Below, piece after piece: positions 1 through 35,005 of a stretch of 35,005 nt of DNA. Position 1 is the first letter of the stretch. Each line of letters starts with the position of its first letter. Under the pieces are notes generated by a model. The model was given only the letters and a program-made list of their open reading frames with translations. It made no database searches and was not told the DNA's origin. The position numbers were made by a program, and so were the translations under genes. The DNA comes from a virus, in IMG/VR virus record IMGVR_UViG_3300025879_000052, positions 1 through 35,005 of that record; one strand, given 5' to 3'.

Positions 1-3000
1 AGCAGCCTCTAACTTATTTAAGTTTTCTGTGGAAAATATTTCATCAACATTTTGTTGCCATCTTTCTAAATGCTTAGCTCTTCTTGATTCGTTTAGAGTT
101 TCAAGTAAGTCAGTCGTTATAGTGCCCGTAACCCACGTGTCTTTAGGTGAAGCGTATTTAGAACCTGGGTTTAACCTCATAACTTGATCAGCAAAATCCT
201 TTAACTGTTTATTATCAGCCACGTAGTTAGCTAGTTCGTTTACTTCTTCAACATTTAAACCTGGAACTTCTTTACCTATACTATCCCATATGTAAATTCT
301 TACAGCTTGCTCTTTAGTAAACAAGCTATTAGGCACTTTCTTTTTAAGATCTTTAGGTGTAGCTTTAAATTCTTTTCTAATATTTTTAAAAGCTCTACCT
401 AAATCTATTCTATCTCTAGTTACAGCTTGCATAGCTCTAGCGTAAGGCCTTAGCAAAGTTCTATCATAAAACTTCATTTGCTTATCACCAACACTACCTT
501 TGCCTAGAGTGGCATATAATAAACCTACAAAATCTTCAGCTGATGGAGGTATAAAGAAATTTATTTTTCTTTTTTTATTAGCTATCATTTTGGCTTTAAC
601 TTCGGATATATTATCACTAGCTAATATACCTGTTTTATTTTCTAATATTTTATTAAACTCTGTATCAAGTCTACCTTTACTAAATAACACTTTTTTACCA
701 GAAGAATCTACGTTACCAGCTAACTCATACAAGGTTACTAGTTGGTTTTTACTATTCAGTACCATTATAGACTTAGGATCGATACCGCCATCTATTTTAG
801 CTACTTCTTCGTTTAAATACCTGTCCCACCAGTTGTTCCAGTTTTTAGGCATTTTAAACCTGTAACCAGCTTTTTCTAGCTTTTTATTGTCTAAGACACC
901 TAAAGCTATCATCTTATAATCCATTTTACTGATGTTCAAAAACTCTTTAAACTGTCTAACATCTTTGAGGTTAAACATAGCTTCGTAAAGTTCAGATGCC
1001 ATTATGTTAGATTGCACAGCGTGTTCATACTCGAACGTTCTATAAATACCTTTATAATTTTTTTGAGGAGAAACATTAGTTTGGTAACCAATAAAATTAG
1101 CTCCTCTTCTATGTGGATGAGCAACGTCGTAAGCTGCACCTTCTATAAATAAACTGGCTATAGGTATTAAATTTGGGTTGTTTTTTACAGCTTCATAAAT
1201 ACCTAACCACATATCATCAAAAGCTTTTTCGTACTTTTTATTCTTTTTAATTATTTTTTCTTTTATGTTTTTACGCTCAAAAGTTTCTTTAACCTGTGGT
1301 AGTGTTGAGCCCATTTCATTCGCTGGAGAATTAAAACCTATAGCTTGACCATTGTTATTAGCCATTTCTTGTTTTGCTATACTTTGTAGTTCTGCAACTC
1401 TATTTTTAAATATTGTTTTTTCCTTATCACTTAGGTTTTTATATATTATATCAGTAGAATATATACCAACAAAATTACTAGGTCTATAGCCAGAAGGTAT
1501 ATACTTTAAAAACTCTTTAACATCAGCTTTGAAAACTGCTTTAAATTTGTTAAAATCTTTGTCACTACCTTTTAAAGCTTCCTCAGTGTTAAACCTTGAG
1601 AATAATTCTTCAGTATTAGGTATATATTTTAAAGCGGTTTCAATTTGTTTCTTTTTACTAAACATAACTCTAGACTTACCGCCACCTATATCGGCTAGTA
1701 CTTTTTCTGTAGGTTTATCTTCAGATGTAATACCTTCATCTACAATTTTCTTTCTAATAACAGTATTAGCTACGTTAGTAGCATACATTTTAGTTAAACC
1801 TTGTAAAGCAGTACCAAATTCTGTTCTGTTTGGACCTTTCATAGGTATAAAAGCTTCACCAGCAGGTGTAATACCTATTGTTTTTTGTAACTCCTGTACA
1901 GTCTGTCTAGATATACTACCTCTATACTCAGGTTTTAATCTATATACTTTAGCTACTTGAGATGTTTTACCTTTACCTCTACCAGAAGGAGATGTTATAG
2001 CTGTTTTCTTAACGTCTTTATCTTTGCTAGTTGCTTTAGGATCGATGTATGGTTCATAAAACTCTTTCAGTAGTTTATTTGATATACCAGTACTATAACC
2101 TCTAGCGTCTTCAGTTAAGTCAATAGATCTACCTTGTTTATCTATAGTTGTTTCAAATGGAGCTACATTAAATTCAGGTATTGTTTTTATAAACTTTACA
2201 GCATCGTTATAATCTAAGAACAAACCTTGCATAGCTCTAACTTCAGCTTCACCACCAGTATCTTTACCGTAGTTTAAAGTTCTTGTACCTTCTATTCTTT
2301 CAGCAAGTTTTTGAAAGTCGTTTCTATCTTGACCTTTTTCAGGCTTTGCGTTTTTATCCCATAAGCCTATTATTTCAGCTCCAACGTCACCAGAATAATC
2401 GTCTTGTATTTTTCTGTATGTTAAATCAGCAACATCAACATCTGTTAAATCTATAGATTCTTTTATATCCTCTATTTTGTCTTTTACTTTTCTAAAAGTA
2501 GTAACATCTATTAACTCCCCAGCAGGTAAACCTCTATCAGCGCTAGCTGCAGCGTCAAAATCAGCAGATCCTTCAGCAGCAATAGTGCCAGCAAAACCTT
2601 TTTCACCAGAGTTAACATCTAAACTTTTAGAACCTTCGATTCTACCTTTTAAAGCTTTATCAAGTATTTGACCATATCTTAAAGGTAAGTTCTTATTCAT
2701 ATAAGCACCAAAAGGTACTTTCTTTCCATCTACTTCTACTTTGTAAGATTTTATCAATGCTGATAACTCTTCACTAAATCCAGAGAAAAACTCGTCGTAA
2801 CCTACTTTTAAGTTATCGTCTATAGCTAAGTCCTTGCCAGCGGCGGTTGCTTTTTTAGTAAGATTTGTTACAGCACCCAAATTGTTTCTACCTAACTTGT
2901 CTATTATTTCTTTTTGCTTTACAGGGTCTTTTATATCTGTAACCTTATTAGCTCCAAGCTCTAGCATTTCGTTAGCTATGTCCTCGTTTATTTTAGCTAT

Positions 3001-6000
3001 GTTCTTGTTTTTATCAGATATAGTTTCTTCTGATACTTCTTTTTTAAACTTCTCTACAGAGTCTTTTACAGTTTTTTCTTGCTGTTTTTTAGCTTCTTTA
3101 GGTTTTGATACTTGTAACTTAGCTTGGTTTAATTTTGCTTCTAATATATCTAGCTTTTGCTCATGCTCTATATCATCTATAACACCATCATAAAAATCAT
3201 TGTTTAAAGCATCTATTTGATCCTCTATATCAGAAACATTTACCTTAGCTACAGCTTTAGTTGTTTTTGGTTTTTCTTTTGGAGCTTTTCTAGCTTGTTC
3301 TAACTGAGCCTCTAAAGCATCCATTTTACCTTCATACTCATAGTAGTCTATACGCTGTTCATCATATTCATCTTCTAAAGCAATTATTTCAGATTGTATA
3401 TCTTCAACTGATTTACTAAAAGATGTTTGTTTGTTTGTTTTTGCTCCTGCGTTAGAACCTTTCTCTATAGCTGTCTTAACAGCTTCACTTTCTCTAGCAG
3501 CTTTGATGTCTTCAGTAGTAAATTCACCTGACTTTATTTTTTTACCAAACCCAACAACAAAGTTGAACATATCGTTTTCACCTCTAAAGTTGAAGTCATA
3601 CTTGTCAGAAAACTTCTTTTGAACCATAGCGCCAAACAAACCAGCTATACCTTTCTTACGTTCGCTAAAAGTTATTTCATTGTCTGCTACAAGCTCTGTG
3701 AACCTAGCCACAACCTCTCTGGGATCGTTCATTTCACTAGCGAAAGCAAATTGTTTTACAAATTTATTGTAAAGTTTTCTATCTGTTTTTCTTAAAGTGT
3801 GTTTTATTTGATTTGCTATAACTTCTATAGCTCCAATGTTATCTTTTTGGTTTAATATAGTTTCTAAAGCTTGATGACCAACTTCGTGAGTTCTAGTTTG
3901 TTTTCTTTGATTAGCTACTTGATTCTCAACAATAGCTACAGTAACACTCTTGTCTCTAACAGCAAACCCATCAGCTCCGCTTCTTACAGCTGCTTCAATT
4001 TCTGCTTTGTCTTCTTTACTAACAACTGTTTCAGGTAATGTATTTACATATTCTAAAGCCTCTTCCTTAGTTTCAAAAGATTTAAAATTACCGTTAAAAG
4101 CACTGCTTTTTTTAGAGTTTACAGAGTTGTCTTTTCTAACCTCGTCAGCAAAATAGTATTCTTGAACTTTCTTGTCTATTAACTCGTTTTTAGGATTATC
4201 AAAACCTTCATCTATTAAGGAAGATTCTGCTTTTTCTTTATATTGGTTGTACTTAGTTTCATTTTCGAATTTAAAAGCGTTAAATTCAACTAAGTTCATT
4301 TTGAAAGATCTATCACTTAATACTACTTGTTCTATAGCGTCTATTTTACTTAGTCTTTGTTTTAAAGTTGCTAATCGCATGTTTTTAACATCATCACTAA
4401 CGCTTTCATCTTTTACAATATTGTTAGCTTGATTCTGCACTTCTGCTTTTATTCTTTGTATTTTCAATACAGAGTTAGCTCCTTTATATGTTAAGTGATT
4501 GTTTACTAGTTTTTCGTTAGAAATTATAACATCATTAACTTCATCTGATAATTTTTTAATTTCACTTTTTATTACTTTAGCTTCTTTTTTTCTTTTGTCA
4601 GGTAAAGCTTTATATCTTTTACTTAATTCATCTATACTATTTTTTTTATCTCTTATAGTTTTATTTGAACCGTAAGTTGAAAAAGTAGAATTGTACAAAC
4701 CTCTAGCATATGGAACACCACCCATACCTAAAGAAAAACCAAAACCAGAAAAAGCAGCGTGATCAATATTTTCATACCAAGGTTTTCCGTCTATTAAGTT
4801 CTGAGTCAACGTAGTTAAACCTTCACCAAAAGTTTCCATACCAGTGTCTAATAAAAGACCTGGTGTTTTTTCTTTAACCCATGACTTAACTCCATCATCT
4901 AGCAAAGACGTTCCTTTTGTTTTAGAACCACTAATCCATCTAGCCTTAGTGTTCTTAAGTATTCTAGACGTAGGTAGAGCAGAGAAAAGACCTTCAGCAA
5001 CACCGTAACCAAGTGATTTTAAATACATTTCGGACTTACTATAGTCTGCGGTACCTTTAGCTATTTCATAAGACATATCATTTAGCTTACTACCCATTGA
5101 AGAAGCTCCAATAACGTATGGAGCTGCAGTACCACCAGAAGCTGCTAAAGTAGCTAGTATTGGTATTTGGTTTGTTATTTCTTGAGCTGCAAATTTACCA
5201 AAGTTTTCAGCACTACTAAAAGCATCGTCAAAAGCTACGTCTCTAACAAAAGATCCTCTAATATCCTGAGACCACTCAGAATAAGAAGTTCCTAAATCAT
5301 CTAAAGCGCCATCTCCATCAAACCTAAGTACTTCAGCTCCTATTCTAAGTAAACCAGCTCCTAAATCAGTAAAACCAACACCTATGTTAGCTAAATACTT
5401 TTCACTTAAATCGTAGTTTTTAGAAGAAGCTTCCATTGATAGGTTTAAGTCATCTATACTATCAGCATTTTCTTCTGCTTTACTTATATATTTGTTAAAG
5501 TTTATTTTAGCAGCTTTATTTTTTTCTAAAAGCTTAGGGTACAAGTCGAAGAGTTGTTTACTAACCTCTCTACCGTTTTTTAATTTTACTTTTGTGTTGT
5601 CTGAGTAATTAAAATCAAAGCCTAGTTCATCTATAGCTTCAACTAGATCTAAGTCTTCACCTTCATCTAAACCACTAGTCAAAGACTTGTAAGCTAAGTT
5701 TAAAGCAGAGTTTGAAGTAACTGCTATTCCCTCAGATATATCAGCTTTTTTAGCGGATTCGTTATATTTTTTAGCTTTGTCAGATGTTAAAAATGCAGAG
5801 GTAGTATAAAGCATTTCTTGAGAAACATCTCCATTTGATATAGCTTGCTCTCTAGCGTTATATTTCGCGTCTACAATGAATTCTTCAGCTAGGTTTTGTC
5901 TAACTATATTTTTAGCTGATTCTTCTAACTTGCTTTTATCAATGTTTGGATTTTGTTTTAATAAAACAGATTTAGCTTCTTCTATTTCTTTTTTATAAGG

Positions 6001-6933
6001 ATATTCTACTACTTTAGTTTGATTATAACCACCATACATTCCTCCAGGTGTTGTTATAATTTTTTCTACAGGATCAAAAAGAGTAAGATTATCCACAAAA
6101 TTAGCTTTAGCTTGTTTTTCAGCTTCTTTACTTGCTTTATCTATAGATTCTATTTTTTTATAATCCTCTATTGTTTTGTTTATGTTTGACGTCCATTGGT
6201 CCGTGTTTAGAGATTCTTTATTGTTAACAATTAAATCTTCTATTTTGTTTAAATTCCTAATGTAAGCATCGTCATCAGTTGTGTTTGTTTCTAGGTTTAT
6301 TTTTTTGTCACCTAAAGTAACAACAACAGTGTCTTCGTCAACATCTGGCCCAAACAGTATATCACCAACATCACCTAAAAAACTGTCTTCAAGCTTAGTG
6401 TTAAATTCTAAACCTAAACCATCATACATTTGACGCATAGCTTTTGTAACTTCTACAGCGTCTTGTCTAAATAATTTAGCTTCTTTATTACTTCTTTTAA
6501 ATCTATTCTTTTTATTGTCATATTCACTGCCATTAAGCAAAGTTATAACATCTTTAGCTACAGGGTCTTTTACACTGCCTATGTTATCTATATAATCAAG
6601 AGTAGATTGGACCTCCTCTTCACTTAACTGTTCGTTAGGTTCTGGTATTTTAAACTCACTATCAATAACGTTTTGTTGCTCCAAGGAACCATCCGCCAAA
6701 TTGGATCCCATATTTTCTGACTCCACAGCTGGATCCACACTTGCAGAGTCTTGTATCTTTGCTGGCTTCAAGTAGTCATCAAAGTTTATACCAGGTATTT
6801 TAACTTCTTGCTCAAAAGCTACAGGGCCTTGCACTTCTTCAGCTCCTTCACCTTTTTTTGAGTTTAAAAAGTGTTGTACATCTTTGTCTTCAACGAAAAT
6901 GTATTTACCATTTGATAATTTATACTTAGGCAT
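1..6933 (-). CDS. Giant ejection / polyvalent-type protein with HEVGH motif (partial, at least 2311 aa)
   Basis: One open frame runs from the ATG at 6931-6933 to the left edge with no stop, so 2311 codons are visible. Features seen: an acidic N-terminal ~100 residues; hydrophobic/glycine stretches near residues 540-620 (GVGFTDLGAGLLRIGAEV, TNQIPILATLAASGG); an HEVGH zincin motif at 1016-1020; two 41-residue coiled-coil repeats at about 1176 and 1233; paired VMFSK / VLFSK segments near 1758 and 2085; and FFIPPSAEDFVGLLY near 2120, which recurs in large proteins of marine phages. By size and order it corresponds to T7 gp16. The mixture of unrelated segments also fits the 'large polyvalent protein' type of phage. 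The C-terminus lies outside the window. Confidence 0.8.
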   Translation of the reverse strand, partial: MPKYKLSNGKYIFVEDKDVQHFLNSKKGEGAEEVQGPVAFEQEVKIPGINFDDYLKPAKIQDSASVDPAVESENMGSNLADGSLEQQNVIDSEFKIPEPNEQLSEEEVQSTLDYIDNIGSVKDPVAKDVITLLNGSEYDNKKNRFKRSNKEAKLFRQDAVEVTKAMRQMYDGLGLEFNTKLEDSFLGDVGDILFGPDVDEDTVVVTLGDKKINLETNTTDDDAYIRNLNKIEDLIVNNKESLNTDQWTSNINKTIEDYKKIESIDKASKEAEKQAKANFVDNLTLFDPVEKIITTPGGMYGGYNQTKVVEYPYKKEIEEAKSVLLKQNPNIDKSKLEESAKNIVRQNLAEEFIVDAKYNAREQAISNGDVSQEMLYTTSAFLTSDKAKKYNESAKKADISEGIAVTSNSALNLAYKSLTSGLDEGEDLDLVEAIDELGFDFNYSDNTKVKLKNGREVSKQLFDLYPKLLEKNKAAKINFNKYISKAEENADSIDDLNLSMEASSKNYDLSEKYLANIGVGFTDLGAGLLRIGAEVLRFDGDGALDDLGTSYSEWSQDIRGSFVRDVAFDDAFSSAENFGKFAAQEITNQIPILATLAASGGTAAPYVIGASSMGSKLNDMSYEIAKGTADYSKSEMYLKSLGYGVAEGLFSALPTSRILKNTKARWISGSKTKGTSLLDDGVKSWVKEKTPGLLLDTGMETFGEGLTTLTQNLIDGKPWYENIDHAAFSGFGFSLGMGGVPYARGLYNSTFSTYGSNKTIRDKKNSIDELSKRYKALPDKRKKEAKVIKSEIKKLSDEVNDVIISNEKLVNNHLTYKGANSVLKIQRIKAEVQNQANNIVKDESVSDDVKNMRLATLKQRLSKIDAIEQVVLSDRSFKMNLVEFNAFKFENETKYNQYKEKAESSLIDEGFDNPKNELIDKKVQEYYFADEVRKDNSVNSKKSSAFNGNFKSFETKEEALEYVNTLPETVVSKEDKAEIEAAVRSGADGFAVRDKSVTVAIVENQVANQRKQTRTHEVGHQALETILNQKDNIGAIEVIANQIKHTLRKTDRKLYNKFVKQFAFASEMNDPREVVARFTELVADNEITFSERKKGIAGLFGAMVQKKFSDKYDFNFRGENDMFNFVVGFGKKIKSGEFTTEDIKAARESEAVKTAIEKGSNAGAKTNKQTSFSKSVEDIQSEIIALEDEYDEQRIDYYEYEGKMDALEAQLEQARKAPKEKPKTTKAVAKVNVSDIEDQIDALNNDFYDGVIDDIEHEQKLDILEAKLNQAKLQVSKPKEAKKQQEKTVKDSVEKFKKEVSEETISDKNKNIAKINEDIANEMLELGANKVTDIKDPVKQKEIIDKLGRNNLGAVTNLTKKATAAGKDLAIDDNLKVGYDEFFSGFSEELSALIKSYKVEVDGKKVPFGAYMNKNLPLRYGQILDKALKGRIEGSKSLDVNSGEKGFAGTIAAEGSADFDAAASADRGLPAGELIDVTTFRKVKDKIEDIKESIDLTDVDVADLTYRKIQDDYSGDVGAEIIGLWDKNAKPEKGQDRNDFQKLAERIEGTRTLNYGKDTGGEAEVRAMQGLFLDYNDAVKFIKTIPEFNVAPFETTIDKQGRSIDLTEDARGYSTGISNKLLKEFYEPYIDPKATSKDKDVKKTAITSPSGRGKGKTSQVAKVYRLKPEYRGSISRQTVQELQKTIGITPAGEAFIPMKGPNRTEFGTALQGLTKMYATNVANTVIRKKIVDEGITSEDKPTEKVLADIGGGKSRVMFSKKKQIETALKYIPNTEELFSRFNTEEALKGSDKDFNKFKAVFKADVKEFLKYIPSGYRPSNFVGIYSTDIIYKNLSDKEKTIFKNRVAELQSIAKQEMANNNGQAIGFNSPANEMGSTLPQVKETFERKNIKEKIIKKNKKYEKAFDDMWLGIYEAVKNNPNLIPIASLFIEGAAYDVAHPHRRGANFIGYQTNVSPQKNYKGIYRTFEYEHAVQSNIMASELYEAMFNLKDVRQFKEFLNISKMDYKMIALGVLDNKKLEKAGYRFKMPKNWNNWWDRYLNEEVAKIDGGIDPKSIMVLNSKNQLVTLYELAGNVDSSGKKVLFSKGRLDTEFNKILENKTGILASDNISEVKAKMIANKKRKINFFIPPSAEDFVGLLYATLGKGSVGDKQMKFYDRTLLRPYARAMQAVTRDRIDLGRAFKNIRKEFKATPKDLKKKVPNSLFTKEQAVRIYIWDSIGKEVPGLNVEEVNELANYVADNKQLKDFADQVMRLNPGSKYASPKDTWVTGTITTDLLETLNESRRAKHLERWQQNVDEIFSTENLNKLEAA

Positions 6934-6948
6934 ATTATATTGTTTTTA

Positions 6949-8568
6949 TTATTCTGGTTTGTAGATATATGGGTTGTCCTCTGTACCTTCTTGTTTAGTT
7001 TTTGGTGGTAAACTTCCAGTCTCGACCATTTTTAATAATCTTTTTATTTGATCTGGTGTCATATCTTCAGTTATAGTCACAGAATTATCTGCTCCTTTAA
7101 CTGATTTCGTTATAGTTATTTCTCGTTTACCATCAACCTCTTCTACTTTGTTAACTCTAAAACCTACTTCTTTTATTATTTTTTCAAGATCAGTAAAATC
7201 TACCGCTTTACCTGGGCTTTCGCCTGACAGCTGTATATCCAGTTCATCTATAAAAGAAGTGTCTACCTGTTTATCAGTCTTTTTATCTTTATCTTGTTTT
7301 ATATCTCTAAAACTCTCGTTTGTTCTAACGTATATTTCTTGGCCTTCTACTATGTCTTTACCTAGCTGTTCTTTGTAAAACTTCACATCAGCTTCATCTG
7401 CTACTTTAGGAACAAAGCTGCCAAAACCTAAGTCATTTATAGTGTTAGCTTGTAACGCAGATGTTATTAGTTCTGTTTTTTGATCAGGTGTTTTCTCTTT
7501 CCAGTCTTTAAGCGATATATCCATACCAAGCCTTTGCTCCATATACGCTTTTTGCTCAGATAAACTAGTTGTTAAAATACCTTTAGCGTGCGCTTCGTAT
7601 TCAGAGTTAAGTGTTTTGTTTTTTGATATTTTATCTTCATCTAAGTATTGACGTGTGGAAGTAACTTCTTTACCGTTTAAATAAGAAGTGACAATATTAG
7701 ATTGTTGCTGTACTAAACCAGGTACAGGTTGTCCATTTTTAACAAGCTGAGCTGTTTCTAATGTTTTAACTTTATCTATAGCTGAAGGTGTTTCAACTAT
7801 CAAGCCATCGCCGTATTTTTCAATAGGTTTTTTCCAAGTAACGTTAGCATAGCCGTTTTCATCGACTTCAAACTTATTACTTAAACCCAAAGCGTCCATC
7901 TTTTTCATAAAATCAGGATCTTTAGTGTTTATTTTGCTAGTAATAGAAATTACGTTAACACCATCTACTTTTTTTAACTCTTTTTTAGACTCCACACCAG
8001 GAACTTCTTGGTTAGATAATGAAAACATAGCTAACATGTTGTTAAACCTATCTTCGTCGGTATCACCTTTCCAAACGTAATCTCCTTGTATATTTTCCGC
8101 TGTTATGTTTTCAGTATACTGGTTAATATCGTTTTGAATAGCTCCACCAGAATTAATCATTAAGTCTTTGTAAGCATTGGCATCACTGACGATTTTGTTT
8201 AACCTTTTTCTTTCATCAACACCTAAGTCAGATCCTCTTGTTCTTAGAATAGTTTGTGCTTTAATAGCTCCTTCGTTTTCACCGTCACCTTCAAGCATGT
8301 TAGTGTATTGGTCTTTAAACTGATCAAGAAGACTGTTACCTTTTATTTTTGAGTAAACTTTATCAGCATCTTGGTAAGCTTTAAAAGAAACTTCGTTCTG
8401 TAAAAGTTTAAAAGCATCGTTTTTCTTTTTTATCCTTTCTTGCTCTAAACGTTTTTGCTCGTTGTATTTATTAATCATACCAGCAGCTTGCTGTCCTAAT
8501 TTAGCAAAGCCTTGAGCGTATATCTCAGATGATCTATCAACTATTATTTGTGGATTTCTATAACTCAT
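6949..8568 (-). CDS. Internal virion protein, T7 gp15-like (putative), 539 aa
   Basis: A charged, mainly helical and soluble-looking protein. The N-terminus (DRSSEIYAQGFAKLG, followed by a helix with KRLEQERIKKKNDAF) resembles the start of podovirus ejection proteins. There are no membrane segments and no catalytic motif. The C-terminus is Pro/Lys/Glu-rich (KTKQEGTEDNPYIYKPE). It lies between the gp14-like gene and the giant gene, the same order as T7 gp14-gp15-gp16. It could form the periplasmic tunnel of the ejection complex (inference). Confidence 0.6.
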   Translation of the reverse strand: MSYRNPQIIVDRSSEIYAQGFAKLGQQAAGMINKYNEQKRLEQERIKKKNDAFKLLQNEVSFKAYQDADKVYSKIKGNSLLDQFKDQYTNMLEGDGENEGAIKAQTILRTRGSDLGVDERKRLNKIVSDANAYKDLMINSGGAIQNDINQYTENITAENIQGDYVWKGDTDEDRFNNMLAMFSLSNQEVPGVESKKELKKVDGVNVISITSKINTKDPDFMKKMDALGLSNKFEVDENGYANVTWKKPIEKYGDGLIVETPSAIDKVKTLETAQLVKNGQPVPGLVQQQSNIVTSYLNGKEVTSTRQYLDEDKISKNKTLNSEYEAHAKGILTTSLSEQKAYMEQRLGMDISLKDWKEKTPDQKTELITSALQANTINDLGFGSFVPKVADEADVKFYKEQLGKDIVEGQEIYVRTNESFRDIKQDKDKKTDKQVDTSFIDELDIQLSGESPGKAVDFTDLEKIIKEVGFRVNKVEEVDGKREITITKSVKGADNSVTITEDMTPDQIKRLLKMVETGSLPPKTKQEGTEDNPYIYKPE

Positions 8569-8584
8569 TTTATTTTTTAATTCT

Positions 8585-8688
8585 TTAAGGCATAATTAGT
8601 TCAGTGCTTGGACCCCAACTAGCAACATCCTGAACACCGGTTACTTTTAAGTTTTGACTGACAGTTTTAGCAGGTGGCGCTGCTCCTA
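8585..8688 (-). other. Open -1 frame extension of the gp14-like gene (34 codons)
   Basis: After the slip the frame reads GTA GGA GCA GCG and continues to TAA at 8585-8587. The residues begin VGAAPPAKTVSQNLKVTGV and end SWGPSTELIMP, a protein-like composition. Upstream in this frame there is a stop (TAG) and no ATG, GTG or TTG until an ATG two codons from the end, so the stretch is unlikely to be translated independently. Together with the upstream gene it would make a 271-residue protein. Most of what would otherwise be a 117-base gap is occupied by this frame. Confidence 0.55.
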
Positions 8689-9399
8689 CTTTCCCGCGAA
8701 AGCTGATCCTATACTACCAACAGCACTAATCCCACCCATTATAGCTGATGATTTCGCCGCACTAGCCTGTGCAATATCTTGCTGCGCTTGAGCAACTTTA
8801 CCAGACGCTCTATCTAAATCAGCATTAGTTCTATTTTCCCTAGTTTGAAACTCAAACTGTTTACCAGCGGCATCCGCAGCTTGAACTCTTTGTCCTTCTG
8901 ATATAGCTATGCTCTGAAGTCTTTGTTGTTCTGATATTTTTTGAGCGTTTAGAGCTTGCTCTCCTTGAGCTCTTAGCTTTTCGTTTTGAGCTTCTTGTTG
9001 TTCTATGCTAGCTGCTACACCTTTCTTAGATTGTAAAGCCGCTTGAGCTAAAGCAGTTGCTCCACCAGCTGAAGCACCTGTAGCTGCTAAGGTATCTAGA
9101 GTATTAGCTAAAGCTATATCAGCTTGCTCCATTTTTATTTCAGCCGCTTGAGTTGCAACACCTAAGTTTTCAAAAGGATTACTCATTTGACCACTCAAAT
9201 CTTTAGCCATACTACTTAGATCTTTTGTTTCGCTGTAAGGGTTTGTAATTTCTTGCCTAGACGCTTTTATAGCTTCAAGCTCTGCGTTAGCTCTAGCTTT
9301 TGCTCCTTTTGCTTTTTGCTTATCTTGATGCGCTCCGATCGCTGACGCGGCTGAACCTACCAAAGCTACACCTGCTGTTACCGCTGATACTACTGCCAT
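8686..9399 (-). CDS. Internal virion protein, T7 gp14-like (putative), 237 aa
   Basis: The first ~25 residues are hydrophobic and glycine/alanine-rich (VVSAVTAGVALVGSAASA), followed by a long Ala/Gln/Glu-rich helix. The end (IMGGISAVGSIGSAFAGK) is again hydrophobic. This pattern and the place just before two larger proteins match T7 gp14, the first ejection protein, which inserts in the outer membrane during DNA entry. The gene ends at TAG (8686-8688), directly preceded by a GGGAAAG slippery heptamer, and a -1 shift would add 34 residues (see 8585-8688). Confidence 0.7.
   Translation of the reverse strand: MAVVSAVTAGVALVGSAASAIGAHQDKQKAKGAKARANAELEAIKASRQEITNPYSETKDLSSMAKDLSGQMSNPFENLGVATQAAEIKMEQADIALANTLDTLAATGASAGGATALAQAALQSKKGVAASIEQQEAQNEKLRAQGEQALNAQKISEQQRLQSIAISEGQRVQAADAAGKQFEFQTRENRTNADLDRASGKVAQAQQDIAQASAAKSSAIMGGISAVGSIGSAFAGK
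8689..8695 (-). promoter_or_regulatory. Putative -1 frameshift site GGGAAAG
   Basis: In the zero frame the ribosome reads GCG GGA AAG TAG. The seven bases G GGA AAG fit the X XXY YYZ rule and are the same heptamer used by phage lambda genes G/T. A short hairpin (AGCAG, 6-base loop, CTGCT) begins 4 bases after it on the minus strand, but its stem is only 5 bp. Slippage by -1 would bypass the TAG and continue for 34 codons. Confidence 0.6.
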
Positions 9400-9400
9400 A

Positions 9401-9817
9401 TTAATTTATTTTTTTTGCAACCTCAAACGATGGTTTATCGTCTACGGTATATTTTAGTTCTTTAAAAGTATTTATTAACCCGCTATTTCTAGCTATGCTA
9501 AGTATTATATTATAACCACTAGCTTTAGCTACGTGCTCTATACCATTCAATAAAAGCTTTAGAGCATCTTTTCTGTCATCTTCTCTGTAATCTTTATTAG
9601 ACACAACCCATTCAGTCCATGCCACCTTAGAATTGGTCGTATACATGAAACCAGCTACTATAGCTACGTTGTTTTTCTCAACTATAAAACCACCAGTTCC
9701 ATTCTCAGGTAACAACTCCTTAGTAGGTATAGCTTTTTTCCATTCAGGCCACATTTTCCACATGTTTACCAATGTTTCCCAGTCTGATTCTTGTAATTTA
9801 CGTATATTTAATTCCAT
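9401..9817 (-). CDS. GNAT-like acetyltransferase (putative), 138 aa
   Basis: Length and layout fit a GCN5-type acetyltransferase: an N-terminal NIRKLQESDWETLVNMW, a central pair of strands (GGFIVEKNNVAIVAGFM, KVAWTEWVVSN), a helix (DDRKDALKLLLNGIEHVAK) and a late strand. The usual Q/R-x-x-G-x-G/A acetyl-CoA loop is not clear (YREDDRKDA instead), so binding may be altered or lost. Similar genes are common among marine phages beside tail and ejection genes, where the function is unproven. It lies 10 bases after the 452-residue gene. Confidence 0.6.
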   Translation of the reverse strand: MELNIRKLQESDWETLVNMWKMWPEWKKAIPTKELLPENGTGGFIVEKNNVAIVAGFMYTTNSKVAWTEWVVSNKDYREDDRKDALKLLLNGIEHVAKASGYNIILSIARNSGLINTFKELKYTVDDKPSFEVAKKIN

Positions 9818-9827
9818 TATATTTAAT

Positions 9828-11186
9828 TTAATATGAAGATTCTATATAATTAGTTGACACCGCAAATAATTCTTTAGGTCCACCAACGTTTGTAGTTTGA
9901 TCTGTCTTTATAGTTACAGTAGTAAAAAAGCCTTTTACACCAGAAATAGAATCTGAATAAACAACCTCTGCTCCTCTAGGTTGTGAGTCGTTAACAATGT
10001 TTGCGAAATACTTATTTTCTTTTCTATTGAAACCAGCTCTATACTGAACACCGCTATCTAAGTAAGCTCCTTCGTCATAACTATAAATTCGTTTGGCAAT
10101 ATCATTGTAGCTAGTACCAGTTGTGTCTGACTTAATACTTGTAACTTCCCAACCATTACTTCCTTCGTAGTTTATAGTTTTAAATACTTTAGGCATGCTT
10201 ATATTGCTATTAAAAACAAATTCAATACTAGATGTCTTCAAATCATCTTCCTCATAGAAAACACCTCTATCAGAAGTATCAGAATAGTGCTTGTATATTT
10301 TACCGTCGTAAAAGCTATAAAAGTTATTTCTTAAACTACCCATTAGAGTTGGTTTAAAACTAAAAAAACTAACCCAACCATTCACGCTGTCATCAAAGCA
10401 AAGCGTGTCATAAGTATCTGTATCACTTGTTGGGTTTGTAAATGTTTTTGTTTTTTGAATAGAAGTTACATAAACTTTATTATGAGTATCGAAAGATCCT
10501 AATACAACAGAACTACTGTTTAAGTCGTTAAAAGTATCTCTAAAGTAATCTTTCATTCCGTAATTAGATATTTCTGTTATACCGTCCATAGAAAGTCTAA
10601 GCACAGCATTTCTTCTTCTATCTGTGAAATATTTTCTATATCCATATACAGCAAAACTACCAGGGTCTTTACTTATACCATATTCTCCAGCGTACGGAAC
10701 TATTTGACCAATAACTTGTCTAGTAGAAGTTATACTACCACCGCCTTCAGCTGAGTATATAGCGTCTTTATCTATCAACGCTCTACTAACTTTGTTTTCT
10801 TGAAATAACACTAAATTAGTATCTTCAGCATATAGTTTTTGTATAGAACCTTTAGCTGGATCAACTGACTTAGTTATGTCTTCACCTACAGGAAATTGAT
10901 TCGTTCCGTTAAAACCAGTTCTTGAGTTAAACAGACCTGAGTATATAATACCGTTACCTAACGTTTGAGATTCTGCGTTGTCTTCAACTATGTGAGCTTT
11001 TACTCCGTATCCTGTTTCTACATTGTTGTAACCACCTCTAATCCTAGACTCTTCAATAAACCAATGATTAGTTGAATTTGCATTTGGACTTCCTCCCAAC
11101 CATTTTGGTGGTGTAGGGTTATTTGTGTTATCAACTAATTTGTTGAGCATAAAAGAATTAAAGTAGTTTACTTCTATTGTAGCCAT
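9828..11186 (-). CDS. Beta-propeller-like structural protein, 452 aa
   Basis: It has conserved segments KGSIQKLYAEDTNLVLFQEN, SRALIDKDAIYSAEGGG and FTDRRRNAVLRLSMDGITE. Repeating beta strands with Asp/Gly turns suggest a propeller of the type found in the tail hub or stabilisation proteins of crAss-like and marine phages. In related phages similar sequences are part of one larger protein, so this may be a split-off partner of the 1274-residue upstream gene (inference). It starts 25 bases after that gene. Confidence 0.7.
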   Translation of the reverse strand: MATIEVNYFNSFMLNKLVDNTNNPTPPKWLGGSPNANSTNHWFIEESRIRGGYNNVETGYGVKAHIVEDNAESQTLGNGIIYSGLFNSRTGFNGTNQFPVGEDITKSVDPAKGSIQKLYAEDTNLVLFQENKVSRALIDKDAIYSAEGGGSITSTRQVIGQIVPYAGEYGISKDPGSFAVYGYRKYFTDRRRNAVLRLSMDGITEISNYGMKDYFRDTFNDLNSSSVVLGSFDTHNKVYVTSIQKTKTFTNPTSDTDTYDTLCFDDSVNGWVSFFSFKPTLMGSLRNNFYSFYDGKIYKHYSDTSDRGVFYEEDDLKTSSIEFVFNSNISMPKVFKTINYEGSNGWEVTSIKSDTTGTSYNDIAKRIYSYDEGAYLDSGVQYRAGFNRKENKYFANIVNDSQPRGAEVVYSDSISGVKGFFTTVTIKTDQTTNVGGPKELFAVSTNYIESSY

Positions 11187-11211
11187 ATTTTATTATGTAT
11201 ATATTTTAAAA

Positions 11212-14200
11212 TTAACAATCATTATAAACAGCGTCACAGTATCTAAGTTGACACTCGTAAAAAGGGTTATAACAACCATTAAACTCGCTACACGGTGAGT
11301 CTTGTCTCATACTTGGTTCTGGGTTTATTATAACTCTATATTCTCCAGGTGTAGAGAAGTCACCTATAAAACCAGCTTGGTTCTGTTGATATAAGTATAT
11401 AATTCTACCATTGCTAGGCCAAGGAACAGATTCATCGTCTGCTTCAGCATCTGACCAAGGTGTTGTATTGTTTTGTCTATACTGAACCCATACTTTATGC
11501 TCAGCTCGCCAAAAACCGTCGTTGCATTGGTAGGGGGTAAATAATTTAAATCTAAGTGTTCCGTTAGTTAAACCTTGATTTTCTTCACGTGATATCACTA
11601 ACCGCTCACCATCGTCTAATACCACATCATCAGGTATTTGTTCACTATCCCCGGTTCCTACAGCTCCGAAGATAAAAGCAACTGCACTTTGGTACGTGTA
11701 TACACCAGGGTCTAATTGAGTCTGTCTACATCCAGGACCGAAACCGAGGTTGTAACCGTTATCATCACTTATATCATAGTTAATTGGAACAGCTCCTACA
11801 GCAATGTTAAAAGTTCTATCTACAAATAACGAATTTTCATCAATACCATTAGCGTCTTCAGCTCTAATTGTTACGGTATAATACTCATCGGTAGAAGTTT
11901 CTATGCTATTAACAACTAGTTGGTTTGCGCTTATTGAAAAAGCCGTTGTTGGTGCTTGTAATGGTTGTAGTTTACTTTGATTAGTAATTGAATATATTAG
12001 ATCTTCAGTTACTTCGCTTGATATACTAGTACCGTTCTTAAAAACTTCTTTACCTGGTGTTTGTAAAGGTAGAACAATAGTGTCGTTTGTGGTTATCTGT
12101 ATAGGGTCATCGACAATACTAAGGCTAGTAGGTTGTGAATTTGTTAACGCACCTTCTAAAACAATATTAGAAATTACTCCACCACTGTTTACTCTTATTT
12201 TAAAAGTGTAACTGTTAGCTGTTGAGCTCCCTTCTACGTATGTAAATGTCTTAGTTGTTTGTATTTTAAAAGTACCATCAGGATTACTTGGGTTGTTTTG
12301 TACTATTGAAAAAGGGTTGTTAGTTAATGTTAAACCGTCACCGTTAACTACACTTGTTATAATAGGTGTTGTTTGTATATCGTTTTCGTCTAGCTCTGTA
12401 CCAGAAGCGTCTATAAAAGTAAAAGCATCTGTACAGTCAAAAGGAAAAGGTGAAGAATTTTCACTTAGGCTAAAAGAATAGTTAACAACACCTGTAGCGC
12501 CTGTTACACTTGTGTTTGCAACTTCTTTATTTAACTCACTTATAAGACCTGCAGTGCTAGTCTCGTAAAAAAGTTCAAGCCTTGTTTCTGTTGGAACTGT
12601 TTCGTAAACACCTAGAAAAGTCTCGTAATTCCCATCACCTATAGGTAAACTACCTATTGACTCAGTACCGCTTTTTATTGTCGATATTTTAGCAATTAAA
12701 GGGTTTGACTGCTCATCAAAAACCGTTGTTGTATCTGTGAAGCCAAAATCACCAAACGTTGCTATCTCAGAAACATTGTCAGAACTAGCGCTTGGGTACC
12801 ACTGCTTATTATAAGCTGGTGATGCCGTCCCTGTTTCAGGTGTTACTCTACCAAAAAGTCTAACGCTACTTCTAAACTTTTTTTGCTGAGGACCAACCTC
12901 AGACAAATCTCTAGGCACTTTGTTTATGTTATCGTTAATTAACACTGTTACAGCTGATTGACCAGTATTTGAGTTACTAACATCAAAAGAACCGTTAACG
13001 ATACCAGGTAAATAAACGTTATAATAATCTTGATCGGTTTGTTTTACAACTAATTTGTAACTATACCAACCTAATTCATTTATTTTATAACCAAAAACAG
13101 TAATTGCTGTTTGTCCTGAGTTAGGTGTTTCAGCGTAATAATCAGCTATTTGATTATCAGTCTCTATAGTTGTGTTAGGGCTAGCATACGATATAGATGT
13201 TATCTCTACGTAATCTTTGTACTTTCCTTTCAATTTATCACCTATGGATAAAAAACTTGTTAAATCTTTGTTTATAGTGTAAGTATTGTTATTTATAGAA
13301 GCAATTGTAGTGTCTTCTATTTTCCAAAATTTACCAGTTGAATCAGCATATGTTCCTGGGTAACCTGAGTCTTGACCATCTGATTGCTCTGCAATCGGCT
13401 GCTCGACAATAATTCTAAGAGCATCACCAAAAGGTTTTTCTACGGGATTGTTGTCTGACGATGTTTTGTATTTGTGAAATAGCGTAGAACCTCTACCTTG
13501 TTGACCAGCGTTAATATCTTTTGAAGATAATATAACGGAAGAAGTTCTACCATATATATCAGATAAAACAAAACCTAATTGATATGTTCTAGACTGTTTT
13601 AATGTATGGTATGGAAATTGTGCGGTGTTATCATACCTAGCGTAATCTTTTTCTTGAGCCACAGCGTAGTAGTCTATAGATTTAACGCTGTTGTTTCTAT
13701 CTATATAGTTAGCGTAAACAACTCTGTTACTTATAACTTCTTGAGATTGAGCTTTAACAGGTACTTTATCATAAACTCTAGTAACCTCACTACCAGGTAA
13801 TGTTTTGTAAGGTTTTTTTGACTCGTATATAAAGGTATACTCATTATCATCCCCAACATACTCTGATTCAAGTATAGAGTTCACTTCAAGTGTTGAAAGA
13901 ACTTTTAACGATATGCCATCAGATTCTTTATATATTATATCAAGCTCTTTTATTTTGTAATCGTTTAAAGGGTCTTTACTTGGAAAAGGAATTTTTAGCT
14001 TTATCTCTTGAGCAAAATTCTCCATAAAATCAACGATACTACTTTTGTAGGTTTTTTCTTCATCACCTTCTAAAAAATAACCAAATTGCTTAGGTATAAA
14101 CATAGTGGCTGTATACGGAGATATTAAAGAGTAAGTATTATCATTAAACTTATACCTGTAAGCAAATCTAATGAATTTATCTTCAATAAAGTCTGTATCA

Positions 14201-15036
14201 CCTTCCCATTGCTCATCATAGTTTGGATTTTGTATACCACCTGGCAAAAGCTCTTGAGTTTTATTAACCATTCCAGACCTTGAAAAAACCACTTCATCTC
14301 CACTGTTTAAAGTTACATTATTGTCAACAACAACCGTTGGAGACACATATGAAACAACTATACCTAAAGAGTTTTGTCCACTGCTTACAAAATCACCAAC
14401 TTTGATAACTTTTTCTGTTTCATTTACAGTAAACGTATCAGTATCTACAACGTTAGCTGCTACAGTTACATATTCTCTATCTAAAATACTTATAGGTTTA
14501 TAAGGAGCTATTTTAGCTACAGAAATATCTGTTTCTTTAGAATAATAATTTAAATCTGTACTTGCTTTATCAACATCTATGACTCTTGGTTGGTTTCTAT
14601 TATCTGTGAAAAACAATAGGTTTTCAAGTAGGTTTACACCTGTCATAAAACTTGTTTTGCTGAAATTTAAAAAAGAGCCTTCAACTATTTTTTGACTGCT
14701 ATTATTATTTGCATCAAATCTATGTATAAAACAATTTGCATCTATAGAAACTTTTTCGTTTGCAGCAACATTTGAGTCTGTTGAAAATATATATATGTAG
14801 TTATTTTTTTCATCCATAAAATAACCTATAACATCAAGATCGTCAATGTCTTCTATCTTGTTATTTCCTAAAACATTTTCATTACCTTTTATGTTTTCTA
14901 CAGCACCTACATCAGCACCTTCAGATTTACTAATAGATATATTTACAGCATCTCTATATTCTCCAGACGGTAAAAGTCTAGCGTCAAGATCTTTGTTCAT
15001 CTTGGATTTTATAAACGCATTTTTAATTTCAGCCAT
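11212..15036 (-). CDS. Large tail-hub-like structural protein, 1274 aa
   Basis: The N-terminus (NAFIKSKMNKDLDARLLP, EYRDAVNISISKSEG) matches a group of large marine-phage structural proteins that share features with the crAss-like 'stabilisation' or tail-hub proteins. The first ~650 residues look like repeated beta strands, possibly a propeller. About residues 860-1120 contain Ig- or cadherin-like strands (YTVTIRAEDANG). The C-terminal ~150 residues carry seven cysteines clustered toward the end (PCSEFNGCYNPFYECQ, YCDAVYNDC), unusual for a phage virion protein. No catalytic site is recognised. It is followed by the related 452-residue protein. Confidence 0.75.
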   Translation of the reverse strand: MAEIKNAFIKSKMNKDLDARLLPSGEYRDAVNISISKSEGADVGAVENIKGNENVLGNNKIEDIDDLDVIGYFMDEKNNYIYIFSTDSNVAANEKVSIDANCFIHRFDANNNSSQKIVEGSFLNFSKTSFMTGVNLLENLLFFTDNRNQPRVIDVDKASTDLNYYSKETDISVAKIAPYKPISILDREYVTVAANVVDTDTFTVNETEKVIKVGDFVSSGQNSLGIVVSYVSPTVVVDNNVTLNSGDEVVFSRSGMVNKTQELLPGGIQNPNYDEQWEGDTDFIEDKFIRFAYRYKFNDNTYSLISPYTATMFIPKQFGYFLEGDEEKTYKSSIVDFMENFAQEIKLKIPFPSKDPLNDYKIKELDIIYKESDGISLKVLSTLEVNSILESEYVGDDNEYTFIYESKKPYKTLPGSEVTRVYDKVPVKAQSQEVISNRVVYANYIDRNNSVKSIDYYAVAQEKDYARYDNTAQFPYHTLKQSRTYQLGFVLSDIYGRTSSVILSSKDINAGQQGRGSTLFHKYKTSSDNNPVEKPFGDALRIIVEQPIAEQSDGQDSGYPGTYADSTGKFWKIEDTTIASINNNTYTINKDLTSFLSIGDKLKGKYKDYVEITSISYASPNTTIETDNQIADYYAETPNSGQTAITVFGYKINELGWYSYKLVVKQTDQDYYNVYLPGIVNGSFDVSNSNTGQSAVTVLINDNINKVPRDLSEVGPQQKKFRSSVRLFGRVTPETGTASPAYNKQWYPSASSDNVSEIATFGDFGFTDTTTVFDEQSNPLIAKISTIKSGTESIGSLPIGDGNYETFLGVYETVPTETRLELFYETSTAGLISELNKEVANTSVTGATGVVNYSFSLSENSSPFPFDCTDAFTFIDASGTELDENDIQTTPIITSVVNGDGLTLTNNPFSIVQNNPSNPDGTFKIQTTKTFTYVEGSSTANSYTFKIRVNSGGVISNIVLEGALTNSQPTSLSIVDDPIQITTNDTIVLPLQTPGKEVFKNGTSISSEVTEDLIYSITNQSKLQPLQAPTTAFSISANQLVVNSIETSTDEYYTVTIRAEDANGIDENSLFVDRTFNIAVGAVPINYDISDDNGYNLGFGPGCRQTQLDPGVYTYQSAVAFIFGAVGTGDSEQIPDDVVLDDGERLVISREENQGLTNGTLRFKLFTPYQCNDGFWRAEHKVWVQYRQNNTTPWSDAEADDESVPWPSNGRIIYLYQQNQAGFIGDFSTPGEYRVIINPEPSMRQDSPCSEFNGCYNPFYECQLRYCDAVYNDC

Positions 15037-15042
15037 TTAATT

Positions 15043-16251
15043 TTAGTGTTTTATCCATTTAGACTTACCTCTTAAAACTTGAACTATTTCATTAAGCTTA
15101 AGATTAGATAATCTTATCTTGGTGTTTCTAAGTTTAGCACTTTTCTCTCTTTTGAGTCTATTTACAATGTACTCAGGTTGATCAATTCTAGACGCTATAA
15201 TAGCGTGGCTTATATAAGCATACATAGCTTCTTCTGCTAGTTTAGGTACTCTAGTGTCTTCATCAGTAGATAAACCATCAGATATGTACTCTAATATTAT
15301 TATTTTTCCAACTAGATCCGAAGAAAAAGAAAACTTACCTTCTCTTTCATTTATAGTAAAGTAACCGTTAACATTTGCGTTTTGAGGATCTAAACCATAC
15401 AGTTGACCAGCTCCGTAAGAATTTTCACCGTAATAATAATCCCAGCTAAACTCAGTGTTGTCTATATAGTCCTTTCTATTTTTTAAGTTGTTCTCAGCCC
15501 ATCTTTCTTCCGTTATAGAAGTTCCATCGATGTTATCACCATCATTATCTTGTATAGGTATACCTTTATTGTCTTGTAATGGGTTTTCGTAAGGGTTTGT
15601 TGTTAAATTTGTAGGCATTATTACATGTTTAACACCTTGACCATCAATCCAATACAGGTTTACATAGTTAACGTAATCTTGAGGTATTATAACGCTTAAA
15701 CTATTAGGTATTGTTAATTCTTGAGAGTTTACGCTTTTTAAAGTGTCGTAGCTAAACTCTTGCATAGCTCTTTTAGCATGAAAAACAACATCAGTTCTTT
15801 TTGCACTAGTTATTAATTTTCCATCGCCAACGTAAGCAACTATAAAGTTGTTTATAATATCATTAAGTTTCGTGTAAGCGTATGATCCATAGTTTTTTTC
15901 TACAGCTTCTCCGTAAGCTTTATCATTAAAAGTAGAACCATAATTACCACCATCTATCTTTTTTAACTGTACTATTATGTAAAAACCGTCAGCGGGAGGA
16001 GTTGTTGTAAAATTTATGGTGTTACCAACAACCGTATAATTATAAGTCATTTCAGTCCAATCACCTGGTAAACCAGTGGCACTAGTATATAACTTAAAGT
16101 TGTTGCTTGCGTATTTAGCACTATTTGGATCAGAGCTGTACCATATTAAATCAGTGTTAAATGTTGTTGTAAAAGACGTGGTATTGCCATCACCTCTAAA
16201 TCCTTGAGCACCTTCATAGTACTGTCTATTGTTTTCTTTTATTAATGACAT
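15043..16251 (-). CDS. Connector-like protein B2 with N-terminal beta domain, 402 aa
   Basis: The C-terminal ~270 residues match B1 (LNDIINNFIVAYVGDGKLI, VVFHAKRAMQEFSYDTLK). The first ~120 residues are an extra, beta-rich domain (RGDGNTTSFTTTF, NYTVVGNTINFTTT) absent from B1. About residues 215-295 hold an acidic insertion with aromatic residues. The gene is separated from A2 by only 3 bases. The added domain could face outward as a tail or adsorption element (inference). Confidence 0.7.
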   Translation of the reverse strand: MSLIKENNRQYYEGAQGFRGDGNTTSFTTTFNTDLIWYSSDPNSAKYASNNFKLYTSATGLPGDWTEMTYNYTVVGNTINFTTTPPADGFYIIVQLKKIDGGNYGSTFNDKAYGEAVEKNYGSYAYTKLNDIINNFIVAYVGDGKLITSAKRTDVVFHAKRAMQEFSYDTLKSVNSQELTIPNSLSVIIPQDYVNYVNLYWIDGQGVKHVIMPTNLTTNPYENPLQDNKGIPIQDNDGDNIDGTSITEERWAENNLKNRKDYIDNTEFSWDYYYGENSYGAGQLYGLDPQNANVNGYFTINEREGKFSFSSDLVGKIIILEYISDGLSTDEDTRVPKLAEEAMYAYISHAIIASRIDQPEYIVNRLKREKSAKLRNTKIRLSNLKLNEIVQVLRGKSKWIKH

Positions 16252-16254
16252 TTA

Positions 16255-17010
16255 CTAGCTTTTTTGGTTTATTTCATTTTGCTGTATCTCAGAAGCTGCT
16301 GCTTGAACTATTTGAGGGTCTCTAACTATTATACCAGAATATAAAAGTATTTTTAAAATAACATTAACTTGTTCTGATGGGTGTAACTCTATCTGTTTAG
16401 AGCCAGAGCTATTATAAACGTATTGACCAAGACTACCGACAGAATAGTTCCAAACAACATCGTTAGGTTTTCTAATAAAATCAGCGACTACACCACTTGA
16501 TATAGTTGAAGGACTAACTGTTATCGTTTTTCTATTTGTTTCAGTCTCGTTTTCGTAGACGTAGGTAGGAAAGTTTTTAGAAGATCTAGTTAAATCTGAT
16601 CTTTGGTTTTCATAGAATTGTTTAGAAGTTAATCTCTCTATCTCGACATTTTCTCCTATATCAGGGTTATTGTAAGTTACAACACCTAATTTGTAAACAG
16701 CCGTCCCATTTGTAGAAGTTCCGTTGTAAGATACAGGTAATTTAAAAACTCCATTACCTAAACTAATGCAACTACCTCTAACCTTGAAAACAGCTATTTT
16801 CTCATCAACGTCTACAACCCTATCAGCATAACTTGCACTTGTTTGACCTACTCTAAGCTGTTGGTTTAAGTCATCAAAGTATTGCTCAAAAATATCAAGC
16901 TGTACTTGTGTAGCTGTTTTATTAAACTCATCAGGTGTCATATAGCCACGCTGTTCTTTGTTTAATATTAGTAAAACTGTTTTATATACAGTATCGACAT
17001 TTATAGCCAT
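16255..17010 (-). CDS. Connector-like protein A2, 251 aa
   Basis: Second copy of the A type; it aligns with the gene at 17617-18306 over its whole length. It differs by an insertion near residues 80-105 (CISLGNGVFKLPVSYNG) and a C-terminal ASEIQQNEINQKS. A Shine-Dalgarno-like AAGGAAAA lies about 6 bases before the ATG, one of the few in this window. It probably forms part of the same neck or tail ring as A1, with a distinct position. Confidence 0.7.
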   Translation of the reverse strand: MAINVDTVYKTVLLILNKEQRGYMTPDEFNKTATQVQLDIFEQYFDDLNQQLRVGQTSASYADRVVDVDEKIAVFKVRGSCISLGNGVFKLPVSYNGTSTNGTAVYKLGVVTYNNPDIGENVEIERLTSKQFYENQRSDLTRSSKNFPTYVYENETETNRKTITVSPSTISSGVVADFIRKPNDVVWNYSVGSLGQYVYNSSGSKQIELHPSEQVNVILKILLYSGIIVRDPQIVQAAASEIQQNEINQKS

Positions 17011-17028
17011 AATTTTCCTTGTTTTTTA

Positions 17029-17610
17029 TTAAGAAGAAAAATTAGTGAAAACTAGTCTTGATTTTGCTTTTTCTAATTTATCTGTCTTTTCTATTAATAA
17101 TCTTTGTAGTAAACCTGGGTTTGTTTTCTCTCTATTAGCAAGTATTGCATAAACAATACAAGAATACAAAGCTTCTTCTGCTAATTTTGGAATAGCAGCA
17201 GATTCATCTGTAGTTAAAGCGTTTGATAAGTACTTAACTTTGAAATAAACATTGCCAACGTTACCACTGTTTAATATGATTTGCTTATTTGTATAATCAA
17301 TAAAATATTCATCTTGAGCAGGAGGATTCACAGATGACTCAGTAAATTCCACACTGTTAGCTTGAACCGTTACCATAGCTACGTAATCTTTTGGTAAAGG
17401 GTATGTAGCTGGAGCTGTAGGCTCTTCTATTAGAAATTGACCTTTTAATGTTTCATAAGAAAACTCTTGGAGAGATCTTCTAGCGTGAAATACAACTTCG
17501 GTTCTTTTAGAGTCAGGTATTAATTTACCAGGTCCAGTGTATGAGATTATAAAGTTATTTATTATATCATTTAGAGATATAAAAGCGTTTGTTATACTTG
17601 TATCTGCCAT
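17029..17610 (-). CDS. Connector-like protein B1, 193 aa
   Basis: Paralogue of the C-terminal part of the 402-residue gene at 15043-16251. They share LNDIINNFI, GKLI and VVFHARRSLQEFSYETLK with only small changes, then a PKDYVAMV strand region and a TDESAAIPKLAEEALY helix. The pattern, a helical bundle with an inserted beta region, is like head-to-tail adaptor proteins of short-tailed phages (for example the T7 gp11 or P22 gp4 role). Role inferred from position between head and tail genes. Confidence 0.7.
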   Translation of the reverse strand: MADTSITNAFISLNDIINNFIISYTGPGKLIPDSKRTEVVFHARRSLQEFSYETLKGQFLIEEPTAPATYPLPKDYVAMVTVQANSVEFTESSVNPPAQDEYFIDYTNKQIILNSGNVGNVYFKVKYLSNALTTDESAAIPKLAEEALYSCIVYAILANREKTNPGLLQRLLIEKTDKLEKAKSRLVFTNFSS

Positions 17611-17616
17611 CTTTTA

Positions 17617-18306
17617 TTATTTTTGCCCGTCAGCGTTAATTTGTTGTTCTTTTTGCGAAGCTATAGATAAAGATAATTGATCTTTAGTCATAACACCCGC
17701 ATAACCTAACACCTTGTCTATCAATAATGGTTGATCTGATTGGTGTAACTCGAAATCAACAGAACTTATACTATTGTACACATAGTTGCCTAGATTTGGA
17801 TCTATAGTAAAACCCCATTTAGGGTCGCTAGGGTACTTAAGATAATTTACATTAATATCTCCTGTAACTGTAGTTGGATATATAGTCACCACTTTATTCT
17901 CGTATATATACACTGGATAATACTCTGTTGGAGCAGTCAGTGGTGATTGATTGGTGGTATATAGCTCGTGTTTTTGTATTCTTTGAACCTCTCTGTCTTT
18001 GTAAACAACAGACCCAAGCTCTTGAACCTGAGTAGGTAGTGTTGCCTTACCACTTGTTAAAGGTATAGATTCCTCTCTTTTAAATAAAGATATTTTTTCA
18101 TCTAACAAAGCCATTCTATCAGCATAAGCTAAAGAAGTTTGTGGCATTCTTAACAGTTGATTCAACTCGTCAAAGTACTGAGTAAAAATTTCTTGCTGTG
18201 CCTGAGCAGCTATTTTGTTAAATTCAGTAGGTGTTAAAACACCTCTTTTTTCCTGCTCTAGTATAACTAGAACGCTCTTGTATACTGAGTCTATGTTAAT
18301 TGCCAT
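17617..18306 (-). CDS. Connector-like protein A1, 229 aa
   Basis: Paralogue of the 251-residue gene at 16255-17010. Both start MAIN-D-VYK and share TP-EFNK, a Q--IF-QYFD-LNQ segment and a YADR...DEKI block. I chose the ATG at 18304-18306 because it aligns with the paralogue and lies after the hairpin; a GTG start at 18345 would add 13 residues. The chain is mixed alpha-beta with no membrane or catalytic signal. Position after the head genes suggests a head-tail connector or neck adaptor. The family name is unknown to me. Confidence 0.7.
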   Translation of the reverse strand: MAINIDSVYKSVLVILEQEKRGVLTPTEFNKIAAQAQQEIFTQYFDELNQLLRMPQTSLAYADRMALLDEKISLFKREESIPLTSGKATLPTQVQELGSVVYKDREVQRIQKHELYTTNQSPLTAPTEYYPVYIYENKVVTIYPTTVTGDINVNYLKYPSDPKWGFTIDPNLGNYVYNSISSVDFELHQSDQPLLIDKVLGYAGVMTKDQLSLSIASQKEQQINADGQK

Positions 18307-18322
18307 TTTTTTGTTTTTAAAA

Positions 18323-18351
18323 TAGCCGGTGACACTTTTTGCCACCAGCTA
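18323..18351 (-). terminator. Hairpin between head protein and connector gene A1
   Basis: An 11-base inverted repeat pairs 18323-18333 with 18341-18351 around a 7-base loop, with two possible G-U pairs. On the minus strand it is followed by TTTTAAAAAC, so it resembles a weak intrinsic terminator or a translation barrier. It overlaps an upstream in-frame GTG that would otherwise lengthen the next gene. That is one reason to place that gene's start at 18306. Confidence 0.6.
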
Positions 18352-18370
18352 TAATTAGTATTACTTGTTT

Positions 18371-19198
18371 TTATAAATTTTTCTCTATAGATCTATAAAT
18401 TTCAACACCTTCATCTGTTTTTAAGAAGGCTGCAAATGCAGAGTAAGGATTTTCATCAAAAGGTACATTCATTAATTTTCTACCATTTGATCCCCATGAG
18501 AAGGTTCTTTGATCTTGAGATAGTTTAATTATTCCAGCTTCAGCTGCTTTAACAGCAAAGTTTCTTAATTGTACATTTTCATCATTCGCTAACTCTAAGA
18601 ACATACTAGGATTATTCCTAGCGAATAATAATAAATCTCTTTTAATCTCCTTAGAGCTCATAGAATTAACTGAGGAACCGTGTTCTACTCTCATTATTGC
18701 TTCAGCGTGGTCTATATCTATCGATCTTGCCGCTGTCATAGCATCTATTTGTAAGTCTAATATATCTAATTCATCTTCAGCAACTTCAACAGGACTAAAC
18801 TCTGCGTATATTCTGTTTTTTAGTGGATGATATAGAGATAATAACTTTTGTAAGTTTTGTTTTTCTTTAGGTACCATTAATGTACCATTACTAAAAATTA
18901 TGTGACCTAACGTAGCTTCTCCTTCTTGTTCTTTTTTAAATGGAGATGACTGGTTAGTCGCATATCTAATTTCTTTTTGTTCACCAGACTCTTTATCAAA
19001 ATACAATAAAGCATGCTTTGATGTATGTCTAGATGGTATTGTATATGTTAATGGGCTAATGCCTCTAGTTAAAATATATGTTCTATCTTTTATTTCCCAA
19101 GATGGTTTCACTTGTTGTTTTTGAACTGTTTTGTTTTCTTGAACAGTTGGTTTCTGAGGAGCAACCTCAGCTTTTTTTGCTGTAGCTTGTTTAGCCAT
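18371..19198 (-). CDS. Conserved head or neck protein, 275 aa
   Basis: The N-terminal ~33 residues are Lys/Gln/Ala-rich and probably disordered. A conserved segment follows (DRTYILTRGISPLTYTIPSR), as seen in proteins placed just after the capsid gene in other marine phages. The middle contains a helical region (DILDLQIDAMTAARSIDID) and a short Ala-rich helix (NFAVKAAEAG). No enzymatic motif. It is bordered by two hairpins, at 19229-19269 upstream and 18323-18351 downstream, so its dosage may be set separately. Exact virion role unknown. Confidence 0.7.
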   Translation of the reverse strand: MAKQATAKKAEVAPQKPTVQENKTVQKQQVKPSWEIKDRTYILTRGISPLTYTIPSRHTSKHALLYFDKESGEQKEIRYATNQSSPFKKEQEGEATLGHIIFSNGTLMVPKEKQNLQKLLSLYHPLKNRIYAEFSPVEVAEDELDILDLQIDAMTAARSIDIDHAEAIMRVEHGSSVNSMSSKEIKRDLLLFARNNPSMFLELANDENVQLRNFAVKAAEAGIIKLSQDQRTFSWGSNGRKLMNVPFDENPYSAFAAFLKTDEGVEIYRSIEKNL

Positions 19199-19228
19199 AA
19201 TATAATAAAATTTAATAGTTTAATAAGG

Positions 19229-19269
19229 GTAATATTTACCCCCGTCAGTTCAACGAGGGTAAGTATTAC
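19229..19269 (-). terminator. Strong hairpin just after the capsid gene
   Basis: An inverted repeat of 16 bases pairs 19229-19244 with 19254-19269 around a 9-base loop, with two mismatched positions that can form G-U pairs. The stem begins 8 bases after the capsid stop codon. On the minus strand the RNA continues with an A/U-rich stretch but no clean U-run directly after the stem. It could act as a partial terminator, an mRNA-stabilising end or an attenuator between the capsid gene and the next gene. Confidence 0.75.
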
Positions 19270-19276
19270 ATGTGAG

Positions 19277-20728
19277 TTATACTCCTTGGAATAATACAAA
19301 GTTGTTAGCGCCTTGTACACATAAACATCTTTCAGATAAGAAGTTTACTTCCATTGCATCTAAGTCAGAAGTGAAAGCTCCACCAGCAGAACCAGTTAAC
19401 CAAGTTTTCATTCTTCTATCATCAGCTTGAGAAGCTCTATATCTTACGTGTAAGAAAGGACGTCTGATGTTAGTTCCTAAGATTTGGTCATAAACTGTAG
19501 AAGTTCCAGCAGGAATTAATACACCTTCAACACTTGCAACAGCTCCTTGAATTGCTCCACGAGTAGATGCGTCGTTTAAGTATTTCCAGTCAGTCTTGTA
19601 GAAGTCGTAAGAACCTCTTCTGAATCCTGAGAATCCTAAGTTTAATGCCATATCTTCTGAATTTTCAAATAATCCATAAGCAGTACCTCCGTTGTTTCCA
19701 GAAGAGATGTCAGATAGCATGTCATCAAAATCTAAAGCAGTTTGTCTGTTTAAGAATAACATGTTCTCTTCAATAGCTCCTTGAGTATCTAAGTTTTTCA
19801 AGATCTCATCAAAAGCAGCTAATCCAGTTGCAGCAGTAAAACCAACATTTACATTACCTCTATCTTTGATAGCAGCAAATAAACCTTGAGTACCTTTTAC
19901 TCCAGCAGCTTCAGCACCAGAAGAAGCAGCAGCTTTTTCACCTTCAACTACAGACATTTCCAAGTAGTCTTCAAAACGTAATCTAGTTTCAGACTCAGCT
20001 TTTAAATACCATAAATATCCAGAAGCACCATCTTCAGTAGCTACTTCAACCCATCCAATCTGAGCCATATCAGATCCAGAAACTACATATTTATTTCTGA
20101 TAATGATAGGAGAGTTAGAGTGTTGAGTAAAAGAAGGAGTGATAGATTTGTAACCGTTTACATCAGTAGCTCCAGTAGAGTTAGCAATGCTAGATCCTTT
20201 TCCATATTCAGAACCGTATACAAAGATTTTTAATCCTGTAGCAGCTAAAGCACCAGTGTTAGCAGCAGTATAAGGAGCAACCTCGATAGTAGCAGTAGAA
20301 CCAGTCTGAGAAGATTCAGTTACTAAAGCTTTTAATTCTAGACCAGCTGGATCTAAGATCACAACAGTTTGGTTTTTAGAAATTACGTTTTCTACAAATG
20401 CATCTCCAGAACCACCAACCGTAAAAGTTAAAGTGTTAGTTCCGTCGTTAGCTACATCGTTGTAAGCAACGTGTAATCTGTTTTGTTCAGACCAAATTAC
20501 TTGATCAGAAGTCATTGGCATCTCAGCACCAACCATACGTAAGAATCCAGATAAAGTTCTGTTTCCATAACGCTCTACTTCTTGTTCGTAGATCTCTGGT
20601 AAATACTGTTGTGCGAATGTGTTTGAATCTCCAGCTCCTGAACCACCGTTAAATGATAAGAAGTTAGATTCTAAAATTTGTTGTTTTTGACTCGGTTTAA
20701 TTGAACCGAAAGCAGGACTTAAAGCCAT
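19277..20728 (-). CDS. Major capsid protein, 483 aa
   Basis: The likely HK97-fold shell protein. It lies right after the scaffold and has the N-terminal EVERYGNRTLSGFLRM and SDQVIWSEQNRLHV segments that recur in capsid proteins of uncultured marine phages. The middle holds beta-rich and Gly/Ala segments, and the end reads GANNFVLFQGV. No N-terminal signal or protease site is obvious. The gene is followed within 8 bases by a strong hairpin (see 19229-19269), which may limit read-through or stabilise its message. Identification is by position and motif memory. Confidence 0.85.
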   Translation of the reverse strand: MALSPAFGSIKPSQKQQILESNFLSFNGGSGAGDSNTFAQQYLPEIYEQEVERYGNRTLSGFLRMVGAEMPMTSDQVIWSEQNRLHVAYNDVANDGTNTLTFTVGGSGDAFVENVISKNQTVVILDPAGLELKALVTESSQTGSTATIEVAPYTAANTGALAATGLKIFVYGSEYGKGSSIANSTGATDVNGYKSITPSFTQHSNSPIIIRNKYVVSGSDMAQIGWVEVATEDGASGYLWYLKAESETRLRFEDYLEMSVVEGEKAAASSGAEAAGVKGTQGLFAAIKDRGNVNVGFTAATGLAAFDEILKNLDTQGAIEENMLFLNRQTALDFDDMLSDISSGNNGGTAYGLFENSEDMALNLGFSGFRRGSYDFYKTDWKYLNDASTRGAIQGAVASVEGVLIPAGTSTVYDQILGTNIRRPFLHVRYRASQADDRRMKTWLTGSAGGAFTSDLDAMEVNFLSERCLCVQGANNFVLFQGV

Positions 20729-20741
20729 AATTTAAAGTTTT

Positions 20742-21893
20742 TTAGTTAAATTTTTTTGTTTTTATCTTTAGTTTTGAAGAGTCAAGACCGCTAATTGCTT
20801 TTACTTTTAAACCGTTAATAAATACATTACCGCTAGCGTTTTGCCTAGGTTCAGTACTTATGTTTTTTGATTTAGCCACAACGTCTTTTACTGCATCAGC
20901 TTTACCTTGCTCGTAAAAATGTTGTGCTATAGTGTCAGCATTTCGCGCTGCATATAAAGCTTTGTGGTAACCTTTAGCGTCTTCAATACTTCCGTCTTTA
21001 CCAAGGAACTTCCCTATAAAATTAGAAATATCAGATTGAGCTTCAGCCACACTTTTAGCGTTTTTTATACCGTATCTAAACTTCTTTTCTCCGACATTGA
21101 AATCAAAACCTTTGAAATTGTCGTTTAATAAATTGTTAGTTTCTTGTACAAATTTGCTGTGCTTTTGTTTAGCAGCTTCTTGATCTTCTTTGTATCGGTT
21201 AAAAAAGTCCATAGCTTTTTGTTGGTCCTGAGTTACGCCGGGTCTCAACTTGATTTCGTCGTAGTATTTACTCTTGGTTTCCTCTAAAAAGTTTCTAGCT
21301 TTTGCAACCTCTTCTTTATACGCTATTTTTGTTTTACGTATATCTCTTTCATCATCTAATTCTTCGTCGTACGAAAAATCTTCCATGATTATATTTATAT
21401 CCTCACTATCTAAGTGTGGTTTTGTTTTTTTGTAATACTCTCTCAATAAAGTATTGTTATCTATGTTAGAGTAATCGGTGTTTAATCTAACGTAATCATT
21501 TATGTTTCCACCTGTTTCTTCCATAAATGCAACTAACTTCTCTATATTTTCAGGTAGTTTAGCACCTGTTTTTTCGTTGTTAGTTAAAGCGTTGTCAAAT
21601 TGTTCTTCTAAGTTTTCGACGTCTTCCTTTATTTCATCTTCAACTATTTCTTGTATAACGTTTAAAGATTCTTCAGAAGAACTGTCTTCTATAACTTCTT
21701 CTGTAACATTTTCGCTTGTTGTTTGGTTTTCGGTTAAATCAACTTTGACAACGTCTGGGATAATTTCTCCTTGAGATTCTGCGTCTATTTTTGGTATATC
21801 TACCTTAGTAACACTGTTTTCTTGACCTAAGTTTTTAGGTTTTTTAGGTTTAGACTTTATTTTAAAGTCTCCTTCTTGTTTCACTTCTGACAT
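20742..21893 (-). CDS. Scaffolding protein (putative), 383 aa
   Basis: The first ~100 residues are acidic and disordered-looking (Glu/Asp/Ser/Val-rich). The middle is helical and charged, with segments such as YKEEVAKARNFLEETK. The C-terminus is basic (SSKLKIKTKKFN), a common scaffold feature for docking to the capsid protein. It lies between the portal and major capsid genes, the usual place for a scaffold. No protease motif is seen. The assignment is by composition and synteny. Confidence 0.8.
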   Translation of the reverse strand: MSEVKQEGDFKIKSKPKKPKNLGQENSVTKVDIPKIDAESQGEIIPDVVKVDLTENQTTSENVTEEVIEDSSSEESLNVIQEIVEDEIKEDVENLEEQFDNALTNNEKTGAKLPENIEKLVAFMEETGGNINDYVRLNTDYSNIDNNTLLREYYKKTKPHLDSEDINIIMEDFSYDEELDDERDIRKTKIAYKEEVAKARNFLEETKSKYYDEIKLRPGVTQDQQKAMDFFNRYKEDQEAAKQKHSKFVQETNNLLNDNFKGFDFNVGEKKFRYGIKNAKSVAEAQSDISNFIGKFLGKDGSIEDAKGYHKALYAARNADTIAQHFYEQGKADAVKDVVAKSKNISTEPRQNASGNVFINGLKVKAISGLDSSKLKIKTKKFN

Positions 21894-21922
21894 AATATAA
21901 TATAATTAAATAATTTGTTTTT

Positions 21923-24343
21923 TTATCTTGGCTCAAAAGACCCTAAACCAAAACTACCTAGAACATCATTACCTGATGATTCAAAATTCTTTGGTAAAGA
22001 GTCAGTTTGTCTTTGGTTTATCAACTCTGACTGCTGAGTGGCTTGTATTTTTGTTCTTTCGTCTTTTCTATCTTCAATACTATCCAGCTTATTTTTCTCA
22101 GCCTCAGCTTTTATTTTAGCTAGCTGCATTTGATAATTAAACTCTTCAGCCATAAGTTGTTTTTTAATCTCAGCTTCTTGTTGCATTTGTTGTATCTTGA
22201 ACTGAGATTTACCTTGCTCTATTTGTAACTCTGTTTGAGCTAAGGCTTGTTGTTTTTGAAGTTCTGCTAAAGCAGCTTTTTCAGCATTCTCAGCATTTGC
22301 TTGAGCTTGAGCCTGTATATTTGCTTGTTGAGCCTGTTGTGCTTCTTTTTGTTTTCTTTTCTTTTTCTGCTTCAATAGTTGATTAGCTAATTTAAGATTA
22401 GATATGTTTCTCAAATCTATAGCGTCATCTAAATCTATACCACCACTTTGAAGTGCTATCTGTATGTTTTGCTCTAAAGATTGTTTGTCTTCCTCTTCAG
22501 GTTCTAGTTCTAAAAATATACCAAACTCGTGCATGTTTAAAAACTTCATCTGCTCTAAAGTATTAGCATTAGAAAAACTAATAGCGTTCATAAGAGCATT
22601 TTTAGTTAAAGGGAAGTTTAACATATCAGCAACCCTTAGACTTATATTCTCACATGTTCTAACAGTTATGTACATTAAAGACTGTAATATGTGTTTTGTA
22701 GCAACGTTAGAGTTTGCAGCTGCTAATTTCTGTAAACCTACTAACGAGTCTTTAGATGGCATACTACCATCTCTAGCCTCATTTAAGCCTGTAACGTCTC
22801 TTATCATTTGTAAATAGTATTGATAAGTTTGTGTTAATGCTTGTATTTTACTTATACCAGAAGATGAGTTTAATTCTTGAATAGGTACTTTACCACGGTT
22901 AACATCTCCGTCTTGAGTTAAAGATCTACCAACAATACTACCAGTTTGAAAATACATATTCAAAGCCTCTTGAGGATTGTACGATGTTCCATTACCTAAG
23001 TCAACCTCAGCTAAACCGTCAACATCAACAAAAACCCCATCAGGCACCATTTTAGATAATACTTGCTGTATTTTTAAATGCGTTATTTGAATCATATCAG
23101 CAAAACCAACACATTTACTAACTAAACTATCTATACGACCTTTATACATTCTAGGTGCAGATATAGAATAATTCATATCTACTCTAGTTTGATCACTATA
23201 AGGTCTAGTCATATTTTCAGCTAGTTCCCATTTAAGCATTTTGTCTTGACCTAGTATTTTTGCTCCACTATATAAAACCTCTATAGATCTAGAAACTGTT
23301 TCAAAGTTATCATTTTCTGGTGGGTTAAAAGTATCTGGTTTTTCTAAAGCTTTTTCTAAACCTTGATCTGTTCTTTTTATTTTAAAAACTTGATTAGAAT
23401 ACGTTTTGTATTCAAAGTATAAGACTTGAACATTGTCGTAGTTATTGTCTTGACCATTGTACTGTCTAGTGTAACTAGATACTGGTGATGTTTTTTCTAT
23501 TTCTTTTAAATCTTCATCAGTTAGATCAGAGAACTGTTTTTTTAGCTCTTGTAAAGAAACACTTTTTACTTCACCAACATAATATATATCTTCAAAGTTT
23601 GGGTCTTCTGTGTAAGAATAAACTAAATTAGCAGGATCAACATACTTAACAGTAACACCTTCTGATAAATTAAAATCTGTTTTAACAGCTCCAATACCTA
23701 ATATAGTTAAATCTTGAGCAACTCTCTTTTTTACTTCTGGGTATTTGTTAAAGTCTAATATGTTATTTATTACCTCCTCTTCAGCTATCTCAACAGCTTG
23801 CTTATAATTTAACTGCATGTGCAGCTCTAACTCTTCTGGGTTTTTTGGAAGTTCAACGTCAGATATATTTGTTCTTTTAAACTCTTGCCCAGTAACTTCT
23901 TTAGCTTGAGCCATTAGATCACTAGCGAAAGCGTCTTCAGCTAAACCTTCAGCGTATTTAGTTCTTTGTTCTAAAGCGTAAGGATCTGTAGCATAAGACT
24001 TAATCTCATAGCCTTTATCGACCATACCGTTAACAACAATATCAACAAACTTAGATAAAACAGCAACTGGTTGCCAGTCTAAATTTAAATAAGACAAATC
24101 ACCATTAACAGATAATTCATCTTTATATTTTTGAACAGATTGCTCTCCTCTTGCGTATAAACGTAATCTATGAAAGTTTTGCCAGTTATTACCAAATCTA
24201 CCACCTGCTCCAGCGCCTCTATCGCCGCTAAACCATTCGTTTTCTATAGCTCTACCTACTTCGTAACCGTAATCATAACTTTGCTTTTCTACATCAGGTA
24301 CAACCTGACTTGGGAAAGAACTATTTACACTTTTATAAATCAT
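21923..24343 (-). CDS. Portal protein, 806 aa
   Basis: Dodecameric head vertex through which DNA is packaged and ejected. The N-terminal part has the conserved portal features of this phage group (NFHRLRLYARGEQSVQKY, LNLDWQPVAVLSKFVDIV). The last ~160 residues (from about 645) form a very Gln/Ala/Glu/Lys-rich segment that is probably a long coiled coil, similar to the barrel or C-terminal extension of podovirus portals. The final residues (GSFGLGSFEPR) resemble a short tail. It starts directly after the terminase stop. Confidence 0.9.
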   Translation of the reverse strand: MIYKSVNSSFPSQVVPDVEKQSYDYGYEVGRAIENEWFSGDRGAGAGGRFGNNWQNFHRLRLYARGEQSVQKYKDELSVNGDLSYLNLDWQPVAVLSKFVDIVVNGMVDKGYEIKSYATDPYALEQRTKYAEGLAEDAFASDLMAQAKEVTGQEFKRTNISDVELPKNPEELELHMQLNYKQAVEIAEEEVINNILDFNKYPEVKKRVAQDLTILGIGAVKTDFNLSEGVTVKYVDPANLVYSYTEDPNFEDIYYVGEVKSVSLQELKKQFSDLTDEDLKEIEKTSPVSSYTRQYNGQDNNYDNVQVLYFEYKTYSNQVFKIKRTDQGLEKALEKPDTFNPPENDNFETVSRSIEVLYSGAKILGQDKMLKWELAENMTRPYSDQTRVDMNYSISAPRMYKGRIDSLVSKCVGFADMIQITHLKIQQVLSKMVPDGVFVDVDGLAEVDLGNGTSYNPQEALNMYFQTGSIVGRSLTQDGDVNRGKVPIQELNSSSGISKIQALTQTYQYYLQMIRDVTGLNEARDGSMPSKDSLVGLQKLAAANSNVATKHILQSLMYITVRTCENISLRVADMLNFPLTKNALMNAISFSNANTLEQMKFLNMHEFGIFLELEPEEEDKQSLEQNIQIALQSGGIDLDDAIDLRNISNLKLANQLLKQKKKRKQKEAQQAQQANIQAQAQANAENAEKAALAELQKQQALAQTELQIEQGKSQFKIQQMQQEAEIKKQLMAEEFNYQMQLAKIKAEAEKNKLDSIEDRKDERTKIQATQQSELINQRQTDSLPKNFESSGNDVLGSFGLGSFEPR

Positions 24344-26569
24344 TTATTGTATTATTTTTGAAGTATATCCTTTATTGTCGTATTTATTAAACTTTAAAGT
24401 AGGTTTATTTTTTTCTTGTTTATATACTGGTGTGTATTTATTTTTGTTACAAGCCATTATAGCTAAACCAGAACTTATAGTTGCATCAAACTTTGTTCTG
24501 TTGTTTATGTCAAATCTAGACCAATCTTCTAAAGTTCTTTGAAAATACATATCACCATAACCTCTTTCTGTAGCACCTACAAAATCATTTATATAAGATT
24601 CTATGGCCGCGGCGTGAGCTTGCTTAATATCCTCACTAGAGTTTGGTATACCACCAATTTCTTTCTCTGTTACAGATAATTTTGAATATATTTTATCTGG
24701 TCTATTTATTGAGAACCCTCTATAACCTCTTCTTTTGAAATGGTACAATAGTCTAGGTTTATTGTTTTCCGCTAATATTGGCATTCCGTAAAAAATGCAA
24801 GCCATTAAAATGTCTTCAAAGAATATCTCAGCTGTTTGCGGTCTAGCTATATACTCTAAAAAAAACATATTAGCCGGAGCGTCTTCCATACTAAACTTTG
24901 TTAAACCATGTAAAGATCCTTTAGAACCTCTATTGTCTACAGTACCAGATATATCGTAGCTGTCACAACCAAAAGCTCCTACGTGCTCATTGCCTGGATA
25001 TTTAATACCGTTTTTAATTATAACCTTATTCTGTAATTCAGCTTTAGGAATCCAACTAACTAAAAATCTTCCATCGTTGTTCGGTACAAACTGCACTCTA
25101 GTGTCTTTAACTCCATTAACCCATTGAAAACTACCTTTAGTAACTTCTTTTTGGTTATTTAGATCTTCATTGTAATCTATTTGTTCGTATATCTTTGTTA
25201 AGTTAAACAAAGACAATTTAGCTTCGTCTCTAAAAGCGTGTTTCTCTGTTCTTGGAAATTGACGATAGTATTCATTTAAACCATCTTGATCGTTTTTTAA
25301 ACCTTCAACCTCATTGTCCCAGTGATCAATAACACCTTGGTCTATAATATCACCGTTAGAATCTAAAACTTCCTTTTTTGGTTTATCGAATACAGGTAAT
25401 CCATAACGATCAATGAATCCTTCGTAATTCCATTCCATAGGTATGAACAAACTATATAATCCCGAGCTAGTCTGACCATTGCGGTTTCTTTCTGTGACGT
25501 CTGATGCATAGTATAGTTTTTTAAAGTTTTTACCACCTTTATCTAAAGCGTTTGACGTTGAACCCATCATACACTTACCAACGATTTTACTACCTAATCT
25601 TAAACACGTTTTTGTAACTCGCCAGTTATTTAATATATTATCAGGTCTCTCCCATTTACCACTTTCATCGTGAGCTAATAATTTTAGCTTTTCACCATCA
25701 TAAGAGTTATCTCCTGTATTTTTCCAGTCAATAGTTGTATCTAAACCATCTAATTCAATTTCATCTACACCGTCGTTTAACTTTTTCCTCGTAAGTTTAG
25801 AAGCTGGAACCCTATAAGCTAATTCTGTTTTAGGTCTATCCATACCGTCTTGTATAGGTCTAAAGAAAAAAGGATAATTTATACTTATGGGTACAACTTT
25901 ATCTGTAAACATTTTTTTAGCATCAGCTCCAGACTTAGACAATATACCAAACCTAGCATCAGAAGACATTGTAGCTTGATTAACTAACTCAGCAGAAGAC
26001 ATAAAACTAAAACCAGAACGTCTATTTTTTAAATAACACATACCGTAGCATCTATTATCAGCTTTACAAGCTTCCCAAAAAATAAAGAACAATCTATTTG
26101 ACTCTCTATAATCAGCTGAACCTACATCAATCTTTGACCATTGTAGATACATGTAATGTGTACCAGTTATATAAGTAGATTTACCGTTATTCTTAAACCA
26201 AAAACCTTGCTCACGTCTATTAAACTCTTCATCTATATAATCGTACCAAGTTTCTTTGAAATCTGAATCATACTTATTCCAATCAAATACGCTTTTTATT
26301 CTAGTTAATTCTTTTGGGTAATCTATTTTCTTCCACACTTGCTCTTCTTCTATATCAGAGCACTTGTAAACTTCTTTAGGTTCTTTCGGTAGAGCTATTT
26401 TTAGGTTTTGTATTTCTATAATCTCACCTATAGTTCCATCACCACTTATTATAACTATATCGTGTTCAGCGTTATAACCTCTCTCCCACTTTTTATACCT
26501 ATTGTTTCTTTTTAATACAGAAGGCTTTATGTGATCTTTTATTGTTTTTACAAGTGTTTGCTTATACAT
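24344..26569 (-). CDS. terL: Terminase large subunit, 741 aa
   Basis: DNA-packaging motor. The N-terminal ATPase has a variant Walker A (KNRRSGFS, about residues 181-188), Walker B (LKLLAHDE, 295-302) and a coupling motif (GSTSN, 336-340). The C-terminal RNase H-like nuclease has GCDSYD (Asp536 candidate) and LAENN (Glu601 candidate), with a later acidic residue to complete the metal site. The length suits large marine-phage and crAss-like terminases. The ~180-residue region before the ATPase is longer than in T4- or T7-type enzymes. It overlaps the putative small subunit by one base and abuts the portal gene with none (TAAATG). Confidence 0.93.
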   Translation of the reverse strand: MYKQTLVKTIKDHIKPSVLKRNNRYKKWERGYNAEHDIVIISGDGTIGEIIEIQNLKIALPKEPKEVYKCSDIEEEQVWKKIDYPKELTRIKSVFDWNKYDSDFKETWYDYIDEEFNRREQGFWFKNNGKSTYITGTHYMYLQWSKIDVGSADYRESNRLFFIFWEACKADNRCYGMCYLKNRRSGFSFMSSAELVNQATMSSDARFGILSKSGADAKKMFTDKVVPISINYPFFFRPIQDGMDRPKTELAYRVPASKLTRKKLNDGVDEIELDGLDTTIDWKNTGDNSYDGEKLKLLAHDESGKWERPDNILNNWRVTKTCLRLGSKIVGKCMMGSTSNALDKGGKNFKKLYYASDVTERNRNGQTSSGLYSLFIPMEWNYEGFIDRYGLPVFDKPKKEVLDSNGDIIDQGVIDHWDNEVEGLKNDQDGLNEYYRQFPRTEKHAFRDEAKLSLFNLTKIYEQIDYNEDLNNQKEVTKGSFQWVNGVKDTRVQFVPNNDGRFLVSWIPKAELQNKVIIKNGIKYPGNEHVGAFGCDSYDISGTVDNRGSKGSLHGLTKFSMEDAPANMFFLEYIARPQTAEIFFEDILMACIFYGMPILAENNKPRLLYHFKRRGYRGFSINRPDKIYSKLSVTEKEIGGIPNSSEDIKQAHAAAIESYINDFVGATERGYGDMYFQRTLEDWSRFDINNRTKFDATISSGLAIMACNKNKYTPVYKQEKNKPTLKFNKYDNKGYTSKIIQ

Positions 26570-26844
26570 TACTTAGATCTTCCTTCAGCAAAACCTTTAA
26601 ACACTTTTTTATTCTCAGTATCTTTAGGTTTTTCTTTTAATAAATTTTCTTCTTCCTCTATACGGCTTAATATTTCAAAAGCATCGAATATAGCTAACTT
26701 CTTGGTAGCTGCTGCGTTTTTTAATCTGTCAGCGCTTATATCATCATCAGAGTCTACGATAGCTTCTTTAGCTACTTTTATAAGTTCCTCAACTGCTTTT
26801 TGCCCAGCTTGGATTATACTCTTCTTCGTTTCCTTTATATTCAT
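26569..26844 (-). CDS. terS: Putative small terminase subunit, 91 aa
   Basis: A short, charged, mainly helical protein directly upstream of the large terminase, with a one-base overlap (TAATG). The central DISADRLKNAAATKKLAIFD segment looks like a helical core for oligomerisation. Small terminases bind phage DNA and regulate the large subunit. At 91 residues it is shorter than most. The first 56 bases overlap the upstream gene in another frame, and there is no later in-frame Met, so the overlap is probably real. The call depends mainly on position and helical character. Confidence 0.55.
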   Translation of the reverse strand: MNIKETKKSIIQAGQKAVEELIKVAKEAIVDSDDDISADRLKNAAATKKLAIFDAFEILSRIEEEENLLKEKPKDTENKKVFKGFAEGRSK

Positions 26845-27394
26845 GCTTTAATAAAATATCATTTGATTCCATACAGTAAACTCTCATGTTATCTACAACA
26901 AACTCAAATTCTCTGTTTTGTTTATAGCTAACTAAGTCTCCCTCGGTTATTTCTAGCTCTTCTAACGAACTATTACCGATTTTTAATATACCAACACATT
27001 TTTGCTCTTTATCTAGCGAGAATGGATCAGTATTTTTTATAGGCATTATAAAACACCTATTACCTAAAGCTTTCCATTTATCTTTTCTTTTATATAGATA
27101 AATTTGATCTGGCTGACAAAAGTATGTGTTATCTTTAAACAACTTGCTACTATCTACAGCTTTACCTTTCTGATTGTAATATCTTCTAAATACATTATGA
27201 TGTATTATAACTGTATCACCTTTTTTTATAGGAGAGTTAAAAGCTGTTGGTGTAGATATTACTTTAGCTTCTCTACTAATAAACTTGAAGTTCTCTATGT
27301 TAGAGTTTGTTATTAGTTTTTTATCACCAATTTCAACTTCATTGTCGTACCTGCCACTAACTGGCTCCACTATAAAATCAAAAACGCCTCTCAT
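26789..27394 (-). CDS. Tandem GroES-like fold protein (putative), 201 aa
   Basis: I read two GroES-like halves. The C-terminal half (about 112-186) has RCFIMPI, then EGDLVSYKQNREFEFVVDN and MESNDILLK. This follows the GroES pattern of a GD-V loop, an ID-E strand, and an M-S-DIL end. The N-terminal half (about 4-105) has a similar FDFIVEPVSGRY start, RREAKV-like strands, KKGDTVIIHHNVFRR and a PDQIYLY end. No obvious GGIVLT-type mobile loop is visible in either half, so it might not bind GroEL. It sits immediately upstream of the small terminase and overlaps it by 56 bases. The fold is inferred by eye from strand patterns; the biochemical role is unknown. Confidence 0.6.
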   Translation of the reverse strand: MRGVFDFIVEPVSGRYDNEVEIGDKKLITNSNIENFKFISREAKVISTPTAFNSPIKKGDTVIIHHNVFRRYYNQKGKAVDSSKLFKDNTYFCQPDQIYLYKRKDKWKALGNRCFIMPIKNTDPFSLDKEQKCVGILKIGNSSLEELEITEGDLVSYKQNREFEFVVDNMRVYCMESNDILLKHEYKGNEEEYNPSWAKSS

Positions 27395-27621
27395 TAATAC
27401 TCTAAATCATATTCAACGGATATTGCCATGTTAGAATTAAACTTCTTCCATGGCATAACCTCGTTGTTTTTCTTAATGTATATGTTATAAGAGCGGTCAG
27501 ATTCGTTATAAAGTATACTACATATTTCGTGTCCACCATAAACATTTTGGTTGACAGAGTAATGCATAGCTTCGTTTTTGTAATCCGTACCTATGCTTAT
27601 TTTTCTTATAACAGTAGACAT
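27394..27621 (-). CDS. Conserved small phage protein, 75 aa
   Basis: A protein with IRKISIGTDYKNEAMHYSV and a C-terminal VMPWKKFNSNMAISVEYD, a pattern found in small proteins of marine phages located next to packaging genes. No known function. It starts 4 bases after the coiled-coil gene and its stop overlaps the next start by one base (TAATG), so it is part of the same translational unit as the tandem GroES-like gene and the terminase genes. Confidence 0.75.
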   Translation of the reverse strand: MSTVIRKISIGTDYKNEAMHYSVNQNVYGGHEICSILYNESDRSYNIYIKKNNEVMPWKKFNSNMAISVEYDLEY

Positions 27622-27625
27622 TTTA

Positions 27626-27901
27626 TTAAGCTTTAACTTCTTCAGCTTCTTCTACGATCTCCTCATAAGTACCGTCCTGTAGATTAATGCTAACCTTGCC
27701 GTACTTTTCTTCTAAAGACTTTTTGTTCTCTTCAACTTCCTGGTTTACATCAGCTAACGCATGTAGTACCATATGTTTTTGAGACTCTAAAGCTCCAACC
27801 TGAAACACAGCTTGATCTTGCTTGTTTTTTAAAGTTACTAATTGTTCTAATTCTTTTTCTGTGATCTTGTTACTCATTTGATTTAGTTTAATTGTTTTCA
27901 T
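27626..27901 (-). CDS. Conserved coiled-coil phage protein, 91 aa
   Basis: Nearly the whole chain is predicted helix with heptad character (EKELEQLVTLKNKQDQAV, ALADVNQEVEENKKSLEEKY), followed by YGKVSINLQDGTY, a tail seen in a widespread family of small marine-phage proteins of unknown function. An internal ATG at 27875-27877 (MSNKITEKEL) is also a plausible start and has an A/T-rich leader; it would give 83 residues. An acidic C-terminus (EEIVEEAEEVKA) ends the protein. Confidence 0.75.
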   Translation of the reverse strand: MKTIKLNQMSNKITEKELEQLVTLKNKQDQAVFQVGALESQKHMVLHALADVNQEVEENKKSLEEKYGKVSINLQDGTYEEIVEEAEEVKA

Positions 27902-27937
27902 TTGTTTATATAGTCACTTGTTTTTACATAGTTTACA

Positions 27938-28474
27938 CTATTCGCAATGTCTTTGATAATTCCACACTGTTCCACTAGGTCCTGTTACCCTAATATTTAC
28001 AAAACCTCCGTTTTGATAATCATCAGCTGTGTAAACCCACCATACTAATTGCTGGTATGGAGAAACTAAAGGATTAGCAATACCAGTTTCATTTGTGTAA
28101 TCTACAGTTCTAGTTGGAACAGATCCTTTATTTGATCCTATAAATTGATCTACAGAGTTTATTTGAGTTGTATTTGGTATTACATTACCGGTAGAAACAG
28201 TTCCATACACGTCATCAAAAGGACCAGCATTAGCAGTAGTCATACCTGATGTAGCTACTTTGGTTCCTGTTACTGGGTTTCCGTGATATATTTCTAGTTT
28301 ATCAGGAACACCTATAGGTTGAAACATTATAGTTATAACTCCTCCATTTGGATCTAATGTTATAGTATCGTCTGTTATACCTACACCTCCAGATGTTGCT
28401 ATTTCATTACAAGCAACCCCTGAATCTCCACCGCACTTACACCAGTCTACTCCTAACTTTATACCTAAAGCCAT
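27938..28474 (-). CDS. Beta-rich probable virion protein, 178 aa
   Basis: Not assigned to a named family. The N-terminus has a small cysteine group (DWCKCGGDSGVAC). The rest is rich in Gly, Thr, Asn and Val with likely beta strands (DTITLDPNGGVITIMFQP) and ends in WNYQRHCE, so there is another Cys near the C-terminus. The composition fits an Ig-like or jelly-roll surface protein. It follows the small decoration-like protein and precedes the packaging genes, which suggests a virion role. Confidence 0.65.
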   Translation of the reverse strand: MALGIKLGVDWCKCGGDSGVACNEIATSGGVGITDDTITLDPNGGVITIMFQPIGVPDKLEIYHGNPVTGTKVATSGMTTANAGPFDDVYGTVSTGNVIPNTTQINSVDQFIGSNKGSVPTRTVDYTNETGIANPLVSPYQQLVWWVYTADDYQNGGFVNIRVTGPSGTVWNYQRHCE

Positions 28475-28475
28475 A

Positions 28476-28766
28476 TTATTTTATAGCTATAATATCAGTA
28501 GCTGTTGTACCAGTAGATAACACATAGTCAACTATAACAGGTAAAAAACAACCGTTTGATAAATTTTTAAAAGTAACCGCTTCACTAGCTGTAGGTAGCC
28601 CAGACCCTGAAGATCCTACAACACCTGATAATATAACAGTTACATCTCCACCGGTTCCAACGAATAACGCTGAAGAGTTTAAGTTTGTAGCTGAGCTTAT
28701 AGTATTGCTAGCTGTTACGTTTGAAGCAGAAGTTCCGAAATCTGGTTGATTTGCGTATTGTCCCAT
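28476..28766 (-). CDS. Small beta-rich virion protein (putative decoration protein), 96 aa
   Basis: Ser/Thr/Gly/Val-rich chain with likely beta strands (ALFVGTGGDVTVILSGVVG, EAVTFKNLSNGCFLPV), ending ATDIIAIK. This composition is typical of small head-decoration or spike-base proteins in marine phages, but no exact family is named. I chose the ATG at 28764-28766 (MGQYANQPDFGT). A longer frame from 28808 would add a Lys-rich leader overlapping the holin and looks artificial. The next gene starts one base after the stop. Confidence 0.7.
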   Translation of the reverse strand: MGQYANQPDFGTSASNVTASNTISSATNLNSSALFVGTGGDVTVILSGVVGSSGSGLPTASEAVTFKNLSNGCFLPVIVDYVLSTGTTATDIIAIK

Positions 28767-28777
28767 ATTTTTTTTAT

Positions 28778-29170
28778 TTATTTGTTTTTTGATTTTGATT
28801 TTTCCCAAGTTCTACCTACAAAGTAAGCACTATATACAGTTATTAGTAAAGATTGAAATATAGGCACGTATTGCCCGGCCACTGTAAAACCTCCAATGTT
28901 ACCGTCAAAAAAAGCTAAAACTGTAAAAACAAACGTTAAAAACACTAGAACCAAAGGTCTAATATTTTTAGATAAAAAGCTATCACTAGTCATATCAGCT
29001 TTCCAACGTTCAGTAACTTGCTCTTGAGCATCGCTATCTGCTTTTTCTAGTATTTCTTGGATTTGTTTTTTTATCTCCAGTTTCTCTTCTTCTGTAGTAG
29101 TTAACTTATCGATGGTGTTACCTATCTCTTTGACAACACCGCCAGTAAGCCATTGAAATATCTTTTTCAC
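28778..29170 (-). CDS. Holin (3TM / GTA-holin-like), 130 aa
   Basis: The N-terminus is amphipathic (MKKIFQWLTGGVVKEIG). It is followed by a charged helix (about residues 20-60, rich in Glu and Lys) and two clear membrane segments: RPLVLVFLTFVFTVLAFF (about 71-89) and PIFQSLLITVYSAYFVG (about 102-119). The end is Lys-rich. This layout, with W-K-A-D-M before the first membrane helix, matches the holin family of phages and gene transfer agents. Holins form pores in the inner membrane at lysis. The start overlaps the upstream stop by one base. No endolysin is recognised nearby. Confidence 0.8.
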   Translation of the reverse strand: MKKIFQWLTGGVVKEIGNTIDKLTTTEEEKLEIKKQIQEILEKADSDAQEQVTERWKADMTSDSFLSKNIRPLVLVFLTFVFTVLAFFDGNIGGFTVAGQYVPIFQSLLITVYSAYFVGRTWEKSKSKNK

Positions 29171-29508
29171 TATTTACCTTTTTTCTCGTCTTCTATTTGT
29201 TTGTTTATAGCTTGAGTCACTGTCATTGATTTGTCTTTTACTTTTCGTCCAGGTTTGTAAGAAACTGAATTACCAGATTTATCAATTAAACTATACTCGT
29301 TTATTTTTCCTTTTTTAGGAATCACCTTGTATTTACCTTTGAATCTCTCTTGTATCTCTTCCTGCCCAGGTATTTCACCTACCTTTGCTTTACCTATTTT
29401 TGGATCAGGGTCTGTTTGGTAAACTGGTGACTTCATATTTAAAGGTATACCTCTACCTGTTTTAGGCATATTGCCTCTACCCGAGTTTTGTTTTTGATTA
29501 TAAGCCAT
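29170..29508 (-). CDS. Unknown basic protein with KTGRGIP motif, 112 aa
   Basis: Not recognised. The N-terminus has GRGNMPKTGRGIPLNMKSP, the same motif as the protein just upstream, placed at nearly the same distance from the start. The rest is a short charged domain with alternating beta-like strands (KYKVIPKKGKINEYSLIDKS) and a helical Lys/Glu-rich end. The stop overlaps the holin start by one base (TAATG). Function unknown. Confidence 0.7.
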   Translation of the reverse strand: MAYNQKQNSGRGNMPKTGRGIPLNMKSPVYQTDPDPKIGKAKVGEIPGQEEIQERFKGKYKVIPKKGKINEYSLIDKSGNSVSYKPGRKVKDKSMTVTQAINKQIEDEKKGK

Positions 29509-29523
29509 TTTTATATGTATTTA

Positions 29524-30093
29524 TTAATTAGTAAAGCAGCCTCCTTTTTGCGCAGCTTTGTTACCACTTACTCGATTACCACCAACAGCATTTTTAAAAA
29601 CTTTACTAGCAGCTTTTTTTATTTTTCCAGTTGTAGTTGTTTTACGTCTAGAATTCGTAGAGCTAGGAGGTGTAAGAGTTCTCTTTTTTGGTTGTATAAT
29701 TTTAGCTTTAGGAGTGTTTTTAGCTCCAGAAATATTAACACCAACTCCTTCAGGGTTTATAGATTTGTTTTGAACAACTCCTTTTGTATCAGGTGTTTTT
29801 ATTGATTTATTTTTTTCTCTCCATTTTTTAGCTGCCGCAACGTCTCCACCTTCAGCAGCAAATTGCTTGTATGATTTTGATTTACCTTCTTTAGAGTAAG
29901 GTGTTGTATAAACAGTGGCTCCGTACTCATCTGTTGTTTTTGATGTTTCTCCAAACTTTGCACCTTCTGGAACTTTTTTACCTGTAGTAGCGTCTTTTCT
30001 TTGTTGAGCAGGAGAACATAAAGAGCTAGGTATACCTCTACCTGTTTTCATCATTGGTCCACGACCTGGTGTCATTTTAAATTTTGAGCTCAT
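29524..30093 (-). CDS. Unknown basic protein with KTGRGIP motif, 189 aa
   Basis: Not recognised. The N-terminus carries GRGPMMKTGRGIPSSLCSP, which closely matches the N-terminus of the next gene downstream. A YGATVYTTPYSKEGKSKSYK segment follows, then a long Lys/Thr/Pro/Ser-rich tail. The C-terminus is KGGCFTN. Most of the chain looks disordered and very basic. The shared motif with its neighbour suggests a short, conserved docking or processing signal (inference). Confidence 0.7.
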   Translation of the reverse strand: MSSKFKMTPGRGPMMKTGRGIPSSLCSPAQQRKDATTGKKVPEGAKFGETSKTTDEYGATVYTTPYSKEGKSKSYKQFAAEGGDVAAAKKWREKNKSIKTPDTKGVVQNKSINPEGVGVNISGAKNTPKAKIIQPKKRTLTPPSSTNSRRKTTTTGKIKKAASKVFKNAVGGNRVSGNKAAQKGGCFTN

Positions 30094-30095
30094 AT

Positions 30096-30701
30096 TTATT
30101 TGTTTTTGTTTTTAGCAGCTAAATAACTATTGATTTTAGCTTGTTTTTTTGCGGCTAATTGTTGTCTTTTTAACTCGTTTTCTTTTTTTCTTTTGTTTTT
30201 AGCTGAAGTACGGGTAGAAACTATCCTTTCACCTCTAGCCACTTTTTCCCCAAGCCTTTTGTGTTGTTTTGCATTTATAGTTTTGGTTTCTGTATGTGTG
30301 TTTTTGCCTTTAACAACACCATCAACTATCTCAGCAGAACCGTACTTATTTAAAGTTTTAAATATTTCTTTTTCTGAAGGTGTGTTGTAGTTATCGTTAA
30401 GTCTAGTACTTCTAGCACTAGTACCACCTATTGTTTTTTTAGATGAAAGAAATCCACCTGAGTTACCTCCAGCATATCCTCTAGAGTCTTCGCCTCTTGA
30501 GGCTCTGCCATACAAATCTGCAGCAACTGCTTTAGCTTGACTTCTGTTTCTGTGAACTTTTTCATTTTCAGCCTCATAAGTCCTAGTGTAATTTCCGCTA
30601 CCGTCATCTTGGTAAGAACTGTATTGACTTTTCAATGTTGCAAGATTCTGTCTTGCTGGGCTTTTATCGCTGCCCTCGCTCGATCTTAGTTTAAATGCCA
30701 T
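30096..30701 (-). CDS. Unknown basic protein, 201 aa
   Basis: Not recognised. It begins MAFKLRSSEGSDKSPARQN, similar in its first residues to the upstream HExxH protein. The middle is Ser/Gly/Arg-rich (RASRGEDSRGYAGGNSGG) and the last ~60 residues are Lys/Arg/Gln-rich and probably helical (RKKENELKRQQLAAKKQAK). The charge points to nucleic-acid binding or disorder. Gene spacing is 2 bases downstream and 6 upstream. It could be a DNA-associated internal virion protein (inference). Confidence 0.7.
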   Translation of the reverse strand: MAFKLRSSEGSDKSPARQNLATLKSQYSSYQDDGSGNYTRTYEAENEKVHRNRSQAKAVAADLYGRASRGEDSRGYAGGNSGGFLSSKKTIGGTSARSTRLNDNYNTPSEKEIFKTLNKYGSAEIVDGVVKGKNTHTETKTINAKQHKRLGEKVARGERIVSTRTSAKNKRKKENELKRQQLAAKKQAKINSYLAAKNKNK

Positions 30702-30707
30702 ATTTTT

Positions 30708-31034
30708 TTATTTGTATTTTTTTAATTTATTAGCTTTATATGCTTCTTTCTCCCATGGAAGGTTTTTATTACCCTCATCCATTTTAGATCTTGGATATTT
30801 TTTACCTTTCCAGTAAACATACTTGTCGTCGTAATCTAAATCACCTCTCTTTATCTGATCCAAATGAACTTTCTCGTGTCTTATAACATCTTCTCTCTCT
30901 AGTGAGTGAAGGTTTTTGTTTAAAGTTATAGAACCATTTTTATTAGCTCTACCTAAAACACCTTCCTCTTCATCTATCTCATATATAGGAGTGTTGTCCA
31001 TAGATAGCTTACCCATCTTCATTTTAAAAGCCAT
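30708..31034 (-). CDS. Small HExxH zincin-like protein, 108 aa
   Basis: The protein contains RHEKVHLDQ with His53, Glu54 and His57 in the HExxH arrangement of zinc metallopeptidases. A possible third ligand is Glu94 or Glu96 in the later PWEKEAYKAN segment. The N-terminus is short (MAFKMKMGKL) and a beta-rich stretch (GSITLNKNL) precedes the motif, as in minimal zincin domains that place an edge strand before the active helix. No signal peptide or transmembrane segment. At 108 residues it is a minimal domain. It may process virion proteins or act on the cell wall, or it may be catalytically inactive. It lies in a cluster of small basic genes and shares the MAFK start with its downstream neighbour. 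Confidence 0.75.
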   Translation of the reverse strand: MAFKMKMGKLSMDNTPIYEIDEEEGVLGRANKNGSITLNKNLHSLEREDVIRHEKVHLDQIKRGDLDYDDKYVYWKGKKYPRSKMDEGNKNLPWEKEAYKANKLKKYK

Positions 31035-31035
31035 A

Positions 31036-31242
31036 TTACTTTATAGGTGTTTCAATTACATATTTTGCTCCTGGAAAAGTATAGTCATACCCAGGGTACA
31101 TCACTTTAGCGTAACCTCTATCATCTACACCTAGAACTTTAAACTCAACACCTTTCATGGTAATTTTGCTACCTTGTATAATGTTTTGGGGTTTGTTTAC
31201 ATCGGGGCTACCTTTTAAATATCCTAGTTTTGAAAATTTCAT
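31036..31242 (-). CDS. Unknown small protein, 68 aa
   Basis: Not recognised. The sequence alternates hydrophobic and glycine/charged residues (ITMKGVEFKVLGVDDRGYAK), suggesting a small beta-barrel or SH3-like fold. No signal peptide, cysteine or catalytic motif. It sits between two small genes with 1-base gaps, and the start follows an A/T-rich leader. It could be a minor virion or assembly protein (inference from context). Confidence 0.65.
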   Translation of the reverse strand: MKFSKLGYLKGSPDVNKPQNIIQGSKITMKGVEFKVLGVDDRGYAKVMYPGYDYTFPGAKYVIETPIK

Positions 31243-31243
31243 A

Positions 31244-31534
31244 TTACCATTTTACTTTATTAGCCCAATAAGCGGCTGACATTTTACCTTTAGCTATATT
31301 CTTAGCGTGTCTAGCTTGAAAAGATTTTCTTCTAGCTTTAGATTTAGCATCTTTTTTCTTACCAGCTCCACTAACACCAGCTTGACCAAACCTAATTATT
31401 TTTTCTTTACCATTCTCACAAGCTTTTACAACATGTGATTTACCACCACTAACTTCAGCTCTTGGTTTGTTGCAAGCCATTTTAGACTTATCAACTTTTA
31501 ACAAGGGAGTTTTGCTTGGTTGTATATATGGCAT
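31244..31534 (-). CDS. Conserved basic phage protein, 96 aa
   Basis: A strongly basic protein of a type common in marine phages. The conserved core reads KSHVVKACENGKEKIIRFG, then a Lys/Arg-rich stretch (KKKDAKSKARRKSFQARH), then a C-terminal MSAAYWANKVKW. The charge suggests nucleic-acid contact, and family members usually lie in late gene blocks. No enzymatic motif is visible. It abuts the next gene (31242) with one base between. Function unknown. Confidence 0.85.
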   Translation of the reverse strand: MPYIQPSKTPLLKVDKSKMACNKPRAEVSGGKSHVVKACENGKEKIIRFGQAGVSGAGKKKDAKSKARRKSFQARHAKNIAKGKMSAAYWANKVKW

Positions 31535-31538
31535 AGTC

Positions 31539-31748
31539 TTACATTTTAGCTCTAGAAGTGATAGGGTCTTTCAACTCGTTACAGTTACAACCAACAATAC
31601 AACCACAAGGCTTCATTTGTTTCAACTTCATACCTTTTGATCCAGAACTAGAGCCTTGACCGTGAGGTCTATTGCTTTGATCTAACGGCCCATCCCATAA
31701 AGTATTTTCACCTATTTGTCCTTGCGCTTTTTGTTTCATATTTTCCAT
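31539..31748 (-). CDS. Small protein with CxCx3CxC cluster, 69 aa
   Basis: Not recognised. The first half is Gln/Gly/Ser-rich and polar. The second half holds a compact cysteine cluster, PCGCIVGCNC, i.e. Cys-x-Cys-x3-Cys-x-Cys, flanked by Lys residues. Such spacing could bind a metal ion, but a 69-residue protein with only this cluster does not match a family I can name. It lies 4 bases upstream of the next small basic gene and belongs to the same packed cluster. Confidence 0.7.
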   Translation of the reverse strand: MENMKQKAQGQIGENTLWDGPLDQSNRPHGQGSSSGSKGMKLKQMKPCGCIVGCNCNELKDPITSRAKM

Positions 31749-31752
31749 AATT

Positions 31753-32166
31753 TTATTTTTTATAGCTTCCGCATGATTTTTTCATTAAAGGAGATTCTTC
31801 CCCGTAAACATCGTAGTTTTCACTACTTTGCTCCACACCTTGACCTACAGAAGCTTGTCTTTCGCTTGTGTCACCAAAAACATTTTCAACATTCCTCATT
31901 TGCGCTGGAGATATAGTAAAAGTTCTACCTCCAAAAGGGTTTGAATTATCAGCTGAACCCATTGCTGCAGGAGCAGGAGCTGAACCCATTGTAGCATCAG
32001 CAGGAGTAGGAGCTTGTGCTCCAGCTGCTTGAACACCAGCAGAAATCATACCTCCAGAAGAAATGTCTTGTGGCATCGATCCAACTGTTTTACTTTTGAA
32101 AGCTCGAATCTTATCCATAAGTCTAGGTGTTAAAAAATTTAGCGGTGAATTATTTTGTTTTTCCAT
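31753..32166 (-). CDS. Unknown Ala/Gly/Pro-rich protein, 137 aa
   Basis: Not recognised. The N-terminus (NNSPLNFLTPRLMDKI) may form a short helix. The middle (about residues 38-75) is low complexity with repeated Ala, Gly, Pro and Ser, including two MGSA-type segments. The C-terminus is SPLMKKSCGSYKK, with one Cys and several Lys. It starts with an A/T-rich leader like its neighbours and lies within a tightly packed run of small genes, which supports it being real. The low-complexity middle suggests a flexible linker in a minor virion protein (inference). Confidence 0.7.
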   Translation of the reverse strand: MEKQNNSPLNFLTPRLMDKIRAFKSKTVGSMPQDISSGGMISAGVQAAGAQAPTPADATMGSAPAPAAMGSADNSNPFGGRTFTISPAQMRNVENVFGDTSERQASVGQGVEQSSENYDVYGEESPLMKKSCGSYKK

Positions 32167-32168
32167 AA

Positions 32169-32612
32169 TTATCTATTTTTATCTTTGTTAACGTTATTTA
32201 TTGAGGTAATTAAAACCTTGTCGGTATATGTATTACCTTTCATAATACTATTTCTTTTAGTGCTTGTAGGTATATCTTCGTGACCTAACATTATTCTGTA
32301 TATTCTACTTATTAATTGCTTACCTTTAAAAGAAACTTTATATATATGGTACTTTTGAGTTGTTCTATTTCTCTTACGCCAAACTGTTATCCAGTCTTCC
32401 TTTAACAACCTATTCCATCTCCTGTTGTCCCAGCTGTAAGAATATGTACCGGTTTTAAAATCTTCCTTAGTAAACATATCCATACAATCAAGATATATTA
32501 AAAGCTCTATGTCGGCGTCATTTAAGTTGTTATTTCTACAAGCCCACTTTCGTATTATTCTATAATGTTTTAAAAGATTAATATCTCTTATATCACTAGC
32601 TTCTAGCCTCAT
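32169..32612 (-). CDS. Winged-helix-like DNA-binding protein (putative), 147 aa
   Basis: A basic protein with several predicted helices followed by a beta-hairpin-like segment. It has aromatic and basic residues (YSWDNRRWNRLLKEDW, TTQKYHIYKVS), a pattern that looks like a MarR-type winged helix-turn-helix. The C-terminus is Asn/Lys-rich and probably disordered. It overlaps groES by ATGA and is followed by small virion-region genes. A regulatory role in late gene expression is possible. The fold call is by pattern only. Confidence 0.5.
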   Translation of the reverse strand: MRLEASDIRDINLLKHYRIIRKWACRNNNLNDADIELLIYLDCMDMFTKEDFKTGTYSYSWDNRRWNRLLKEDWITVWRKRNRTTQKYHIYKVSFKGKQLISRIYRIMLGHEDIPTSTKRNSIMKGNTYTDKVLITSINNVNKDKNR

Positions 32613-32872
32613 AAAACAACAACAACATCTCTAAGTGTAATCACATAAAAAACTTGTTTGTCAATTTCTATTCTATGACCTGCGTGCATATCATAATAAA
32701 TAGAATCACCACTCTTAACACCTTTAACTAAATCACCACAATTTACAACTGTAGCTTGTTTATACCTAACATCTTGCTTTTGGCTACTTGTTAGTAATAA
32801 ACCACCTTTAGTTTTTGATATAGCCTCTTCTTTAATCTTTTCGATTAATATATTATTACCTACTGCTTTCAT
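32609..32872 (-). CDS. groES: Co-chaperonin GroES (phage-encoded, 87 aa)
   Basis: Heptameric lid partner of GroEL. The sequence starts MKAVGNNILIEKI and carries a recognisable mobile loop: ISKTKGGLLLTSS matches the GGIVLT type that docks on the GroEL apical domain. The second half has VKSGDSIYYD and ends TLRDVVVVL, like the GD-V...D strand pattern of GroES. I chose the ATG at 32870-32872. An in-frame TTG six bases upstream would give 89 residues but is less likely. The start lies inside the end of groEL (17-base overlap), and the TGA stop overlaps the next start by 4 bases (ATGA), so translation of all three genes is probably coupled. Confidence 0.92.
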   Translation of the reverse strand: MKAVGNNILIEKIKEEAISKTKGGLLLTSSQKQDVRYKQATVVNCGDLVKGVKSGDSIYYDMHAGHRIEIDKQVFYVITLRDVVVVL

Positions 32873-34412
32873 CACCAACTCTTAAGTTATTAATTACACA
32901 GTCTGTAGATAATATAGTTGTAGCAACAGATGCAGCATTTTTTAAAGCGCTTTTCGTAACTAATAAAGGATCTATAATACCTTTCTCAATCATATTAACC
33001 ATCTCTCCGGTTATAACATCAAATCCTACACCTTCTTTTTCAGAAACCTTCACGTCAACACCTGCGTTTGATAATATCTTCTTAAATGGCGCTAAAATAG
33101 CTTCTAGCAGTATCTCTTCACCTATGTTACTAGGTTTAGTTTTTAGCGATGCATCTAATAATGCGATACCACCACCAGATACAATACCTTCTTTTATAGC
33201 TGCTTTAGTTGCGCATATAGCGTCTTCAACTCTATCAGACTTTTCTTTTAACTCTATTTCAGAGTTTGCACCTACTTTTACTATAGCTACTTTACCTGAT
33301 AGTCTTGATAATCTTTTTTCCAATCTTATCACATCGCCAGGAGCTTTAGCTTCTTCCATTTGAGTTTTAACTTCTTTTATTAAGTCTAAAACTTCTTCAG
33401 ATTCAGTATCTACTTGTAATATGGTTTCATAATCACTTGTGATACTCTTTTTACATTGACCTAGTAAATTTGGACTTATAATATCTAAGTCATCACCTAA
33501 GTCTTCGTTTATTATAGTAGCGTTAGTTAAAACTGACAAATCAGATAACATATCTTTTTTATTAACTCCGTAAGTAGGAGCATCAATTACATTTACCTTG
33601 ATATTACCTTTAACTTTATTCATAGCTAAAGTCGATGTAATCTTAGGATCTAAATCACCTATAATAAGTAAAGATTTGTTGTTAGATATAACATATTCTA
33701 GCACAGACTGTATTTGTCTTATAGACTCAACTGGTGACTCTATTAATAACACTAAAGGATTTTCTAACTCAGCAACTCTTTTTTCTTTACTAGTAACGAA
33801 ATGAGAATTTGTAATACCTTTTTCGTATTGGACACCATCTACTAGTTCAAAACTAGTGTCTTCAGTGTCTGTAGGTTCCATTACTACAACCCCATTTTCG
33901 CCGGCAGCTTTAAAAGCGTCACCTATTATTTTTCCTAACTCTCTATCGTTATTGCAACTAATAGTAGCTATGTCCATTAACATATCACCGCTAACTTCTA
34001 TACTTTTGCTTTCTAAGTATTTTATTACTTTATCAACACCTGAATCAATACCGTTTTTAATAATCCTAACGTTATTGTTTTTAGATGCTTTGTAAGCTTT
34101 GTTTAAAATAGAGTGAGCTAGTACTGTAGCTGTTGTTGTTCCGTCTCCAGCTTCTTTTACAGTTTTTCTAGCAGCTTCTTTTAAAAGCGTAGCACCCATG
34201 TTTTCTACAGGATCTAATAGAGTTACTGAATCAGCAACCGTTACGCCATCTTTGGTTATAACAGGTCTACCGTTACCATCCTCTAGAATCACACATTGTC
34301 CACCAGCACCTAAAGTAGAGCTGACGGCTTTTGTTAATTTATCTATACCTTGAAATACCTTAACTTTAGCGTCATCACCAAAGCTTAGATTTTTAACAAT
34401 CTTGTCTGACAT
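32856..34412 (-). CDS. groEL: Chaperonin GroEL (phage-encoded, 518 aa)
   Basis: Group I chaperonin subunit; the family forms 14-mer double rings that fold proteins in an ATP-driven cage with GroES. The alignment is full length: an N-terminal equatorial segment with VITKDGVTVA (Asp55), the nucleotide-binding GDGTTTATV (residues 89-97), an intermediate and apical region, then RVEDA and SGGGIAL, which carry the ATPase Asp and the glycine loop. All acidic residues expected for ATP hydrolysis appear present. It is shorter than the usual ~545 residues and ends VGDESSR, with no Gly-Gly-Met tail. The order groEL-groES is the reverse of the usual bacterial operon, and the 3' end overlaps groES by 17 bases. 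Phage GroELs are known from some giant Pseudomonas phages. Here it probably helps fold capsid or tail proteins (inference). Confidence 0.97.
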   Translation of the reverse strand: MSDKIVKNLSFGDDAKVKVFQGIDKLTKAVSSTLGAGGQCVILEDGNGRPVITKDGVTVADSVTLLDPVENMGATLLKEAARKTVKEAGDGTTTATVLAHSILNKAYKASKNNNVRIIKNGIDSGVDKVIKYLESKSIEVSGDMLMDIATISCNNDRELGKIIGDAFKAAGENGVVVMEPTDTEDTSFELVDGVQYEKGITNSHFVTSKEKRVAELENPLVLLIESPVESIRQIQSVLEYVISNNKSLLIIGDLDPKITSTLAMNKVKGNIKVNVIDAPTYGVNKKDMLSDLSVLTNATIINEDLGDDLDIISPNLLGQCKKSITSDYETILQVDTESEEVLDLIKEVKTQMEEAKAPGDVIRLEKRLSRLSGKVAIVKVGANSEIELKEKSDRVEDAICATKAAIKEGIVSGGGIALLDASLKTKPSNIGEEILLEAILAPFKKILSNAGVDVKVSEKEGVGFDVITGEMVNMIEKGIIDPLLVTKSALKNAASVATTILSTDCVINNLRVGDESSR

Positions 34413-34472
34413 ATTTTATTTAATTTAATTTGATTTCGTATATTCTGTATTATTACACGTTCAATGTAAAAA
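34413..34472 (-). other. 60-base A/T-rich spacer before groEL
   Basis: This is one of the longer non-coding gaps in the window. It contains only a weak 5-bp inverted repeat (TTACA / TGTAA on the minus strand). I found no clear Bacteroidota-type promoter (TAnnTTTG) and no sigma-70-like pair. It may still hold a phage promoter for the chaperonin genes, but nothing in the sequence proves it. Confidence 0.3.
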
Positions 34473-34832
34473 TTACTCTTCAGCTACAGGATCATCTGCT
34501 ACTGTTAATGTAACCGATACAGGTGTAATTAAATTATCAATCTGACTTTCAATACCTGATTCAATATTAGCTACAGCTTCTTCTCCCATGGCTTCTTTAA
34601 CCCATCCTACAACATCACTGTGTACTACAGTATCAAAAGCTGTAAAGTTAGATAAATCTTCAGTGTTTAAAACCTGCGTTCCTATGTTAGTACTTGAGTA
34701 AGGATTTCCATCTGAATCTACTTGATCTGATATCCCTGTTACTCTCCAATGCACATTGTATACTACGTCAGACTCTCCTGCGTGTGTTGGGTATGTGTCC
34801 ACCGTTTTGCAATTCCATGTGTAATTAACCAT
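34473..34832 (-). CDS. Conserved phage protein, 119 aa (DUF7936-like)
   Basis: A small acidic protein with an N-terminal VNYTWNCKTVDTYP and a VVYNVHWRVTG segment. It resembles a small protein seen repeatedly in marine T4-like and podovirus-like phages, often near tail fibre genes (recalled as DUF7936; not searched). No catalytic motif, signal peptide or membrane segment is visible. The start ATG lies inside the end of the upstream tail-fibre gene, an 8-base overlap, so the two are probably co-translated. Function unknown; proximity to the fibre suggests a virion or assembly role (inference). Confidence 0.75.
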   Translation of the reverse strand: MVNYTWNCKTVDTYPTHAGESDVVYNVHWRVTGISDQVDSDGNPYSSTNIGTQVLNTEDLSNFTAFDTVVHSDVVGWVKEAMGEEAVANIESGIESQIDNLITPVSVTLTVADDPVAEE

Positions 34833-35005
34833 TGTTTTCTAGTGTTTGTATTCTTGTTTCTAATTGTTCTATTTTTGTTATTGCCTCTTTTAGTGCTGCT
34901 GTAAGGACAGGAATCACTTTACTATAATCTAGATCTTGATAAACAGGATTACTATTCTCATCTACTGCATCTTTTACTCCTGTTACAGCTTCTGGGACTA
35001 CCTCT
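34825..35005 (-). CDS. C-terminal end of tail fibre / S74-type chaperone domain (partial)
   Basis: Only the last 59 codons are inside the window; the gene continues beyond the right edge. The reading frame ends with TAA at 34825-34827. The visible sequence contains YSKVIPVLTAALKEA followed by a heptad-rich segment (ITKIEQLETRIQTLE). This pattern is typical of the C-terminal coiled coil of the Peptidase_S74 intramolecular chaperone found at the end of phage tail fibres and spikes. In that family the domain drives trimer folding and then cleaves itself off. The catalytic part would lie outside the window. The stop overlaps the start of the next gene by 8 bases (ATGGTTAA), which suggests translational coupling. 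Assignment rests on the short C-terminal motif only. Confidence 0.75.
   Translation of the reverse strand, partial: EVVPEAVTGVKDAVDENSNPVYQDLDYSKVIPVLTAALKEAITKIEQLETRIQTLENNG

Follow-up and report, generated by a model that had tools for sequence, protein, structure and literature searches.

A probable programmed −1 ribosomal frameshift that would extend a predicted virion protein of crAss-like phages

We identified a slippery heptamer, an open −1 frame and a downstream RNA stem-loop at the end of a predicted virion-protein gene that is shared by a number of uncultured crAss-like phages, most of them marine, and comparative sequence evidence indicates that this gene very probably undergoes programmed −1 ribosomal frameshifting. 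The three features expected of a frameshift site of the X XXY YYZ class, an in-register heptamer, a selected open −1 frame and an RNA structure found downstream across the set of genes, are all present. Ribosomes that slip would produce, in addition to the short protein, a longer form with a C-terminal tail. A first-pass annotation of the same DNA had proposed such a lambda-type −1 signal, with a short and a long form of a virion protein in a short-tailed phage, and this reading holds on the sequence evidence presented here.

The slip site and its genomic context

The window, by which we mean the whole stretch of DNA analysed, is a virus record of 35,005 bases, and its features relevant to this work are collected in Table 1. 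On the − strand the 237-aa gene ends with GCT TTC GCG GGA AAG TAG, where the heptamer stands directly before the TAG. Read in the −1 frame, the same letters give GGG AAA GTA..., with 34 open codons after GGG AAA and a TAA at 8587-8585, the first codon of the extension (GTA) starting on the last base of the heptamer, 8689. The ATG of the next gene (8568-8566) is 16 nt from the end of the extension. The slip heptamer of lambda G/GT is likewise G GGA AAG.

Table 1. Features of the window around the proposed frameshift site
Feature	Coordinates	Strand	Remarks
237-aa zero-frame gene	8686..9399	-	predicted all-helical virion (ejection/cargo) protein
Slippery heptamer G_GGA_AAG	8689..8695	-	zero-frame register; X XXY YYZ kept in 28/30 tail-bearing homologues
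Zero-frame stop TAG, end of the short form	8686..8688	-	
Stem-loop AGCAG-cgccac-CTGCT, putative stimulator	8669..8684	-	4 nt 3' of the heptamer
−1-frame extension VGAAPPAKTVSQNLKVTGVQDVASWGPSTELIMP, 34 codons + TAA	8585..8688	-	homologous tails are under purifying selection
crAss-like muzzle gene	9828..11186	-	PF25729 crAss_MUZ_C, E 1e-10; tblastn matches to Cellulophaga, Maribacter and Flavobacterium phages
138-aa gene (phrog_17252), between the muzzle and frameshift genes	9401..9817	-	syntenic with phi38:1 gp098
Next gene, 539 aa	6949..8568	-	syntenic with phi38:1 gp100 structural protein

The letters of the − strand bear out what the first-pass annotation had described at this site, namely GGGAAAG in the zero-frame register at the stop, a −1 frame open for 34 codons and closed by a TAA before the next gene, the lack of a usable start for that frame, and predicted products of 237 and 271 residues. 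Neither the open −1 frame upstream nor the first six tail codons contain an ATG, GTG or TTG. That annotation had overlooked the 5-bp stem-loop that follows immediately on the slip site. Among the 11,172 codon positions in the genes of the window, in-register GGGAAAG occurs only once, at this very site. The 34-codon extension alone proves nothing, because a −1 frame open for at least 34 codons follows 29% of all stop trinucleotides in the window, and the case therefore rests on the homologues.

Judged by its genes, the phage is crAss-like. It has a virion module of the Crassvirales type, with a crAss_MUZ_C muzzle protein and other virion genes, and several genes of the window match 'virion structural protein' PHROGs, including phrog_13704 and phrog_13977. 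The best named relatives of the muzzle protein belong to Maribacter, Cellulophaga, Flavobacterium and Tenacibaculum phages, with weaker matches to gut crAss-like phages, and the succession of muzzle, small, 237-aa, 539-aa and giant protein matches gp097-gp101 of Cellulophaga phi38:1, which are annotated as structural. Elsewhere in the window this crAss-like phage encodes a Cpn60/GroEL-type chaperonin (32856-34412, − strand; PF00118, E 3e-55), and the region 15043-18345 (− strand) contains two seemingly paralogous gene pairs, 15043-16251 with 17029-17610 (both phrog_13977) and 16255-17010 with 17617-18345, possibly a duplicated ring-protein module.

The 237-aa protein is probably an ejection (cargo) protein resembling gp14 and C1, which we infer from synteny, fold and composition. 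Its AlphaFold2 model is all-helical (pLDDT 80.5), and Ala/Gly-rich hydrophobic segments are found at both ends. The family profile matches phi38:1 gp099 with an E-value of 1.7e-8 against a single sequence, a remote relationship affected by compositional bias, and gp099 owes its label 'virion structural protein' only to similarity with phi18:1 gp99. The best Foldseek match in BFVD is a borderline one to an 'Internal virion protein [uncultured virus]' (prob 1.00, E 1.3e-3, TM 0.50), while Pfam and PHROG scans gave no Pfam match and no strong PHROG match, and sequence and fold searches of the PDB returned only coiled-coil noise. Of the earlier label 'gp14-like', the ejection role thus stands as probable, and the nearest comparison is crAss C1 and phi38:1 gp099, not T7 gp14 proper. 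Eight homologues (L009, L076, L159, L162, L291, L301, L305 and L401) are long, with 308-359 aa, and have the in-frame end YSFEY...GVMSDEVP...VNYSLLDVEFKQ, which recalls the S74 intramolecular chaperone (Pfam S74, E 0.05, below the cut-off).

Heptamer, stem-loop and stop codon in homologous genes

Searches of a phage collection with the 237-aa gene, at both DNA and protein level, gave no match and hence no cultured phage with the site, and cultured relatives were compared instead by synteny through the muzzle protein. From IMG/VR and GTDB contigs (seven viral-contig scans and one genome-contig scan) we gathered 178 distinct homologous genes, which are found in three states: untailed, at a distance of about 13 nt from the next gene; longer, through a C-terminal part read in frame; or with a gap of at least 59 nt between the stop and the next ATG. 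The cut-off for this gap was 60 nt at first, and was lowered to 59 once L396 and L402 were seen as members of the class. The gap class comprises 32 genes. A tail of 15-49 codons in the −1 frame is present in 30 of them, including the gene of the window; L013 has a tail in the +1 frame instead, and L021 lacks both kinds. Frame-shifted tails are in the −1 frame in 30 of 31 genes.

An in-register X XXY YYZ heptamer lies 0-2 codons before the stop in 28 of the 30 genes with a −1 tail. It is GGGAAAG in 14 of them, GGGAAAT and AAAAAAG in four each, GGGAAAA in three, and GGGAAAC, AAAAAAC and TTTGGGG in one each, the form G GGA AAN accounting for 22 of the 28. L054 and L073 carry a −1 tail without a full heptamer, and a slip in the P site only would be needed there. 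The association with the gap is strong, as an in-register heptamer near the stop is present in 28/32 gap genes against 7/146 others (p 6e-22), with GGGAAAN in none of those seven, and the non-gap homologues mostly have neither intergenic space nor heptamer. With one gene per 75%-identity cluster the figures are 10/10 for the gap class and 3/69 for the others (p 2e-10), and at the 60-nt cut-off, in the first 151 genes, they are 22/26 and 6/125 (p 3e-17). Genes from later scans with a gap of at least 60 nt and a −1 tail, added after the rule had been noticed, have the heptamer in four cases out of four. The conservation of GGGAAAG and of the −1 extension among relatives, on which the first-pass annotation had made its reading depend, is thus found in 30 genes for the tail and 28 for a heptamer. 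Other relatives lack both, and one (L268) has its tail in frame, as would be expected if the two arrangements interchange; this distribution favours a programmed shift.

A putative stimulator of slipping, the stem-loop, is also found in most genes of the set. Scanning with 24-nt windows gave a folding-energy trough directly past the slip site, with a mean of −6.4 kcal/mol at +2 and about −0.7 beyond. In a fixed 27-nt window the mean MFE is −6.4 kcal/mol, against −4.4 in dinucleotide shuffles (0/500 as low) and −3.4 in synonymous re-codings of the −1 frame (0/500), and no fold excess past the stop was detected in the 148 homologues without a −1 tail. Folding of 70 nt downstream diluted this hairpin signal, which short windows revealed. 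Uninterrupted strong stems are present in 15/30 frameshift genes, 0/148 controls and at most 6 in shuffles, the stem-loop being weak, interrupted or absent in about one third of the frameshift genes, and the stem mostly starts 3-9 nt past the heptamer. Four related genes, with cores 75-87% identical, have differing stems in which the pairing is kept (GGGGC-gagg-GCCCC, GGCA-gtgg-TGCC, GCCG-gggg-CGGC and GTGCCG-gagg-CGGCGC). Inspection by eye of the upstream 30-mers revealed no consistent Shine-Dalgarno-like motif that could act as an upstream stimulator. Also by eye, a pattern RGGC-N(10-15)-UAAG(N)CC was seen after the stop in L014, L019, L022, L024, L050, L051, L054, L073, L484 and L501, and it may represent a longer-looped or bulged hairpin, unlike the tetraloop stems of the others.

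The choice of stop codon differs as well. The zero-frame stop is TAG in 22/30 frameshift genes versus 15/146 other homologues (p 4e-12), in which TAA is the stop in 126/146, and the −1 frame is closed by TAA in 29/30 frameshift genes. As a slower terminator beside the slip site, TAG would favour slipping; alternatively, the bias could reflect that Gly or Ala is preferred at the second position of the tail, where the codon starts with the G of TAG.

Three other modes of decoding or synthesis bear on these gene ends. Stop readthrough was considered and rejected, the zero frame usually closing a few codons past the stop (at most 33). Transcriptional slippage is not needed for GGGAAAG, and is possible in principle at the A runs of L019, L051, L396, L402 and L499. 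The 39-codon +1-frame tail of L013 (and L015) follows GCC TTT GGG TAA, where GGG could re-pair on GGT, and is possibly reached by a +1 frameshift at the stop codon, as in prfB-type sites.

Selection and exchange of the tails

The substitutions show the tails to be under purifying selection in the −1 frame. When seven related pairs are pooled, 64 of 134 substitutions fall on third codon positions of the −1 frame (p 4e-4), and dN/dS is 0.09-0.61 in six of the seven, with the proviso that the alignment of gapped pairs as proteins of the −1 frame slightly favours this result. The remaining pair, L019/L051, shows no purifying selection, with a dN/dS of 1.5 based on six substitutions only.

Comparison of tails and cores further indicates that the tails are modular and are swapped between lineages as units. 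L056 and L066 have cores that are 87% identical and the same slip site, with unrelated tails, and L022 and L073 have tails that are 85% identical on cores that are 53% identical. The −1 tail of L273, which follows CCG GGA AAG TAA, is found in frame and colinear in its sister L268 (E 2.7e-6). Certain tail ends, such as YKPNDTVGFY and FKVTNPLF, are common to several lineages. T, G, S, P and N abound in the tails, which are probably flexible given this composition and their placement after a hydrophobic segment; the AlphaFold model of an in-frame-tailed relative, in which the tail is coil, is poor (pLDDT 58) and says little about it. On a FastTree tree of the homologues, in which L396 and L402 were still scored as untailed, the frameshift state changes 16 times, at least ten of these changes being forced by well-supported branches. 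By this reconstruction the state has switched repeatedly, through gains and losses that the tree does not distinguish.

These observations allow other explanations of the arrangement to be weighed. The shift might serve translational coupling, carrying ribosomes across the spacer to the next start with a tail sequence that is incidental, and the distance from the −1 stop to the next ATG (median 13 nt), which is the usual gene spacing (p 0.97), would suit this. We nevertheless regard coupling as improbable, since the tails show amino-acid conservation in the −1 frame, they move between lineages as units and one of them is fused in frame, and a spacer without a role could be deleted, as it is in about 146 relatives.

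It is very unlikely that the tail is a free peptide, made from a separate small gene or by termination and reinitiation. The size of the tails would be compatible with this, and an ATG is present in the open −1 frame in 6/30 genes, mostly at least 18 codons upstream; against it, from the opening of the −1 frame to the sixth tail codon there is no ATG in 24/30 genes and no ATG, GTG or TTG in 19/30, the slip site is in every case the point from which the −1-frame tail starts, and there is the relative with an in-frame fusion. We give just as little credence to decay, in which a nonsense or frameshift mutation would have cut off an in-frame tail and left the slippery look as a relic. In-frame tails are indeed common in the family, and L054 and L073 have tails without a canonical heptamer, but the −1 frame is open in 30/30 genes, its tails are under purifying selection, the heptamer recurs in ten or more distinct parts of the tree, and the stem-loop excess extends across the set.

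Least credible is a sequencing or assembly error, a one-base indel splitting a continuous gene, which the in-frame copy of the L273 tail in L268 and the many relatives with in-frame tails of other sequence might suggest, but which the homologues refute for the gene set as a whole, since 30 genes from many metagenomes share the place and the direction of the break, which in nearly all of them coincides with a rare in-register heptamer that, as GGGAAAG, is not a long homopolymer, and with a stem-loop after the break, whereas random errors would scatter in both directions. The caution of the first-pass annotation on this point is thereby answered for the set. At the end of one further homologue, L286, a run of seven A is found at which a −1 slip would give ...VEFKQI, an end that is in frame in relatives, and this run may reflect frameshifting, mutation or misassembly.

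Proposed mechanism and relation to known systems

Programmed frameshifting would proceed as follows. Ribosomes would reach G GGA AAG (or, in relatives, G GGA AAN, A AAA AAG/C or T TTG GGG) and pause there, while a stop codon occupies the A site or lies close to it and the stem-loop is about 3-9 nt downstream. The majority would terminate and give the short form, whereas a minority would slip by −1, bypass the stop and add a T/G/S/P/N-rich tail of 15-49 residues, terminating, nearly always at TAA, a short distance ahead of the next gene. It would thus follow directly on the hydrophobic, Gly/Ala-rich segment at the C-terminus of the predicted all-helical protein, which probably leaves the virion together with the DNA and would correspond to T7 gp14 and, in its gene position, to crAss001 C1. 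Substoichiometric subunits with the tail might then provide a docking peptide in the assembly of cargo, portal and tail, and the slip site would be the joint at which tails are exchanged. We offer as a tentative reading, for which the chances are somewhat below even, that the frameshift acts as a stoichiometry switch on an ejection-channel protein, giving a docking tail to a few subunits of a ring, and that the slip site serves as a cassette joint, so that tails may move between a state in which some copies carry them (frameshift) and one in which all copies do (in frame).

In lambda G/GT, a −1 shift near the gene end gives a low-frequency long form (PMC5009743), and the 237-aa gene resembles it in both respects as well as in the heptamer. 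However, gpG and gpGT are assembly chaperones of long-tailed phages that are absent from the virion, with the T part binding the tail tube (PMC5009743), whereas the present phage is short-tailed and the gene product a putative virion protein, the added tail is exchangeable and of 15-49 residues, and the zero-frame stop lies 0-2 codons past the slip site. G/GT chaperone genes lie upstream of the tape measure gene in long-tailed phages, and the neighbours found here are muzzle and cargo genes of a crAss-like podovirus, so that the 237-aa gene is not assigned to the chaperone class. The closest known kind, by mechanism and logic, are the frameshift-extended structural proteins of T7/T3 (10A/10B), Lactobacillus A2 and Listeria A118/A500/PSA, made in short and long forms (PMC5009743). 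The proteins of the T7/T3 10B, A2 and PSA kind form the coat or the tail tube, and their extensions are often Ig-like, whereas the crAss-like protein is putatively internal, is probably ejected and has short, unrelated and exchangeable tails.

Among crAss-like phages, C1 (gp45) and C2 (gp46) of phiCrAss001 are encoded after the muzzle gene, are packed in capsid and tail, and are proposed to form an ejection channel, and fragments of C1, in 12 copies, bind the portal and the tail barrel (PMC10172136). The present gene is like C1 in its position right after the muzzle, but C1 has 90.8 kDa against about 25 kDa for the protein of the window, and the likeness is one of position. The crAss001 paper makes no mention of frameshifting (PMC10172136). 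Cellulophaga phi38:1 gp099, Flavobacterium elemo gp20 and Maribacter Panino 0072 have a similar length and a like position in the gene order, after the muzzle and a small protein and before a protein of 450-550 aa and a giant one. They differ in that the next gene adjoins or overlaps and there is no frameshift tail, and the frameshift arrangement was found in none of the cultured relatives examined. In the open-access literature we found no report of frameshifting in an ejection protein or in crAss-like phages. The extension of structural proteins at the C-terminus by frameshifting is therefore known; its occurrence in a putative ejection protein, and in crAss-like phages, appears to be new.

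Most known cases of frameshifting in phage structural genes concern tail assembly chaperones, coat proteins and tail-tube proteins. Current annotations of the phages described here miss the C-terminus of a virion protein, and proteomics built on them cannot detect the tail. The repeated gain or loss of the frameshift state, together with the tail swaps, provide a series of natural experiments on the origin of slip sites, and the same series bears on the question of why only some subunits of a ring would carry a tail.
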